From assembly GCA_947313885.1 (NCBI GenBank), contig CAMZNU010000025.1, positions 1-64,000 of the forward strand: a stretch of DNA of 64,000 bases. The letters are read 5' to 3'. This DNA comes from an uncultured Clostridia bacterium. Lineage in GTDB: Bacteria; Bacillota; Clostridia; Lachnospirales; CAMZNU01. The notes under the pieces are model-generated. The model was not told where the DNA came from, made no database searches, and worked only from the letters and a program-made list of their open reading frames with translations. The translations under genes and the position numbers were made by a program. Positions 1-64,000 of the stretch are shown piece after piece (the stretch's first letter is position 1; each line of letters begins with the position of its first letter).

Positions 1-218
1 ACGGAGATGGAAGTGGTGGAAGCGACGGAGATGGAAGTGGTGGAAGCGACGGAGATGGAAGTGGCGGAAGCGACGGAGATGGAAGTGGCGGAAGCGACGG
101 AGATGGAAGTGGCGGAAGCGACGGAGATGGAAGTGGTGGAAGCGACGGAGATGGAAGTGGCGGAAGCGACGGAGATGGAAGTGGCGGAAGCGACGGAGAT
201 GGAAGCGATGGAGATGGA
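1..218 (+). repeat. 24-bp tandem repeat encoding GDGSGGSD
   Basis: Eight complete 24-bp units lie at 1-192, followed by a degenerate partial unit to about 218. Units differ only by a silent GGT/GGC change, in the order T,T,C,C,C,T,C,C. The array continues off the left edge, so the real copy number is unknown. The period is a multiple of three, so copy-number change by slippage would keep the protein in frame. Confidence 0.95.
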
Positions 219-647
219 ATAAATCCAGAACCAGAAATAAAAGTAGAGGAAGACGGAACAATAAACTTAGAAGATATAGTAGATGAAAATAGTGACGTAA
301 AAGTTGAAAAAGTAATAAAAGAAGACGGGTCATTACGTTATGAAATAAAAATAGAAGATAAAAATAAAAACCTAATTACTTATAAAGTAACAGAAGAAGA
401 ATATAATGAATTAAAAAATCTAGAATTTGGCGGACAAGTCGAGTTATTAAGCGGTAGAGTGCCAATTGGTTTAGAATATAACAAAGAAGAGACAGGTATA
501 AGCACAGGTAAAATTGTCGCAGGACTTGTAGGAGGAGCAGGACTCGGAACTTTATTTTTCTTCATATTAGGAAAAAGAAGAAAAGAAGAGGAAGAAGAGG
601 ACGAGTTAGAAAATGAACAAGATGAAAATTTAGAAGATATAGAATAA
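1..647 (+). CDS. C-terminal part of a repeat-rich surface protein (5' end outside window)
   Basis: The reading frame runs through positions divisible by three and is open from the window edge to a TAA at 645-647. It begins with eight-residue repeats (G-D-G-S-G-G-S-D). A short acidic domain of about 80 residues follows, then a Gly/Ala-rich hydrophobic segment (about 515-570), a basic GKRRK cluster and a very acidic Glu-rich tail. This topology suggests a surface protein held by one C-terminal membrane segment with the acidic tail in the cytoplasm; no LPXTG sorting motif is visible. The Asp/Gly repeats resemble flexible or calcium-binding linkers, but function is unknown. A strong terminator follows. 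The frame is chosen because it continues unbroken from the repeats into the membrane anchor. Confidence 0.75.
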   Translation, partial: GDGSGGSDGDGSGGSDGDGSGGSDGDGSGGSDGDGSGGSDGDGSGGSDGDGSGGSDGDGSGGSDGDGSDGDGINPEPEIKVEEDGTINLEDIVDENSDVKVEKVIKEDGSLRYEIKIEDKNKNLITYKVTEEEYNELKNLEFGGQVELLSGRVPIGLEYNKEETGISTGKIVAGLVGGAGLGTLFFFILGKRRKEEEEEDELENEQDENLEDIE

Positions 648-667
648 AAACAAAAGAAATAAACTAA

Positions 668-717
668 AACCTATAAAGAAGACACATAAAAAGAGTGTCT
701 CCTTTATAGGTTTTTTT
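668..717 (+). terminator. Rho-independent terminator of the surface-protein gene
   Basis: An outer stem AAACCTATAAAG / CTTTATAGGTTT encloses an inner stem AGACAC / GTGTCT and is followed by a run of T. It sits about 20 bp after the stop codon. Confidence 0.9.
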
Positions 718-839
718 GTATGCTAAAAACATTTAATTAAGAAAATGTTTTAAAATCAATTAAGCATTCAAAAGAATGTAAGAAAAAAATTATGTTAAGG
801 ATGAGTTACCTAGAGTTATTTTTGAAGGGGATAAGTGCA

Positions 840-875
840 AAAGAACACAAAGAACACAAAGAACACAAAGAACAC
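840..875. repeat. Four tandem copies of a 9-bp unit (AAAGAACAC)
   Basis: Four perfect copies lie in the non-coding stretch 720-1290. The unit is a multiple of three, so it may once have been coding sequence in a decayed gene. I see no other feature in 720-1020 apart from degenerate, stop-filled sequence. Confidence 0.85.
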
Positions 876-1019
876 TTAAATATATTAAAAAGAAAGTTAA
901 TAGATATAAAATAATTACTTATGGAAATCTGATACTAAAGATGACTCAACTGATGAAATGTTACCTTATTAAATATTAAAAAATTTAAAATCAGAACTAT
1001 CAACAAATATTATAAATTT

Positions 1020-1295
1020 TTTTTCAAATTAAATCCGAATTATTTTATTTATTCAATCAAGATATTTATATAGTAGCCTAGATGCTAAGAAATAATTAAA
1101 TCAAAAGGAGTATAAATACATATGTAAGGATAAAAAAAATTGTTAGGAATACTCCAATAAAATTTTTACTTAGTATATGAGAGTTTAGTAAGTTAAAAAT
1201 ATCATAGACGAAGTTATTTATTATAATAAACACAGGATCAATAGTGTTTAAAAAAAAGATGGTTACTGTAAATACAGAAACCATCTTTTACTGTT
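1020..1295 (+). pseudogene. Decayed IS3-family transposase (OrfB C-terminal remnant)
   Basis: With frame changes and internal stops, translation gives pieces recognisable as the end of an IS3/IS150-type DDE transposase. There is a trace of the SDQG block near 1050-1070. R-N-T-P-I-K-F-L-L-S matches the usual DN(A/T)PIE(S/F)F block. I-D-E-V-I-Y-Y-N-K-H-R-I and K-Y-R-N-H-L-L match the usual C-terminal (Y)YNN.RI and P-V-.-Y-R-.-H-L blocks. Many stops show the copy is dead. The 5' part (720-1020) is too eroded to assign. A similar remnant lies near the other end of the window. Confidence 0.6.
1250..1290. terminator. Bidirectional terminator between IS remnant and glmU
   Basis: AAAAGATGGTT and AACCATCTTTT form the outer stem and CTGTA/TACAG the inner stem. 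Read on the minus strand it ends in a T run about 30 bp after the glmU stop, so it probably terminates glmU. It also overlaps the last codons of the degenerate transposase, a common IS3 arrangement. Confidence 0.85.
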
Positions 1296-1319
1296 GCAAT
1301 ATTCAAATATTTTTTTGTA

Positions 1320-2669
1320 TCATCTAATCCAGTTTGAAATATTTTTTTGACGACTTCGCCCGATTGCAAGACTGTTAGACGTTACAGTTTTAGTAACAGT
1401 AGTACCAGCACCTACGAAACTATTTTTTTCAATAGTAACAGGTGCAATTAAATTCGAGTTACAACCGACAAAAACATTATCTTCAATAGTTGTAACATGT
1501 TTGTTAACGCCGTCGTAGTTAACTGTAATAGTACCACAGCCAATATTAATATTAGAACCTAATTTAGCATCACCGATATAAGATAAGTGAGATGCTTTAG
1601 TATTGTTACCGATAGTTGAATTTTTAATTTCAACGAAGTCACCGATTTTGACATTTTCACCTATAGTACATTTAGGTCTAATGTATGCAAAAGGTCCAAC
1701 GTTGCAATTGTTGTTAATAAAAGAGTCGTTACATACGCTATTAGTAATATGTACATTATTTTTAATTTCCATGTTATTAATAGTAGAATTAGGACCTATA
1801 ACACAGTCATTTCCAATAGAGGTAGTACCGTAAATAATAGTGTTAGGTTTAATAATAGTATCAATACCAATAGTAACGTCTTTAGAGATGAAAGTGGATA
1901 TAGGGCTTTCAATAATAGCACCCTTTAACATAAGATCGTTATTAATGCGACTTTGCATAACAGAAGTAGCAGAGCTTAATTGTACTTTAGTGTTAATGCC
2001 TAAAAATTCTTCATTGTTAGAATGTAAAACGACACCAACGTTAAGCCCTTTTTTTAAAATAACTTCAAGAGTGTCGGGTAAATAATATTCGCCTTGGGCA
2101 TTATTGTTATTAATTTCTTTTAAAGCATCTTTTAAAACTTTACCGTTAAAACAATAAACACCTGTGTTAACTTCATTAATTAAAAGCTCATCATGTTCCG
2201 CATCTTTATGTTCTACAATTTTAAGAACGTTGTTACCGTTACGAATAACACGCCCATATCCAGTAGGATTATCTAATTTAATAGAAATAAGAGTAAGGGC
2301 ATTATTACTGTTGTTATGAGATTCAACAAAATCTAACAAAGTAGAATCTTCAAGTAGAGGGGTGTCCCCGCAAATAATTAAAACGTTAGAATCGTCATCA
2401 ATATATTCAGATGAGATCATAAGGGCATGCCCAGTACCTAATTGTTCTTTTTGATATGCGAAGGTAACGTTAGTAGAAATAGAGTTTTCAACTAATTCTT
2501 TTTCGTGTCCAACGACTACAATAATATTTTCAGAATTTATATTTTTAGCATTAGAAATTGTATAATCTAATAAAGTTTTATCTAGTATAGTGTGAAGCAC
2601 TTTAGGTAAATTAGACTTCATACGACTACCTTTACCACCTGCAAGAATTACTGTTTGTAAATTTTTCAT
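1320..2669 (-). CDS. glmU: Bifunctional GlcNAc-1-P uridyltransferase / GlcN-1-P acetyltransferase
   Basis: Makes UDP-N-acetylglucosamine for peptidoglycan: acetyl-CoA-dependent acetylation of GlcN-1-P, then uridylyl transfer from UTP. The 449 residues match the usual length (about 455). The N-terminus has the pyrophosphorylase signature L-A-G-G-K-G-S-R-M followed by L-P-K-V-L-H. The C-terminal half is a left-handed beta-helix of hexapeptide repeats with the family R-P-K-C and N-Y-D-G-V-N-K-H motifs. The start has an AAAGGAGT ribosome site 6-7 bp upstream. The gene ends at a TGA, which shows UGA acts as a normal stop in this genome. It stands alone, without the frequent partner prs, and diverges from the rhomboid gene. 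Confidence 0.97.
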   Translation of the reverse strand: MKNLQTVILAGGKGSRMKSNLPKVLHTILDKTLLDYTISNAKNINSENIIVVVGHEKELVENSISTNVTFAYQKEQLGTGHALMISSEYIDDDSNVLIICGDTPLLEDSTLLDFVESHNNSNNALTLISIKLDNPTGYGRVIRNGNNVLKIVEHKDAEHDELLINEVNTGVYCFNGKVLKDALKEINNNNAQGEYYLPDTLEVILKKGLNVGVVLHSNNEEFLGINTKVQLSSATSVMQSRINNDLMLKGAIIESPISTFISKDVTIGIDTIIKPNTIIYGTTSIGNDCVIGPNSTINNMEIKNNVHITNSVCNDSFINNNCNVGPFAYIRPKCTIGENVKIGDFVEIKNSTIGNNTKASHLSYIGDAKLGSNINIGCGTITVNYDGVNKHVTTIEDNVFVGCNSNLIAPVTIEKNSFVGAGTTVTKTVTSNSLAIGRSRQKNISNWIR

Positions 2670-2749
2670 AATTACTCCTTTTATTTATTATAAGCTATAA
2701 TAATATAATAAATAAAAAAGTAATTTATGTAAATATAATTAAAGGAAAA

Positions 2750-2778
2750 TTGCACAAAAAAAAGAGTTATGATATACT
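2750..2778 (+). promoter_or_regulatory. SigA-type promoter for the rhomboid-antiporter pair
   Basis: TTGCAC (2750-2755) and TATACT (2773-2778) are separated by exactly 17 bp, with the start codon 23 bp further on. Confidence 0.75.
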
Positions 2779-2801
2779 TGATGAAATACTAGGAGGGAAT
2801 A

Positions 2802-3926
2802 ATGTTTATAAATTTTATGAAAAAGGTTTTTGAGCAGTTACTAAATGAAAATTTTAATGTAGTAAGTCAAGACTTCAGCAAAAACATAGATAATAAAACA
2901 ACACAAATTAGTTTATATAAAAGAGATGGTAGTACGTATTATTTTATAACTTTAATAAATAATGAAAATTATAATGAAGAAGAAACGTTAGTTTTTGAAA
3001 ATAATATTGTAAATAAATTCATAAAATATAGAGAGACGTTAAGTAAAGTAATAGTATTAAAAATATTTATAGGTAATAAAAAAATAGAATCTGTAGAAAC
3101 AACTATGAAAGTAGATAATCCTTTTGTAGATCAATTCATATACGATGTAGTTTGGCAAGTGACAGAAGAAAACGGAAAAATAAAAATAAAATCGCGAAAA
3201 GGTCAACCGAATAATTTTTTAAATATAAAAGGTGTATTAAATAGAAGTTTTAAAGAATGCCAAAAAAACATAGTAGATGAAAAAACAAAAGTTAGTGATT
3301 TTTGGATAAATGCTACTAAAAACCAGAGATTAAAAATAAAGCAAAACAAACCATATGGTACATATTTTTTAATTATGTGCATTTTAGTAACGGGCTTGAT
3401 GGTATTTGTAGAAAGTGGAGATATAAAAAACATAGACATTTTAATAAAGTACGGTGCATTGTCAAATTCTATGGTAGTTGATGATGGGGAGTATTTTAGA
3501 ATAATAAACAGTATATTTTTACATGCGGGATCAGTGCATATGTTATCAAATTTATTTGGAATATTAATATTCGGAAGTAGAGTGGAAAGATATATGGGTA
3601 CAATTAGTTTAATGTATATTTTTTTAGTAGGTGGAATTGCAGGAAATATAGCTACTATATATTTAGTAGAAGGTATATCAGTAGGAGCATCGGGAGGAGT
3701 TTTTGCGTTAATAGGTGGTTTAACAGGTATGAGCCTAATGTATAAAAGGAGTGTAGGAGAGATAGATTACCAAACATATTTAATATTTGTATTAATAAAT
3801 GTAGCTGTAGGATTAAATATAAGTAATATAAATAACGTAGCCCATATGTCAGGGCTTGTTTTTGGGGTTATATATGGAGTATCATATAGTTTAATAAATT
3901 TAAAACTAAAAAAAAGAGGTATATAA
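2802..3926 (+). CDS. Rhomboid-family intramembrane serine protease
   Basis: Cleaves transmembrane substrates inside the membrane; the substrate is unknown. A soluble N-terminal domain of about 185 residues precedes six or so membrane helices. Hallmarks are H-M-L-S-N-L-F-G in the second helix, G-A-S-G-G-V-F containing the catalytic serine, and N-N-V-A-H-M-S-G-L containing the catalytic histidine. The length of 374 residues fits rhomboids with a cytosolic N-terminal extension. The start is placed at 2802 because AGGAGGG lies 5-6 bp upstream; a second ATG five codons later is possible. The antiporter starts one base after the stop, so the two are probably co-transcribed and coupled. Confidence 0.93.
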   Translation: MFINFMKKVFEQLLNENFNVVSQDFSKNIDNKTTQISLYKRDGSTYYFITLINNENYNEEETLVFENNIVNKFIKYRETLSKVIVLKIFIGNKKIESVETTMKVDNPFVDQFIYDVVWQVTEENGKIKIKSRKGQPNNFLNIKGVLNRSFKECQKNIVDEKTKVSDFWINATKNQRLKIKQNKPYGTYFLIMCILVTGLMVFVESGDIKNIDILIKYGALSNSMVVDDGEYFRIINSIFLHAGSVHMLSNLFGILIFGSRVERYMGTISLMYIFLVGGIAGNIATIYLVEGISVGASGGVFALIGGLTGMSLMYKRSVGEIDYQTYLIFVLINVAVGLNISNINNVAHMSGLVFGVIYGVSYSLINLKLKKRGI

Positions 3927-3927
3927 A

Positions 3928-5127
3928 ATGTATTTAGATATTAGCTTAATAGTATTTTTAGGTTATTTTATAGGTAAAGTATTTGAATATATAAAGCTAC
4001 CTAAAATAATCGGAATGATAATAGGCGGAATGATAATAGGGAGTTTTGGATTAGATTTATTAACAGATGAAATAATAACGTTGTCACCGTATATAAGAAA
4101 GACGGCATTAATAATAATATTAATAAGGGCAGGACTTGCGTTAAAAGTAGGAGATTTAAAAGAAATAGGAACGTCGGCAATAATGTTATCGTTTTTACCA
4201 GCATTATTTGAAATAGGAATAATAACGTTAGTAGCCCCTATGATATTTGAAATAAGTTATTTAGAAAGTGGGATATTAGGTGCGGTTATAGCAGGGGTAT
4301 CACCAGCGATAATAGTACCTAGAATGTTAAAAATATTAAAAGAAAAATACGGTATGAATAAAAAAATACCGCAATTAATATTGGCAGGATCGTCAGTGGA
4401 TGATATATTTGTATTATTAATTTTTTATGGGTTGGTTACGGTGTATGAAAAAGGTGCATTATCAAGTCCAAGTGTAATAATAATAAGTATAGTGGGAAGT
4501 ATAATAATAGGAGTAGTAATAGGAGTAGTTGTAGGAGTCGTGTTAGTTAAATATTTTAAAAAGTATAAAATAACGAGTACATATAAAGTATTAATAATAT
4601 TTACGACGGCGGTATTTGTGACAGGAATTTATGAGTTAATAGAACAATATGTTTTAATTTCGGATTTAGTAACTATAATGGTGCTAAGTATTACGATTTT
4701 AAATTATGATAAAAAAACGGCAAAAGAAATGTCGTCAAGTTTTTTACAGCTGTGGATAGTAGCCGAAATATTTTTATTTGTTTTAGTAGGAGTTACAGTA
4801 AATGTCAAATATATATTTACAGCAGGAGTAGGGACGTTATTATTAATAGTAATATCATTAAGTTTTAGAAGTATAGGAACATATTTATCGGTAAGTGGTA
4901 GAGGTAGCAATTTAAATAGAAATGAAAAAATAATGTGTATAATAAGTTATATACCAAAAGCTACGGTACAGGCGGGAATAGGAGGTATACCACTAACGTT
5001 AGGAATGCCAAGCGGTGAACTTATTTTAGTAATATCAGTAATTTATATAATAGTGACAGCACCTGTAGGAGCTTTTTTAATAGACAATAACTATAAAAAA
5101 TTATTAATAAAAGAAAAAGACTTTTAG
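3928..5127 (+). CDS. Cation/proton antiporter (monovalent cation:H+ antiporter family)
   Basis: A 399-residue integral membrane protein with about 12 hydrophobic helices and glycine-rich membrane segments. It resembles the Na+/H+ exchanger domain of CPA-type antiporters, including an L-I-R-A-G-L-A-L segment, a G-V-S-P-A-I-I-V-P segment and a conserved acidic pair in A-G-S-S-V-D-D-I. It would exchange Na+ or K+ for protons across the membrane; ion specificity cannot be read from sequence. It starts one base after the rhomboid stop with GAGGT as ribosome site, so it is the second gene of a two-gene operon. Confidence 0.88.
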   Translation: MYLDISLIVFLGYFIGKVFEYIKLPKIIGMIIGGMIIGSFGLDLLTDEIITLSPYIRKTALIIILIRAGLALKVGDLKEIGTSAIMLSFLPALFEIGIITLVAPMIFEISYLESGILGAVIAGVSPAIIVPRMLKILKEKYGMNKKIPQLILAGSSVDDIFVLLIFYGLVTVYEKGALSSPSVIIISIVGSIIIGVVIGVVVGVVLVKYFKKYKITSTYKVLIIFTTAVFVTGIYELIEQYVLISDLVTIMVLSITILNYDKKTAKEMSSSFLQLWIVAEIFLFVLVGVTVNVKYIFTAGVGTLLLIVISLSFRSIGTYLSVSGRGSNLNRNEKIMCIISYIPKATVQAGIGGIPLTLGMPSGELILVISVIYIIVTAPVGAFLIDNNYKKLLIKEKDF

Positions 5128-5145
5128 TCTTTTTCTTTTATTTTG
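5110..5145 (+). terminator. Terminator of the rhomboid-antiporter operon
   Basis: AAAGAAAAAGAC / GTCTTTTTCTTT stem with a TTTTA loop and a T-rich tail. The stop codon of the antiporter lies in the loop. Confidence 0.85.
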
Positions 5146-5204
5146 TATAAAAAAGCGATATAAGAAAATAATTATGTGCAAAACAAAACATACTAATAAA
5201 AAGT

Positions 5205-5233
5205 TTTTAGAAAGTAAAAATATATGCTATAAT
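5205..5233 (+). promoter_or_regulatory. Probable promoter of the SLH gene
   Basis: A perfect TATAAT (5228-5233) has a weak TTTTAG at the -35 position with a 17-bp spacer. It is 20-40 bp before the ribosome site of the SLH gene. Confidence 0.55.
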
Positions 5234-5271
5234 TAAAATAATTGTAATTAAAAATGTGGAGGAAAAAGAAA

Positions 5272-8160
5272 ATGAAAAAACTATTATCAATAGTATTAGC
5301 TGTAGCAATGTTAGGAAGTGGCACAGTAAGAAGTGCAGACCTAGAAGACAAAAAAATATATACAAGTTACATACAAAAAACATATACAGGAAATAGAACG
5401 AATAGCGACAAGATAAAAAATTTACAATTTACAGACGTAGAAGGTAATTTTTTTGAAATGGAAATAGCTAAGATGGGAGCATTAGACGTAATAAAAGGAA
5501 CTAATAAAAAATTTAATCCAAATGATAACGTAACAAATCAAGAAGTGTTAACATTTTTAGTAAGATTGCAAGGATTAGAGCAAGATGCAATGGAAGTAGC
5601 TAACACGATAAGACAAGACGATAACAGAATAGGTAGTTTATGGTCAATAGGGTATTTAAACGTAGCGATGAATATTGGGTTAATAGGTCAAAGAGAATAT
5701 AACCAAAGTAGAAGCACAGACCAAGAAGGATTAGATAGGGAAACAAGTTTTTTAAGAGATGCGCCAGCGACAAGGGAAGATGTAGGAGCGTGGGTACATG
5801 ATTTAGTTTTAATAAATAATGTAGATACATTTAACGATATACAAAAGATGCAAAAAGTATTAACGTTTACAGATTATGAAAATATAGCACCTGACAAAAT
5901 AGATAAAATAAATAAAATAACGAGTAAAGGAATAATGAATGGGAGAACAGATGGAACATTTGACCCAAAAGGATATATAACGAGGGGAGAGATGGCAAAA
6001 GTTTTATCAAATATAGATGTACAATATAAAAGTTTAGGATATGAAACAAAAAGAGGAACGGTAAGAGGGAGTAGAACGTTAGAAAATAAAAGTGATTTAA
6101 TAAGAGACAAAGCGATAGATAAATATATAAGAACGTCAGAGGGTAAAGTAGACGTAATAAGAAACTATACTTATGATGGAATAGAAGCAGAGCCTAGAAC
6201 GTTAGAAGTACCAGTATATAGAAATGGTATGAAAGGGGTTGACAGTTTACAATTTGGAGATGAGATAGAATATATAGTAGATAATTTTTTAAACGAAGTG
6301 AAATATGTAGGGGTTTTAAAAAATAATATAGTAGAGGAAATGGTAGAGGGTAAAATATGGGAAGTAGATTTTATTAGAAACGAATTAATAATAAAAGATG
6401 AAAATGAAGTTATGAAAAAATATCCTATATCAGATAGTATAATAACAGAAAACAAATTATTTATGGATGAGAAGTTTTTAGAAAATGACAAAATACCATA
6501 CGGAGACGTTGTAAAATTAACAGTAGTAAACAACGTTGTATCTAAAATAGAGTACGTAGGTGCAGAGGAATTATATGAGGAATTTAGAGGTATAGTAGTA
6601 GAGAATGAAAGTGACCTAGGATATATGGTAGTTAGATTAAATGATGGCAAGAAAAAAATAATGCATTATTATGAAGATGAGATAGAAGTAGAGAAATTAG
6701 AATATTACGACAAGGAAGACGAGGTAGGATATATAGACCAAGTATTTGAGAGTGCTAAATATGATGCTATGGATAGTAGTCCAAAAAACATAGATGTAGG
6801 AGACATAGTATTTATAAAACCATATAAAGATGATCCAAAAACAATAGAACGTATAAGTGTAGCGACAAACTACATGATGAAATACGGACAAATGAAAAGA
6901 GTTACCCATAACAATGACATAACAAATATATTAGTTGAGTATGAAGATGGAAGTACAACATTATTTGAAGTTAGTGGAAACACACCTGTAATGAAAAATG
7001 GGAAAAGAATATCAGCAAAGGAAATAGAAGTAGGAGACTATGGAAAACTTTTAATAAATAGGGCGATAATAAACCCAGGAGAAGTAATAGAATCAATAAA
7101 AGAAATAGTAGTAGAGGGAGAAAGTAGTTATATAGATAGTATAGAAAAAGGTGGGTTCATAGGATTCAATAGTATTCAAGGAGAAGTATCATTAAAAAAT
7201 GTACAACCATTAGTAGTGGGGAAATGGGGACAGTATGATGATATTAAAACTTATAAAGTAAATAAAAACATGAAAATATATTCAAACGGTGAAGAAGTAT
7301 CATTAGATTATGTAAATAAATATGGTAGAGATGCAACGACGTATGTAGCAGTAAAAAACACATCAAAAGGAAATGAGATAGAAAAACTATCAATATATAC
7401 GGGACGAGATATATTATTACCAAGAGATATGATTATAAATAGTAACGGTATAAATAAAATCCAGTTAGCAAATGGAGGACGTGAAGTAGGTACAAATAAA
7501 GGAACGATAGTAGTAAGAAAAGGAAGACTTGTAGATAGTGGAAGTGTATTTCCGCGTGATTATGGAACTGTAATACTAAACGGATACGGAAGTGCGGTAA
7601 TAGAAATAGTAGAAGAAGTAAAAAAAGAAGATAAGTCATTAATATTAACAGGTGAAATAAGTGGAGTAAGAGAAAATGAAAGCTTTACGTTAACAAACGT
7701 AAGAAAATTAGAAAATGGGAAATATAAATATGTGCCAACAACTATGAAAATAGGAATAAATAATGAAACATTAATAAAAATAGACGGAAATATAATAAGT
7801 ATAAAAGATTTTAAAGGGTACGGAGATGGAAATGTAATAAATAAAACTGTATATGTTGTAGTAACAGGTAATGTAGCAACACAAGTAGTAGAAGGAGAAA
7901 GGGCAGATACAATAGTAAGGGGAGAAATATATAGTATAGAAGAAGGAGAAATAAAAATAAAAGATGTAACGGTAAGAAGTGAAGATGGTAAAAATAAAGG
8001 AATAAGAGAAATAACTATAGGGGTAGATGGAAATACAATAGTAGAAGGATTAAACAAGTTTAAAATAGGAAATAAAATAAATGTAAGAACGATAGAAGTG
8101 ATAGAAAACATAACGGATGGAAGTAAGATAGCGTCTACATTTATTGAGTTAGAATATTAG
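5272..8160 (+). CDS. Large secreted SLH-domain surface protein
   Basis: About 962 residues. A signal peptide (M-K-K then a hydrophobic stretch ending near S-A-D) is followed by SLH repeats, of which at least two are clear: one starting F-T-D-V-E-G-N (about residues 45-105) and one starting F-T-D-Y-E-N and containing G-R-T-D-G-T-F-D-P (about 200-250). SLH domains bind secondary cell-wall polymer and hold the protein on the envelope. The remaining 700 residues look like repeated beta-rich modules of no family I recognise. The start at 5272 is preferred over the ATG at 5254 because the GTGGAGG ribosome site lies between them and the signal peptide begins at 5272. The gene is followed 11 bp later by another SLH gene. 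Confidence 0.88.
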   Translation: MKKLLSIVLAVAMLGSGTVRSADLEDKKIYTSYIQKTYTGNRTNSDKIKNLQFTDVEGNFFEMEIAKMGALDVIKGTNKKFNPNDNVTNQEVLTFLVRLQGLEQDAMEVANTIRQDDNRIGSLWSIGYLNVAMNIGLIGQREYNQSRSTDQEGLDRETSFLRDAPATREDVGAWVHDLVLINNVDTFNDIQKMQKVLTFTDYENIAPDKIDKINKITSKGIMNGRTDGTFDPKGYITRGEMAKVLSNIDVQYKSLGYETKRGTVRGSRTLENKSDLIRDKAIDKYIRTSEGKVDVIRNYTYDGIEAEPRTLEVPVYRNGMKGVDSLQFGDEIEYIVDNFLNEVKYVGVLKNNIVEEMVEGKIWEVDFIRNELIIKDENEVMKKYPISDSIITENKLFMDEKFLENDKIPYGDVVKLTVVNNVVSKIEYVGAEELYEEFRGIVVENESDLGYMVVRLNDGKKKIMHYYEDEIEVEKLEYYDKEDEVGYIDQVFESAKYDAMDSSPKNIDVGDIVFIKPYKDDPKTIERISVATNYMMKYGQMKRVTHNNDITNILVEYEDGSTTLFEVSGNTPVMKNGKRISAKEIEVGDYGKLLINRAIINPGEVIESIKEIVVEGESSYIDSIEKGGFIGFNSIQGEVSLKNVQPLVVGKWGQYDDIKTYKVNKNMKIYSNGEEVSLDYVNKYGRDATTYVAVKNTSKGNEIEKLSIYTGRDILLPRDMIINSNGINKIQLANGGREVGTNKGTIVVRKGRLVDSGSVFPRDYGTVILNGYGSAVIEIVEEVKKEDKSLILTGEISGVRENESFTLTNVRKLENGKYKYVPTTMKIGINNETLIKIDGNIISIKDFKGYGDGNVINKTVYVVVTGNVATQVVEGERADTIVRGEIYSIEEGEIKIKDVTVRSEDGKNKGIREITIGVDGNTIVEGLNKFKIGNKINVRTIEVIENITDGSKIASTFIELEY

Positions 8161-8171
8161 GAGGAATAAAA

Positions 8172-9686
8172 GTGAAAAAAAGTATAGTAATGTTGTTAGT
8201 TATGACTATGTTAAGTATAAGTAGTACAGAAGTATTGGCAAACGTTGGGGATATGGGATTTTTCGGTGGAATAAGTGAAGGAAGAAAACTACCAAAGACA
8301 ACAGAATCAATGTTAGACGTTGTAAGAAGTAAAGGTGAGTACGTATATAAAGAAAAAATATTATTAGGGTTAACACCATATGAGTTTGAGGGAGTAATAC
8401 AAATATCAGAGACTAAACCGTTAGAAGATGATTTAGGTAGTTATAAAAAAACAATGACAGTAAGAGCAAGTGATACGACGAATGAGGAAATATATATAGA
8501 TAGAAAAATAACGTTTAATGTAAATTATAGAAGAGAGTATGGAAGTGTAGTAACAGATTATGAAATAGATAGTTGGAGTGAAAAAATAGTGACACCAGCG
8601 GGGGAATACGAGTTAGATCGTAAGCAATCGTATTTTGGTGTAAGTGTATTAGAAGAAGTAAAGCCAGGAATAACGTATTATAAAGGAAACATATCAAAAG
8701 AGTTACTGTATATAAAAGATGGTAATGGAGGAAATCCGATTAAAGTATCGGAGATAGGGACGATATTTGGTTATGACAATCCATGGTCATCAACAGAAAC
8801 CCATAGAAGCAACGTTACAGTTAGTACAAACGAATATAATATACAATATCAAATAAGACCTAGTATAACAGTAAATAAAAAATTAGATTATGGTACGAAC
8901 GAACCACAGCTAATAAGTTTTGGAGGAAATTATAAGGAAGTAATAAGTAATACAAGTGGGTTAAAATATGACTATACGTATAAACCGACGATGATGCACG
9001 AAGTAAGTAATAGCGGAGAAGGTAGTATAAGGAGTTATAATTCATTTGAGCAGTTGATAGCACCGAACTTAGATCATCTAAAAGGACACTTTGCATATTT
9101 TGATATATTGAAACTGTATAGTATAGGTGTGTTAGAAGGTGAGGCTAAATATTATATACCAAACCAAGCGATAACAAGAGGTGATTATGTATCGATGTTA
9201 GGACGTGCTATAAAACTAGACACAAAAAACTATGAGGAAGTAGGTACGAGAAATAATCCGATAAAAATAGTTTTTCCTGATGTGCAATTAAAAACAAAAA
9301 ACTACCCTATGATAATGACAGCATATGATAGAGGTTTAGCAGTTGGAAGAAGTGACGGTAAATTTTATATAGATGATTATTTAACGAGAGAAGAAGCGGT
9401 AGTAATGTTATTAAGAACTGTAGGGTTAGAAAATTTAGGATTAGAGCCGACGACGATGACAAGTTTTGTAGATGATAATGAAATATCAAGTTGGGCAAAA
9501 AAAGAAGTATATGCAAGTGAGAAAATAGGATTAATAAAAAGAGGATCAGATGGTAAGTTTAGACCAAAAGGAAAAATAACAAAGGCAGAAGCAAGTGCGT
9601 TAGTAAATAGATTAATAGAATATATGCGTTACGATATGGAGCAAGATTATGTAAATAATATAATAAATTTTTATATAAACGAGTAG
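8172..9686 (+). CDS. Secreted protein with three C-terminal SLH domains
   Basis: 504 residues with a GTG start; AGGAGG at 8159-8164 overlaps the upstream stop codon. A signal peptide ends near V-L-A-N. About residues 30-290 form an unrecognised beta-rich region. The C-terminus holds three SLH domains: around residues 300-345, a second beginning F-P-D-V-Q with G-R-S-D-G-K-F, and a third beginning F-V-D-D-N-E with G-S-D-G-K-F-R-P. It should be anchored to cell-wall polymer. The tight spacing after the previous SLH gene implies one transcript and possibly a joint role in the envelope. Confidence 0.9.
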   Translation: MKKSIVMLLVMTMLSISSTEVLANVGDMGFFGGISEGRKLPKTTESMLDVVRSKGEYVYKEKILLGLTPYEFEGVIQISETKPLEDDLGSYKKTMTVRASDTTNEEIYIDRKITFNVNYRREYGSVVTDYEIDSWSEKIVTPAGEYELDRKQSYFGVSVLEEVKPGITYYKGNISKELLYIKDGNGGNPIKVSEIGTIFGYDNPWSSTETHRSNVTVSTNEYNIQYQIRPSITVNKKLDYGTNEPQLISFGGNYKEVISNTSGLKYDYTYKPTMMHEVSNSGEGSIRSYNSFEQLIAPNLDHLKGHFAYFDILKLYSIGVLEGEAKYYIPNQAITRGDYVSMLGRAIKLDTKNYEEVGTRNNPIKIVFPDVQLKTKNYPMIMTAYDRGLAVGRSDGKFYIDDYLTREEAVVMLLRTVGLENLGLEPTTMTSFVDDNEISSWAKKEVYASEKIGLIKRGSDGKFRPKGKITKAEASALVNRLIEYMRYDMEQDYVNNIINFYINE

Positions 9687-9711
9687 TTAGTAAGATTAAA
9701 AGGAGGAAGAT

Positions 9712-11322
9712 ATGGGAACAAAATATATATTTGTAACAGGAGGTGTAGTATCGGGATTAGGTAAAGGTATTACAGCGGCATCGCTAGGAAGATTGTTAAA
9801 GAATAGGGGATTTAAAGTAACGTTACAAAAATTTGATCCATATATAAATATAGATCCGGGGACGATGAGTCCGTTGCAACATGGTGAAGTGTTTGTAACA
9901 GAAGATGGAGCGGAGACAGATTTAGATTTAGGACATTATGAGAGATTTATAGATGAAAATTTATCAATAGATAGTAGTATAACGACGGGTAAAATATATT
10001 CAAGTGTGTTACAAAAGGAAAGAAAAGGGGAATATTTAGGTGCGACAGTGCAAGTAATACCCCATATAACGAATGAAATAAAAAGTAAAATAACAAAAGT
10101 GCAACAACATAGTAAAGCGGACATAGTAATAACAGAAGTGGGAGGGACGGTAGGAGATATAGAAAGTCTACCGTTTTTAGAGGCGATAAGACAAGCGTCA
10201 TCACTATTTGGAAAAGAGAATGTATTTTATATACATGTAACGTTAATACCATATTTAAATACGAGTAAAGAGATGAAGACAAAACCAACACAACATTCAG
10301 TAAAAGAATTATTATCAATAGGTATACAGCCAGATATGTTAGTGTGTAGAACAGAAGAAAAAATGACCGATGCTATGAAAGAGAAGATAGCGTTATTTTG
10401 TAATATAGATAAAGAGTATATAGTAGAAAATATAGATGCAAGATCATTGTATGAAATACCGTTATTGTTAGAAAAAGAGGGAATAGCGGATAAAGTATGT
10501 AAAACATTAGGGTTAGAAAATAGAGAAGCAAATTTAGAAGAATGGATAGACTTAGTAAACAAGCAGATGAATTTAAAAGAAGAGAAAATAATAGCGTTAG
10601 TAGGTAAATATGTAGCACTAGAAGATGCGTATTTATCAGTAGTGGAGTCGTTAACCCATGCGGGAATACATAACAATGTAAAAATAAAAATCAAATGGAT
10701 AAACTCAGAAGATTTAGAAGGGCGTAGTGAAGAACAAATAAAAGAAACGTTTAAAGAAGTGGATGGAATATTAGTAGCAGGTGGATTTGGGCAAAGAGGA
10801 TTTTTAGGAAAAGTAATAGCAACAAAATATGCAAGGGAAAACAATGTACCGTTTTTTGGTATATGTTTAGGATTACAAGTAGCGGTAATAGAATATGCAA
10901 GAAACGTATGTAATTTAAAAGATGCCCATAGTATAGAATTAGATGAGAATACAAAAAACCCAGTAATAAACATGATGGAAGACCAAAAAGAGATAGATGG
11001 GTTAGGAGGGACGATGAGATTAGGTTCATATCCATGTGTATTAAAAGAAGGAACGATAGCTTATAAAGCTTATGGAACAAAAAATATAGAGGAGAGACAT
11101 AGACATAGATATGAAGTAAACAATGATTATAGGGAAGTGTTAGAAAATAACGGTTTAGTATTTTCAGGTTTATCGCCAAATGGAGGGCTAGTAGAAATAA
11201 TAGAGCTAAAAAAAGAAAAACATAAATGGTTTGTAGCAGGGCAGTTTCATCCAGAATTCAAATCAAGACCAAACAAGCCACATAAATTATTTTATGATTT
11301 CATAAAAGCTACATTAAATTAA
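9712..11322 (+). CDS. pyrG: CTP synthase
   Basis: Converts UTP to CTP using ATP and glutamine. The 536 residues match the usual length. The N-terminal synthetase domain starts [16 protein letters not shown], and the C-terminal class I glutamine amidotransferase domain has the nucleophile motif G-I-C-L-G-L-Q and the partner H-P-E-F. AAAGGAGG lies 5 bp before the ATG. It sits 25 bp after an SLH gene with no clear own promoter and so may be read from the surface-protein transcript. That position, inside a block of envelope-protein genes, is unusual. The short gap leaves little room for the leader-based CTP control known for pyrG in other Firmicutes. Confidence 0.98.
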
Positions 11323-11420
11323 AATGTATATAATATAGAAGAAAGTAGCTTTTATTATAAAAAAAACTATGTAATAAAAGTGTAATAAATAAAAAGTATA
11401 ATAAATAAAAATAAGAAAAT

Positions 11421-11468
11421 AATAAGACTATGCATAAGGTTAAAGCCCTATGATAGTCTTATTTTTTA
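11421..11468 (+). terminator. Terminator after pyrG
   Basis: An 11-bp outer stem AATAAGACTAT / ATAGTCTTATT encloses a smaller CATA..TATG stem and is followed by T-rich sequence. The rest of the 11323-11628 gap holds A-rich spacer, a promoter-like TATACT and a leader described separately. Confidence 0.85.
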
Positions 11469-11505
11469 TTAATAAAAATAAGTGTATAAAAAAAATAAAA
11501 CTTTT

Positions 11506-11628
11506 TATACTAATAGGGAAAGCGAATAAGCTTTATGAATATTTTAATATGCAGTGGCAAAAGCTACAGGAAGTGTAACTAAGCTAAGAGAGTAGGATAT
11601 TTAACATCCATCAGGAGGAGGAAACAAA
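11506..11628 (+). promoter_or_regulatory. -10 element and structured 5' leader of the first S-layer-like gene
   Basis: TATACT (11506-11511) could be a -10 box; the -35 is poor. The roughly 110-nt leader can fold into at least three small hairpins: AAAGC/GCTTT (11519-11534), GTGGC-AAAA-GCTAC (11554-11567) and GGAT/ATCC (11595-11609). The last lies just before an extended AGGAGGAGG ribosome site. I do not recognise a known riboswitch class. The leader may stabilise the message or control translation. Confidence 0.4.
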
Positions 11629-14064
11629 ATGAAGAAAAAGATAGCGATTTTTATGGCAGCGACAATGGTAATGTCAACAATACCAATGAGTGTATTCGCG
11701 GCAAGTGAGTCAAGAATCAATAAAATATGGAGGGCGACAGCATCAACATATGACGATGAAAGTATTTTAAGAATTTTGTTAAAAGATGATGCAACAACAG
11801 GAGAGGCTTTTTCATTAACATTAGATAATGATGCTGTATGGCAAGAAAAAGATCCAGAGGGTATAGCAAAAGAGTTGTTAGTAGTAGAAAAATGGTATGA
11901 AACACCACCAGCGTTAAGTACTGTGACGGAAGTAGATGATGAAATAGGAGTGCAAGAAGGTGTAGTAACAGCACAACAAACAATAATAAGCGATGCAAAT
12001 TCTACAGATACCGAAATAACAGATGCACAATATGCAAAAGCAAAAGCAATAAAAACAAAATCAGCCTTAATAAAATATAAAAATATATTACAAGAAGGTA
12101 ATAAAGAACTGGTAGTTAAAATAGATGGTACAGAAGTTGACGGAACTACTCATACTAAGGAAGTTGACGGAAACGAATTAAAAATAACATTTGGTGCAGA
12201 CGTTCCAAAGGACACAGAAATAGAAGTGAAACTTGTAATAACACCAGAAAAGGGAAATACAGATTCTGTATCAGTAACAATAAATCCAGGGTCATCAATA
12301 ATATCAGAAGCTAGACATAAAATTATTGAAGGAAACAAAGCGGGTATAATAATAGAATCAGATGGTAAAAGTAAAGTAATATTTAAAGAAAAATTAGTAG
12401 GTTCATTTGAGGAAAATGGAGACGATGATATAGTAGTTACATTATTAGGATCAAAAGCGAAGTTTCAAAAAGGTAATGTATTAATAGAAGACGGCAAAAA
12501 CCTAGTAAATGGTTCAGTAGAAGTAGAAGTAACGCCAGAAGGCAAGACAGATAAAACGATAACAATTAAGAAGATGGATATAATGCAAAGTACAGATGGT
12601 GCATTTAAGGCACAATTTGGATTAAACTTTGCCGATGTTATAACAATAAATGATAGAGATTTTGAAGGTACAATTTCAGCAAATGTAGAAGGGTTAGGAG
12701 GAGATAGAACAAGAGTTGTTATATATGATTCAGGTAAATTTGTTGAAATAGTAGAACTTACAGTAGATGATGAAATAATGGAATCAGATTCATCGAGAGT
12801 TGAAGTGGAAGGTTCAGAAGTTATATTAACAGAATCGGTAGATGGAGGATTTACAGGAAGATATATAAAATTGCAATTAACAAAAGGTGCAACGTGGAGT
12901 GCAGATGAAGATGATGTTGTTATGACAGAGTTTAAATTAGGAAATGGTGTAGTTAGAGGAAGCGTTGATGAAAATGATGCATCAATTTTATACATTGATA
13001 ATATGAAAGCGGTAGACAATGATGAAGTAGATGAACTAAAGTTTATACCGATTGTAGATGTAGATGGAAATATGGATGGAAAAGTATCAGTTACAGTATC
13101 AGGACCAGGAGTAGTTTTAAAAGGAAATAAAAGTAAAGCAGAAGCAGTAGTATTAGAAGTTAGAGCTCCAATTAGTTTAGAAGCAAATGTAGTACAAGTT
13201 AGAGCAGGGCAAACAAATAATAAAACGTCAGACATAGTAATAAAAGAAAACCATGCAGGAGCATTAACTATAGGTGAATATAAATTATCAATAGATACAG
13301 GTTCAATAGATTCAAAAACGATTAAATTAAATGGTGTAAGTGAGAAAAAATCAGGTACAGATGGAAAAAGTGGATTAGTAATTGAAAACGTAGCGTTAAG
13401 TAGTGAAAAAGATTCAAATTCAAATTATATATTATTTGATATAACAGAAGTATCAGAAGGGAAAGCGGGAACAATTACGATTTCTAATTTAGTAGTATTT
13501 ACAGATGGTACAGTGCCAACATCAGATGAGATATATAAAGTTACATTAGAAAATAGTTCAACGACAAACGAAGATGCTATATCAATAAGCACGTCAACAA
13601 ATTATTTAGTAGTAAGCAACTTAGTAGAAGATAAAGTTAGTGGATTAAATAGAGATGTAACATTTACAATAGGAAGTAACACAGTATCAGTAGATGGTGA
13701 GTTAGTAGGAGAGAGTAACCCGCCGTATATAAATAGTAATGGTTCAACGATGATACCAGTAAGAGCATTATCAGAGGCGTTAGGATTAAGAAAAAGTGAT
13801 ATAGTGTGGAACCCAATAGATAAGACGGTAACATTATTTTTATCAAAAGGTAAAGTAGTAAGATTCAAATCAGGAACATCAGAAGTTTTAATAAATGGAA
13901 CATCAGTACCATTAGTAAATTCAACATCAGGATTAGTAGATAGAGCAGAAAATATAAATGGTACGACGCATTTACCATTAAGATTTATTGCAGAGAGAGT
14001 ATTTGATGTAGAAGTAGAATGGGATGGAACGACGAGAACGGCAATATTCAACCCAAGTAGATAA
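11629..14064 (+). CDS. S-layer-like protein with C-terminal copper-amine-oxidase-N (stalk) domain
   Basis: 811 residues. The signal peptide M-K-K-K-I-A-I-F-M ends at V-F-A-A. A long acidic, Thr/Val-rich beta-sheet region is typical of S-layer proteins. The C-terminus (about 690-811) carries the Cu_amine_oxidN1-type stalk repeat: S-T-M-I-P-V-R-A-L-S-E-A-L-G, V-R-F-K-S-G-T-S-E-V-L-I-N-G and H-L-P-L-R-F-I-A-E. Despite the domain name, no copper enzyme is implied; in Clostridia this module is common on surface proteins. It is a full-length paralog of the next gene, but its codon choice is less biased towards C-ending codons, which suggests lower expression. It has a very strong ribosome site (AGGAGGAGG). 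Confidence 0.85.
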   Translation: MKKKIAIFMAATMVMSTIPMSVFAASESRINKIWRATASTYDDESILRILLKDDATTGEAFSLTLDNDAVWQEKDPEGIAKELLVVEKWYETPPALSTVTEVDDEIGVQEGVVTAQQTIISDANSTDTEITDAQYAKAKAIKTKSALIKYKNILQEGNKELVVKIDGTEVDGTTHTKEVDGNELKITFGADVPKDTEIEVKLVITPEKGNTDSVSVTINPGSSIISEARHKIIEGNKAGIIIESDGKSKVIFKEKLVGSFEENGDDDIVVTLLGSKAKFQKGNVLIEDGKNLVNGSVEVEVTPEGKTDKTITIKKMDIMQSTDGAFKAQFGLNFADVITINDRDFEGTISANVEGLGGDRTRVVIYDSGKFVEIVELTVDDEIMESDSSRVEVEGSEVILTESVDGGFTGRYIKLQLTKGATWSADEDDVVMTEFKLGNGVVRGSVDENDASILYIDNMKAVDNDEVDELKFIPIVDVDGNMDGKVSVTVSGPGVVLKGNKSKAEAVVLEVRAPISLEANVVQVRAGQTNNKTSDIVIKENHAGALTIGEYKLSIDTGSIDSKTIKLNGVSEKKSGTDGKSGLVIENVALSSEKDSNSNYILFDITEVSEGKAGTITISNLVVFTDGTVPTSDEIYKVTLENSSTTNEDAISISTSTNYLVVSNLVEDKVSGLNRDVTFTIGSNTVSVDGELVGESNPPYINSNGSTMIPVRALSEALGLRKSDIVWNPIDKTVTLFLSKGKVVRFKSGTSEVLINGTSVPLVNSTSGLVDRAENINGTTHLPLRFIAERVFDVEVEWDGTTRTAIFNPSR

Positions 14065-14119
14065 AAAATAAAAAAATAAAAAAATAAAAAAAATAAAAAA
14101 AATAAAGTATGTAAATTAG

Positions 14120-14153
14120 AGGGCAAAAACAAAAAAAGTTTTTGTCCTTTTTG
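14120..14153 (+). terminator. Terminator of the first S-layer-like gene
   Basis: GGGCAAAAAC / GTTTTTGTCC stem with an A-rich loop and a T5 tail. It is preceded by a run of AAATAAAA-type repeats at 14065-14100. Confidence 0.8.
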
Positions 14154-14213
14154 TGTATAAAAATTTTCTGTGGAATATAAATATTACACAATTATGACAA
14201 TATATAAAAAATG

Positions 14214-14242
14214 TTGAAAAAAAAATAAAATTGTTATACTAT
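14214..14242 (+). promoter_or_regulatory. Upstream promoter P1 of the major S-layer-like gene
   Basis: TTGAAA (14214-14219) and TACTAT (14237-14242) are 17 bp apart; an alternative -10, TATACT (14235-14240), overlaps it. This would give a long leader of about 150 nt. Confidence 0.55.
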
Positions 14243-14284
14243 TGTATCAAGTTGGTTATATAGAACTAGTAAGTAGTTTATGTA

Positions 14285-14315
14285 ATATTACTTAAATATT
14301 ACAATTAAGTAATAT
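14285..14315. promoter_or_regulatory. Perfect 11-bp inverted repeat, candidate operator or leader hairpin
   Basis: ATATTACTTAA (14285-14295) and TTAAGTAATAT (14305-14315) flank a 9-nt loop. It sits between the two promoters, ending 3 bp before the P2 -35 box. It could bind a dimeric regulator of P2, or form a hairpin in RNA started at P1. There is no T run, so it is not a normal terminator. Confidence 0.6.
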
Positions 14316-14318
14316 CTG

Positions 14319-14347
14319 TTGACTATAAAAAAAACTAACTATATAAT
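14319..14347 (+). promoter_or_regulatory. Strong promoter P2 of the major S-layer-like gene
   Basis: TTGACT (14319-14324) and TATAAT (14342-14347) are exactly 17 bp apart, 47 bp before the ATG. It is one of the best sigma-A-type matches in the window. Confidence 0.85.
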
Positions 14348-14393
14348 ACAACGTATAAAAAAATTTAATCATGTATCCTAAGGGAGGAACAAT

Positions 14394-16871
14394 ATGAAGA
14401 AAAAAATTGCACTACTTATGGTAGTAACAATGGTAGCAACAGTGTTACCAATGAACGTATTCGCAGCAAGTGATTCAAGCATTAACAAAACATGGAAAGG
14501 TACAACAACATCATACGATAATAGTGGTATTTTAAAAATCGAACTTAAAGATGATATTTTAGAAGGCGACGCTTTCATGTTAAAATTAGATAACAATGCA
14601 GTATGGGCAGTAAAAGATGAAGTAGCAATAGCGAAACAAAAAGTAGCTGTAGAAAGATTGTATGAAACAGCACCAGTAATTGATAATATAAGTGATACAA
14701 AGGCTGAAATAGTAGTTATAAATGGTTTAATAAGTGATGAGGAAGCTATAATAGATGAAGGTGAAGGAGGAACGAATAGTTACACAGCAGAGGATATAAA
14801 AAATGCAGAAAATGCTAAAAAAGCATTAAATAAAAAATTAACTGCATTAAAGAGTTACGAAGAATTATTAGAAGTAGAAATATTTGATACAACGTCTGTA
14901 TCTGATTTTGCCGCAGTAATAGATGAAAACGAATTAAAATTAACAGCTAGTGCCGATGTAGCTGCTGGTACTGAACTTTTAATAAATCTTATAATAACGC
15001 CAGAACCTGGTAATTCAGGAGCAGTATCAGTATCAATCATCCAAGGTACAGCAGCAGTTACAGAAAGAAAACACAAAATCATCCAAGGAAACAAAGCAGG
15101 AGTTGTGTTTAAATCAGATGAAAAAAGTTCAATAACATTTGAAGAAGAATTAATGGGTTCATTTAGTGAAAACAAAGAGAAAAACATAATAGTTACAATT
15201 TCAGGTTCACAAGCAACATTCAAAGATGGAGAAGTAGCAATTACTAATCTTAAAAACGTTACTCTTAATAGTACAGACGTAGTAGATGTAGAAGCATCAG
15301 GTAAAAGTAATAAAACAATAGAAATAGAAGGATTAATAGATGATAGTGAGTCAAGTGCATTTGCAGGAAAATTCACATTAGATTTCGCAGATGTAATGGA
15401 AATATCTAATAGAGATTTCCAAGGTAAAATCTTTGCTCACGTTGAAGGTTTAGGAGCATCAAAAGAAAAAGTAGTAATCTATGATTCAGCTAAATTTATT
15501 GAAATAGTAACAATAGAAGTTCCAGAAGATGCAGTAGAATCAGATTCAGGAAGAGTTGAAATAATGGGTTCACCAGTTACATTAACAGAATCAGTTGATG
15601 GTGGATTTACAGGAAGATACATCAAATTCGAATTATCAGAAGGTGCAACTTGGGATTTAACAACAGTATATGAAGAAGATGCAGATGGAAAAGTAACAGA
15701 CGTAGTAGATTATAGATATGTAACTACAGAGTTTGATTTAAGTGATGAAATAATAGTAGCAAACATTGATAAATATAACCCTTCTGTTATTTATTTAGAT
15801 AAACCAGAAATGAAAACAGTTATAAATAATGATGAAGTAGATGTTTTAAATTTCGTACCAGTAATAAACGTTAATGGTTCAGTTGATGGTGACGTTACAG
15901 TTAAAATATCAGGACCAGGAGTTATATTCCCAAATAACAAGGCAGTAAAAGAAGTAGTAGTATTAGAAGCATCAGCACCAGTAACTTTCGAAACAGAAGT
16001 TACACACGTTAGAGCAGGTCAAACTCATAACCAAACAGCAGATATCGTAATTAAAGAAAATCACGTAGAAGCTTTAACAATTGGTGAGTATCAATTATCA
16101 ATAAGCACAGGTTCAATAAGTAACTCTACTATGTACTTAAACGGTGTAAGTGAAAGAAAATCATTTACAGATGATGCAAGTGGATTAGTAATAGAAAATA
16201 TAGAACTTAATTCAGAAACTAACACAGTTAAATTTGATGTAGTAGAAACATCAGTAGATAGACCAGGAACTATTACAATAGGAGGATTAGTATTATTTAC
16301 AGATGGTACTGTTCCAACATCAGATATACGTTACGGAATAACTTTTTCAAACACAAGTATTACAAATGAAGACGCTATGTCAATCGGAACAGAAGCGCCT
16401 TATATATTAGTAAGCAACTTAGTAGAAGATAAAAAAGTTTCAGTATTAAATAATGACGTTGTATTTACAATCGGAAGTACATCAGTTTCAGTAAATGGTG
16501 AATTAGCACCATCACAAGCTTTAGTAGCACCATATGTAAATGAAAATGGATCAACAATGATACCAGTAAGAGCATTATCAACAGCATTAGGATTAGTTTC
16601 AGATGATATAATCTGGAATGGTGTAGATAAATCAGTTACATTAATGTTACCATCAGGAAAAATAGTAAGATTCCAAGTTGGATCATCAGAAGTATTAATA
16701 AATGGAGTATCAGTACCATTAATTAATTCAGCATCAGGTAAAGCTGATCCAGTGGTAAATAAAAATGGAACAACTTTCTTACCATTAAGATTCGTTGCAG
16801 AAAGAGTATTTGAAGTAGAAGTAGAATGGGATGGAGCATCAAGAACAGCAACATTTAACCCATCAAAATAA
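14394..16871 (+). CDS. Probable major S-layer protein with C-terminal stalk domain
   Basis: 825 residues, paralogous along its whole length to the preceding large gene. It has a signal peptide (ends V-F-A-A), the same N-terminal mature sequence type (S-I-N-K-T-W), a shared F-A-D-V and R-D-F core segment, a shared H-V-R-A-G-Q-T segment, and a C-terminal Cu_amine_oxidN1-type module (S-T-M-I-P-V-R-A-L-S; F-L-P-L-R-F-V-A-E). Codons are visibly enriched for TTC, ATC, AAC and CAC compared with neighbours, a sign of very high expression. That fits two promoters, a GGGAGG ribosome site and a strong terminator. It lacks obvious SLH motifs, so how it attaches to the wall is not clear. Confidence 0.85.
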   Translation: MKKKIALLMVVTMVATVLPMNVFAASDSSINKTWKGTTTSYDNSGILKIELKDDILEGDAFMLKLDNNAVWAVKDEVAIAKQKVAVERLYETAPVIDNISDTKAEIVVINGLISDEEAIIDEGEGGTNSYTAEDIKNAENAKKALNKKLTALKSYEELLEVEIFDTTSVSDFAAVIDENELKLTASADVAAGTELLINLIITPEPGNSGAVSVSIIQGTAAVTERKHKIIQGNKAGVVFKSDEKSSITFEEELMGSFSENKEKNIIVTISGSQATFKDGEVAITNLKNVTLNSTDVVDVEASGKSNKTIEIEGLIDDSESSAFAGKFTLDFADVMEISNRDFQGKIFAHVEGLGASKEKVVIYDSAKFIEIVTIEVPEDAVESDSGRVEIMGSPVTLTESVDGGFTGRYIKFELSEGATWDLTTVYEEDADGKVTDVVDYRYVTTEFDLSDEIIVANIDKYNPSVIYLDKPEMKTVINNDEVDVLNFVPVINVNGSVDGDVTVKISGPGVIFPNNKAVKEVVVLEASAPVTFETEVTHVRAGQTHNQTADIVIKENHVEALTIGEYQLSISTGSISNSTMYLNGVSERKSFTDDASGLVIENIELNSETNTVKFDVVETSVDRPGTITIGGLVLFTDGTVPTSDIRYGITFSNTSITNEDAMSIGTEAPYILVSNLVEDKKVSVLNNDVVFTIGSTSVSVNGELAPSQALVAPYVNENGSTMIPVRALSTALGLVSDDIIWNGVDKSVTLMLPSGKIVRFQVGSSEVLINGVSVPLINSASGKADPVVNKNGTTFLPLRFVAERVFEVEVEWDGASRTATFNPSK

Positions 16872-16880
16872 TTAAAAGAA

Positions 16881-16918
16881 GATATAAAAAAACACCCTTA
16901 GGGGTGTTTTTTTATATC
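16881..16918. terminator. Strong bidirectional terminator between S-layer gene and pseudouridine synthase
   Basis: A perfect 17-bp stem (GATATAAAAAAACACCC pairs with its complement) with a TTAG loop; T runs lie within the stem on either strand. It serves the convergent genes on both sides. Confidence 0.93.
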
Positions 16919-16946
16919 AAATTATTTTAAGTAGCCAAAATAACGT

Positions 16947-17648
16947 TTAAAAAAACTTTTTAAGTATTATCATTTCGTCATCATTTAAAAATCTATATTC
17001 ACCTTCTTTAAGGTTTGGATCTAAAACTAAAGAACCAAATTTGATACGCTTAAGAAATAAAACAGTAGATCCTATTTTTTTAAACATACGTTTCACTTGA
17101 TGAAACTTACCTTCTGTTATTTTAATTTCTATTTCAGTAATGCCACCGCTTGTAGATAAAATAGTTAAGTCGCAAGGTTTACAAGTAAAGTCACTAAGTT
17201 GTAAGCCATTTTTAAATAACGTAATGTGTTTATCTGTAATACAACCAGAAACTTTAGCATAGTAAGTTTTAGCAACGTGTTTTTTAGGCGATAGCATATT
17301 ATGGGCTACTACGCCGTCATTAGTAATTAACAATAACCCAACAGTATCTTTATCAAGACGACCAACGGGAAATAAATTTTTACAATTAAAATCAATCAAA
17401 TCAATAACAGTAGTATCATTATCTTTAGTAGAGGATACTACCCCCGACGGTTTATTTAACATAATGTAATAAAGTTGTTTATTTTCGATTTCAACCCCGT
17501 TATATTTAATAGAACAGTTAGGTGAAATTTTAAAATCGCTTTTTTTTATAATAACGTCATTAACACATATCAAATTATTACTAATATATTTTTTTACTTC
17601 TTTTCTAGAACCAATACCTTTGTTGCTTAAAAATTTATCTAATCTCAT
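16947..17648 (-). CDS. RsuA-type 16S rRNA pseudouridine synthase
   Basis: Isomerises a uridine in rRNA; RsuA-type enzymes modify U516 of 16S rRNA in E. coli. An N-terminal S4 RNA-binding domain (R-L-D-K-F-L-S-N-K-G) is followed by a catalytic domain with the active-site motif G-R-L-D-K-D-T-V-G-L-L and a C-terminal Q-V-K-R-M-F segment. The start at 17648 is preferred because AAGGTGG lies just upstream, inside the longer open frame that begins at 17666. About 233 residues, the family's normal size. A low-complexity run of A-C-A repeats (17661-17705) precedes it. It could be RluB-like (23S) instead; the short form favours RsuA. Confidence 0.88.
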   Translation of the reverse strand: MRLDKFLSNKGIGSRKEVKKYISNNLICVNDVIIKKSDFKISPNCSIKYNGVEIENKQLYYIMLNKPSGVVSSTKDNDTTVIDLIDFNCKNLFPVGRLDKDTVGLLLITNDGVVAHNMLSPKKHVAKTYYAKVSGCITDKHITLFKNGLQLSDFTCKPCDLTILSTSGGITEIEIKITEGKFHQVKRMFKKIGSTVLFLKRIKFGSLVLDPNLKEGEYRFLNDDEMIILKKFF

Positions 17649-17731
17649 AATAACCACCTTAAACAAAAAACAAAAAACAAAAAATAAAAAACAAAAAACA
17701 AAAAAATTAATAAATATATATTATCATAAAA

Positions 17732-17766
17732 CATAAAAAAAAACCGCTATGCAGTTTTTTTTTATG
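17732..17766 (-). terminator. Terminator after glgP
   Basis: On the minus strand AAAAACTGC-ATA-GCGGTTTTT forms a stem ending in a T run, immediately after the glgP stop. Confidence 0.8.
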
Positions 17767-17769
17767 TAA

Positions 17770-20232
17770 TTATATTTTAATAGGTGTTTCTTTTATATTC
17801 CAAATTTCATTAGCATATTGATTAATAGTTCTATCTGATGAAAATTTACCAGAGTATGCAACGTTTAATATTGCTGATTTAGCCCATGCTTCTTTATTTA
17901 AATATTTATTAAGGGCTAGTTCATGAGCTTTAGCATAACTAGGTAAATCTTTTAAAATAAAGTATTCATCGGCTCTAGCACCATTAAAGCCATTAAGTAG
18001 AGCATCATAAATTTCACGGAACTCGTTATCATCAGGATGAACTAATGTACCGTTAATGAGCTGTGTTAAAACTTTTCGGATTTCACCATTAGAGTTACAA
18101 ATATCCCAAGGGTTGTAATTATTAGAATGTTGAAGGTCAATAACTTCATTAGATGTAAGTCCAAAGATAAAAATATTGTCCTCGCCAACTTCTTCAAGAA
18201 TTTCAACGTTAGCACCGTCTAAAGTACCGACAGTTAAAGCACCGTTTAACATAAATTTCATATTACCAGTACCAGATGCTTCTTTACTAGCTGTAGAAAT
18301 TTGTTCACTAATATCAGCTGCAGGAATTAAAATTTCGGCAAGAGATACGCGGTAGTTAGGAATAAATACAACTTTAATACGTCCATCAACGATAGGGTCG
18401 TTATTAACTTTATCGGCAATAGTGTTAATAAGTTTGATAATTAATTTAGCACGTTTATAACCCGCCGCTGATTTACCAGCGAATATAAAAGTACGTGGAT
18501 ACATTTTAACGTTAGGATTTTCTTTAATAGTGTTATACAGATGTAACACGTGTAAAATGTTCATAAGTTGACGTTTATATTCGTGTAATCTTTTAATCTG
18601 GATATCAAAAATAGAATCAGGATCAATATCAATATTCATATTTTCTTTAATGTAGTTAACTAATTTAATTTTGTTATTTCGTTTAATATCCATAAATTGT
18701 TTTTGGAAATCCTTATTATCGGCAAACTGTTCAAGTTGTTTTAGTTTAGATAGATCAACAAGCCAATCATTACCTATGTTATTTGTTATAAGTGTAGAAA
18801 GTTCTTTATTACAATGTCCAAGCCAACGACGTTGAGTAATGCCGTTAGTTTTATTATTAAACTTTTCTGGAAAAATTTCATAAAATTCTTTAAGTTCTTG
18901 ATTTTTCAAAATTTCGCTATGAAGTCTAGCAACACCATTTACAGAAAAGCTACCAACGATAGCAAGATGAGCCATACGAATTTCACCGTCGGCAATAATA
19001 GCCATGCGACGTAATTTTTCTGAATCTTTACCGTACATTTCTATAAGGTTTGCACAAAAACGTTTGTTTATTTCTTCTATAATCATGTGCTGACGAGGAA
19101 GAACACGGCTAAGTAGTTCAACAGGCCATTTTTCTAATGCTTCGGCTAAAATTGTATGGTTAGTATATGCACAAGTTTTAGAAGTTATAGCAAAAGCATC
19201 ATCCCATTCATAGTCATGTTCATCTACTAAAATTCGCATAAGTTCAGCGATAGTAATAGCAGGATGCGTATCATTCAATTGGAAAACAACTTTTTCGTGT
19301 AAGTTATCAAGGTTCGGGAATTTATTTAAATGTTTAGCTAAAACAGTTTGAACGGTAGCGCTTATAAAGAAAAATTGTTGTTTTAATCTAAGTTCTTTAC
19401 CAGAGACATGTTCATCAGCAGGGTATAAAACTTCCGAAAGAGTTTTAGCTAAATTATTATCAGATGATGCATTTAAATAATTACCGTCATTAAATTGTTT
19501 TAAATCAAAACTAGTAATAGCTTCGGCTTCCCAAAGTCGTAAAGTATTAATAGTATTGTTATTAAAACCGATAACAGGGTAATCGTATGGAATAGCTTTA
19601 ACAACATCATAGTTATCAAGTCCAAATTTCCAAACACCTTTTTCATTTTTGTAGTTAGTAATATTACCACAGAATCTAACTTTGCAAGTATATTCAGGAC
19701 GTTTAACACTCCAGTGATCACCGTTTTCTAGCCAATTATCTGGGTACTCAACTTGTCTACCGTCTTCAATACCTTGTTTAAATATTCCGTATCGGTATCT
19801 AATACCAGCACCGTATGCTGGTAGCTGTAAAGTTGATAATGAGTCTAAAAAACAAGCGGCAAGACGTCCGAGTCCACCGTTACCAAGACCAGGATCACGT
19901 TCTTGATCTTCAACAAAATTATAATCGATATTAAGTTTTTCTAAAATCTCGTTAATGTTGTCGGTAAGGTTTAAATTTAAAATTGCATTACCAAGAAATC
20001 TACCCATTAAAAACTCCATAGATAAATAATAAAGAGTTTTAGGTTCATTTTCATCGTATACGTTGTGGGTTGCAATCCACTTATCAGCAATGACATCCTT
20101 TAGAGTAAAAGCTAAAGCTCCGTATACTTGTTCTTCGTTAGCTTTTGCGATAGTAGTACGGTATAAACTTTTAACGTTTTCGATTAAACGGTTTTCAAAA
20201 TCTTCTTTGTTAATGTTTTCAAATAAATTCAT
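17770..20232 (-). CDS. glgP: Glycogen/starch (alpha-glucan) phosphorylase
   Basis: Releases glucose-1-phosphate from alpha-1,4-glucan ends using phosphate and pyridoxal phosphate. About 820 residues, the normal length. Motifs include L-S-M-E-F-L-M-G-R, G-N-G-G-L-G-R-L-A-A-C-F-L-D-S, V-F-Q-L-N-D-T-H-P-A and the PLP-lysine region E-A-S-G-T-G-N-M-K-F. The start is set at 20232 because AAGGAGATTACAT precedes it; the 20 extra upstream codons are a hydrophobic artefact. Its product feeds the phosphoglucomutase gene at 27884, and glgC/glgD at 39384-41773 supply the opposite direction. It is monocistronic here. Confidence 0.97.
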   Translation of the reverse strand: MNLFENINKEDFENRLIENVKSLYRTTIAKANEEQVYGALAFTLKDVIADKWIATHNVYDENEPKTLYYLSMEFLMGRFLGNAILNLNLTDNINEILEKLNIDYNFVEDQERDPGLGNGGLGRLAACFLDSLSTLQLPAYGAGIRYRYGIFKQGIEDGRQVEYPDNWLENGDHWSVKRPEYTCKVRFCGNITNYKNEKGVWKFGLDNYDVVKAIPYDYPVIGFNNNTINTLRLWEAEAITSFDLKQFNDGNYLNASSDNNLAKTLSEVLYPADEHVSGKELRLKQQFFFISATVQTVLAKHLNKFPNLDNLHEKVVFQLNDTHPAITIAELMRILVDEHDYEWDDAFAITSKTCAYTNHTILAEALEKWPVELLSRVLPRQHMIIEEINKRFCANLIEMYGKDSEKLRRMAIIADGEIRMAHLAIVGSFSVNGVARLHSEILKNQELKEFYEIFPEKFNNKTNGITQRRWLGHCNKELSTLITNNIGNDWLVDLSKLKQLEQFADNKDFQKQFMDIKRNNKIKLVNYIKENMNIDIDPDSIFDIQIKRLHEYKRQLMNILHVLHLYNTIKENPNVKMYPRTFIFAGKSAAGYKRAKLIIKLINTIADKVNNDPIVDGRIKVVFIPNYRVSLAEILIPAADISEQISTASKEASGTGNMKFMLNGALTVGTLDGANVEILEEVGEDNIFIFGLTSNEVIDLQHSNNYNPWDICNSNGEIRKVLTQLINGTLVHPDDNEFREIYDALLNGFNGARADEYFILKDLPSYAKAHELALNKYLNKEAWAKSAILNVAYSGKFSSDRTINQYANEIWNIKETPIKI

Positions 20233-20317
20233 ATGTAATCTCCTTATAATATATAATAGTAAAATTATAGTAAGAAAAACAAAAAAAATCAAGTGGATAC
20301 CAAATATAAGATATACA

Positions 20318-20392
20318 TGTCGAAAAAAAAAGTAAAAAAATATAGACGAGTTATAATAACCGACAAAAAAAATAAGTAAAAGGATATATACT
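20318..20392 (+). promoter_or_regulatory. Spo0A-box-like site and -10 box upstream of spoIIE
   Basis: TGTCGAA at 20318-20324 is a perfect match to the Spo0A binding box. A weaker inverted copy (complement TGTCGGT) is at 20359-20365. TATACT at 20387-20392 could be the -10 box, with no good -35. In Bacillus subtilis the spoIIE promoter is sigma-A dependent and activated by Spo0A from upstream boxes; the layout here is consistent, but the match is short. Confidence 0.5.
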
Positions 20393-20419
20393 TAGCGTAT
20401 AAAGGTTAGGTGAAAAAAG

Positions 20420-22474
20420 ATGAATATAACAATGTACATAATAAGTTTTTTAATAGGAAGGACGACGATATTTGGAGTTTTTTCTCTTTTTGTAAGTACG
20501 TACACAATATTGTTACTAGGCAATAGAAGAAACAATATAAAAAAAATGGAATTTTATATAAATATAGGGTTAGTATATGTAGGACTGCTAAGTAGTGCGA
20601 GAGGTAATTTATTATTAAGAAATACGTTAATGTTATTGTTTATATTAGTAATACATATTGTAATAAGTAGTACTAAAAGTAAATGTACTATATATAGCCG
20701 TAGCATAATGAACTTTTTAGTAGTGTTATTTTCATATGTAAGTATAGTGTTTATAAAAGGTGAAGATATATATTATTTAGTTATTGGAATGTTTGAAAGT
20801 TCAATAAGTTATTTTTTTACATTTGTATTAATGCCAGGAACGTTATTTATACAGTCTAAGTATTTGTATGCAAAAAGAGTAAATGCAAAAGAGTTAACAA
20901 GTATATTAATATTAATAAGTGGGTGTATGTATGGGATAGCGGGGATTTATGTAGGAATTTTCAATTTACACGTAATAAGTATAATGGTATTTTTGTTAAT
21001 AGTGAGCAGTATTTTAGGAATGGAATATTCGATATTAATGGCGTTTATAATAACATTTATGCAAATAATATTAGGAGTACGTATGAGCATAGAAGTTGCA
21101 ATGATGTTAATGATAGGAACGTTATTAAGTAGTTTTTTTAAAGGATTAAAAATATATAACATATTAGGATTTTTGTTAGGAATATTAATAATGCGAGGTA
21201 CTACATATGTTGAGTTATTAGTAATAGATGATATAGAGGTAATGTATTATAATTTTTTAATAAGTAGTGTAATATTTTATTTAGTACCGTATAAGTTAGA
21301 TATAGTGGCTAAAAATTCTTTAAGTGATATGATGCATAGGGAGATTATATATAGTAGTAACTATAATAATAACAATATAGAGTTAATAAATATTGATTTA
21401 ATAAATAAAATAAAAGAGTATGAGAAGTTAAGAAATATGTTCAAAAAAGAGTATGTAAAAAAAATAAATAGAAATGATAAAAATAGTAATAAAATATTAG
21501 AGAGTAATTATTTGTTGTATAACCAATATAAATATTTGATAAGTAGTATAGATAGTATGTTTAATAGGATAAATAGTAGAATAGAGTTTAGAAATAGTGT
21601 AGGAAGAAGTATATTATTGGAATTAAGGTCAAAAAGGGTAAAAATAAAAAACGTAATCGTGTATAAAAATGAGAGAAATAAAAATGAAGTATTAGTAAGA
21701 TTAAAGGATGAAGATGAGTTAATAAGAATAAAAACTATAACAAAGATAATAAATGATAAGTTGGATAATAAAATGGAATATGCAAAATGCGATAATTTAA
21801 CAGTATATTACAAGGAAGAAAGTAAGTTTAAAATACAATATAGTGTAGGTATTTTAAAAAAAGGTACTAATAAACTATCAGGAGATAGTTATTTAATTTT
21901 CGAAGATAAGCAAAATAATTTAAATATAACATTGTGTGACGGTATGGGTTCGGGGGAAACAGCTCATAAGCATAGTAGATGGACAATAGAGTTATACGAA
22001 AATTTTGTAAACAGCGGAGTGGAGAAAGAGGGATGTATAGAACTATTAAATTCTGTACTTTTAATAAATGAAAATAAAGAAATATTTTCGTCATTAGACA
22101 CGATAGAAATTAATAGAGATGAAGGAATATTAAAAAGTTATAAAGTAGGTGCTAGTGGAACATATATAATAAGAAATAATAAAATAAACGTAATAGAATC
22201 AAAAGCACTACCTGTAGGAATAGTAAATAATATAGAGGTGGAAATAGAAGAAAGTAAAATAAGAAAAGGCGATATAATAGTAATGATGACAGATGGGGTA
22301 GTAGAGAGTAATGTAGATATAAAAGAAAAGGATGGATGGGTATTAGAAAAAGTTATGAAATATAAAACCCAAAGTGCAAATAGAATAAGTGAATATATAG
22401 TAGAGCAGTGTAAAAAGGAATATAACGGAAATGTAAAAGATGACTGTACAGTCATAGTAATAAAAGTGGAATAA
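20420..22474 (+). CDS. spoIIE: SpoIIE-like membrane PP2C serine phosphatase
   Basis: 684 residues. The N-terminal half (about 1-300) is a bundle of roughly ten membrane helices. A middle cytosolic region of about 170 residues is rich in Asn, Lys and Ile. The C-terminal third is a SpoIIE/PP2C phosphatase domain with L-S-G-D-S, L-C-D-G-M-G-S-G, G-A-S-G-T-Y and M-T-D-G-V metal-site motifs. In spore formers SpoIIE dephosphorylates SpoIIAA to release sigma-F in the forespore and acts at the polar septum. It is somewhat shorter than the 800-residue Bacillus protein. It lies upstream of tilS-hpt-ftsH, as in many Firmicutes. Confidence 0.9.
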   Translation: MNITMYIISFLIGRTTIFGVFSLFVSTYTILLLGNRRNNIKKMEFYINIGLVYVGLLSSARGNLLLRNTLMLLFILVIHIVISSTKSKCTIYSRSIMNFLVVLFSYVSIVFIKGEDIYYLVIGMFESSISYFFTFVLMPGTLFIQSKYLYAKRVNAKELTSILILISGCMYGIAGIYVGIFNLHVISIMVFLLIVSSILGMEYSILMAFIITFMQIILGVRMSIEVAMMLMIGTLLSSFFKGLKIYNILGFLLGILIMRGTTYVELLVIDDIEVMYYNFLISSVIFYLVPYKLDIVAKNSLSDMMHREIIYSSNYNNNNIELINIDLINKIKEYEKLRNMFKKEYVKKINRNDKNSNKILESNYLLYNQYKYLISSIDSMFNRINSRIEFRNSVGRSILLELRSKRVKIKNVIVYKNERNKNEVLVRLKDEDELIRIKTITKIINDKLDNKMEYAKCDNLTVYYKEESKFKIQYSVGILKKGTNKLSGDSYLIFEDKQNNLNITLCDGMGSGETAHKHSRWTIELYENFVNSGVEKEGCIELLNSVLLINENKEIFSSLDTIEINRDEGILKSYKVGASGTYIIRNNKINVIESKALPVGIVNNIEVEIEESKIRKGDIIVMMTDGVVESNVDIKEKDGWVLEKVMKYKTQSANRISEYIVEQCKKEYNGNVKDDCTVIVIKVE

Positions 22475-22506
22475 AAAAAGACTTTGGGGACAAAGTCTTT
22501 TTTTAT
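22473..22506 (+). terminator. Terminator of spoIIE
   Basis: AAAAAAAGACTTTG and its perfect complement flank a GGGA loop; the 3' arm is a T run. It separates spoIIE from the tilS operon. Confidence 0.92.
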
Positions 22507-22574
22507 TGTGAAAAGGTATAAATCAAGAAAAATATGTAAATAATGGTAACATAATAATTCAAAAAGGGGGAACT

Positions 22575-22889
22575 ATGAAGAAAAAAATAATAACAATACA
22601 AGGAAATAGTAATACATGGTATGAAAAAGCGATATTCGTAACGAAGAAAGAGAGAGAAAAAGAAATACCTAAAGATTTTGTAGAAGAGGCGGAAGATATA
22701 ATAAATAGATTTATATTAAAAACTAGTTTAGACGCTATAGTCAAAACAGAAAATGAGGAAATAGATGTACAAAGTAGTAATAAGGAAAGTAGTAAAAAGA
22801 TAGTAAATAACATAGATAAGTATTTATATTATTCAATATTTTTATGTGTAGCGATGTTAATAATAAGTTTAATAGTTCAAATTTTTTAA
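22575..22889 (+). CDS. Small hypothetical protein with a C-terminal membrane segment
   Basis: 104 residues. I recognise no family. A charged, Lys/Glu-rich cytosolic part (1-80) ends in a single hydrophobic helix (about 83-103: Y-Y-S-I-F-L-C-V-A-M-L-I-I-S-L), so it is probably tail-anchored. A GGGGG-rich ribosome site precedes the ATG. It lies between spoIIE and tilS, and may be the first gene of the tilS-hpt-ftsH transcript. Confidence 0.7.
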   Translation: MKKKIITIQGNSNTWYEKAIFVTKKEREKEIPKDFVEEAEDIINRFILKTSLDAIVKTENEEIDVQSSNKESSKKIVNNIDKYLYYSIFLCVAMLIISLIVQIF

Positions 22890-22954
22890 TAATAACGATA
22901 TTTAAAATAAATATTAGATGTGGTAAAATGTAATAAAAAATATAAGAGGTTATT

Positions 22955-24337
22955 ATGATAAATAGAGTTAAAAAAACTATTAAAAAATATAATATGTTAG
23001 AAAAAAATGACAATGTAATAATTGGTTTATCAGGTGGGTCGGATTCTGTAACGTTGTTTCATGTGATGCGTAAAATAAAAGATGAGGCAGGTATTACATT
23101 ATCCGTTGTCCATGTAAATCATTTAATAAGAGATGTGAGTATAGAAGACGAGAATTTTTGTATAGAACTGTGTAAAAAATATAATATTCCTATAGCTGTA
23201 TACAAAATTGATGTAAAAAAAATGAGTAAGGAACAAAAAATAACAGTAGAAGAGTGTGGAAGAAAAGTAAGGTATGATAAATTTAAAAAAAGTTTTAAAG
23301 ATGGTGCTGTAAATAAAATAGCGGTAGGACATAATTTAAACGATGTAGTAGAAACTTTTTTAATGAGGTTAGTTAGAGGAAGTGGATTAAAAGGGTTAGG
23401 GAGTATACAAGGGGTTAGAGATAATATAATTAGACCACTAATAGAGATAAATAAAATAGATATAGAGAATTTTTGCAAAGAAAATAAGTTTGAATATAAA
23501 GTAGATGAGAGTAATTTTGGGCTAGATTATGAGAGAAATAGAGTAAGAAATAAATTAATACCGTTATTAGAGGCGGAGTATAATGAAGGAGTAATAAATA
23601 ATATAAATAAAACATCAAAAATAATAAGTGAAGAAAATAGTTATTTAGAAAAAATAAGTTACGATAAGTTTTTAAGTATGACAAATAGAAATAATGAGTT
23701 AACAATAAATAGGTCAAAACTATTAAAAGAAGATAAAGTAATAATAAGAAGAATAGTAAGAGAGTGTATAAAATATATAAATAAAAATTTAAATAGTATA
23801 AGTTATGAGCATATTGAAAAAGTTATAGAAATAGCGTCAAAGGAAAATGGTAAAAAAATTACATTACCCCAAAATTTAATAGTGCAAAAAACTTATGATG
23901 AAATAATATTTTATAAAAAAGATAGAGATGAAAAAAAAGAAGAAGAAATAAATTTAGAGTTAGAAGTTGTTAAATATGTAGACAAGTTAAAAAGATATAT
24001 ATTAATAAGTAAAAACATTGTAGAGAAAAAATATATAGCCCAGATAGAGGTCGAAAAAACCTATGAAAATAAAATATATAGTAAAGAAAATATACAATTT
24101 ACATTGCGTTATAGGAAAACAAATGATAAAATTTATTTTAAAGGTATAGGTGGAAATAAAAAATTAAAGAAATATTTTATTGATGAAAAAATACCGAGTA
24201 AAAATAGAGATAAAATAATGTTACTAGCAGATGGCGAAAACATTGTTTGGATATTTGACGATAAAAATAGGAAATCAGATTTATATTTTAATAATGATAA
24301 AGGCAATTTGTACATTACTATATGGAGGAAAAAATGA
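22955..24337 (+). CDS. tilS: tRNA(Ile)-lysidine synthetase
   Basis: Attaches lysine to C34 of the CAU-anticodon isoleucine tRNA so that it reads AUA, a codon used very heavily in this genome. 460 residues with the PP-loop S-G-G-S-D-S near residue 25, the G-H-N-L-N-D-V-V-E-T-F motif and a C-terminal TilS domain. The gene ends in TGA, and that TGA overlaps the hpt start as ATGA, giving translational coupling. Confidence 0.96.
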   Translation: MINRVKKTIKKYNMLEKNDNVIIGLSGGSDSVTLFHVMRKIKDEAGITLSVVHVNHLIRDVSIEDENFCIELCKKYNIPIAVYKIDVKKMSKEQKITVEECGRKVRYDKFKKSFKDGAVNKIAVGHNLNDVVETFLMRLVRGSGLKGLGSIQGVRDNIIRPLIEINKIDIENFCKENKFEYKVDESNFGLDYERNRVRNKLIPLLEAEYNEGVINNINKTSKIISEENSYLEKISYDKFLSMTNRNNELTINRSKLLKEDKVIIRRIVRECIKYINKNLNSISYEHIEKVIEIASKENGKKITLPQNLIVQKTYDEIIFYKKDRDEKKEEEINLELEVVKYVDKLKRYILISKNIVEKKYIAQIEVEKTYENKIYSKENIQFTLRYRKTNDKIYFKGIGGNKKLKKYFIDEKIPSKNRDKIMLLADGENIVWIFDDKNRKSDLYFNNDKGNLYITIWRKK

Positions 24338-24861
24338 ATTATAACTTAGAAGTGTTAATAACAGAAGAGGAAATACAAAAAAAAGTTTTAGAATTAGCAG
24401 ACCAAATAAATAAAGACTATGCAGGTGAGACGATAACGTTAGTAGGTATATTAACAGGTGGCGTCATGTTTATGGTAGATCTAGCTAAAAGAATAAATGT
24501 AGAAGTTGTTTTTGATTTTATTGATATTTCTAGTTATGGAGAAAAAGCAGATAGAGAAAAAAATTCGGATGTAAAATTAAATAGGGATTTATTATTTGAC
24601 ATAGAAGGAAAAAATATTTTAATAGTCGAGGATATAGTTGATACAGGTAAATCATTAAAATATTTACAACAATATTTAAAATTAAGAAAACCTAAAACGG
24701 TGAAGTTATGTTCATTATTAAATAAGCCATCAAAAAGATTAGTAGAAAATTTAAAAATAGATTATTTAGGATTTGATATAGAAAATAAATTTGTTGTAGG
24801 ATATGGATTAGACTACGACCAAAAATTAAGAAACTTACCATATATTGGCGTTGTAAAATAA
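24334..24861 (+). CDS. hpt: Hypoxanthine-guanine phosphoribosyltransferase
   Basis: Purine salvage: converts hypoxanthine or guanine plus PRPP to IMP or GMP. 175 residues with the PRPP-binding signature I-L-I-V-E-D-I-V-D-T-G-K-S. The start at 24334 is preferred over 24322 because GGAGG lies between the two and because it overlaps the tilS stop codon (ATGA). tilS-hpt-ftsH is a widely conserved Firmicutes order. Confidence 0.97.
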   Translation: MNYNLEVLITEEEIQKKVLELADQINKDYAGETITLVGILTGGVMFMVDLAKRINVEVVFDFIDISSYGEKADREKNSDVKLNRDLLFDIEGKNILIVEDIVDTGKSLKYLQQYLKLRKPKTVKLCSLLNKPSKRLVENLKIDYLGFDIENKFVVGYGLDYDQKLRNLPYIGVVK

Positions 24862-24882
24862 TTTGAGAGAAAGGTGTAAAAA

Positions 24883-26922
24883 GTGAAAAAATTTTATAGA
24901 GTACTAGGCAGTTACGTATTAATATTATTAACTATTTTTATATTTACTTACATAATGAACGAAAATAAACTAAATGAAGAGGAAGCACCATATTTATATA
25001 GTGATTTGGTTAGAGATCTAACAAACGACATAACAAATGACATTTTAAAAATTGAAATAACGAGTAACCCAGAAAGTGCAAATACAGCATATGTTAGAGT
25101 TTATAGAGATATTACAGATTTAAAAAAGTACAAAACAGTTTTTGTACCATCTATAGAATCTTTTAATAATTTAATTGATAATGATATAAAAACTAATAAT
25201 GATTTTATTATTGTTAGCACATTAAAAGGAACGGACAAAAGTGGAATATTCCAAATGTTAACTTTTGTAATGCTTGCAGGGGTATCAATAATAATATTAA
25301 GTAGTATATTAAAGAAAAATGGTGACAATAATAAAGCTATGGGGTTTGGCAAAAGTAAAGCAAAAATGATTATTGATAAAACAGGTAATAACAATTTTTC
25401 TAAAGTAGCAGGATTAGAAGAAGAAAAGACAGAATTACAAGAAGTTGTAGAATTTTTAAAATCTCCAGCTAAGTTTGAGAAAATCGGTGCGAAAATACCA
25501 AAAGGTGTACTTTTAGTAGGAGAACCAGGAACAGGTAAAACATTATTAGCAAAAGCAGTAGCAGGAGAGGCATCAGTTCCGTTTTTCACAATATCAGGAT
25601 CAGATTTTGTTGAAATGTTTGTAGGAGTTGGAGCTAGTAGAGTAAGAGATTTATTTGCAACAGCTAAAAAAAATGCACCATGTATTATATTTATTGATGA
25701 AATAGATGCAGTAGGTAGAAAACGTGGAGCGGGAATTGGTGGAGGACATGATGAAAGAGAACAAACGTTAAACCAATTACTAGTAGAGATGGATGGATTT
25801 GAAGAAAACACAGGAATAATAATATTAGCGGCTACAAATAGACCTGATATATTAGATAAAGCATTGTTAAGACCAGGAAGATTTGATAGACAAGTAACGA
25901 TAGGAATGCCAGACATACGTGCTAGAGAAGAAATATTAAAAATTCACGCTAAAAATAAAAAAATGAGTGAAGATATTGATTTTACAGTTATATCAAGAAC
26001 GACGGCAGGGTTTACAGGTGCAGATTTAGAAGCACTATTAAACGAAAGTGCAATATTAACAGCTAGAAAAAACGAAAAAAAAATATCAATGGAAACTGTA
26101 AAAGAAGCATTTATAAAACGTGGTATAGGTACAGAAAAGAAAAGTCGTGTTATAGCAGAAAAAGACCGTATAATGACGTCATACCATGAAATTGGGCATG
26201 CTATTATGCAAGAAATGTTAAGTGAATTAGATCCAGTTCATATAGTATCAATAATACCAACAGGACGTGCAGGTGGTTACACTATGCATTTACCGTTAGT
26301 AGAGAGCAACTACATGACTAAAACATATATGAAACAAACGATAATATCGTTATTAGGTGGATTAGGTGCAGAAAAATTAATGTTAGATGAAGTTACAACA
26401 GGAGCATCAAACGATATAGAAAGAGCGACAGGGATAGCGCGTGCTATGGTTACTAAATATGGCATGTCAGAAAGATTAGGACATATACAATTTGGACTTA
26501 AGGATGAAGAAGTATTTTTAGGAAATCAACAACAACATACTAGAAACTATAGCGAAGAAGTAGCATCACAAATAGATGAAGAAGTTAAAAAAATAATAGA
26601 TGAATGTCATAGAGATATGATGAAAATATTAAAAAGTAATAAAAATATACTAGAAATAGGTAAAGAGATTTTATTAAAAGAAGATAAAATTTCAGGAGAA
26701 CAATTTAGAAGTTTATTTCAAGCTGGAACTTTACCAGAAAAAGAGATTCCGATTTTAATGATTCCAAAAATAGAAAAAAAGAAAGAAGAAACAGAAACAA
26801 AAAAAAGAAACAAAAATAAAGAAGAGAGATATAGAAATAGATACAAAAACAAAAAAAATATAAAAAACAAAAAAAATAGAAAAAACAAAAAAAATAGAAA
26901 AAATAAAAGAATAATAAAATAA
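24883..26922 (+). CDS. ftsH: ATP-dependent zinc metalloprotease FtsH with Lys/Asn-rich C-terminal tail
   Basis: Membrane-bound AAA+ protease that degrades misassembled membrane and regulatory proteins. GTG start with AAAGGTG upstream. A membrane helix (about 6-25), an extracytoplasmic domain and a second helix (about 122-140) come first. The AAA domain follows, with Walker A G-E-P-G-T-G-K-T, Walker [10 protein letters not shown] and an S-R-H-type R-P-G-R-F-D. The zinc site is H-E-I-G-H near residue 435. The final roughly 50 residues are unusual: almost only Lys, Asn, Arg and Glu, with repeated N-K-K-N-R-K units. Such a basic tail is not part of the protease fold. Confidence 0.96.
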
Positions 26923-26931
26923 ACAAAACAT

Positions 26932-26971
26932 AAAATAAACATAGGATAGAATACCTATGTTTATTTTTTAA
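26932..26971 (+). terminator. Terminator of the tilS-hpt-ftsH operon
   Basis: AAATAAACATAGG pairs with CCTATGTTTATTT across a short loop and is followed by T-rich sequence. Confidence 0.85.
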
Positions 26972-26986
26972 ATAGAAAGGATTAAG

Positions 26987-27841
26987 ATGAAGCGAGTGGG
27001 AGCAATATTAAGTTTTACAATAGAGGTAATAAAAGATTCTTTAAAAAACGAATTGTATTTTATGGGAAACGAATTAACATATAAACTATTCATATCGCTA
27101 TTCCCGTTATTGATATTCATATTTTCTTTTATAAATTATCTTGATATAGACACAGATATTTTAATGTCATTATTAATAGATGGAGTACCAGACCAAGTAT
27201 TAGCAGTAATAATAATGACGATAGATACAATAAATGCACAAGAAAATAGTAAGGAATTATTAACTATATCGTTATTTGTTACTATACTAAGTGCATCATC
27301 AGGATTTATAGCAGTAATAAGAGGTGTTAACAGAACTTTTGATACACCAAACAAAAGAAGTTTTTTAAAAAATAGATTAATAAGTGTAATTTTAGTAATA
27401 CTGTTTACATTTTCGTTGTTTGTAACACAGTTGTTAATAGTATTTGGGGATTCTATTTTAAAATTAATATCAACATATAATTTATATGATGTAAATTTTG
27501 AAAATGTATATAAATCATTTAGCTATAAAGTGTTTAAATATTCAACATCGATAACGGTAATATTATCGATAATATCTATAACGTATAAATTATCTTTAGG
27601 TAAATATATATGTTTTAAAGATGTGTTACCAGGAGCTATATTTACAACAGCATCATGGGTATTAGCATCTATGATATATAATATATATATTGTAAAGTAT
27701 ACGGCATATACATCGGTATATGGAAGTATAGGTAGTGTATTTATATTAGTATTTTGGATAAATTTAATAGCTATTATAATGTTAATAGGAAGTCAAATAA
27801 ATGCAACTATATATAATAGAAAAAAACGTAAAATAGAATAA
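26987..27841 (+). CDS. YihY/BrkB-family membrane protein
   Basis: 284 residues with six predicted membrane helices. Features fit the YihY/BrkB family: N-E-L-T-Y-K-L near the N-terminus, a central G-V-N-R-T-F segment and a C-terminal Y-G-S-I-G-S-V-F-I-L-V-F-W-I-N segment. The family was once mislabelled ribonuclease BN; its role is uncertain (suggested envelope or transport function). It sits between the ftsH terminator and a bidirectional terminator, so it is a single-gene unit. Confidence 0.9.
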   Translation: MKRVGAILSFTIEVIKDSLKNELYFMGNELTYKLFISLFPLLIFIFSFINYLDIDTDILMSLLIDGVPDQVLAVIIMTIDTINAQENSKELLTISLFVTILSASSGFIAVIRGVNRTFDTPNKRSFLKNRLISVILVILFTFSLFVTQLLIVFGDSILKLISTYNLYDVNFENVYKSFSYKVFKYSTSITVILSIISITYKLSLGKYICFKDVLPGAIFTTASWVLASMIYNIYIVKYTAYTSVYGSIGSVFILVFWINLIAIIMLIGSQINATIYNRKKRKIE

Positions 27842-27886
27842 AAAAAAGGCTTATAAATAGTTAACTATTTATAAGCCTTTTTTTTA
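27841..27886. terminator. Bidirectional terminator between yihY and phosphoglucomutase
   Basis: A near-perfect palindrome built on AAGGCTTATAAATAG and its complement, with A and T runs outside. It overlaps both stop codons and so serves both convergent genes. Confidence 0.93.
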
Positions 27887-29608
27887 TTTATAAGATTCAA
27901 GAAGTAGTAAAACTTCTGATGTAACTAAATCGAGTTTTTTATGACTAAGATCTAAAGAGCTATCTTTAACGCCGAAATAAACTTTAATTTTTGGTTCTGT
28001 TCCAGATGGTCTAATGCAAAACCAAGTACCATCATCTAAAACATAATATAAAACATTAGATTTAGGAAGATTAGTATTAGACACATTAGAATCAATAGTA
28101 ACGGTACTAGATAAATAATCACGTACTTCAATAACTTTACTGTTATTAATAGAAGTAGGTGGGTTATTTCTAAAGTTAGTTAAAATATTTTGTATAGTTT
28201 TAATACCATCTGATCCTGCTAGTGTAATAGCTTCTATTGATTCTGTGTAGTAGCCATATTTTTCATAAATTTCATTCAAAGCATCAAATAAAGTTTTGCC
28301 TTGTAATTTATAATACCCAGCGATTTCGCAAAGAAGTAAAGTAGATACGATAGCATCTTTATCACGGGCATAAGTTCCAGCCAAACTACCAAAACTTTCT
28401 TCAAATCCAAAAATAAAAGTATTGTCACCAGTTTTTTCGAACTCTTTAATTTTTTCTCCTATGTATTTAAAACCTGTTAATGTTTCAATAAAAGTGCAGT
28501 TATAATTATTAGTAATTTCTTTAGTCATATCAGTAGATACGATAGAAGAAACCACAGCACTATTTTTAGGTAACGTATTTAATTTTTTTCTTTGGCTTAA
28601 AATATATTCAGTAATAATAACACCTGTTTGGTTACCAGATAAAATTATATATTCTCCGTTATTGTTTTTAACGACAGCACCAACACGGTCAGCATCAGGA
28701 TCTGTACCTACAATAATATCGGCATTTACATCATTAGCAAGTTTAATAGCTAAGTTAAAAACTTTAGGGTTTTCAGGGTTTGGATATTCAACAGTGCTAA
28801 ATAAAGGGTCAGGATTTGCTTGTTCTTTTACTACGTGGACATTTTTAAAGCCAGCGCGATTTAAAACTTCAGTTACAGGAATTAACCCTGTGCCGTGAAT
28901 AGGTGTAAAAACAATATTTAAATCATCTTTACTTTTATTTATAACTTCTTTATCTACAATTTGTTCTAAAACTTTAGAATAATAAGCTTCATCTACATCA
29001 TAATTAATTTCGTTGTATAGCCCTTTATTTATAGCATCACTTTTATCCATAGTTTTTATTAAATCATAAGAAGTTATATTTTTAACTTCATTAATAACAT
29101 TTTCGTCAATAGGGTATGTAATTTGTGCACCGTCTTCCCAATAAACTTTATAGCCGTTGTATTCTTTTGGGTTATGACTTGCTGTAATTACTATTCCAGC
29201 TGTACAATTTAAATGTCTAACAGCGAAAGAAAGTTCAGGTGCTGGTCTAAGTTCTGTAAAAACAAAACATTTTATACCGTTAGCATTTAAAACTAAAGCT
29301 GTATAATCAGCAAATTCAGGTGACATATTTCTAGAATCATAGGCGATAACTACACTATTATTACCGTTAGGTTTTTCTTTTAAAATAAAATTTGCAAGTC
29401 CTTGAGTAGATAACATAACAGTGTATTTATTCATACGGTTATCACCAGCACCAATAATACCTCTAAGTCCTGCTGTACCAAAATCTAGTTTTTTATAAAA
29501 CCTATCTTCTATTTCTTTTGTATTATTTTTAATTTTTAATAATTCATCTTTAGTTTGCTGATCAAAAACATTTGATTGTAACCATTCATTGTATTTATTT
29601 AAATGCAT
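27884..29608 (-). CDS. pgcA: Phosphoglucomutase / phosphomannomutase family protein
   Basis: Interconverts glucose-1-P and glucose-6-P (possibly also mannose phosphates). 574 residues, the length of the alpha-phosphohexomutase PgcA group. It has the catalytic serine loop T-A-S-H-N-P-K-E-Y-N-G-Y, the metal-binding D-P-D-A-D-R, the sugar-binding G-F-E-E-S-F-G and the phosphate-binding R-P-S-G-T-E-P-K. A GGGGGAT ribosome site precedes the ATG. It links glycogen phosphorylase and GlgC products to glycolysis. The symbol is assigned by resemblance; substrate choice is not proven. Confidence 0.93.
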   Translation of the reverse strand: MHLNKYNEWLQSNVFDQQTKDELLKIKNNTKEIEDRFYKKLDFGTAGLRGIIGAGDNRMNKYTVMLSTQGLANFILKEKPNGNNSVVIAYDSRNMSPEFADYTALVLNANGIKCFVFTELRPAPELSFAVRHLNCTAGIVITASHNPKEYNGYKVYWEDGAQITYPIDENVINEVKNITSYDLIKTMDKSDAINKGLYNEINYDVDEAYYSKVLEQIVDKEVINKSKDDLNIVFTPIHGTGLIPVTEVLNRAGFKNVHVVKEQANPDPLFSTVEYPNPENPKVFNLAIKLANDVNADIIVGTDPDADRVGAVVKNNNGEYIILSGNQTGVIITEYILSQRKKLNTLPKNSAVVSSIVSTDMTKEITNNYNCTFIETLTGFKYIGEKIKEFEKTGDNTFIFGFEESFGSLAGTYARDKDAIVSTLLLCEIAGYYKLQGKTLFDALNEIYEKYGYYTESIEAITLAGSDGIKTIQNILTNFRNNPPTSINNSKVIEVRDYLSSTVTIDSNVSNTNLPKSNVLYYVLDDGTWFCIRPSGTEPKIKVYFGVKDSSLDLSHKKLDLVTSEVLLLLESYK

Positions 29609-29694
29609 AATAAATCCCCCTTATAGTTTTATATATGATAATATGTTTATTATAATATATAAATGTTTTCAAGTAAATTTAAAAGGAGAAAAAT

Positions 29695-30423
29695 ATGCCG
29701 TTTACATTATCACACCCAGCTATAATGTTACCATTTCATAAAAAATTAGGTAAATATTTTAATATGACAGGGTTAATTATAGGGAGTTTGTCACCGGATT
29801 TTGGAATGTTTATAGGTAATAGGGCAATGAGTCATAATTTTATAGGCGGGCTACTTTTTAATATAACAGCCAGTATGTTTTTAGCATATGGATTTCATTG
29901 TTTAATAAAAAGACCGACTATATCCCATTTACCACATCCAATAGATAAATGGATGTACAATATATATTTATCTAAACGAGTGCCAGAAGATACATTATTT
30001 CATAACATAGTTTTAATTTATTCTATAGTAATAGGTGTAGCTACACATATTTATATAGATAGCTTTACCCATAGTACTAATATGACAAAAAATATTTTAC
30101 CGATTTTAGAAAGTGATATAATTATAATAGGCATTGGAATTCCAATATATTTTTTATTACAAGTGCTAACATCATTAATAGGGTTAATAGTTATACCCTA
30201 CTATTTATTTAAATATAGAAATAAAAATTTTAAAGGGTTTAATAAAATAACAGATATAGATAAAATAAAGTTTTGGACATTAGTAATAGGTATTAATACG
30301 TTAATTACAGTTATAGATCCATATAGATACGGGTTAATAATGATGATAATAATCCAAGGTAGAAATATTTTAACGTCGCTAATGATAGTAAGTTATATGC
30401 TTAGAAATAAAACATATAATTAA
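29695..30423 (+). CDS. DUF4184-family membrane protein
   Basis: 242 residues. It begins M-P-F-T-L-S-H-P-A-I and continues with I-G-S-L-S-P-D-F, the hallmark of DUF4184. Conserved histidines and aspartates (H-P, S-P-D, H-I-Y-I-D-S-F-T-H) resemble those of membrane metal-dependent hydrolases. There are about five hydrophobic segments. Function is unknown. AAAGGAG precedes the start; it diverges from the phosphoglucomutase gene. Confidence 0.85.
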   Translation: MPFTLSHPAIMLPFHKKLGKYFNMTGLIIGSLSPDFGMFIGNRAMSHNFIGGLLFNITASMFLAYGFHCLIKRPTISHLPHPIDKWMYNIYLSKRVPEDTLFHNIVLIYSIVIGVATHIYIDSFTHSTNMTKNILPILESDIIIIGIGIPIYFLLQVLTSLIGLIVIPYYLFKYRNKNFKGFNKITDIDKIKFWTLVIGINTLITVIDPYRYGLIMMIIIQGRNILTSLMIVSYMLRNKTYN

Positions 30424-30450
30424 ATTATAATAATAATGAAGGGGAAGGAT

Positions 30451-31323
30451 ATGAAAAATTCTAAAGAAAGAAGTACAGGGCTTTTAATATTTTTATGCAT
30501 TATAACTTTTGGTATATATGCATTTTTTTGGATAGCATCAGTAGAATATGAATATGCAAAGTTACAAACCGTAGAAAGCAAAAGAGTAAAAGTAATATTT
30601 TTAACAATAATAACTTTTGGTATATACATATTATTTTGGAGTTATAAAATAGGTAAATAGGTTGAAAAAACAAACAATAAAGATCAGAGTATATTATATT
30701 TATTAACGGTATTAGTAACTATGGGTGGTAGAAGTTTTACAATGCCTACACAACTAAGCCTAACAATAGAAGAAATATTTACAGCAATGACTATGGAAAC
30801 ATTTGCGCCAACTTTTTACAATACGCCTATTATAATGGTTGCCATAATAGCCAGCGCTATATCTATTTTTTCAATGATGTCCGTAGCAATGATAGGATTA
30901 GTAGCATTAGGATTTATGCAAGAAGAGTTAAATGATATTTATCGTAAAAAAGAGTTAAGTAGTGAAATAAAAACCGAAGGTATAGAAAATGAATTTAAAA
31001 ATAGAAACATAATAAAATGTGTAATTTATACGATACTTACATTTGGGATATATGGACTATATTGGATATCAAAATTAGAAAATGAATTTGCTAAAGAAAA
31101 CAATAGAGAAAAGAAAGGGACTTATTTAGTTGTTTATACATTATTAACTTTAGGAACTTATAAAACAGTTTGGTTATATAAAATAGGTAAAGACTTAGAA
31201 AAAATAGGTCATATAAATAACATGTATTTGTATGCTATAATAGATATGTTGAGTTTTGGTTTAATTTCTATAATATTATTACAAATAGAAGTTAATAAAA
31301 TATCAAGTTTAAAAATAATATAA
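30451..31323 (+). pseudogene. DUF4234-like membrane protein interrupted by an in-frame TAG
   Basis: The first part (30451-30660) and the second part (30721-31323) are in the same frame, joined by a TAG at 30658-30660 and 20 sense codons with no other stop. Across the TAG the sequence reads K-I-G-K-stop-V-E-K, matching K-I-G-K-D-L-E-K later in the same protein and R-I-G-R-E-L-E in the next gene. So the TAG replaces an Asp or Glu codon in a conserved repeat. Intact, the protein would have about 290 residues with three T-F-G-I-Y-..-F-W/Y-W membrane modules around a distinct central hydrophobic region. GGGGAAGGAT precedes 30451. It is either a recent nonsense mutation (for example GAG to TAG) or a readthrough gene. 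TAG is an ordinary stop in other genes here. Confidence 0.75.
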
Positions 31324-31346
31324 GTATATTTAATGGGGGGTTCAAA

Positions 31347-31700
31347 ATGGATAATAAAAAAATAGTAATCAAAGTACTACTATCAGTTTTTACATTTGGA
31401 ATATATGAAATATTTTGGTTAGTATCACTTGAAAACGAATTTGCTATAATAAGTGGTAGAAAAAAAATAGGGATTAAATTTCTTTTACTTATAATAATAA
31501 CTTTAGGTGTTTATAAATGGTTTTGGATATCTAGAATAGGTAGAGAACTAGAAAGTAAAGGACATGAAAATATTAGTTCACTATATATACTATTAGACAT
31601 ATTAGGTCTTAGCTTAGTAAATATGATTTTATTACAAGTAGAAAGTAATAGATTAATGAAGAATTTAAAATATATAGATAGTTTAAAAGCGATGAACTAA
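31347..31700 (+). CDS. DUF4234-like membrane protein
   Basis: 117 residues, paralogous to the C-terminal half of the preceding interrupted gene. It has two T-F-G-I-Y/T-L-G-V-Y plus F-W-L/F-W-I membrane modules, each followed by a charged E-N-E-F or R-I-G-R-E-L-E segment. A third hydrophobic stretch lies near the end. GGGGGG is the ribosome site. Function is unknown; the family is small bacterial membrane proteins. It forms a cluster with its paralog, probably one transcript ending at the terminator at 31743. Confidence 0.85.
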   Translation: MDNKKIVIKVLLSVFTFGIYEIFWLVSLENEFAIISGRKKIGIKFLLLIIITLGVYKWFWISRIGRELESKGHENISSLYILLDILGLSLVNMILLQVESNRLMKNLKYIDSLKAMN

Positions 31701-31748
31701 AAAAATGAAAGCGATGAACTAAAAAAATGAAAGTGATGAACTAAAAAA
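31688..31748 (+). repeat. 22-bp direct repeat, three copies, over the gene end
   Basis: The unit AGCGATGAACTAAAAAAATG plus AA occurs twice, then a third time with one change and a shortened end. The first copy contains the last codons and stop of the DUF4234-like gene. It looks like slippage duplication of the gene's 3' end. Confidence 0.85.
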
Positions 31749-31778
31749 CGTCTAAGCCACAGGCTTAGACGTTTTTTA
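31743..31778. terminator. Bidirectional terminator between DUF4234-like gene and rpsR
   Basis: AAAAAACGTCTAAGCC pairs perfectly with its complement over an ACA loop, with T runs on both strands. Confidence 0.93.
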
Positions 31779-31787
31779 GTTGCAAAA

Positions 31788-32021
31788 TTAGTCTTGGATA
31801 TAAGGTAAAATTGCGATATGACGTGCTCTTTTAATAGCTGTAGTAACAGCTCTTTGGTGCTTTGCACAAGTACCAGATACACGACGAGGAAGTATTTTTC
31901 CTCTTTCAGAGATAAATCTCTTTAATTTATTAGTATTTTTGTAGTCGATAGTAGTTGCTTTTTCTGCACAGAATTCGCAAGTACGTTTTTTACGACGACC
32001 ACGCATGTTTTTTCTCATCAT
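31788..32021 (-). CDS. rpsR: 30S ribosomal protein S18
   Basis: 77 residues with typical S18 sequence: C-E-F-C near the start, [21 protein letters not shown] and the C-terminal [12 protein letters not shown]. It binds S6 on the small subunit. It has an AGGAGG site 10 bp upstream and is the third gene of rpsF-ssb-rpsR, the standard order. Confidence 0.98.
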
Positions 32022-32048
32022 AATTTGTTGTCCTCCTATTTAGTTTAA

Positions 32049-32507
32049 TTAAAAAGGTAAATCGTCATCAATAGGTTCAGCTATTGTGTTAAAGTCTGTA
32101 GGTGCGTTATTAGTTGGAGCTTGGTTTTGATTAGCTTGGTTGTTATTTGATTGAGTAGGAGCATTGTAACTAGAGTTATCAAAGCTTCTTTTACTCTCAG
32201 CAAAAAACTGTTCTTCGATGACTACTTCAGTAGACACACGTTTTTGACCATTATTATCTTCCCAATTGCTAACTTGTAAACGACCAACGACAGAAACCAT
32301 TTGACCTTTTTTGAAATATTTACTAGCGAACTCACCAGTTTTACCAAAAGCTGTACAATTGATAAAATCGGCACCAGATTCACCGTCACGCTTAAATCTT
32401 TTATTAACAGCTAGAGAATATCTAACTATAGCAAGTGGTTCTGAACTTTGAGAATATCTTACTTCGGGATCACGTGTTAAACGTCCCATTAAAATAACTT
32501 TGTTCAT
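32049..32507 (-). CDS. ssb: Single-stranded DNA-binding protein
   Basis: 152 residues. An OB-fold domain (M-N-K-V-I-L-M-G-R-L-T-R-D-P-E-V-R) is followed by an Asn/Gln-rich linker and the acidic tip D-D-D-L-P-F that recruits repair and replication proteins. It sits between rpsF and rpsR, as in most Firmicutes. AGGAGG precedes the start. Confidence 0.98.
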   Translation of the reverse strand: MNKVILMGRLTRDPEVRYSQSSEPLAIVRYSLAVNKRFKRDGESGADFINCTAFGKTGEFASKYFKKGQMVSVVGRLQVSNWEDNNGQKRVSTEVVIEEQFFAESKRSFDNSSYNAPTQSNNNQANQNQAPTNNAPTDFNTIAEPIDDDLPF

Positions 32508-32531
32508 AATAAAACCTCCTATAAAAAAAGA

Positions 32532-32819
32532 TTAAGCATCAATGCGGATTATTAAGAAACGTAATAATGTTTCCATAATACGTAAACGTGCTTCAATTTC
32601 AGCTGGTGCATCTGATGGGCTTGAAAAAGTAATGTAGTAGTAAAAACCGTCTTTAACTTTTTGTATTTCGTAAGCTAATCTACGTTTACCAAGTTCATCA
32701 ACTTTATCAACAGTACCACCGAATCTTGAAATGTAAGCTGTAACTTTTTCAAACTCTGCTTTTAACGCATTTTCGTCTAAGCTAGGATTAAAAACAACTG
32801 TTAATTCGTATTTGTTCAT
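32532..32819 (-). CDS. rpsF: 30S ribosomal protein S6
   Basis: 95 residues: M-N-K-Y-E-L-T-V-V, then V-D-K-V-D-E-L-G-K-R-R-L-A-Y-E-I and Y-Y-I-T-F, all typical of S6. First gene of the rpsF-ssb-rpsR operon, with an AAAGGAGG site. The upstream leader probably holds an S6:S18 autoregulatory element. Confidence 0.98.
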   Translation of the reverse strand: MNKYELTVVFNPSLDENALKAEFEKVTAYISRFGGTVDKVDELGKRRLAYEIQKVKDGFYYYITFSSPSDAPAEIEARLRIMETLLRFLIIRIDA

Positions 32820-32925
32820 AATAGTATAACCTCCTTTTGGTCTATTGGTCCTAATAACAAATGTTATAGAACAAGGGTAAGTAATTAAAAATTACTTTCG
32901 GTTTTCAAGTCATATAGTTATATAG
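32820..32925 (-). promoter_or_regulatory. Candidate S6:S18-binding leader of rpsF
   Basis: The minus-strand leader contains AACCG followed by the hairpin AAGTAAT-TTTTA-ATTACTT and then ACCCTTG. A CCG trinucleotide beside a stem in the rpsF leader is the hallmark of the known S6:S18 autoregulatory RNA. I matched it by eye only; details of the fold may differ. Confidence 0.4.
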
Positions 32926-32962
32926 ACAAAAAAACTGCATTGATAAAATCAATACAGTTAAT
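32926..32962 (-). terminator. Terminator of the murC-mscS-DUF951 run
   Basis: On the minus strand AACTGTATTGAT-TTT-ATCAATGCAGTT has two small mismatches and is followed by seven T. It separates the upstream minus-strand genes from rpsF. Confidence 0.82.
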
Positions 32963-33006
32963 AGTATCATAATGAGTATATAAATACAACAACATAGGTA
33001 TAAAAT

Positions 33007-33177
33007 TTATAAAATTTTTTTAATAATTTTTTCAGCTTTAATACGGCTAATAAAAATTACGTGGTTGCATTTAGAACATTTAAGTTTAAAGTCAACACCT
33101 ACGCGGATAATTTCCCATTGGTTAGAACCGCAAGGGTGTTTTTTTTTAGTTAAAACTAAATCACCTAGATTGTACAT
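33007..33177 (-). CDS. DUF951-family small protein
   Basis: 56 residues, read directly from the minus strand. It starts M-Y-N-L-G-D-L-V-L-T-K-K-K-H-P-C-G and contains W-E-I-I-R-V-G-V-D-F-K-L-K-C followed by C-N-H. This is the DUF951 pattern, with three or four Cys/His that may bind a metal. AGAGGTG lies about 8 bp upstream. Its position right after mscS and before rpsF is the usual Firmicutes context. Function is unknown; nucleic-acid or metal binding is inferred only from the cysteines. Confidence 0.9.
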   Translation of the reverse strand: MYNLGDLVLTKKKHPCGSNQWEIIRVGVDFKLKCSKCNHVIFISRIKAEKIIKKIL

Positions 33178-33188
33178 AATAAACACCT

Positions 33189-34265
33189 CTATTGTTTATG
33201 AATAACCATTTGTGGAAACGGTATAACTATATTTTCTTTATCTAATCGATTTTTAATAAGTCTAAGTAATTCACGTTCAACACTCCATTTAGAATCAACA
33301 GAACATTTAGTAGCAATACGAATATCAACAGATGAGTCATTTAATGCTACAACGCCTTGAACAACTGGTAGTTCTAAAATATCCTTTACAGATTTAAAAG
33401 CTAACGCCATTTCATCTTTTAAAATGTTAATAGCAAAATCAACATCTGTTGAGTAGTCTACAGAAACTATAGTAATAGCTTTATTAAAATCTTTACTATA
33501 AGTAGTAACAACGTCTATTAAACCGTTGGGAATTATGTGTAAATCACCGTGTAAAGTTCTAATAGAAGTAGTTCTAAAAGTAACTTCTTCAACGACACCA
33601 GTAACGTTTTTAATAGTAATAGTATCACCAACAGAATATTGATCTTCGAATAAGAAGAAAAAACCAGCTAAAAAATCTTTAATTAAACTTTGTGCCGCAA
33701 ACCCAATTGCTAAAGAAAAAGCACTAAAGAAAGTTACTAAAGAAGATGTACGATATCCAAAACTTTCAAGGACAAATATAATAACTATAAAAGATATAAT
33801 AGCTTTATTAAGACTATTTAAAATGCTATGTAAAGTGTTGCATTTACGAGTTGATAACATAGCAGATGGAACTAAATATAGTTTAATCATTTTATTAATA
33901 GTTAAGTATAAAATCCATCCTAATAAAGCGATAGAAAAAGTTTTTGCCATTGCAATTACGAAAGAATTTTTTAATAAATTAAAACCAATTAACATTAAGT
34001 ATATGTATATTGTTTTTGAATAACTTAAAAATGATAACCCTAAAATATAAAATAAACCGCCTACAATTGTAGCGATTCCAAAACCTATATAAATTAGTCG
34101 TATTATAAATTTATTTATAAGCAATAAAACTTTAATAATTTTTTCTAAAATATTTTTATCTATAAAAGGTATACGTGGAATAAATTTATTTATAGAAAAT
34201 GTAAGAATTTTATAAATTACAAAAGGTGATATAAATAAAAAAATAAAAAAAAGTGTTTGTTGCAT
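33189..34265 (-). CDS. MscS-family small-conductance mechanosensitive channel
   Basis: Releases osmolytes when membrane tension rises. 358 residues: several membrane helices (1-190), the pore helix region S-L-A-I-G-F-A-A-Q-S-L-I-K-D-F-L-A-G, then the beta domain with Q-Y-S-V-G-D-T-I and V-E-E-V-T-F-R-T-T and a C-terminal alpha/beta domain. The N-terminus is longer than in E. coli MscS. AGGAGGG precedes the start; DUF951 follows 11 bp later. Confidence 0.93.
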   Translation of the reverse strand: MQQTLFFIFLFISPFVIYKILTFSINKFIPRIPFIDKNILEKIIKVLLLINKFIIRLIYIGFGIATIVGGLFYILGLSFLSYSKTIYIYLMLIGFNLLKNSFVIAMAKTFSIALLGWILYLTINKMIKLYLVPSAMLSTRKCNTLHSILNSLNKAIISFIVIIFVLESFGYRTSSLVTFFSAFSLAIGFAAQSLIKDFLAGFFFLFEDQYSVGDTITIKNVTGVVEEVTFRTTSIRTLHGDLHIIPNGLIDVVTTYSKDFNKAITIVSVDYSTDVDFAINILKDEMALAFKSVKDILELPVVQGVVALNDSSVDIRIATKCSVDSKWSVERELLRLIKNRLDKENIVIPFPQMVIHKQ

Positions 34266-34286
34266 AAAAATCCCTCCTAGAGTTAA

Positions 34287-35099
34287 TTAATAGTTGTCTA
34301 AAAAATGTGTATATTCGTCATTTTGTTTATATCCTATAACAGAATCAATATGTACATTATAAGTTGATTTTAAAATACATTTATCAACGTCAGGATTTAT
34401 TTTTTTTAAAGTTGAAATAAGCTCTTTAATTTCTTGACGTTTACTGCTAGTTTTTTTTGATGCTACTGTACAACCGCAGTTCATAACAGGTATTTTAGTA
34501 TTTAATGTATAGTTAATAATATTTTTTTCACGTAAAAAATATAACGGTCTAATTAATTCTATGTTTTCAAAATTAGTTGATTTAAGTTTAGGCAACATAG
34601 TTTTAAAAGTACCAGCATAAAAAGTATTAAGTAAAACTGTTTCAATTACGTCATCAAAATGATGCCCTAAAGCAATTTTATTACAACCAAGTTCTTTAGC
34701 AAAAGCATATAAACCACCACGTCGCATTCTAGCACATAAATAACATGGATTATTTGCAGAGATTTTACCAGTTACGGCAAAAATATCAGTTTCCTTAATA
34801 AGTACAGGAATATTTAAATAATCACAATTGTTTTGTAGAGATAAGCGGTTTTCTTCATTAAAGCCAGGGTCTAAAGCTATAAACTTAAGCCCGAATTTTT
34901 TGTTACCGTGAACTTGTAGCTCTTGTAAAAGCTTAGCTAGTAAAAGGCTGTCTTTACCACCGCTAATACATACGGCGATGTTATCATTTTCATTTATAAG
35001 ATCAAATTCTATAATACCTTGTATAAAAGGTTTCCAAAGAGTTTTTCTGTAGGTAGTAATAATTGAACGTTCAATATTTTTTAAAGATGTGTAGTTCAT
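34287..35099 (-). CDS. TtcA-like PP-loop tRNA thiolation enzyme
   Basis: 270 residues. PP-loop S-G-G-K-D-S-L near residue 45, a C-Y-L-C motif in the middle (about residue 122), the G-H-H-F-D-D-V-I-E-T motif, and a later M-N-C-G-C. These match the TtcA group, which makes 2-thiocytidine in tRNA using a [4Fe-4S] cluster. Close relatives in Clostridia are often only labelled TtcA-like ATPases, so the exact tRNA target is uncertain. It starts 8 bp after the ribU stop, so it is likely co-transcribed. Confidence 0.85.
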   Translation of the reverse strand: MNYTSLKNIERSIITTYRKTLWKPFIQGIIEFDLINENDNIAVCISGGKDSLLLAKLLQELQVHGNKKFGLKFIALDPGFNEENRLSLQNNCDYLNIPVLIKETDIFAVTGKISANNPCYLCARMRRGGLYAFAKELGCNKIALGHHFDDVIETVLLNTFYAGTFKTMLPKLKSTNFENIELIRPLYFLREKNIINYTLNTKIPVMNCGCTVASKKTSSKRQEIKELISTLKKINPDVDKCILKSTYNVHIDSVIGYKQNDEYTHFLDNY

Positions 35100-35107
35100 A
35101 AAATCTC

Positions 35108-35725
35108 CTAATTATTTTTGTACGTGTGAATAGTTTTTAAAATTATAGGTTTTAAAGCTTTAATTAAAAAGTAGCTTGTAAAAATAGTTACTGATCCTTT
35201 TAATAAGTTAAAAGGTAAAATCGAAAGTAAAATAAAAGTTTTAAGATCTACAACGTTAGAGTTTAGAGCATTACCCATATCAACAAATGCATCGATAGGA
35301 ACGCCAAGTACTATAGAGTATAGAGGTAATAAAACAAAATAATTTATTAAACTTGCAATAACAACCATAGAGAAAATGCCGATAGTTCCACCTAAAATAT
35401 AACTTTTAAGAGAGAAAGTTTTTTTATAAAACAAACCAGTTGGTAAAACTAAAGCGATACCAATTATAAAATTAGCTATTTCTCCAACGCCACCAGAAGA
35501 TGACCCTTTAATTATAAAGTATAAAAAGTTTTTAAAAAACGGTACGACGATTCCGCTTATAGGTCCAAAAATAATAACACTAATAAGGGCTGGAATATCA
35601 CTAACATCAAGTTTTAAAAACGTTGGGAAAATAGGTAGAGGTAATTGTAGTAACATAAGTATAAAACTAATAGCTGATAAATATGCTATATGTGACATTA
35701 AACGTATTGAATTATTATTTTTCAT
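35108..35725 (-). CDS. ribU: Riboflavin ECF transporter S component
   Basis: About 205 residues, with five to six membrane helices. The segment L-K-L-D-V-S-D-I-P-A-L-I followed by F-G-P-I-S-G is typical of RibU/FmnP substrate-binding subunits. It would work with the shared EcfA/EcfA'/EcfT module, which is not in this window. The start at 35725 is chosen because AAGGAG lies inside the longer open frame beginning at 35749. No FMN riboswitch is visible; the gene is internal to a minus-strand run. Confidence 0.85.
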   Translation of the reverse strand: MKNNNSIRLMSHIAYLSAISFILMLLQLPLPIFPTFLKLDVSDIPALISVIIFGPISGIVVPFFKNFLYFIIKGSSSGGVGEIANFIIGIALVLPTGLFYKKTFSLKSYILGGTIGIFSMVVIASLINYFVLLPLYSIVLGVPIDAFVDMGNALNSNVVDLKTFILLSILPFNLLKGSVTIFTSYFLIKALKPIILKTIHTYKNN

Positions 35726-35759
35726 AGTAATCTCCTTAAAGGGTAACAATAGTTAAATA

Positions 35760-36746
35760 TTATAAAGAACGAATATCATCACCAGCAAATTGACAAATAG
35801 TATAGTGACCTAAAAATCTTGAAGTAATTCTTTCGTTGTAAGTTTTTGAAATATCATCAAGAGATAAATTAGTTGAAATAACTGTAGATTTATTATCGAG
35901 AATACGACTGTTAATAACGTTAAAAACTTCGGACTTTGTTAGAGTAGTAATAAACTCAAGTCCTAAATCATCGATTATAAATAAATCGGCATTTTTAATA
36001 TACTCAAAATATTTAGCTAAAGAATCAGATTTATTTCTGTTAAAGCGATAATCTTCTATTAAAGAAAAAAAACGTGGTGCTGTTAAATATACAACAGTAG
36101 TATGTTTATCTATAAGAGCTTTAGCGATGCAATTACAAAGAAAAGTTTTACCCAGTCCTGTAGCACCATAAAAGAAAAAATTTTCTTTAGTAGAGTTAAA
36201 ATTTTTAATAAAAGTTTTAACTTTGTTAGTAATGAGTTGAATGTTTTCATAAGGTGATATACCAAGTTCTTTATGAACTTTTTTAGAGTATAAGTCAAAG
36301 TTAAAATTATTAAAATTTTCTTTATCTAAAATTTCTTTCAAATTATAAATATCACAATATTTATCTATAAGACGTTGTTTAAAACATAAACATTTTTCAG
36401 TTCCTACATATCCAGTATCTTGACATAAGTGACATATATAAATGTCATCTAAATAAGTTTCAGGAAATCCATTTTTAATAAGAAGTTCACATTTTTTATT
36501 AATGAGGGAAATAGTTTGTTGTTCAAGATCTAAAAGTAAATTTTCTTTATTAGAGTCGTCAGACATTAAAGTTTTTAAAATTTTACTAGATGTGCTATTA
36601 AAAAAAACTGTTAATTGTTCTATTTCGGGTATTTTTTTACTAATTTCTTCTAAACGACGAGCTTTAATTTTGAAAGTTATGTTACGATCGTTAGCGTACA
36701 TTTCCATAACAGAATCGTATATATCAGTTGAGTTAATAATAACCAC
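35760..36746 (-). CDS. DnaI/DnaC-like helicase loader ATPase
   Basis: About 328 residues. An N-terminal coiled region is followed by a four-cysteine zinc-like cluster (C-H-L-C ... C-L-C, about residues 105-120) and an AAA+ domain with Walker A G-A-T-G-L-G-K-T and Walker B L-F-I-I-D-D-L-G. This matches the loader that delivers replicative helicase DnaC/DnaB to DNA. It follows a DnaD-like gene, its expected partner. The start is unclear. A GTG opens the frame at 36746, but AGAGGTGG followed by TTATT places an ATT at 36737 at the same spacing as the ATG of the gene at 17648. An ATT start is therefore possible. Confidence 0.9.
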   Translation of the reverse strand: MVIINSTDIYDSVMEMYANDRNITFKIKARRLEEISKKIPEIEQLTVFFNSTSSKILKTLMSDDSNKENLLLDLEQQTISLINKKCELLIKNGFPETYLDDIYICHLCQDTGYVGTEKCLCFKQRLIDKYCDIYNLKEILDKENFNNFNFDLYSKKVHKELGISPYENIQLITNKVKTFIKNFNSTKENFFFYGATGLGKTFLCNCIAKALIDKHTTVVYLTAPRFFSLIEDYRFNRNKSDSLAKYFEYIKNADLFIIDDLGLEFITTLTKSEVFNVINSRILDNKSTVISTNLSLDDISKTYNERITSRFLGHYTICQFAGDDIRSL

Positions 36747-36757
36747 CTCTTTTAGTT

Positions 36758-37774
36758 TTATTGATTTTTAAGTTTATCCATTGCTTTTTTGTTAATAGCA
36801 TCATAATCGAAATTATGTTTTATATAATTATCATTCTTTTTAGAATAAGAGAATGATTTTTTATTTGCGTTATTTTTATTTTTGTTTTGTAAAACAAATT
36901 GCTGTTGAATTTTTTTAACATCATCTAAAGTTTTAACGTTGCTTTTATGCCATTTTTCTAAAATTCCGTTTAAATATGAAAATCTATGCTTATCTGTAGA
37001 TAACACAGTAAGGTCACATCCTTCTAGAATTATATCTAAAGGAAAGTTAAAAGTTTTTAGCCATTTGTCCATAAATTCAATTTGGACAGGGGCGGGGGTT
37101 GATGAGAACCCTAATGCTTTTAGAATTTCTTTATAGTCTTTTTGAAAAGTTTTAGTTCTATTTTTTGCTTTTTCGATAGTATCGATATTATCATCGGCAT
37201 AAGATATAGCTATTTTTTCGATGTAATTAAAATTTCTATTACCTTTATCGATACAATATTTAAAAATGAAAACTATTACATCGACAGGAAGTTTTAGCCA
37301 ATCTATAAAACTAAAAACAGTACCAATTTCATTAAAGCTTAAAGGTTTTCCAACTATTGATTCGATAGTTTTTAAAAGTTCTTTTAAATCTTTGCTAGAT
37401 TCTGTGTAAAGAGATAATTCTTCTGGAGTGTAGTTTGGCTTTGATTTAGGTGTTATATTTTGGTTTGAACGTGTGTTCAAATTATCGTCGTTAGAAATTT
37501 TTTGTTCTGTTTGTTGAAATGTAATTAAAATATTATTTTCTAAATCTTTAGAAACAGTAATTAAGTTTGACTTAGTAAAAAACTTTAAGCAGTTAACGAT
37601 ATCAGTTTCCATAATAGATAAAGTATTAGATATAGTAGATACATTTATAAGAAGTTTATTATTTTCGCATTTACTTAAAAAGTAAATATATAAAACAGAA
37701 TACAAAGGTGGTGATTTAATAAATAAGTCTTCTATAAAAGTTTTATTTAAAGTGAAAATATTAGAATTGTGCAT
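36758..37774 (-). CDS. DnaD-domain replication initiation protein
   Basis: 338 residues. An N-terminal winged-helix-like part is followed by two DnaD-like C-terminal domains (about 130-200 and 215-285, the latter with W-L-K-T-F-N-F-P-L-D-I-I-L-E-G-C and Y-L-N-G-I-L-E-K-W) and a basic Lys/Asn-rich tail. The Y-L-N-G-I-L-..-W motif is the YxxxIxxxW signature of the DnaD family. Such proteins remodel the origin and recruit the helicase loader, encoded immediately downstream. AAGGAGAG precedes the start. Confidence 0.9.
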   Translation of the reverse strand: MHNSNIFTLNKTFIEDLFIKSPPLYSVLYIYFLSKCENNKLLINVSTISNTLSIMETDIVNCLKFFTKSNLITVSKDLENNILITFQQTEQKISNDDNLNTRSNQNITPKSKPNYTPEELSLYTESSKDLKELLKTIESIVGKPLSFNEIGTVFSFIDWLKLPVDVIVFIFKYCIDKGNRNFNYIEKIAISYADDNIDTIEKAKNRTKTFQKDYKEILKALGFSSTPAPVQIEFMDKWLKTFNFPLDIILEGCDLTVLSTDKHRFSYLNGILEKWHKSNVKTLDDVKKIQQQFVLQNKNKNNANKKSFSYSKKNDNYIKHNFDYDAINKKAMDKLKNQ

Positions 37775-37794
37775 AGTACTCTCCTTAATATAAG

Positions 37795-39171
37795 CTACAT
37801 ATAATGTAAAAGTTCTTCACCAAGTAGATGAGATTCCCCAGCACCTATAGTTAGAATTATATCTTTATCTGTAGCATTTTTAATAATAAAATCTAAAATT
37901 TCTTTATCAGTATCAAAGAAAAAAGCTTTTTCTTTATTTTCGAATAAATTTATTTTATCGCAAAGGTCTTTGGAAGAAATATTGTAAATATTTTTTTCTC
38001 TAGCAGAATAAATTTCTTTAATAACGATGAAATCACAATTAGTAAAACTTTCGCTAAATTCTTTTAAAAATCCTTTAGTGCGAGTGTAAGTATGTGGATG
38101 AAAAATGCCATAAATTTTGTTATAGCTTCCTTTTTTTACGGCTTTTAGAAGTTCTTTAATTTCAGTTGGGTGATGAGCATAATCATCAACAATAGGAATA
38201 CCGTTATAATAACCTTTAAATTGGTATCGACGTTCAACACCGTTATAATTGTTAATTGAAGCTACGATATTATCAGATGATAAATTTAAGTAGTTACCGA
38301 TTACAAAAGATGCTAAAGCATTTAAAACATTATAATCACCAGGCATAGCAATAGAGGCAGTACATATTTTGTTACTGCCGTGCATAATAATAAAGTTAGG
38401 ATAACCTTTAGAATTTGTATTGGTTATTTCATATGTGAAATCGGCATTAGATTTTCCGAAAGTTATAATTTCACAAGAAACGTTTTCAATAATTTTATTA
38501 AAGCCGTTGATATCTTTGTTAATAATTAGAACACCGTCGCTTTTTATATTTTTAGCGAATTGATTAAAAGAAAGCAAGACATCATCTAAAGTTTTAAAAA
38601 AATCTATATGATCGTGTTCAACGTTTAAAATGGCACCGATTTTAGGAAAAAAATCTAAAAAGCTATTAGAATATTCACAAGCTTCGGCGAGGAAATAATT
38701 TTTACCACCTATTAGTATGTTACCGCCAATAGATGGTAATACACCACCTACAGAAATTGTAGGATCTAGTCCACCGTTCACTAAAATTTCAGATAAAATG
38801 GTAGTAGTGGTAGTTTTACCGTGAGTACCAGCTATACAAATAGGACATTTATAAGTAGACATAATTTCACCAAGAGCAACAGAACGTGAAATTATAGGGA
38901 TATTTTTATTTTTGGCACAAATAACTTCTTCATTATCATCTTTAATTGCAGAATTAATAATAAGTAAATCAATATCATTAGAAATATTTTCTTTAGAATG
39001 TTTTGGAAAAACAGTAATACCGTTATTAATGAGGTCGTTAGTTATTTTAGAAACAGATCTATCAGAACCAAGGACAGTAAAACCGTTATTTTTGAGTATT
39101 AAAGCTATACCGCTCATACTAATTCCGCCAATGCCTACTAAATGAATTTTTTTATAAGATTTTTTAATCAT
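37795..39171 (-). CDS. murC: UDP-N-acetylmuramate-L-alanine ligase
   Basis: Adds L-Ala to UDP-MurNAc in cytoplasmic peptidoglycan synthesis. About 458 residues. N-terminal V-G-I-G-G-I-S-M-S-G Rossmann motif, ATP loop A-G-T-H-G-K-T-T-T-T, H-D-H-I-D-F, and Y-A-H-H-P-T-E in the C-terminal part. The start at 39171 is preferred because GGGGATTGAC precedes it; the longer open frame adds 23 unlikely residues. First gene of the long minus-strand run, placing wall synthesis and replication initiation genes together. Confidence 0.97.
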   Translation of the reverse strand: MIKKSYKKIHLVGIGGISMSGIALILKNNGFTVLGSDRSVSKITNDLINNGITVFPKHSKENISNDIDLLIINSAIKDDNEEVICAKNKNIPIISRSVALGEIMSTYKCPICIAGTHGKTTTTTILSEILVNGGLDPTISVGGVLPSIGGNILIGGKNYFLAEACEYSNSFLDFFPKIGAILNVEHDHIDFFKTLDDVLLSFNQFAKNIKSDGVLIINKDINGFNKIIENVSCEIITFGKSNADFTYEITNTNSKGYPNFIIMHGSNKICTASIAMPGDYNVLNALASFVIGNYLNLSSDNIVASINNYNGVERRYQFKGYYNGIPIVDDYAHHPTEIKELLKAVKKGSYNKIYGIFHPHTYTRTKGFLKEFSESFTNCDFIVIKEIYSAREKNIYNISSKDLCDKINLFENKEKAFFFDTDKEILDFIIKNATDKDIILTIGAGESHLLGEELLHYM

Positions 39172-39344
39172 GTCAATCCCCTTTATAAAATATTTATTAC
39201 TATAAGTATATGATAATAAGTTAAATAAGTAAACTAACATTTATTAGGTAGAAAAATGTACAAGATAAACAAAAATAAAGTATGGAAGGCATATAAATAG
39301 CAAAAATAGAGTCGGAAATACTTACATATTTGTAAAAAAAAAAA

Positions 39345-39353
39345 TGGTATAAT
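39345..39353 (+). promoter_or_regulatory. Extended -10 promoter of glgC-glgD
   Basis: TGGTATAAT is a TGn-extended -10 element about 30 bp before the glgC start. The -35 region is weak (TTACAT at 39322-39327, spacer 20), as tolerated by extended -10 promoters. Confidence 0.6.
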
Positions 39354-39383
39354 AAATATAATAATCTTAAAAGGGAGGTAATT

Positions 39384-40661
39384 ATGGAAAAAAAAGAGAT
39401 GATAGCTATGTTATTGGCAGGGGGACAAGGTAGTAGACTTGGAATATTAACGCAAAACACAGCGAAACCGTCAGTATCATTTGGAGGTAAATATAAGTTT
39501 ATAGATTTTCCTCTTAGTAATTGCATAAATTCGGGAATTGATACAGTAGGAATAGTTACACAATATAAACCGCTAAAATTAACGCAACATATAGGGATTG
39601 GAATACCATGGGATTTAGATAAAAAATATGGCGGTCTATCAATATTGTCACCATATATGAAAGAAACAGAAGGTAATTGGTTTTTAGGAACAGCACATGC
39701 CGTATATTCTAACATGGAATATATAGATAGTTATGATCCAGAATATTTATTAATATTATCAGCAGATCATATATATAAAATGGACTATTCAAAAATGTTA
39801 AATTATCATAAAGAAAGAGATGCAGATTTAACTATAGCAGTATGCCCAGTAGAATATGAGGAAGCGAAAAGATTTGGAATATTAAATACTAGAGATGACG
39901 GAAAAGTGTTTGAGTTTGAAGAAAAACCAGAAGAGCCAAAAAGTAATTTAGCATCTATGGGAATATACATATTTAATTGGAAAGTTTTAAGAGAAGCATT
40001 AATAGAAGAAAATAAAAATAGAGATGATAGTGATTTCGGGGCACATATAATACCGAAATTCCATGAGGAAAATAAAAAGATATATGCATATACATTTAAT
40101 GAATATTGGAAAGATGTAGGTACGATACAATCGTATTGGGAAGCAAATTTAGATTTAGTAAAAATAAATCCAGATTTTAATTTGTATGAAAAATATTGGA
40201 AAATATACACGAATAGTAATATTCAAAGCCCACATTTTATAGGAATAGATGCAAATGTTAAATCATCATTTATAGGTGACGGTTGTGAAATAAGAGGCGA
40301 AGTTATAAATAGTATAATAGGCGATAACGTATTAATAGAAAGAGGTGTGCGTATACGAGACAGTATAATACTAGATAATATAAAAATAGATAGTAATACA
40401 AAAATAATAAAATCAATAATATGTGAAAATACAAATATAGGTGCAGATGTTAATATAGGTAATGAAAATGAAATAGGTATAAATGAATTAAAAAGAGTTT
40501 ATAACACGGGTATAACGGTATTAGGGGAAAATACTAACATTCCAGCAGGGGTATCGATAGGTAACAATTGCGTAGTATTAGGAACAACTACAAAAGATAT
40601 GTACAAAAATAAAAAATTAGAAGATGGTAAAAATATAATTATAAATATAAAGGAGGTGTAA
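39384..40661 (+). CDS. glgC: Glucose-1-phosphate adenylyltransferase, catalytic subunit
   Basis: Makes ADP-glucose from ATP and glucose-1-P, the committed step of glycogen synthesis. 425 residues: [13 protein letters not shown] nucleotide loop, [22 protein letters not shown], and a C-terminal beta-helix. GGGAGG precedes the ATG. glgD starts 2 bp after its stop; the two form a hetero-oligomer in Firmicutes. glgA and glgB are not in the window. Confidence 0.97.
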
Positions 40662-40663
40662 AA

Positions 40664-41773
40664 ATGAAAGCATTAGGAATAATTTTAGATTCTGGTAAAA
40701 ATTCCACTTTTGGAAAGTTAACAGATAAAAGGATAGGGGTAGCACTACCGATATGTGGAGTATTTAGAGTAATAGATTTTGGACTTAGTAACATGACAAA
40801 TAGCGGTATAGGTAACGTAGCAGTAATAACTCAAGAAAATAGCCGTTCAATAACAGATCATCTATCATCATCTAAATGGTGGAACTTTGGTAGAAAGCAA
40901 GGGGGACTACATTTATTAACGCCAAGCTCTAAAGAAAATGGTGGTATATATAAAGGTACAGCCCACGCATTATATCAGAATTTAGGATTTTTAGAACATA
41001 GTAAAGAGGAATATGTGGTAATTGCAAATGGAAGCGGTATATATAAAATAGATTTTATGGACGTTGTAAAATCACACATAGAAACAGACGCTGATATAAC
41101 AGTTGTGTGTAGTAAGGAAAAAGAAGGTTTTGACTATACTCAGTATGGAAATTTAGAGCTTGATAAAAATAATAATATAATAAATTTTGAAGAAAAAGCA
41201 TTAGATCCAGAATGGGAATATATTTCATTAGAAATATATGTAATAAAAAGAGAATTACTAATAAGTTTATTAAAAGAAGTAAACGAAGAAGAAAGATATG
41301 CATTTGTAAGAGATGTAATTATAAGATATAAAAAAAGGTTAAAAATAAAAGGCTATGAATTTAATGGACATTGGGCAAGTGTACATAACATTAAGTCATA
41401 TTTTGCGGTTAATATGGCATTGTTAGATGAAAATATAAGGAAAATGTTATTACAAAGCAGTCCAACGATAAAGACAAAAGTTATAGATGAACCGTTAGCA
41501 AAGTACAACTATAATGCAACAGTAATAAATAGTATAGTAGCAAATGGAAGTATCATAAATAGTTATATAGAAAGTTCAATAATATCAAGAGGAGTGTATC
41601 AAAGTGAAAACAGTAGTATAAAAAATTCAATAGTAATGGAAGGTGTTAAAATAGGAAGAAATTGCAACATAGAGTATGCTATAATAGATAAAAATGTTGA
41701 AATAGATAATAACAAAATAATTATAGGGACAGAAGAAAAGCCAATAATAATAAGAAAAGGCGAAAAAGTGTAA
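40664..41773 (+). CDS. glgD: GlgD regulatory/partner subunit of ADP-glucose pyrophosphorylase
   Basis: 369 residues. Homologous to GlgC, but the glycine-rich catalytic loop is replaced (I-L-D-S-G-K-N-S-T-F-G-K), typical of the non-catalytic GlgD. It keeps G-V-F-R-V-I-D-F-G-L-S-N, G-T-A-H-A-L-Y and the C-terminal beta-helix. AAAGGAGGTG precedes the ATG, overlapping the end of glgC, so expression is coupled. Confidence 0.95.
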   Translation: MKALGIILDSGKNSTFGKLTDKRIGVALPICGVFRVIDFGLSNMTNSGIGNVAVITQENSRSITDHLSSSKWWNFGRKQGGLHLLTPSSKENGGIYKGTAHALYQNLGFLEHSKEEYVVIANGSGIYKIDFMDVVKSHIETDADITVVCSKEKEGFDYTQYGNLELDKNNNIINFEEKALDPEWEYISLEIYVIKRELLISLLKEVNEEERYAFVRDVIIRYKKRLKIKGYEFNGHWASVHNIKSYFAVNMALLDENIRKMLLQSSPTIKTKVIDEPLAKYNYNATVINSIVANGSIINSYIESSIISRGVYQSENSSIKNSIVMEGVKIGRNCNIEYAIIDKNVEIDNNKIIIGTEEKPIIIRKGEKV

Positions 41774-41787
41774 ATATAAAAAATAAT

Positions 41788-41831
41788 AAAAAACACATAA
41801 AACAAATTTAATTTGTTTTATGTGTTTTTTA
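41788..41831. terminator. Bidirectional terminator between glgD and argS
   Basis: A perfect long stem based on AAACACATAAAACAAATT and its complement, with A/T runs at both ends. It serves both convergent genes. Confidence 0.93.
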
Positions 41832-41846
41832 TATTAAATTATGAAG

Positions 41847-43538
41847 TTACATTTCTTCAGGAGAATTAATTCCTAAAATATTAAGCCCAATAGTTAAAAC
41901 AGTTTTAACGCTGTAACAAATAGAAAGACGAGCATTACGAACATTAATATCGTCATCTAATATAACGTAATCATGATAAAATTTATTATAAGCTTTAGCG
42001 ATGTCAATAATATGTCTAGTTAAAATATAAGGTTCACTTTTATTTTTAGCATCAATAAGTTTATTAGTAAAATCGTTAAGTAATGTAGCGATGTGAAGAA
42101 CTTCATCATTAGCAATTAAATTATAATCTATATTAGAAAAATCGTAAGTTTTAGCTTTACGTAAAACACTATTAGCTCTAGCGCAAGTATATTGAACATA
42201 TGGACCAGTTTCTCCGTCAAAGCTTAGCATTTTATCCCATGAGAAAACAACATCTTTTTTACGACCGTTAAAAAGATCATTAAAAATAATAGCACCGATA
42301 CCAACATCTTTAGCTACTTCCTCTTTATTTTTTAATGTAGGGTTTTTTTCTTCTATAATTGCTAAAGTTTTATTAATAGCTTCGGTTAAAAGTTCTTCCA
42401 TTAAGATAACTACACCGCGACGAGTAGAAATTTTACCACTTTCAAGAGATACAAGTCCAAAAGATGCATGTTCTAAATTTTCCGCCCATTCGTAGCCCAT
42501 AAGTTCAACAACTTTAAATAATTGTTTAAAGTGTAAAATTTGGTCACCACCTGTTATATAAATAGCTTTATGAAAATCAAAAGTATTTTTTCTGTACATA
42601 ACAGAAGCAAGGTCACGAGTGTGGTAAAGTGTACCACCGTCGCGACGTAAAATTAAACAAGGTGGCATATTAAAATCATCAAGGGATACAATACTTGCAC
42701 CATCGTCTTTAATTAAAAGCTTTTTATCTTTAAGTTCATCAATAACAGGAGTCATTTTATCATTATAAAAAGATTCACCGTTAAAGCTATCAAAAGATAC
42801 ACCTAGTAAATCGTAAATTCTATTAAATTCTATAAGACTAATATTTTTAATCCATGCCCATAATTGTAGAGCTTCTTCATCACCATTTTCCATTTTAAGT
42901 AGCCAGTTACGCGCCTCATCTTCTAGAGATTTATCATTTTCAGCTTCGTCATGAAACTTAACGTAAAGACGGACAAGTTCTTTAATGTCATCACGTTCAA
43001 CAGTTTCTTTATCCCCCCACTTTTTAAATGCAACGATAAGTTTACCGAACTGTGTACCCCAATCCCCTAAATAATTAATGCTATAAGTATTATAACCAAG
43101 ATGTTGATGTATGTTATCAATAGCTTGTCCTATAACAGTAGAACGTAGATGACCTACGTGGAAAGGTTTGGCAATATTAGGCGACGAATAGTCAAGAACG
43201 ACCATTTTATTTTTACCTATAGAACTTTTCCCAAAATCTTGTTGTTTATCAATAACGTCATTAATAACAGAACTTATAAAAAGTTGTTTGTTAACATAAA
43301 AGTTAAGGTATGGACCTATAGCTTTAGCCGATGTAATAAAATCATTAGTTTTGAATGTTTTTTCTATATGTTCAGCAATTTCTACAGGTGATTTTTTAAA
43401 TTCCTTAGCTAAAGAAAAACAAGGGAATGCAAAGTCACCCATTTTATTTTTAGGTACTTCTATGAGTGGCAAAAGTGTATCAATATTTTTATTTAAGCAA
43501 CTAGAAAGTAAAGTTGCTACTTCGTATTTAAAATTCAT
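41847..43538 (-). CDS. argS: Arginyl-tRNA synthetase
   Basis: Charges arginine tRNAs. About 563 residues: N-terminal Add-1 domain, the class I signature P-N-I-A-K-P-F-H-V-G-H-L-R-S (HIGH-type), a KMSKS-equivalent K-I-S-T-R-R-G and a C-terminal anticodon-binding domain (Y-T-C-A-R-A-N-S). The start at 43538 is chosen because AAGGAG lies 8 bp upstream; the longer open frame would run into the next gene. It follows the lipid kinase gene by about 40 bp. Confidence 0.97.
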   Translation of the reverse strand: MNFKYEVATLLSSCLNKNIDTLLPLIEVPKNKMGDFAFPCFSLAKEFKKSPVEIAEHIEKTFKTNDFITSAKAIGPYLNFYVNKQLFISSVINDVIDKQQDFGKSSIGKNKMVVLDYSSPNIAKPFHVGHLRSTVIGQAIDNIHQHLGYNTYSINYLGDWGTQFGKLIVAFKKWGDKETVERDDIKELVRLYVKFHDEAENDKSLEDEARNWLLKMENGDEEALQLWAWIKNISLIEFNRIYDLLGVSFDSFNGESFYNDKMTPVIDELKDKKLLIKDDGASIVSLDDFNMPPCLILRRDGGTLYHTRDLASVMYRKNTFDFHKAIYITGGDQILHFKQLFKVVELMGYEWAENLEHASFGLVSLESGKISTRRGVVILMEELLTEAINKTLAIIEEKNPTLKNKEEVAKDVGIGAIIFNDLFNGRKKDVVFSWDKMLSFDGETGPYVQYTCARANSVLRKAKTYDFSNIDYNLIANDEVLHIATLLNDFTNKLIDAKNKSEPYILTRHIIDIAKAYNKFYHDYVILDDDINVRNARLSICYSVKTVLTIGLNILGINSPEEM

Positions 43539-43578
43539 AATATAACTCCTTATTATAAAAAATATATTAATGTGAAAA

Positions 43579-44493
43579 CTAGTTAGTAGGTGCAAAAACA
43601 GAAAGTTTATTTTTTATAACTTCAAAATTTATAGGAAAGTTAGGACCTAATTCCCCATCTATATCAGTAATAGAAAAAAGTTCTGTATTTTCATTAGTAT
43701 CAAGTTCAATTGTAAGTTTATTATCTTGAAAAAAAACGACATCTTTGTCTTGTTCAAGATGGTCACCGATAATAACGTGAAAAATAGATTTAGCAGTATC
43801 AAAAAACCTTGAATGTTTAAAGCCTACAAAGTCAAAATTACCATCTGTCATACTACTATACGGTGCAAGTCGATTAAACCCACCAGCTCCAGAGGAGTTT
43901 AAAATTAGTACTAAATAAAATTTATCTTTAATAACTTGATTTTTTCGAGTAATTTTTAAAGGTATAGGTTTAAGTTTGGGTAAGGTTTCTAGAGCTTTAA
44001 AATAATAAGCAAGTTTACCGATAGATAGTTTTAAATTTTTATCAACGTTGTGAGACACATTAGCAAAACAGCCAAAAGATAAAACATTAATAAAGAAGCT
44101 ATCGTTAGCTTTACCTAGATCAACATTAATAAAATTCCCGTCAGTAATTATTTTGATACAGTCAATAGGATTAGTAGGTAAGTTTAAAAACCGTGCGAAG
44201 TCATTAGCGGTACCAGAAGGTATAACGCCAAGTTTTATATTTAAATCGTTTTTAACTATAGCGTTTACTACGTCGCTAATAGTTCCATCACCGCCAACAG
44301 CTATAATAACATCATAATAATTTTTATCTAAGGATGAAATATGAGGTAATATATCGTCATGTGTCATAGTTCTAAAAATATGAACTTCATAGCCAGCGCC
44401 ATTATTTTGTAAGTGGTCAATTACATCATCTAAATAATGTTTAAAGTCATGTCCACCAGACATTGGGTTGTAAATCAACTTTGCTTTTTTCAT
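43579..44493 (-). CDS. Diacylglycerol kinase-family lipid kinase
   Basis: 304 residues. A DAGK catalytic domain begins L-I-Y-N-P-M-S-G-G and contains V-G-G-D-G-T-I-S-D-V-V-N and G-V-I-P-S-G-T-A-N-D-F-A-R, the nucleotide- and lipid-binding motifs of DgkB/YegS proteins. It probably phosphorylates diacylglycerol for phospholipid recycling; the related YegS group may use other lipids. AAGGAG precedes the start. Confidence 0.93.
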   Translation of the reverse strand: MKKAKLIYNPMSGGHDFKHYLDDVIDHLQNNGAGYEVHIFRTMTHDDILPHISSLDKNYYDVIIAVGGDGTISDVVNAIVKNDLNIKLGVIPSGTANDFARFLNLPTNPIDCIKIITDGNFINVDLGKANDSFFINVLSFGCFANVSHNVDKNLKLSIGKLAYYFKALETLPKLKPIPLKITRKNQVIKDKFYLVLILNSSGAGGFNRLAPYSSMTDGNFDFVGFKHSRFFDTAKSIFHVIIGDHLEQDKDVVFFQDNKLTIELDTNENTELFSITDIDGELGPNFPINFEVIKNKLSVFAPTN

Positions 44494-44564
44494 AAAGACT
44501 CCTTAAAATATTTAAAAATATATATAAATAATTTTACTCTTTTAAAATAAAATTATCAATAAAT

Positions 44565-44774
44565 TTAAAATAAGTTATTAAGACTAGTTAGTATTTCAGT
44601 AAACATAGTATTAAAAATGAAATGGAGTACTAAATATAAGCTACCTATGTAGCAAGTTAAATTAAAAATTTTTGATTGGTATGTATGTCTAGAGCCGTCT
44701 ACAAAAACGTCAAAAATAATTTGTATACAGCTAATAATAAAAACTTGCATTAATAAATTAGTAAATTCATTCAA
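44565..44774 (-). CDS. Small two-helix membrane protein with probable TTG start
   Basis: 69 residues. I recognise no family. Two hydrophobic segments (about 5-25 and 40-60) suggest a small membrane protein. A consensus AGGAGGT lies 6 bp before a TTG at 44774; the next ATG follows one codon in (out of frame), so TTG is the probable start. It is upstream of the lipid kinase gene on the same strand and could share its transcript. Confidence 0.6.
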   Translation of the reverse strand: MNEFTNLLMQVFIISCIQIIFDVFVDGSRHTYQSKIFNLTCYIGSLYLVLHFIFNTMFTEILTSLNNLF

Positions 44775-44888
44775 TATGGTACCTCCTAAAAATATTGTAT
44801 AGATTTTTTAAATGTGGTAAGTTTATAGATAATAAAGGTGTATAAATAATTTTATGAAAAAAAAGGAAAAAAAGTACAGGAGGTTAGT

Positions 44889-45800
44889 ATGAATATAAAA
44901 AAAGGTGTAAAGAGTTTAGTTTTATTAGTTGGAGGTATGTACTTAATAAATGAAGTTATTTATAAAGTAAAAAGCAAAAAGCAAGATGAAAAAAACTTAT
45001 ATTATGAAACGGCTTATGGTAATGTCAAATATAACGTTAAAAGTAAAGATGTAAATAATGAACCAATTTTGTTGCTACATAGTATGGAATATGGAACGTC
45101 TAGTGTAGAATGGGATTATATAATAGAAGAATTACAAGAAAAGTATACAGTATATACGTTAGACTTTTTAGGTTATGGTCAATCGGACAAACCAAATACA
45201 CAATACAACCCATATATGTATGTAAGTATAATAAACAATTTTATAAAAGAAGTAATAGGGCAAAAAACAAAAGTGATAGCATCAGGATTAAGTGGAAATT
45301 ACGTAATACAAAGTATGAGAATGGATATAGAATTATTTTCAAAAATTGTTTTAGTAAGTCCTATGAAATCAAAAAGAAAAATAGATGATTTAGAAGTTAA
45401 AATTATAAAAAACATATTTAAAATTCCGCTAGTTAGTGAATTATTAGTTAATTTATTTAGTTGTAAAGGGATATATAATAATATGAATAAGTATAGGTAT
45501 TATAATGAAGAAATAGAAGATGTTAAAGAATACTTAAAAAAAGTAGAAGAAAATTTAAATTGTAATAAAAAAGAGAATAAAAATATATTTAGTAAAATAA
45601 TATTAAATAATTTGCATACGTTAATACCAAACAATTATGAAGATGTAAAAAGTGAATTATTAATAGTGTATGGGGAAGAAAGTGATATAGGTGAAGAAGA
45701 AAACTTAAATATACAAATAATAGAAGAAAGTAAAAAAATGCCTCATGTAGAAAATAGCGTACAATTTTTAAATAGCATAAGTAATTTTTTAGAATTATAA
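44889..45800 (+). CDS. Alpha/beta-hydrolase fold protein
   Basis: 303 residues. An N-terminal membrane helix (about 8-24) is followed by an alpha/beta-hydrolase core: I-L-L-L-H-S-M (oxyanion region), D-F-L-G-Y-G-Q-S-D-K-P, and a nucleophile region A-S-G-L-S-G-N that departs from the usual G-x-S-x-G after the serine. A possible acid and base are near I-Q-I-I-E and M-P-H-V-E-N. Substrate unknown; probably an esterase or lipase relative anchored at the membrane. AGGAGG precedes the start. Confidence 0.85.
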   Translation: MNIKKGVKSLVLLVGGMYLINEVIYKVKSKKQDEKNLYYETAYGNVKYNVKSKDVNNEPILLLHSMEYGTSSVEWDYIIEELQEKYTVYTLDFLGYGQSDKPNTQYNPYMYVSIINNFIKEVIGQKTKVIASGLSGNYVIQSMRMDIELFSKIVLVSPMKSKRKIDDLEVKIIKNIFKIPLVSELLVNLFSCKGIYNNMNKYRYYNEEIEDVKEYLKKVEENLNCNKKENKNIFSKIILNNLHTLIPNNYEDVKSELLIVYGEESDIGEEENLNIQIIEESKKMPHVENSVQFLNSISNFLEL

Positions 45801-45826
45801 AAAATAAAACTAGAGATAAATAAAAT

Positions 45827-45861
45827 AAAAAAGAATCTGTATTTTACAGATTCTTTTTTTG
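45827..45861 (+). terminator. Terminator of the hydrolase gene
   Basis: AAGAATCTGTA-TTT-TACAGATTCTT stem followed by a T run. Confidence 0.9.
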
Positions 45862-45934
45862 TATTCAAGAAAAAAATAAAATAGGTAATAAATTTTAATA
45901 TAAAAAATAAAATAGAAAGAATAGGGGGGAATAT

Positions 45935-47911
45935 ATGAAAAAAATAAGAACAGTAACTAAAAGAAAGATGTTATTTATATTAGTAGCGTTAGAAAGTATA
46001 TTGGTATTATTAGTTATAAGAGTTGGATACATACAAATCGTTAAATCAGATTGGCTACAAGAAAAAGCATTTGAACAACAAACAAGAGATAGACTAATAA
46101 AACCAAATAGAGGTTCAATACTAGATAGAAATGGAGAGGAGATAGCAACTACAAAAACAGTAGCATCAATAAGTGTAATAAATGCACAAATAGAAGACAA
46201 GGAAAAAGTAGCAAAAGAATTATCACGAGTGTTAGAATTAGAATATGAATATGTACTAGAAAAAGTAAATAAAAAAGTGGCATTGGAAAGAATAAAAACA
46301 AAAGTAGATAGAGAAGTAGCAAAAGAAATAAGAGAATTAGGGTTATCGGGTGTAAAAATAGATGAAGATATACTACGAGTATATCCGTATAATAATTTAG
46401 CATCGCATACGTTAGGATTTGTAGGTAAGGATAACCAAGGAATAATAGGTTTAGAGGCTAAGTATGATGAAAGGTTAAAAGGTGAAGCGGGAAAAATATT
46501 AACGGAAACAGATGCAAGGGGAATAGAAGTAGAAAACGGTAGAGAAATGCGAGTGGAGCCTATAAATGGTATGAATTTAAAAACTACGTTAGATCTAACA
46601 ATACAACAGTATGTAGAGCAAACATTAGAAAGTACGTTAGAGAGAACAAAAGCTAAACGTGTATCTATGATATTAATGGATCCTAATACGGGAGAAATAT
46701 TATCTATGGCAAATAAACCAGATTATAACGCTAACGATCCATTTAAAATAAATGATGAGGAGTTAGAAATGGTGTGGGATTATTTAAGCGAGGAAGAAAA
46801 AAATAATAGTTTAAATAGTATGTGGCGAAATTTTGCAATAAATGATACATATGAGCCAGGATCAACGTTTAAAGTAATAACTACGATAGCGGGATTAGAA
46901 GAGAGAGTAGTAAATCCAGACACACAATTTGTATGTAACGGACATACTATAGTAGGTGGAATAAAAATAAAATGTTGGAGATCGCCAATGTCACATGGTA
47001 ATTTAAATTTAGTAGAAGGAGTTATGAATTCTTGCAACCCAGTGTTTATGGACATAGCAGATAGATTAGGAACGGATAATTTTTATAAGTATTTAGATGT
47101 ATTAAAATTAAATGAACGAACAGGAATAGATTTAGCAGGGGAGGCTACAGGAATATTACATAAGCTTGAAAATGTAGGAGAAGTTGAGTTAGCGACTATG
47201 AGTTTTGGTCAATCATTTCAAATAACGCCGATACAACTACTAAGATCAGTAGCAATTACAATAAATGGTGGGTACGAAATAACGCCACATTTAGGAACAG
47301 AAATAATAGATTTAGAAGGAAATGTAGTAGAAAAGATGTTTCAAGGAAAAGGTACACAAGTAATATCAAGTGAAAATTCTAAAATTATGAGAGAAACGTT
47401 AGAAAGTGTTGTTTATGAAGGAACAGGAAACAAATCATATATACCAGGATATAGAATAGGTGGTAAAACAGCTACATCAGAGAAATTGCCAAGAAGAAGT
47501 GGTAAATATATAGCATCATTTTTAACTTTTGCACCAGCAGATGATCCAAAAGTAATAGGATTAGTTTTAATAGATGAACCAGTAGGAGCGTATTATGGTG
47601 GGCAAATTGCAGGACCTGTAATGAAAGAAGTGTTAGAAAATGTATTACCGTACTTAGGTATAGAGGCAGTTTATAAAGAAGAAGAATTAGAATTAGAGGA
47701 AGTACAAAAAATAATAGTCGAAGATTATATAGGCTTAGGTGCAAAAGAAGTAAAAAAACAATTAAAAGCATTAGGAGTTGCTATAGAATTAATAGATGAT
47801 AGAACAGATAAACAAAAAGAAGAAGGTATAGAGGGGATAGTATATAGCCAAATACCTAGAGTTGGCGAAGAAATAAATAAGACTAGTAAAATAATTGTGT
47901 ACGTAAAATAA
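45935..47911 (+). CDS. Class B penicillin-binding protein (SpoVD/PBP2-like) with PASTA domain
   Basis: Peptidoglycan transpeptidase for septal or spore-cortex wall. 658 residues: one N-terminal membrane helix (about 12-32), a dimerisation domain (R-G-S-I-L-D-R-N-G), a transpeptidase domain with G-S-T-F-K (active Ser near 308) and S-C-N (near 366), and a third motif reading G-G-K-T-A-T near 509, where most PBPs have K-T-G. A C-terminal PASTA domain spans about 595-658. GGGGGG is the ribosome site. The PASTA domain and length resemble SpoVD. The Ala in the KTG box is noteworthy and may affect beta-lactam interaction. Confidence 0.92.
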   Translation: MKKIRTVTKRKMLFILVALESILVLLVIRVGYIQIVKSDWLQEKAFEQQTRDRLIKPNRGSILDRNGEEIATTKTVASISVINAQIEDKEKVAKELSRVLELEYEYVLEKVNKKVALERIKTKVDREVAKEIRELGLSGVKIDEDILRVYPYNNLASHTLGFVGKDNQGIIGLEAKYDERLKGEAGKILTETDARGIEVENGREMRVEPINGMNLKTTLDLTIQQYVEQTLESTLERTKAKRVSMILMDPNTGEILSMANKPDYNANDPFKINDEELEMVWDYLSEEEKNNSLNSMWRNFAINDTYEPGSTFKVITTIAGLEERVVNPDTQFVCNGHTIVGGIKIKCWRSPMSHGNLNLVEGVMNSCNPVFMDIADRLGTDNFYKYLDVLKLNERTGIDLAGEATGILHKLENVGEVELATMSFGQSFQITPIQLLRSVAITINGGYEITPHLGTEIIDLEGNVVEKMFQGKGTQVISSENSKIMRETLESVVYEGTGNKSYIPGYRIGGKTATSEKLPRRSGKYIASFLTFAPADDPKVIGLVLIDEPVGAYYGGQIAGPVMKEVLENVLPYLGIEAVYKEEELELEEVQKIIVEDYIGLGAKEVKKQLKALGVAIELIDDRTDKQKEEGIEGIVYSQIPRVGEEINKTSKIIVYVK

Positions 47912-47973
47912 TAGTGATAAAATATAAAAGGAACAAAAAATATAAAAGAACAAAAGAAGAAAGGTAGTGTTAT

Positions 47974-48615
47974 ATGAAAATTTTAATAACAGGGTTTGAT
48001 TCATTTGGTGGAGAAAAAATGAACCCATCTTACGAAAGTGTAAAAAAATTGCCAGATAAAATTTTAGGTTGGGAGGTAGTAAAAATAGAAATACCAACAG
48101 TTATAAACAAAAGCATGGATAAAATTGTTAATAACATAAAAAAAATAAAACCAGATGTAGTAATATGTGTAGGGCAAGCAGGAGGAAGAAGTTGTATAAC
48201 GCCAGAAAAAATAGCGATAAATATAAATGATTTTGCTATAGAAGATAATGAAGGGAATAAAGTAGTTGGTGAAAAAATACAACAAGAAGGCGACGACGGA
48301 TATTTTAGTACGTTACCAGTAAATAAAATAGTAGAAGATTTAAGAAAGAAAGGTATACCAAGTGATATATCATATACAGCGGGAACATTTGTATGTAATG
48401 ATGTTTTTTATAACTTGATGTATTATGTAAAAAAGAATAAACTAAATATAAGATGTGGATTTATTCATATACCTTTTGTATTTGAGCAAGTAGTGGATAA
48501 AAAAAATACATCGGCAATGACGTTAGAAATGATTACAAAAGGGTTAGATAATGTAATAAGAACTGTAATACAAAATGAAACGGATACAAAAAGTAATTTA
48601 GGAACTATATGTTGA
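47974..48615 (+). CDS. pcp: Pyrrolidone-carboxylate peptidase
   Basis: Removes N-terminal pyroglutamate from peptides. 213 residues, starting K-I-L-I-T-G-F-D-S-F-G-G-E. The catalytic triad is visible: Glu in the G-Q-A-G-G-R-S-C-I-T-P-E-K region, Cys in A-G-T-F-V-C-N-D-V-F-Y, and His in C-G-F-I-H-I-P. It ends in TGA followed directly by an in-frame TAA. It lies 25 bp before the selenoprotein gene, so the two are probably co-transcribed. Confidence 0.96.
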   Translation: MKILITGFDSFGGEKMNPSYESVKKLPDKILGWEVVKIEIPTVINKSMDKIVNNIKKIKPDVVICVGQAGGRSCITPEKIAININDFAIEDNEGNKVVGEKIQQEGDDGYFSTLPVNKIVEDLRKKGIPSDISYTAGTFVCNDVFYNLMYYVKKNKLNIRCGFIHIPFVFEQVVDKKNTSAMTLEMITKGLDNVIRTVIQNETDTKSNLGTIC

Positions 48616-48640
48616 TAAGAAAGAAAAAGAAGGAGGAGTT

Positions 48641-49147
48641 ATGCAAAAGATAGAAGATTTTACATTACCAAATCAAAATGACGAACTAATAAATTTAAAA
48701 AGTATGTTGAGTAAAAAAAGAGTGTTAATAATAATGTATAGAGGTAGTTTTTGAGGTGCTTGAGGGAAACAAATTTCACAGGTCTGTGAAAACTATGAAG
48801 AAATAAAAAAATATAATACAGAAATAATATGCATTAGCGGTGATGATGATGTAAAAAAAGCAAAAGAATTTAAAGAAAAAAATAAAATACCTTTTGATGT
48901 GTTATATGATAAAAATTTAGACGTTGTAAAACGATTAAATTTTTTAGATATGTCACATAGAGAGGGAAGAACATTCAAAAAATTTGGAGATATATCGTTA
49001 TCGGGATATATTTATGTAATGAAAGATAGTTATGTAGCATTTGAAACAAAAGGAATATATAATACAAGACCGTCGATAGAAAATTTAATGAGTATGATAG
49101 AAGGAACGACAAAAGCGTTACCACTTAATAGAGATAATTTCATATAA
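48641..49147 (+). CDS. Peroxiredoxin-like selenoprotein with a U-G-A-U (UxxU) redox motif
   Basis: Read through two UGA codons, this is a 168-residue thioredoxin-fold AhpC/TSA (PRX-like) protein: E-D-F-T-L-P-N near the start, then M-Y-R-G-S-F, UGA (48752-48754), Gly-Ala, UGA (48761-48763), G-K-Q-I-S-Q-V, and further on I-C-I-S-G-D and I-P-F-D-V-L-Y-D. Relatives read Y-R-G-S-W-C-P-Y-C-x-x-Q-L, so each UGA sits exactly on a Cys of the CxxC. The frame is otherwise intact, with AGGAGG before 48641 and TAA at the end. A SECIS-like hairpin follows the second UGA. UGA is a stop in glmU, tilS and pcp, so genome-wide reassignment is unlikely. The protein probably reduces peroxides or disulfides through a diselenide centre. 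Conventional callers would report only the last 82 codons from 48899. Confidence 0.88.
48752..48791 (+). promoter_or_regulatory. Bacterial SECIS-like element inside the selenoprotein gene
   Basis: TTTCACA (48774-48780), loop GGTC (48781-48784) and TGTGAAA (48785-48791) form a perfect 7-bp hairpin. The loop begins 17 nt after the second UGA and 26 nt after the first. In E. coli fdhF the SelB-binding hairpin also has a GGUC-containing apical loop at a similar distance from the UGA. The bulged U of the E. coli hairpin is not seen here. One hairpin may serve both UGAs. Confidence 0.75.
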
Positions 49148-49193
49148 AAAAACAACCCAACCATTCATTAACGAACGGTTGGGTTGTTTTTTT
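49147..49193. terminator. Bidirectional terminator between selenoprotein gene and ptsI
   Basis: AAAAAACAACCCAACC and its complement form the stem, extended by TTC/GAA after an A-C mismatch, with A/T runs on both strands. Confidence 0.92.
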
Positions 49194-50853
49194 ATAAATA
49201 CTCGTTAAATATGTTAGCACAATCAGAAATTTTATTAGTTCTAATAGTGTGTTTAACTTGGGATACTTTAGAGCTACTAACACTAAATTCTTTAAGTCCC
49301 ATACCTAAAAGTAATTTAGTAGCTTCATCGTTACCAGCGAATTCACCGCACATACCACAGCTAATATTATTTTTCTTAGCAGAGTCTATAACGATTTTAA
49401 TACTTTTAAGAACGGCACTATGGAAAGTATCGTATAAATTAGCGATATTAGAATTTCCACGATCAACAGCTAAAATATATTGAGTTAAATCGTTAGTACC
49501 GATACTAAAGAAGTCAGAGTTTTTAGCTAATTCATCAGCATTTAAAACAGAAGCAGGAGTTTCTATCATAATTCCTACTTTAATGTTTTTGTCATAGCTA
49601 ATATTTTCTTTATCTAAATCGAATTTAACTTCATCAATAAGTTTTTTAGTATCTAATATTTCGTTAACAGATATAACCATAGGTAACATAATTTGAATAG
49701 TACCAAAGGCACTGGCACGTAAAATTGCACGTAATTGAACTTTAAAAATATCTTTAAGTTTTAAACAAAGTCTAATTCCACGAAGACCAAGAAAAGGGTT
49801 TTCCTCTTCATCAAATTCGTAATATGGTAATTCTTTATCACCACCGATATCTAAAGTTCTAATTTTTACGTATTTACCGTTGGAACTTTTAGCGACGTCT
49901 TTATATATTTCAAACTGTTCCTCTTCTGTTGGGAAGTGGTTAGAATGCATATAAATAAATTCTGTTCTAAAAAGTCCGATACCAGATGCATTTTGTTCAA
50001 AAGCTTTTACACATTCATCGACACTACCAGCGTTAGCACAAACAGACAAAGTTTCGCCACATAAAGTAGTAGCAGGTAAATCTTTAACTTTTTCTAAATC
50101 TTTTAAATGTTGCAAATATTCATCACGTTTTTTTATGTATGACGATAAAGTTTCATCATCGGGATTAATGATAATATTTCCATTAAACCCATCAACTATT
50201 ACAACGTCAGAAGTTTTAACATGTTTGCAAACATCATTAGCACCAACTAAAGCAGCAATGCCAAGATTATTAGCAATAATAGATGTATGAGATGTTTTAC
50301 TACCTAGTTCAGAGACTAAAGCACAAACGTTATCAACATCCATTTTAATTGTGTCGGAAGGTGTTAAATCTTTTGAAATAATGATAGTGTCTTTTTCTAA
50401 AGTGTCAAGAGAATCTGTAAAAGGTATATTTTTTATATTACAAATAGCTCTAACGTAAACGTCTTTTAAATCTTCGCCACGTGCTTTTAAATATTCGTCG
50501 TCAATGTTTTCAAACATAGCGATAAAACTATCGACAGTTTCTTTAAAAGCTCTATCAGACGGGAAGTTATCATTATTTATTTTATTAATAGTTTCATCGA
50601 TCAAAGCGATATCGTTTAAAATTTCTAAATGTGCTGTTAAAACATGTTTTTGATCATCTAGTTTGGAAATAGATATAAGATTATTAATTTCATCGGAACT
50701 TTTTTTAATAGCATTATTAAAAATATTTATTTCGGTTTCTTTTTGGTCGTTAGTTATAATATTATTTTCGATTGTAATAAAAGGCTTTACATAAACGTAA
50801 GCAGTTCCTATTCCGATACCTTTAGATGCACATAATCCTTTTAGTGTATTCAT
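49192..50853 (-). CDS. ptsI: PTS enzyme I (phosphoenolpyruvate-protein phosphotransferase)
   Basis: Takes phosphate from PEP and passes it to HPr. About 553 residues: phospho-histidine region G-S-K-T-S-H-T-S-I-I-A, the PEP-binding E-F-I-Y-M-H-S-N-H-F-P-T-E-E-E-Q, R-T-L-D-I-G-G-D-K, and C-terminal C-G-M-C-G-E-F-A-G. The start is set at 50853 because AAAGGAT lies in the longer open frame. ptsH is 19 bp upstream in the same operon. Confidence 0.97.
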   Translation of the reverse strand: MNTLKGLCASKGIGIGTAYVYVKPFITIENNIITNDQKETEINIFNNAIKKSSDEINNLISISKLDDQKHVLTAHLEILNDIALIDETINKINNDNFPSDRAFKETVDSFIAMFENIDDEYLKARGEDLKDVYVRAICNIKNIPFTDSLDTLEKDTIIISKDLTPSDTIKMDVDNVCALVSELGSKTSHTSIIANNLGIAALVGANDVCKHVKTSDVVIVDGFNGNIIINPDDETLSSYIKKRDEYLQHLKDLEKVKDLPATTLCGETLSVCANAGSVDECVKAFEQNASGIGLFRTEFIYMHSNHFPTEEEQFEIYKDVAKSSNGKYVKIRTLDIGGDKELPYYEFDEEENPFLGLRGIRLCLKLKDIFKVQLRAILRASAFGTIQIMLPMVISVNEILDTKKLIDEVKFDLDKENISYDKNIKVGIMIETPASVLNADELAKNSDFFSIGTNDLTQYILAVDRGNSNIANLYDTFHSAVLKSIKIVIDSAKKNNISCGMCGEFAGNDEATKLLLGMGLKEFSVSSSKVSQVKHTIRTNKISDCANIFNEYL

Positions 50854-50871
50854 AGTTAATCCTTTCAAATA

Positions 50872-51132
50872 TTATTCTTTAATGTTTTCGATATATTCAC
50901 AAACTTTAGTACAAACGTCGTCGCTGTTATCACCTTCAACTCTAACAGTTAAAACTGTATCAGCTTTAAGACCAAGAGCTAGAATATTTAATAAGCTTTT
51001 AGCATCAACACATTTGTCGTTAAATATAAATAATACTTTGTTCTCAAAAGTTTTAATGAAGTTAACTAATTGTGATGCAGGTCTTGCGTGTAAACCTGTT
51101 GGGTTGTTAATAGTTGCTGTTTTTTCAGTCAT
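50872..51132 (-). CDS. ptsH: Phosphocarrier protein HPr
   Basis: 86 residues. His in T-G-L-H-A-R-P-A-S accepts phosphate from EI, and a regulatory Ser sits in A-K-S-L-L-N-I-L-A-L-G, the site phosphorylated by HPr kinase in Firmicutes. The start is at 51132 because ATGGAGGATT provides the ribosome site inside the longer open frame. Confidence 0.97.
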   Translation of the reverse strand: MTEKTATINNPTGLHARPASQLVNFIKTFENKVLFIFNDKCVDAKSLLNILALGLKADTVLTVRVEGDNSDDVCTKVCEYIENIKE

Positions 51133-51160
51133 AATAAAATCCTCCATATTATGTATAAAA

Positions 51161-51616
51161 TTATTTGATTTCTAAAATTTTGTCATTTATAGAAACTAGA
51201 CCTGTTTTAAGAAGTTTGACTTGTTTACCGTCAAGGTTAGTAACAAGAACAGGTGTTTGAGTTGATGGTAAAGTAGATTTAAGCTTACTTAAATCAATAG
51301 TAGCTATTAAATCACCTTGCTTAACAGTGTCACCTTCTTTAACTACAGGTATAATTAGTTGTTCTTTTAATTTTACAGATTCGATACCGATGTGAACAAG
51401 AAGTTCGTATTTTTTAGAAGTAATACCAAATGCATGATTAGTATCGGCAACCATGGTGATATTACCACTTATGGGGCTATAAATATTATTATCTCTAGGT
51501 GTGAATAAATAACCATCACCAACTATTTTTTCAGAAAATACAGGGTCGATGCAAGTATCTATTGAAGAAATCGTACCATTTCCTATTGAATGTAAAATTG
51601 TTTTTTTGTTAAACAT
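51161..51616 (-). CDS. crr: PTS EIIA-glucose-type phosphotransfer protein
   Basis: About 151 residues. It has the EIIA-Glc beta-sandwich motifs with both active-site histidines: D-T-N-H-A-F-G-I and L-L-V-H-I-G-I-E-S-V. It is followed by G-D-T-V-K-Q-G-D-L-I. It stands alone rather than fused to an EIIBC permease, so it may serve several sugar permeases. The start is at 51616, with AAAGGATGGG upstream. Part of the crr-ptsH-ptsI run. Confidence 0.93.
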   Translation of the reverse strand: MFNKKTILHSIGNGTISSIDTCIDPVFSEKIVGDGYLFTPRDNNIYSPISGNITMVADTNHAFGITSKKYELLVHIGIESVKLKEQLIIPVVKEGDTVKQGDLIATIDLSKLKSTLPSTQTPVLVTNLDGKQVKLLKTGLVSINDKILEIK

Positions 51617-51636
51617 AAAACCCATCCTTTCAAATA

Positions 51637-53076
51637 TTAAAAATTAAATTTGAATAATTGGTCAAATTTAGAAAGTAGGGTAAAATTCCCCGTAACTTTA
51701 ACTTGACCTGTCATAAAGGCACGCTGTGTAGATAAAGTACCTTTTAAAATTCTTTCCCAAACTGTGGAGTTTCCAGAAATGGTAACACCAGAGTTATTAG
51801 AAACACCATTAAAGTATGTGCAGTCATTATTATCAATATTTAAATAGCAATCAAAATTTTCATCACCAAAAACATTTAATTGAAAGTTAGTAGTTATCCC
51901 GTTAGCTACAGCTGGTTTTAGATGATGAGCTAAACTTTGGATCTTTTGATTGATTGTAGTTGCACGCGGAATAACCTCGTCAGGGGACATAGGTGATAAC
52001 GGTTCGTTAATTACACTAGGATGACCTGTAAGAAAGTTGTTTAAAGAGTCGGAATATTCCGTATTTAGATTATTGTCAATGTTATTAGGTAGTTCATCAG
52101 ATAGTATATTATCTAAAAATGCTTTATCAGAATCTGTTTCTAAATAATTATTGTTGTAAATATTATTATTGTCAAAATTACGTTGTTGCTGAGGTTGTTG
52201 TTGAGGTTGTTGTTGTGGCTTAGGTTTAGGGATAGTTTTTTTAATCAAAGTATCGTTGTCAACATAAGGGTTTTTAATAAATCTTGTAGAAATATTTTCA
52301 CCAGACTTAGGAATATTTTTATTAGTCTTAGGAATATTTTTATTAGCTGTAGAAATATTTTTATTAGCTGTAGGAATATTTTTATTAGCTGTAGGAATAT
52401 TTTTATTAGCTGTAGGAATATTTTTATTAGCTGTAGGAATATTTTTATTAGCTGTAGGAATACTTCTATCCGAAATTAAGTTATTAGGAGTGTTAGAAGT
52501 ATTAGTTATAACGTTAGACATTGAATGTTGAGCTGTTGTATTTGTAAAAAAACTCCTGTTTTGTCGGAGGTATCGATAAAAGTCTTCAATGTATTTTTCA
52601 AGTAATAATTTATTACTTGAAGTTGTAGTTATAGAAGTTGCAACACTGTGATTAATACCAAAACTAATAGAATCAAATCCTCCTAAATGTTGGACAATAT
52701 CCGATAAATAGTTAAGGCTATTTTTTTCGCCTACCTTGTCAGAGATAGTTAAAAGAAAACAGTTTTTATCTCTAAGGGAATTTTCATAAATTGGTAAAGA
52801 AAAATAATCTATAAAATTTTTCATAATAGCGGATGGCATAAGCATATGTGTTGTGCAAATAAGCAAAACACCGTCACTACTAGCAATACTGTTCATAATA
52901 GAAGTGACATTTATATTAGGTGAGGGAGAATTTAAAAAAGGGATTTCAAACGTGCTTAGATCAAATTTTTCTAACGTAACATCTAGTTCCGAAAAAGTAT
53001 TATATATAATTTCCGATAAGCTAAGAGCGTTGTAATTTATATAGTTAGTACAACCATATATAACAGTTACTTTCAT
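51637..53076 (-). CDS. Flavodoxin-fold / SCP2 fusion protein with heptad tandem repeats
   Basis: 479 residues in three parts. Residues 1-170 look like an NADPH-dependent FMN reductase or flavodoxin-like domain (V-I-Y-G-C-T-N, then L-L-I-C-T-T-H-M-L-M-P-S-A-I-M-K). Residues about 200-340 are low complexity, with seven-residue repeats of the I-P-T-A-N-K-N type and Gln/Pro runs. Residues about 380-479 resemble an SCP2 sterol/lipid-carrier domain (N-F-Q-L-N-V-F, A-F-M-T-G-Q-V-K-V-T-G-N-F-T). Such fusions exist in Firmicutes, but the role is unknown. It lies 20 bp upstream of crr on the same strand and may be first in the PTS operon. AAGGAGG precedes the start. Confidence 0.8.
   Translation of the reverse strand: MKVTVIYGCTNYINYNALSLSEIIYNTFSELDVTLEKFDLSTFEIPFLNSPSPNINVTSIMNSIASSDGVLLICTTHMLMPSAIMKNFIDYFSLPIYENSLRDKNCFLLTISDKVGEKNSLNYLSDIVQHLGGFDSISFGINHSVATSITTTSSNKLLLEKYIEDFYRYLRQNRSFFTNTTAQHSMSNVITNTSNTPNNLISDRSIPTANKNIPTANKNIPTANKNIPTANKNIPTANKNISTANKNIPKTNKNIPKSGENISTRFIKNPYVDNDTLIKKTIPKPKPQQQPQQQPQQQRNFDNNNIYNNNYLETDSDKAFLDNILSDELPNNIDNNLNTEYSDSLNNFLTGHPSVINEPLSPMSPDEVIPRATTINQKIQSLAHHLKPAVANGITTNFQLNVFGDENFDCYLNIDNNDCTYFNGVSNNSGVTISGNSTVWERILKGTLSTQRAFMTGQVKVTGNFTLLSKFDQLFKFNF
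52300..52466 (-). repeat. 21-bp tandem repeat inside the flavodoxin-SCP2 gene
   Basis: About eight units, the central ones nearly identical, encode I-P-T-A-N-K-N with variants I-S-T-A, I-P-K-T and I-P-K-S at one end. The in-frame period makes length variation between strains likely. Confidence 0.9.
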
Positions 53077-53278
53077 ATATCCTCCTTATAAACTCAAAAT
53101 AAATATTTTTAAATTATTGACTAAGTAATTATATCATAAACTTAAAAATAAAACTATTATAAAAATAAATTTATACCAAAACATGTTAATATATTTTAGT
53201 GTATTAAGAATAAAAGAATATAAAAAAAGGAATAATAAAAAAAGATATATTAATATATGAAAAAAAGAAAAATTGTAG

Positions 53279-53284
53279 TATAAT
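53279..53284 (+). promoter_or_regulatory. -10 box of the secreted-protein pair
   Basis: A perfect TATAAT lies 32 bp before the GTG start. No good -35 is visible in the surrounding A-rich sequence. The rest of 53077-53315 is AT-rich spacer. Confidence 0.45.
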
Positions 53285-53315
53285 AAAAAAAAGATTAATT
53301 AGAGGGGGATATGTT

Positions 53316-55349
53316 GTGAAAAAAATATTAACAAAAATATTAATATGTGTACTAGTTTTAAGTAATTCGGGAAGTAACACAGTTAAAGCGGAAGAATGGG
53401 ACATAGATAGTTGGGAAGACAATTATTTAGAAGATTACTACGATTATGAATTAAAAATAGATAGCTATAATAAATACGTATTAGAAAAAGTAAAAGATAA
53501 ATTATTAAATTCATATTTTAGGGTAACGGATACAAAAGAAGTAACGGAAATAGTATACAAAGAAGAAGAGTTAAATAATAAAATAATAAATAGTAATAAA
53601 GTTGTGTTAGCAAAAGCAAGTACAAATAAAAATACGACATATTACATTCCAATAAATAGTATTACAAAAGCTAATGAAGAAAATGCCTCGTTTGTAATAA
53701 ACTATGAGGATATAGAAATATTGTTATCAAATAAATTTTTAGATGTAACGAAAAATCAAGAAATAATCAATGCAAAAAGACAGATGAAAAATAATAGACT
53801 AAATGATTTGTACGTAAGGATAGTAATATACCCGAATAAAATAAACTTTCGAATAAGAAATGAACAACCAATAACGGATGTTATAGAACTAGATGTTGAT
53901 ATATTTGGATTCAATAATGAAATAAAAATATTTGATAGTGAAATGGAAGACTATTTACAAAGAAAAGTAAATACAATAGAAAGTATAGGTGATAGTGATA
54001 ACTTTGATGCGGCCGAAAGTGGAGATTTTGAAAGTTATATAGAAACTGTATTAGAGAAAAACATTTGGGAAACAAGAGATGAACTATATGATGAGTTATT
54101 AACGAGTATAGAATTAATAGTATATGACGAAAAAACAGGGAAAGAGTTAGAAAAGGAAATAGATAAAGTAATAAATAATGCTATAAATAAACATATGAAA
54201 AAATTAAAAAATGCAATAACTAAAGAAATATCAGAAGGGCTAAAAGTGCTAGATGGTAAAGGTAAAGATGTAAAAAGTGAAATATATAGAGTTGTGGATA
54301 GTGCAATAGATAGATTAAAAGTAACATTAAAAAATGAAATGTATAAAGAAGTATTAAAAGATATAAGACAAATAGACGATACAGATGATGCACGTGATTA
54401 TTATACAAACAAAACGTTAAAAAACTATTTAAATAGAAAGCTTGATAAAAATTTTACGTACTTAGAACAAGAGATATACGATAAAATGTTTTACGATACA
54501 ACTTTGTATGACTATATAGATGACATAAAGGATATGAGTTTATTGAAAAATAGCACGTTATATGTGCAAAGTAGATTAAATACTATAGCTGACAACATAG
54601 CAAAAGAGTATATGAAAGAAGTAAGTGAACAGTTTAGAAGAGAATTACGAGATAATAAATATTATATACCTGTTATGAATTTTGATGCACCTGTATTAGT
54701 AAGTAAATGGAATATGGAAAATACTATGAATATAAATGCATACGAAATGTTAAAAACGAGTTGGAGCAAATTGAAAAGCGATTTAGTTACGAATAAAATA
54801 TATGTATTTATAAATAGACCTATGTTATTTGTATTTACAAAAGAGGATGTAAGATATAATAATTTTGAAAATATGAGTAACGATGAAAGAAATGAAACAA
54901 TGTTGAAATATAATTTGTACGATGAGTTTAAAGTATTTGGAATAGTTGAAGGAAACAAGTTATTAACAAAAAATGAATTAACGAAAGGTATAGGTAGTAT
55001 TTTAGGATATGAAGGCAATAATGTAGCTAGTTCGTTAAGAAATATAGGCATAAAAGTACCAATAGGAAATACGAATGAATATATATATGCAACCCAAAGT
55101 GATTTGGTTAAAATGGTAATGGGTATATATGAATTAAAAACAGGAACTGCGATAAAATCATATCAAATTAAAAATTTTAATGAAGTAAAACAATTAAAAA
55201 ATGTTAAAAAAAATGTACTAAAAGAATATGAAGTAGCTGTAGAAATCGGCATTTTAAGTAAAGAAGATGTAGATGGAAATAAAGTAGTTACATTAAAAGA
55301 GTTTGTAAAAATAATATCAAACTTAGATAAAAAAGTAGGTGGCTTTTAA
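53316..55349 (+). CDS. Secreted hypothetical protein, possibly with degenerate SLH-like end
   Basis: 677 residues with a GTG start; AGAGGGGG lies upstream. The signal peptide M-K-K-I-L-T-K-I-L ends near V-K-A-E. The mature part is acidic and Lys/Asp/Asn-rich, with a long helical, probably coiled-coil middle (about 225-440). The last 120 residues (E-F-K-V-F-G-I-V-E-G-N-K-L-L-T-K-N-E-L... V-V-T-L-K-E-F-V-K-I-I-S-N-L-D) look like diverged SLH repeats, so surface attachment is inferred. No family recognised. The next gene overlaps its stop by one base. Confidence 0.75.
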   Translation: MKKILTKILICVLVLSNSGSNTVKAEEWDIDSWEDNYLEDYYDYELKIDSYNKYVLEKVKDKLLNSYFRVTDTKEVTEIVYKEEELNNKIINSNKVVLAKASTNKNTTYYIPINSITKANEENASFVINYEDIEILLSNKFLDVTKNQEIINAKRQMKNNRLNDLYVRIVIYPNKINFRIRNEQPITDVIELDVDIFGFNNEIKIFDSEMEDYLQRKVNTIESIGDSDNFDAAESGDFESYIETVLEKNIWETRDELYDELLTSIELIVYDEKTGKELEKEIDKVINNAINKHMKKLKNAITKEISEGLKVLDGKGKDVKSEIYRVVDSAIDRLKVTLKNEMYKEVLKDIRQIDDTDDARDYYTNKTLKNYLNRKLDKNFTYLEQEIYDKMFYDTTLYDYIDDIKDMSLLKNSTLYVQSRLNTIADNIAKEYMKEVSEQFRRELRDNKYYIPVMNFDAPVLVSKWNMENTMNINAYEMLKTSWSKLKSDLVTNKIYVFINRPMLFVFTKEDVRYNNFENMSNDERNETMLKYNLYDEFKVFGIVEGNKLLTKNELTKGIGSILGYEGNNVASSLRNIGIKVPIGNTNEYIYATQSDLVKMVMGIYELKTGTAIKSYQIKNFNEVKQLKNVKKNVLKEYEVAVEIGILSKEDVDGNKVVTLKEFVKIISNLDKKVGGF

Positions 55350-56929
55350 TGAAGAAAATATTATTAATGTGTGTAGTAATAGGGATAAGTATGCCTTTAA
55401 TGGGAGTTGAAAAAGTTGAGAGCAGAACAGAAATAAATAGTTCTGATTATAAAGCGATTAACTTTTTAGATGATGTAAATGAAGAAAATGGTACAGATTA
55501 TAAACTTTTAGATAAAGACTATATAACAATAATACTAACATTAGATTTAGAAGAAGAAGGTAGTGAAGGGATAAGTAGCCAAGGAATAGATGAAATATTA
55601 AGAAATAGTAATCATGAAAATATGGTAGGTGTTAAATTTAATGAATTAAACAGTAACACTTACTATTACATAAGATTTAGAAAAGTAAAAGAAGTAGGAA
55701 GCGATGTAAATACAGGGTACGAAATAGAGATTGCTAAAGACAGTAGTTATAATGAAAGTAGAAAAGTAATAATAGGAAAAGAAATAAATGAAGAAGGTAT
55801 TCAATTTAAATGGTCAAGAAGTTTAAAAATAAAAACTAGAGGTGAAATAAACGATAGTATAGATGATAGTTTATTTATAATAGATGATAGAGATTATATA
55901 GCAGAAGAAAATATAGATGGTACTATAGAATATATATTTAATGAAAATGAGAGATTTGTATCGAGATTATTAAATAATTTAACTAATCAATATGAAATAG
56001 ATATATCAAAAGATCATAGCAATATGAGAAAAAGAGTAATAAAAGTTCCGAAGGTAAGTATAGAAGGTTTAGTACAAAGTAAAATGGATTTAAAAATTAG
56101 AAGTGTAGGTATAACGACAACATTAGAGAATGTATTTTTAAGTAACGTAGCAAAAGATATGGTAGACGGTAGCAATTTAATAATAACGTTGGAACAAAAC
56201 AATAGAATATACGGAATGATAGATTTTGAAGATAAAGTATTATCTACACCAGAAAAAATAATAATATCAATTGATGGAGCGTATGGTAAAGTAGTAGATA
56301 ATATAGGAAGTGGTTTTAAAATAGCACCAAATGTAAATACCGATGTATTACCAGATAATTTAAATATAAATTTTTATAGTACGGAAGATATGAATGGAAA
56401 ATTTAATATAGAACCTTTAGCTGATGAAATAAATGGCAAAACGGGAAAAACCTATTTTTTATTAGGAACAAATTTGCCAAAGACATTAGCGGTTAAAAAT
56501 GAAATAAATGATTTAACTAAAAAACTAAAAATAACAGATATGGAATATTATTATGAGGATTTAAGAATAAATACTACACAATTTAATAATATAATAATAG
56601 CTATATTAAAAAATGATCGTGAAGTGAGTATGAATGAGAAGCTAAGTAAAAATAAATATAATTTTTTAGGTAAATCGCAAATGCTAGTATCAGGAAAGTA
56701 TGTTACAAAAGAAGCAGGTATATCGTCGATAGTAAAATTATATGAATTAAAAAATAAAAGTAGAATACATATAGAAAGTGAAATTAAACTCTCAAATAGA
56801 AATAAAATTACTCCAAAATACAGAAATAGTATAAAAAAAGCTATATCAGTAGGCTTAATAGATAATGGTGTAGATTTTAAAAGTAATATGACATTTAAAG
56901 AATTTGTATATTTAATAAATAGAATTTAA
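55349..56929 (+). CDS. Secreted hypothetical protein, partner of the upstream gene
   Basis: 526 residues. The signal peptide M-K-K-I-L-L-M-C-V-V-I ends near V-E-S. The mature part is a beta-rich region of unknown type. The C-terminal 100 residues have an SLH-like pattern (F-L-G-K-S-Q-M-L-V-S-G-K-Y-V-T-K-E-A ... M-T-F-K-E-F-V-Y-L-I-N-R-I), similar in layout to the end of the preceding protein. The start ATG shares a base with the upstream TAA, so the pair is translationally coupled and probably works together at the cell surface. Confidence 0.75.
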   Translation: MKKILLMCVVIGISMPLMGVEKVESRTEINSSDYKAINFLDDVNEENGTDYKLLDKDYITIILTLDLEEEGSEGISSQGIDEILRNSNHENMVGVKFNELNSNTYYYIRFRKVKEVGSDVNTGYEIEIAKDSSYNESRKVIIGKEINEEGIQFKWSRSLKIKTRGEINDSIDDSLFIIDDRDYIAEENIDGTIEYIFNENERFVSRLLNNLTNQYEIDISKDHSNMRKRVIKVPKVSIEGLVQSKMDLKIRSVGITTTLENVFLSNVAKDMVDGSNLIITLEQNNRIYGMIDFEDKVLSTPEKIIISIDGAYGKVVDNIGSGFKIAPNVNTDVLPDNLNINFYSTEDMNGKFNIEPLADEINGKTGKTYFLLGTNLPKTLAVKNEINDLTKKLKITDMEYYYEDLRINTTQFNNIIIAILKNDREVSMNEKLSKNKYNFLGKSQMLVSGKYVTKEAGISSIVKLYELKNKSRIHIESEIKLSNRNKITPKYRNSIKKAISVGLIDNGVDFKSNMTFKEFVYLINRI

Positions 56930-56943
56930 TAAATATAGTGTAT

Positions 56944-56984
56944 ATAAAAAAAGAGTTTCTTAACTAAGAAACTCTTTTTTTTAT
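56944..56984. terminator. Bidirectional terminator after the secreted pair
   Basis: AAAAAAAGAGTTTCTTA pairs perfectly with its complement; T and A runs lie on either side. It also terminates the minus-strand run ending at 56981. Confidence 0.93.
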
Positions 56985-57616
56985 ACACTAACACCTTTAG
57001 TAAATGAGGCAACATCTATATATTTACTTCCGTCATCAATGAGGATAGCATCATTAGTAATTTCAATTATTTTTAAAACAGCGGATGTTTTATGTGATTT
57101 AGCTGATGTAGTTACAGCAAAGGCTATACTATAATTCGTAGAAATAAAAGCGATAGAATAGGGGTCGTTGTTGTAATTATTAAAAGTATTTTTTAATAAA
57201 AAAGATGATTTAGATGTAACATAGACATTTTTTATTTCATTAGTGACACCACGTCCTAAATTTTGATAAATATCATAAACACCATCTAAATTAAAATTTA
57301 AATTAATACAATATTTCATATCATGTATTTTAAGTGATTGTAAAATATCAATGGCTATAGGGGTAAGTATTTTTCTAGAATCTTTAAAACCATCAACTTT
57401 AATACGATCACCTATAAAGTTTTTTTCTTTAAGGTTGCAAAGCCCTTGCACTTGATCAGCTCCGTTATCACCTTCTAATTTTAATAAAGTCTTTTCTTTA
57501 ATATGCCCGTTGGCAATATCATCTAAAATAGAAGTTTTTAAGTTAGTAAAATAATGTAAAAAGTTACTAGTGGGATAAGTAAAATTAATATTGTTAATAA
57601 TTTTATTTATAGTCAT
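56981..57616 (-). CDS. Hypothetical cytosolic protein downstream of tcdA
   Basis: 211 residues, no signal or membrane segment. I do not recognise a family. Notable stretches are K-L-E-G-D-N-G-A-D-Q-V-Q-G-L, G-R-G-V-T-N-E-I-K and a terminal I-L-I-D-D-G-S-K-Y-I-D-V. It starts 2 bp after the tcdA stop with AAGGAG overlapping it, so it is co-transcribed with tcdA, but no functional link is known. Confidence 0.75.
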   Translation of the reverse strand: MTINKIINNINFTYPTSNFLHYFTNLKTSILDDIANGHIKEKTLLKLEGDNGADQVQGLCNLKEKNFIGDRIKVDGFKDSRKILTPIAIDILQSLKIHDMKYCINLNFNLDGVYDIYQNLGRGVTNEIKNVYVTSKSSFLLKNTFNNYNNDPYSIAFISTNYSIAFAVTTSAKSHKTSAVLKIIEITNDAILIDDGSKYIDVASFTKGVSV

Positions 57617-57618
57617 AA

Positions 57619-58335
57619 TTATATCTCCTTAATAAGATCGTTAACTACTGCACTGGTTAGGATCATTCCAGCTACAGACGGAACAAAAGAAATACTTCCT
57701 GGTGGTTTTTTATATTGTCCTTTTAGAACAGTATCATAATCAATTAGTTTTGGGTACTCTGTTGAGAAAAGTACTTTTAGTTTTTTGATTCCAATTTTTT
57801 TAACGCCAAGACGAATAGATCTTGCTAAAGGGCAAATAGATGTTTTTTTTATATCTGTTATAACGAATTTTGTAGGGTCTAATCTATTGCCAGTTCCAAG
57901 ACAAGTTATTATTTTAATATTATTATGATGGCAATATTGTATAACGTCTAATTTAGATTTAACGGTATCGATAGCATCAATTACATAATCAACAGATGAA
58001 TCGAGAAAGGTAGCAATGTTATGTTCATCTATAAATAAATCATAAGTAGTTACATTACAATTAGGATTAATAGAAGAGATTCTATCTTTCATAACATCAA
58101 TTTTATGTAGTCCTATTGTATTTTGAATGCTATGTATCTGACGATTTAGATTTGTAATATCTATAGTATCGTTATCTACGAGTATCAAATTTTCAATACC
58201 AGAACGTACTAAACCTTCAGAGGCAAAACTGCCAACACCACCTATGCCTAAAACAGCTACTTTTTTATTTTTCAATATTTCGATATTAGTACTTCCAAGA
58301 AGTAATTCCGTTCGCGTAAATTCATAATGGTTCAT
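57619..58335 (-). CDS. tcdA: tRNA threonylcarbamoyladenosine dehydratase
   Basis: An E1-like (ThiF/MoeB) enzyme that cyclises t6A37 in tRNA to ct6A. 238 residues. N-terminal R-T-E-L-L-L-G-S, the nucleotide loop L-G-I-G-G-V-G-S-F-A-S-E-G-L-V-R-S-G-I, D-N-D-T-I-D-I-T-N-L-N-R-Q, and A-I-D-T-V-K-S-K-L. The length and the R-L-D-P-T-K segment favour TcdA over ThiF or MoeB. Confidence 0.93.
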   Translation of the reverse strand: MNHYEFTRTELLLGSTNIEILKNKKVAVLGIGGVGSFASEGLVRSGIENLILVDNDTIDITNLNRQIHSIQNTIGLHKIDVMKDRISSINPNCNVTTYDLFIDEHNIATFLDSSVDYVIDAIDTVKSKLDVIQYCHHNNIKIITCLGTGNRLDPTKFVITDIKKTSICPLARSIRLGVKKIGIKKLKVLFSTEYPKLIDYDTVLKGQYKKPPGSISFVPSVAGMILTSAVVNDLIKEI

Positions 58336-58374
58336 ATGTTAAAATTCCTTTTATAATAGGTATATAATATATAT

Positions 58375-59328
58375 TTATTTTTTTGGTATATAAACAATAG
58401 AATCTAGAGGCGGAAAAGCGTCTATTATATCCGCATCTATAGCCCATTGCATAGCATTAATACCTTCCACAATATTTAAAGGTGAAGACTCTTGAAAAAC
58501 AAACCTATCTATATGTCCACGTAAACTATCATCTAAGTTATAAGACTCAAATAAAGTGTCCTCAAATTGTGAATCTGTCATATTATTTAAAATAGTAATA
58601 GCTTCATTATACACGTCTAAAAAAATATCGACTTCTTTACTGTTAGAATCAACAAAATCTTTTCTAAATGAAAAAGATACAATCGATGAATTAATATCAT
58701 CCGATGTAATAATAAGCTTATGCCCCTCTTTAATAGCCATAGATAAAAAAGGTTCTGGCAATATAGCGGAAGTAGGATGATTATAATTTAATAGTTGTAA
58801 TCTTTTTGGAATTGAAGGAACATCGATTTTGTTTATATAAGAATTTTCCAATCGATAGTTTTCCAAAAATTGATCCAAGGTATAATCAATAACAGTATTT
58901 TTAGAATATAGAATATCTGAATTTTTAAAATCTGATTTAGTAGAGAAAGTACTTGAAACTAGTCCAAGTGTTTCTTTAGTTGACGTTATGGTAGTCGTTG
59001 GTACGCCAGCCGAGTAATAAGAGGCAACAGCGATCAAATCAGTAGTTAGACCTATAAGTTCATTATTTAAATAATCCTCATCGCGTTCGTCAGAAGATTT
59101 ATACATAACTAAGTCAAAGTAAAATCCTTTTTCTTTAAACATGTTATTATTATGTGCATATAATATAGGAAATCCAGAAAGCGAAGGTATTAAGCCGACT
59201 GTATTAGTTGGTAATTTTTCAGTGTTAGTAAGAATGTCATTACTGTTTAAATATGTAGTGAAATTTGCAGTATTAACACATCCGGATAAAATAAGAATTA
59301 ATGATAGTAAAAGTAAAATTTTTTTCAT
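58375..59328 (-). CDS. ABC-transporter-type solute-binding lipoprotein, copy A
   Basis: 317 residues with a lipoprotein signal (L-I-L-S-G-C). The rest resembles SsuA/THI5-like periplasmic binding proteins (V-G-L-I-P-S-L-S-G-F-P-I-L-Y-A-H-N-N-N-M-F and G-L-T-T-D-L-I-A-V). Paralogous to the next upstream gene along its length (shared A-I/V-L-P-E-P-F-L-S-M-A and L-R-G-H-I/L-D-R-F). The ligand could be a sulfonate, nitrate-like compound or pyrimidine precursor; sequence does not decide. No permease or ATPase gene is adjacent. AGGAGG precedes the start. Confidence 0.85.
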   Translation of the reverse strand: MKKILLLLSLILILSGCVNTANFTTYLNSNDILTNTEKLPTNTVGLIPSLSGFPILYAHNNNMFKEKGFYFDLVMYKSSDERDEDYLNNELIGLTTDLIAVASYYSAGVPTTTITSTKETLGLVSSTFSTKSDFKNSDILYSKNTVIDYTLDQFLENYRLENSYINKIDVPSIPKRLQLLNYNHPTSAILPEPFLSMAIKEGHKLIITSDDINSSIVSFSFRKDFVDSNSKEVDIFLDVYNEAITILNNMTDSQFEDTLFESYNLDDSLRGHIDRFVFQESSPLNIVEGINAMQWAIDADIIDAFPPLDSIVYIPKK

Positions 59329-59348
59329 AAAGACCTCCTGTTTTAAAA

Positions 59349-60272
59349 TTATTTTTCAGAGCGAACTAAATCATTATATGTTGGTGCTGTATATAATATA
59401 CCAGCATTAATAGACCACTCAATTGCACTATTAATTTGGTTATAATCTATAGGGGTAACTAAATTAAAATTAAATCTATCAAGATGACCGCGTAAATCTT
59501 CGCTAAATCCATAAGATTCAAACATATAATTTTCAAATTGTTCATCACTCAAATTATTTAATGCATTTACAGACTCATTATAAGCGAGTAAAAATTTATT
59601 TATAGCTTCATTATTAGCATCTAAAAAATCTTTTTTAAATGCGACACTAACTAAGTTAATACCAAGTTCAGAACTAGTAGTTAAAACTTTACCACCGTTA
59701 AGTTTTGCCATAGATAAAAAAGGTTCAGGTAAAACGGCAGAATCAGCATCACCTTTAGCTAACATTTCAACACGTAGTGGTATAGCGGGTATAGATATTT
59801 TGTTAATGGATTCTATTGGTAAATTATTATGTTCAAAAATTTTGTCTATAGTATATTCAATAATTGAATTTTTAGAATATAGAATATCACTACCTACTAA
59901 ATCATCAATTGTATCGTATGACGAGTTAGGACTTAAAACTAAACCGAAATTTTCCATAGAAGAAGTTACAGTTGTAGTAGGTATATCAGCTTTATAAAAA
60001 GTTAATATGCCGATCAAGTCAGCTGTTACAGCATTAATTTGATTACCTATGTAAGCAATATCTCTATCTTTAGCAGAAAAAAATTTTTCTACAGTAACAT
60101 CGACACCATTATTTTTAAAAATATCATTATCGTCAGCATAAAAAATAGGCATCGACGATATAGATGGAATAGAACCTATTGTAATAATAGAACTTTGAGA
60201 ATCATTTTCTTTATTGGTACAACTTATAAAAATAAAAGTAACGACTAAAACCATAACTAATTTAAATTTCAT
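59349..60272 (-). CDS. ABC-transporter-type solute-binding lipoprotein, copy B
   Basis: 307 residues with lipobox F-I-S-C. Same fold as its downstream neighbour: I-G-S-I-P-S-I-S-S-M-P-I-F-Y-A-D-D-N-D-I-F, A-V-T-A-D-L-I-G, A-V-L-P-E-P-F-L-S-M-A and L-R-G-H-L-D-R-F. The two genes are 20 bp apart and look like a tandem duplication that has diverged considerably. The ligand may have diverged too. First gene of the minus run ending at 56981. Confidence 0.85.
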   Translation of the reverse strand: MKFKLVMVLVVTFIFISCTNKENDSQSSIITIGSIPSISSMPIFYADDNDIFKNNGVDVTVEKFFSAKDRDIAYIGNQINAVTADLIGILTFYKADIPTTTVTSSMENFGLVLSPNSSYDTIDDLVGSDILYSKNSIIEYTIDKIFEHNNLPIESINKISIPAIPLRVEMLAKGDADSAVLPEPFLSMAKLNGGKVLTTSSELGINLVSVAFKKDFLDANNEAINKFLLAYNESVNALNNLSDEQFENYMFESYGFSEDLRGHLDRFNFNLVTPIDYNQINSAIEWSINAGILYTAPTYNDLVRSEK

Positions 60273-60924
60273 ATATTTCTCCTAAATAGTAATAAATTAA
60301 TAGTAACAAAGTAACATAAGATTATCAATAAATACATAAAAATATATGAGAATAATTAAGAAAAATAAAACAGTATACTTAAAAAAATAAAAAAGATTTA
60401 TTAAATGTCTAAAATACGTTTAATGAAAAAAAATGAAAAATCTAATTAAGAAAGTTTCTTCAAAATAATTACATAGTAAATAGAGTTAAGGGAAAGTTTA
60501 TAAAAAATTAATTAGAGTTATTTTGATTAGGCGGGATTCATATAGACATTATAGGGAGTAAATAGTTCAACAATTATCGCGAATAGGGGAAATATATGAA
60601 AACAATGGACTGTTATAGTTATAAGCTAAAATAAAGTTTTTAGAAATGCATAAGAATTTTTAGAAAAGTTAAAAAAGATGAGAAGGAGGTTAGTAAATAA
60701 AAGTAAAACATTTGAAAGTAATAAAGCAACTATTTAAAATTATAGTCTTAAACATATGGTTTGTTTTTTGTGTGTTCAATCAAAATTTTTAGAAGTGGCT
60801 ATTATAATTATTTATCTCAAAAGTAGTAGAGATAAATAAGAAGCAAAAGATTTGCGAGATAAATTACAACAAATACTATAAAAAAATTGATAAGGAAAAA
60901 ATTCAAATTGGATTCAAATTGCTT

Positions 60925-61165
60925 TATTATTCAGATCAAAGCATTCATTATACCAATCCTAAATTCCAAAAATAGTTGAAAGAAATATCAATATATATGT
61001 AGGTGATGAAATTGTTGGAGCATGCCATTTTTTGGTTATATGAAAGATAACATTACTTTAAAAGAGTTTAATAAATTAAAATGTATAAACAAGTTTATTT
61101 ATTATTACACTAATCATAGGTATTATGGGTAAAAAGGCAAAAAAGATGACTCCTGTATAAATACA
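60925..61165 (+). pseudogene. Decayed IS3-family transposase remnant
   Basis: Translation with frameshifts gives the IS3/IS150 OrfB end: S-D-Q-S-I-H-Y-T-N-P-K-F-Q-K from 60931, then N-C-W-S-M-P-F-F-G-Y-M-K-D, then K-F-I-Y-Y-Y-T-N-H-R-Y, and finally K-K-M-T-P-V just before the terminator. These correspond to the family's SDQG.HYTSPKF, GNC.DNA..ESFFG.MK, YIYYYNN.R and KKMTPV blocks. Stops and frameshifts interrupt it, so it is dead. Upstream sequence from about 60300 is degenerate, with no gene I can support. Confidence 0.75.
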
Positions 61166-61179
61166 GGGTCATCTTTTTT
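61139..61179. terminator. Bidirectional terminator at the IS end, also after acpP
   Basis: GATGAC plus CCTGTA pair with TACAGG plus GTCATC over a TAAA loop (one bulged T), with A/T runs on both sides. It overlaps the transposase C-terminal codons and lies about 60 bp after the acpP stop on the other strand. Confidence 0.88.
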
Positions 61180-61238
61180 GTTTCACTATTTAAATGCTTT
61201 TTTTAATGTCATTAAGTTAGCTTTATGATCATTTTTTA

Positions 61239-61457
61239 TTATTTTTTTTCTACTAAATCGATAACATCTTGAATAGTTTTAACTTCTTCAATGTTATCAA
61301 CTGTAATATCAAATTCATCTTCAACATCAGAAATCATTTGGAATAAATCTAATGAATCAGCATCTAAGTCGTCTAATAAGTTTGTTGATGGCGTTAAAGT
61401 ATCACCATCTACGTCTAAGTTTTCTACTAAAATTTCTTTAATTTTTTCAAATATCAT
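61239..61457 (-). CDS. acpP: Acyl carrier protein
   Basis: 72 residues. The phosphopantetheine attachment serine is in D-D-L-D-A-D-S-L-D-L-F, with the typical acidic four-helix sequence and V-E-D-E-F-D-I. It carries growing fatty acyl chains. AAAGGAG precedes the start and it has its own promoter, downstream of accCDA. Confidence 0.96.
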   Translation of the reverse strand: MIFEKIKEILVENLDVDGDTLTPSTNLLDDLDADSLDLFQMISDVEDEFDITVDNIEEVKTIQDVIDLVEKK

Positions 61458-61490
61458 TTTATTCTCCTTTTAATTTAAATAATTATAAAC

Positions 61491-61519
61491 ATTATATATT
61501 ATAATTTTTATTCATACAA
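61491..61519 (-). promoter_or_regulatory. Promoter of acpP
   Basis: On the minus strand TTGTAT (61519-61514) and TATAAT (61496-61491) are 17 bp apart, 33 bp before the start codon. Confidence 0.7.
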
Positions 61520-61526
61520 GTAAAAA

Positions 61527-62321
61527 TTATGTATACATACCAAAATTTCTAAACCTATCATATCTATTACATATAAGTTGTTCGCTATCTAACTTACAAA
61601 GAGTGTATAAAGTTTTTAAAATATAAACTTTGATTAAATCGTAAGTTAAATCAGCATTATTTTCTAAACCGTTAGATGGTTCGGCAATTATTTTATCAAC
61701 AATTTTTAAGTCTAGTAAATCAGATGCTGTAAGTTTCATTAATGTAGCGGCATCAGATGCCTTATCATTACTTTTCCAAAGAATGCTAGAAAATCCTTCT
61801 GGTGATAAAACAGAGTATACAGCATTTTCTAAAATAACTACGTTATCAGCAACGGCAAGAGCTAAAGCACCGCCAGAACCACCTTCACCAGTAATAATAG
61901 ATATTATAGGAACTTTTAAAGTTGACATTTCAAGAAGGTTTTTAGCAATTGCTTCACCTTGTCCGCGTTCCTCGGCTTCTTTACCGCAAAAAGCACCCGC
62001 AGTATTAATAAAACAAATAATAGGGCGGTTAAATTTTTCCCCTTGCTTCATTAAACGTAATGCTTTACGGTAACCCTCAGGGTGAACTTGACCAAAATTA
62101 GTTTTAATATTATCTTCAAGATTTTGACCTTTTTGAATACCTATAACAGTTACAGGTTTTTTATCTATAGTGGCAATACCTCCTATAATAGCTTTATCAT
62201 CTCTAAAAGATCTATCACCAGCAAATTCAATAAAATCATCAAAAATATTATTAATAAAATCAAGAGAAGTGGGGCGTTTAATATTTCTAGCTATTTTAAC
62301 TTTATCATAAGCGCTACTCAT
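61527..62321 (-). CDS. accA: Acetyl-CoA carboxylase carboxyltransferase alpha subunit
   Basis: About 264 residues: [35 protein letters not shown] and V-Y-S-V-L-S-P-E-G. With AccD it moves the carboxyl group from biotin to acetyl-CoA. It is shorter than E. coli AccA (319) at the N-terminus, as in other Clostridia. The start at 62321 has GGTGAT upstream and overlaps the accD stop by 8 bp. Confidence 0.96.
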
Positions 62322-63156
62322 TATAATCACCTACCAGATGTATTTTTAAAATATTACTTAAAGTTTCATATATTTCCCTACGTGGTACGATTTTATCAAC
62401 AAATCCACATTCTAATAAAAATTCACTAGTTTGAAAGTTATCAGGTAGATTTTCTTTTAAAGTTTGTTCGATAACACGACGTCCCGCAAATCCTATAAGG
62501 GCATTAGGTTCGGCGAGAATAATATCTCCTTGCATTGCAAAACTTGCAGTAACACCACCTGTAGTAGGATCTGTTATAAATGAAATATAAAGTAATCCGT
62601 GGTCACTATGGCGTTTAATAACAGCACTAACTTTTGCCATTTGCATAAGAGAAATAATAGTTTCTTGCATTCTAGCACCGCCAGAACATGTAAATAAAAC
62701 AACAGGTAATTTATATTTAATTGCATATTCAAATAACCTTGTAATTTTTTCGCCAACAACAGAGCCAAGACTACCCATCATAAAATGACTATCCATAACA
62801 CCGATACAAACTTTTTTATAATGTATATTACAAGTTCCTGTAACGATTGCAGAAGTTAAATTAGTTTGTTGTTGTGCTTTTTTAATTTTGTTTTCATATC
62901 CAGGAAAATTAATAGGGTTTACACTATTTAAGTTTTCATTAAATTCAACAAAACTATCTTTATCACATACGAGCTTTATACGTTCAAAAGCCGTAAGTCT
63001 GCTTAATTGTCCACATTTAGGGCATATTTTATATTTACCTAAAGATTTTTGATAAATAATTTTATTACAGCCAGAACATTTATCAAAAGTTCCAACAGGA
63101 GCATTTGCTTCATATTTTTGTGATGGAATTTGTATATATTTTTTTTTATTTAGCAT
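62314..63156 (-). CDS. accD: Acetyl-CoA carboxylase carboxyltransferase beta subunit
   Basis: 280 residues. The N-terminal zinc ribbon C-S-G-C and C-P-K-C (about 29-51) is followed by the crotonase-fold core with S-G-G-A-R-M-Q-E and [13 protein letters not shown]. Overlaps accC by 7 bp upstream and accA by 8 bp downstream, giving a tightly coupled accC-accD-accA unit. Confidence 0.97.
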
Positions 63157-64000
63157 ATTAAACCTCTTTCAATAAATTGGATATCATAATTACAATTTAT
63201 GAAATCGTTATTTTGTAAAATTTGTTTTTGAAAACTTATGTTAGTACAAATTCCATCTATAGTAAGTTCATCAAGAGCTAAATTCATTTTGATAATAGCA
63301 TCTTCACGGGTTTTGCCAAACGTAATAACTTTAGCAATCATTGAATCATAAAATGGAGGTATAGAATAACCACTATATACCGCACTATCAAAACGGTATC
63401 CAATACATCCGCTATTATAATGAATAAAATCAATTGTTCCTGCCATAGGCTTAAAATTATCATCAGGATTTTCGGCATTAATTCGGCATTCAATACTGTG
63501 ACCTAAAATATTAACATCATCTTGTGTAAAAGACAGTTTATTACCAAAGGCTATACTAATTTGTTCTTTAACTATATCAATACCTGTTATCATTTCTGTA
63601 ATAGGGTGTTCAACTTGAATTCTCGTGTTCATTTCCATGAAATAAAAATTACCTTCGCTATCGTATAAAAATTCTATAGTACCAGCACTATAATATCCAA
63701 CATGTAAACCAGCTTTTACAGCTGTGTTACAAATTTCCATTCTAGTTTTGTCATCTAATATATAAGCGGGTGCTTCTTCTAAAACTTTTTGGCTGTTTCT
63801 TTGTAAAGAACAATCCCTTTCAAATAAATGAACTACATTGCCATGTTCATCACCTAAAATTTGAACTTCTATATGTCTTGCATTAACAATAACTTTTTCG
63901 ATATATAAACTTCCATCATTAAAAGCTAATAAACTTTCGCTTTGTGCATTTTCAAATGATGCTTGTAAATTACTTTCTTCATGTACTATTCTAATTCCTT
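63150..64000 (-). CDS. accC: Biotin carboxylase, C-terminal part (5' end outside window)
   Basis: Open from the window edge. The visible 283 residues include G-I-R-I-V-H-E, R-H-I-E-V-Q-I-L-G-D, the E-R-D-C-S-L-Q-R segment, M-E-M-N-T-R-I-Q-V-E-H-P-I-T-E and the C-terminal biotin-carboxylase domain H-S-I-E-C-R-I-N-A-E-N-P. It carboxylates biotin on AccB with ATP and bicarbonate. The N-terminal ATP-grasp part lies beyond 64000; accB is presumably further upstream. Confidence 0.95.
   Translation of the reverse strand, partial: GIRIVHEESNLQASFENAQSESLLAFNDGSLYIEKVIVNARHIEVQILGDEHGNVVHLFERDCSLQRNSQKVLEEAPAYILDDKTRMEICNTAVKAGLHVGYYSAGTIEFLYDSEGNFYFMEMNTRIQVEHPITEMITGIDIVKEQISIAFGNKLSFTQDDVNILGHSIECRINAENPDDNFKPMAGTIDFIHYNSGCIGYRFDSAVYSGYSIPPFYDSMIAKVITFGKTREDAIIKMNLALDELTIDGICTNISFQKQILQNNDFINCNYDIQFIERGLIC

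Follow-up and report, generated by a model that had tools for sequence, protein, structure and literature searches.

Described selenoproteins with a Sec pair

Few natural cases are known of bacterial proteins that carry two selenocysteine (Sec, U) residues within one redox motif. The UxxU arrangement has already been tabulated for the peroxiredoxin (Prx)-like prokaryotic selenoproteins of the PF00578 family (PMC13188914, PMC9312934), and it is also found in Prx-like 2 proteins from ocean metagenomes (PMC2398784). In eukaryotic SelL, one SECIS inserts two Sec that are two residues apart (PMC3316567). The published limits for the bacterial element (bSECIS) are a loop of 3-9 nt, a stem of 4-16 bp, a G within the first two loop positions, a spacing of 16-37 nt and a free energy of at most -7.5 kcal/mol (PMC13188914).

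The gene that is the subject of this analysis lies in a window of 64,000 nt (that is, the whole stretch of DNA that was analysed) from an uncultured Clostridia bacterium. It can be placed in a broad class from the literature, "Prx-like thiol:disulfide oxidoreductase, PF00578, UxxC/UxxU". Since UxxU has already been tabulated in that class and found in ocean metagenomes, the gene is rated a divergent member of an established class: it is a divergent further example of an arrangement already published for its kind of protein. The sequence-only reading had presented UxxU as rare and the gene as notable; the example is genuine and divergent, but it is less unprecedented than was supposed.

The gene and its reading frame

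The features of the locus are collected in Table 1. Frame, coordinates, ribosome site, the two TGAs and the TAA are all as originally described, as sequence and translation confirm, and besides the two TGAs the 168-codon frame contains no stop before its TAA. With TGA read as Sec, the motif region is YRGSF-U-GA-U-GKQ and the whole product is MQKIEDFTLPNQNDELINLKSMLSKKRVLIIMYRGSF-U-GA-U-GKQISQVCENYEEIKKYNTEIICISGDDDVKKAKEFKEKNKIPFDVLYDKNLDVVKRLNFLDMSHREGRTFKKFGDISLSGYIYVMKDSYVAFETKGIYNTRPSIENLMSMIEGTTKALPLNRDNFI-TAA. Its match to Pfam AhpC-TSA (PF00578; 69.9 bits, cut-off 26) covers residues 2-103 and spans both UGAs; the match to Pfam Redoxin scores 51.2 bits. Runs of at least 168 codons free of TAA and TAG turned up in 3 of 20 Markov-simulated 64-kb sequences, and the chance of two TGAs hitting exactly both redox positions among 168 is about 7e-5; chance is a poor explanation of the two-TGA gene. 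The upstream gene, pcp, and the Prx-like gene are likely to share one transcript.

Table 1. Features of the Prx-like selenoprotein locus (positions in the window)
Feature	Position	Strand	Evidence and remarks
pcp, pyroglutamyl peptidase, upstream gene	47974..48615	+	PF01470, 232 bits; TGA end 25 nt before the Prx-like start codon
Shine-Dalgarno AAGGAGG	48630..48636	+	direct reading; four bases upstream of ATG
Prx-like selenoprotein gene, UxxU, 168 aa	48641..49147	+	translation with TGA as U; Pfam AhpC-TSA and Redoxin matches
UGA1, predicted Sec38	48752..48754	+	17 relatives have Sec here and the CxxC relatives Cys; 26 nt upstream of the SECIS loop
UGA2, predicted Sec41	48761..48763	+	the CxxC relatives and almost every UxxC relative have Cys here, as does PrxQ (its peroxidatic Cys); 17 nt upstream of the loop
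bSECIS hairpin UUUCACA-GGUC-UGUGAAA, loop 48781-48784	48774..48791	+	7-bp stem; fold -5.8 kcal/mol
TAA stop of the Prx-like gene	49145-49147	+	
Bidirectional terminator hairpin between the Prx-like gene and convergent ptsI	49146..49193	.	17-bp outer stem, -26.3 kcal/mol, z -7.2

What becomes of such a gene in ordinary annotation? The table 11 list of open reading frames (at least 60 aa) yields an 82-aa fragment with a GTG start (48899-49147) from the second half and nothing from the first, so that an ordinary gene caller would miss the half that carries the redox motif. The earlier statement that standard calling misses half of the gene is thereby borne out, the fragment being all that is kept; this is a gene that routine annotation truncates.

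Relatives

Across about 1,200 genomes of the order, class and phylum (a partial sampling), no UxxU relative was found. Searched by tblastn with the UxxU protein, 391 genomes of the class gave no match reaching E 1e-12. The matches that were read from 392 genomes of the order are PrxQ-like, at about 30% identity, and none among the matches listed bears a TGA; in 399 genomes of the phylum there is one TGA-containing match, 36% identical, whose motif is FNRGFI-U-PF-C-RK. Single-sequence scans of viral and genome contigs and tblastn of plasmids produced no close relative, and a scan of viral contigs with a PrxQ alignment produced no match. Searching the phylum and class samples with NF040769 (SelL-related) brought in 17 full UGA-bearing relatives (16 UxxC, one UxxG), together with a CxxC set. 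(A side observation: two loci, in genomes G993 and G1122, each hold two SelL-related selenoprotein genes in tandem, and every copy has a UGA and a hairpin of its own; one copy has UxxG in place of UxxC.)

In the alignment, U38 stands opposite Sec or Cys in the relatives and U41 opposite Cys (Gly in one); PrxQ has Thr and the peroxidatic Cys, the TxxC motif, at the corresponding positions. The proposal that the UGAs sit on the redox cysteines survives this comparison, the homologs being UxxC or CxxC there. Because no UxxU relative was found, UGA2 is supported by position, spacing and genome context, not by a conserved UGA.

The hairpin is a shared feature of the UGA-bearing relatives: all 17 have one, with the loop 25 nt past the UGA. 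Their stems (15 distinct sequences) pair in 89 of 90 cells in register versus 15-59 when slid, and they show compensating changes, for example from U-A to C-G. (A technical note: for the SECIS sequences a hairpin-only alignment was used; MAFFT misaligned the full-length ones.) The loop in the window begins at the same CAG (Gln) codon as the relatives' loops, so that the hairpin holds their position relative to UGA1; its loop exceeds theirs by two bases when the final A-U pair is taken as part of the loop.

The SECIS hairpin and the predicted decoding of two UGAs

GGTC occurs 97 times in the window, counting both strands, and only the site at 48774-48791 is enclosed by a stem of at least 6 bp. 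The genome's own selD gene has a comparable hairpin, CCAGCU-GGUC-AGUUGG (6 bp, loop 18 nt past the UGA), and that of E. coli fdhF is GCAGGUCUGC, with similar spacing; CAGGUCUG is common to E. coli fdhF (checked in 5,388 genomes). A covariance model composed of these three hairpins was run over the full genome, with E values up to 10 accepted, and it matches only the Prx-like and selD hairpins, whose scores are not independent, both having been members of the model. No third hairpin was thus detected at that threshold. Within the range that the model covers this absence carries information, and it hints at a very small host selenoproteome as far as hairpins of the modelled type are concerned. 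No SECIS family of Rfam matched the examined stretches; weak miRNA matches in one of them (L002) fall on the terminator.

The GGUC loop, the 7-bp stem and the spacings to both UGAs lie within the published limits for loop, stem and spacing. The free energies of the Prx-like hairpin (-5.8 kcal/mol) and of the genome's selD hairpin (-6.4 kcal/mol) both fall short of the published -7.5, in an AT-rich genome and with the stretch to be folded not fixed.

The loop starts 17 nt past UGA2 and 26 nt past UGA1. Each distance agrees within one base with a distance found in other genes, the first with that of selD and the second with that of the relatives, and one hairpin can accordingly serve both UGAs. 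As these other genes insert a single Sec each, the analogy makes it plausible that two Sec insertions are driven by one hairpin. Since the SECIS is rightly spaced from both UGAs, a double sequencing error is very unlikely to be their origin.

It is conceivable that only one UGA is usually decoded as Sec, be it UGA2 with its selD-like spacing or UGA1 with the spacing of the relatives, and that the other mostly terminates translation or is read through poorly, leaving the full-length protein scarce. The two UGAs do lie at different distances from the only hairpin, and in the sampled genomes no UxxU relative was found to back the pair. Yet the frame downstream is intact and its C-terminal part is homologous to other proteins, which argues that selection has kept the full-length product, and each spacing approximates one known from other genes and falls inside the published range; decoding of one UGA alone is accordingly judged improbable. 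That both are read as Sec is, from the sequence, held with high confidence. Can one bacterial SECIS drive two successive Sec insertions, and what does a diselenide add over UxxC or CxxC? The gene is a clean natural test of both questions.

Sec machinery and genome context

The genome (1.55 Mb in 49 contigs, 95.8% complete, AT-rich) belongs to what is probably a spore-former. The sequence-only reading had pointed to selA, selB, selC and selD as the genes to look for, and all four are present in the same genome. Searches identify selA (519 bits), selB (334 bits, covering 1-574 of 581) and selD (359 bits), the last of which contains a single in-frame TGA, and there is a tRNA-Sec (selC) with a UCA anticodon; the four lie together in about 6 kb of one contig (C9). 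The selD gene (L020:1477-2511, on that contig) reads MDFCGG-U-ASK and is consequently a selenoprotein gene itself. It is followed by yedF (192 bits, cut-off 110); upstream of it, on the opposite strand, is a cysteine desulfurase/Sec-lyase-like gene.

The open frame, and nothing more, would suit a lineage in which UGA specifies an ordinary amino acid, Trp or Gly. The probability of this is close to nil: TGG is used 91 times in the 44 long open reading frames of the window, three of which end in TGA; tRNA-Sec(UCA) and SelB exist; and both positions stand opposite Cys or Sec, never Trp. Genes terminated by TGA, such as pcp, refute this reassignment in practice.

A pseudogene, or errors of assembly, with the TGAs as true stops, was considered and rejected. 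The sampled relatives yielded no close orthologue, and with it no comparison of conserved frame, but a good ribosome site precedes 168 codons free of TAA, TAG or frameshift, the TGAs fall exactly on the redox pair, the SECIS is placed for both and the Sec machinery is complete. What likelihood is left to such decay or error is minimal, and decoding of both UGAs as Sec is the preferred reading in what follows.

Only two proteins of the genome exceed the Pfam cut-off for AhpC-TSA: the Prx-like UxxU protein and a CcdA-linked TlpA-like CxxC protein. As the sole AhpC-TSA protein beside the TlpA-like one, the UxxU protein may do the job that PrxQ does elsewhere. (On another contig, C2, CcdA, a TlpA/ResA-like CxxC protein and a cytochrome bd subunit I-like gene are grouped; the grouping suggests some oxygen exposure of the host.)

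Family placement

How close is the protein to the families that it resembles? With the Prx-like PF00578 selenoproteins it shares the domain (scoring above the domain cut-off), Sec at the first redox position, a motif, UGAU, of the UxxU form listed for them, and a bSECIS just downstream. It differs in being only 28-37% identical to any sequence compared, in having YRGSF ahead of the motif rather than NRGF or RHLG, and in its hairpin loop, GGUC instead of AGUU.

The Prx-like fold, UxxU as in SelL, and the use by SelL of one SECIS for two Sec are points of likeness to eukaryotic SelL and the NF040769 proteins; the SECIS in the window, however, is of the bacterial type and within the coding region, in contrast to the 3'-UTR location in eukaryotic SelL, and in the NF040769 matches that were found the motif is UxxC or CxxC, with a single case of UxxG. 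Against NF040769 itself the protein scores 32.3 bits, below the cut-off of 120.

The likeness to PrxQ/BCP extends to the core fold and to the location of U41 opposite the peroxidatic Cys, and the score against PRK09437 (57 bits) is below its cut-off of 140. At the positions of PxxxTxxC, the resolving Cys (five residues further along) and VR(S/T)T, one finds R34 and U38, no Cys at 46, and S/G for the arginine: Sec38 replaces the T of TxxC, and the proline, the resolving Cys and the arginine are absent. Since the product lacks both the P-T-C motif and the arginine of PrxQ, "peroxiredoxin" overstates the function, and "Prx-like thiol/diselenide oxidoreductase" is the better name, as predicted from its sequence. 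Of the original designation, "peroxiredoxin-like" with SelL as precedent, the Prx-like PF00578 domain stands; the classical motif is missing, and with a score far below the cut-off the protein is no member of the SelL-related family.

In the tree the nearest neighbour is a CxxC protein with the motif FYRGAWCPYC (support 90/72); the grouping is uncertain, both being long branches. Proteins of this type (L058, G1103), which we take to resemble CDD cd02970, share with the window protein the YRG ahead of the pair, the position of the pair and a similar C-terminal YxxR segment; they differ in having Cys for Sec and a longer insert after the core.

Proposed mechanism

The genome's SelB and tRNA-Sec would decode both UGAs under the direction of the single stem-loop just downstream, generating a Sec38-x-x-Sec41 redox pair in what is predicted to be a cytoplasmic, thioredoxin-fold, Prx-like oxidoreductase. 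U38 would stand where thioredoxin-like CxxC/UxxC proteins have their N-terminal attacking residue, and U41 where PrxQ has its peroxidatic Cys. (A single-sequence AlphaFold model is poor, with a pLDDT of 49.) The favoured prediction is that the protein alternates between a form with two selenols and one with a diselenide, a thiol/diselenide oxidoreductase being preferred because the proline of PxxxTxxC, the resolving Cys and the arginine of VR(S/T)T are not present; a peroxide substrate is possible. The oxidised form would probably be an intramolecular diselenide, formed directly or by way of a selenenic acid, and it would be reduced by the cellular thioredoxin system; the substrate may be a peroxide or an oxidised thiol or disulfide.

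UGA2, the closer of the two to the hairpin and spaced nearly as in selD, is probably a former Cys codon. One can tentatively go further and imagine a near-minimal selenoproteome, in which the whole Sec machinery is kept mainly for SelD and the UxxU protein, one hairpin specifies two Sec nine nucleotides apart, and UGA2 was gained beside an ancestral UxxC; this larger scheme is a good deal more doubtful than the decoding itself.

Other features of the window

Two further genes downstream deserve mention. A 677-aa protein with a GTG start and a signal-like N-terminus is encoded at 53316-55349 (+) and has no match in Pfam or NCBIfam. On the opposite strand, 51637-53076 (-) encodes a protein with an FMN reductase domain at its N-terminus and an SCP2-like domain at its C-terminus, joined by a low-complexity linker that includes a 21-bp repeat array (52285-52469, about 9 copies) encoding IPTANKN.
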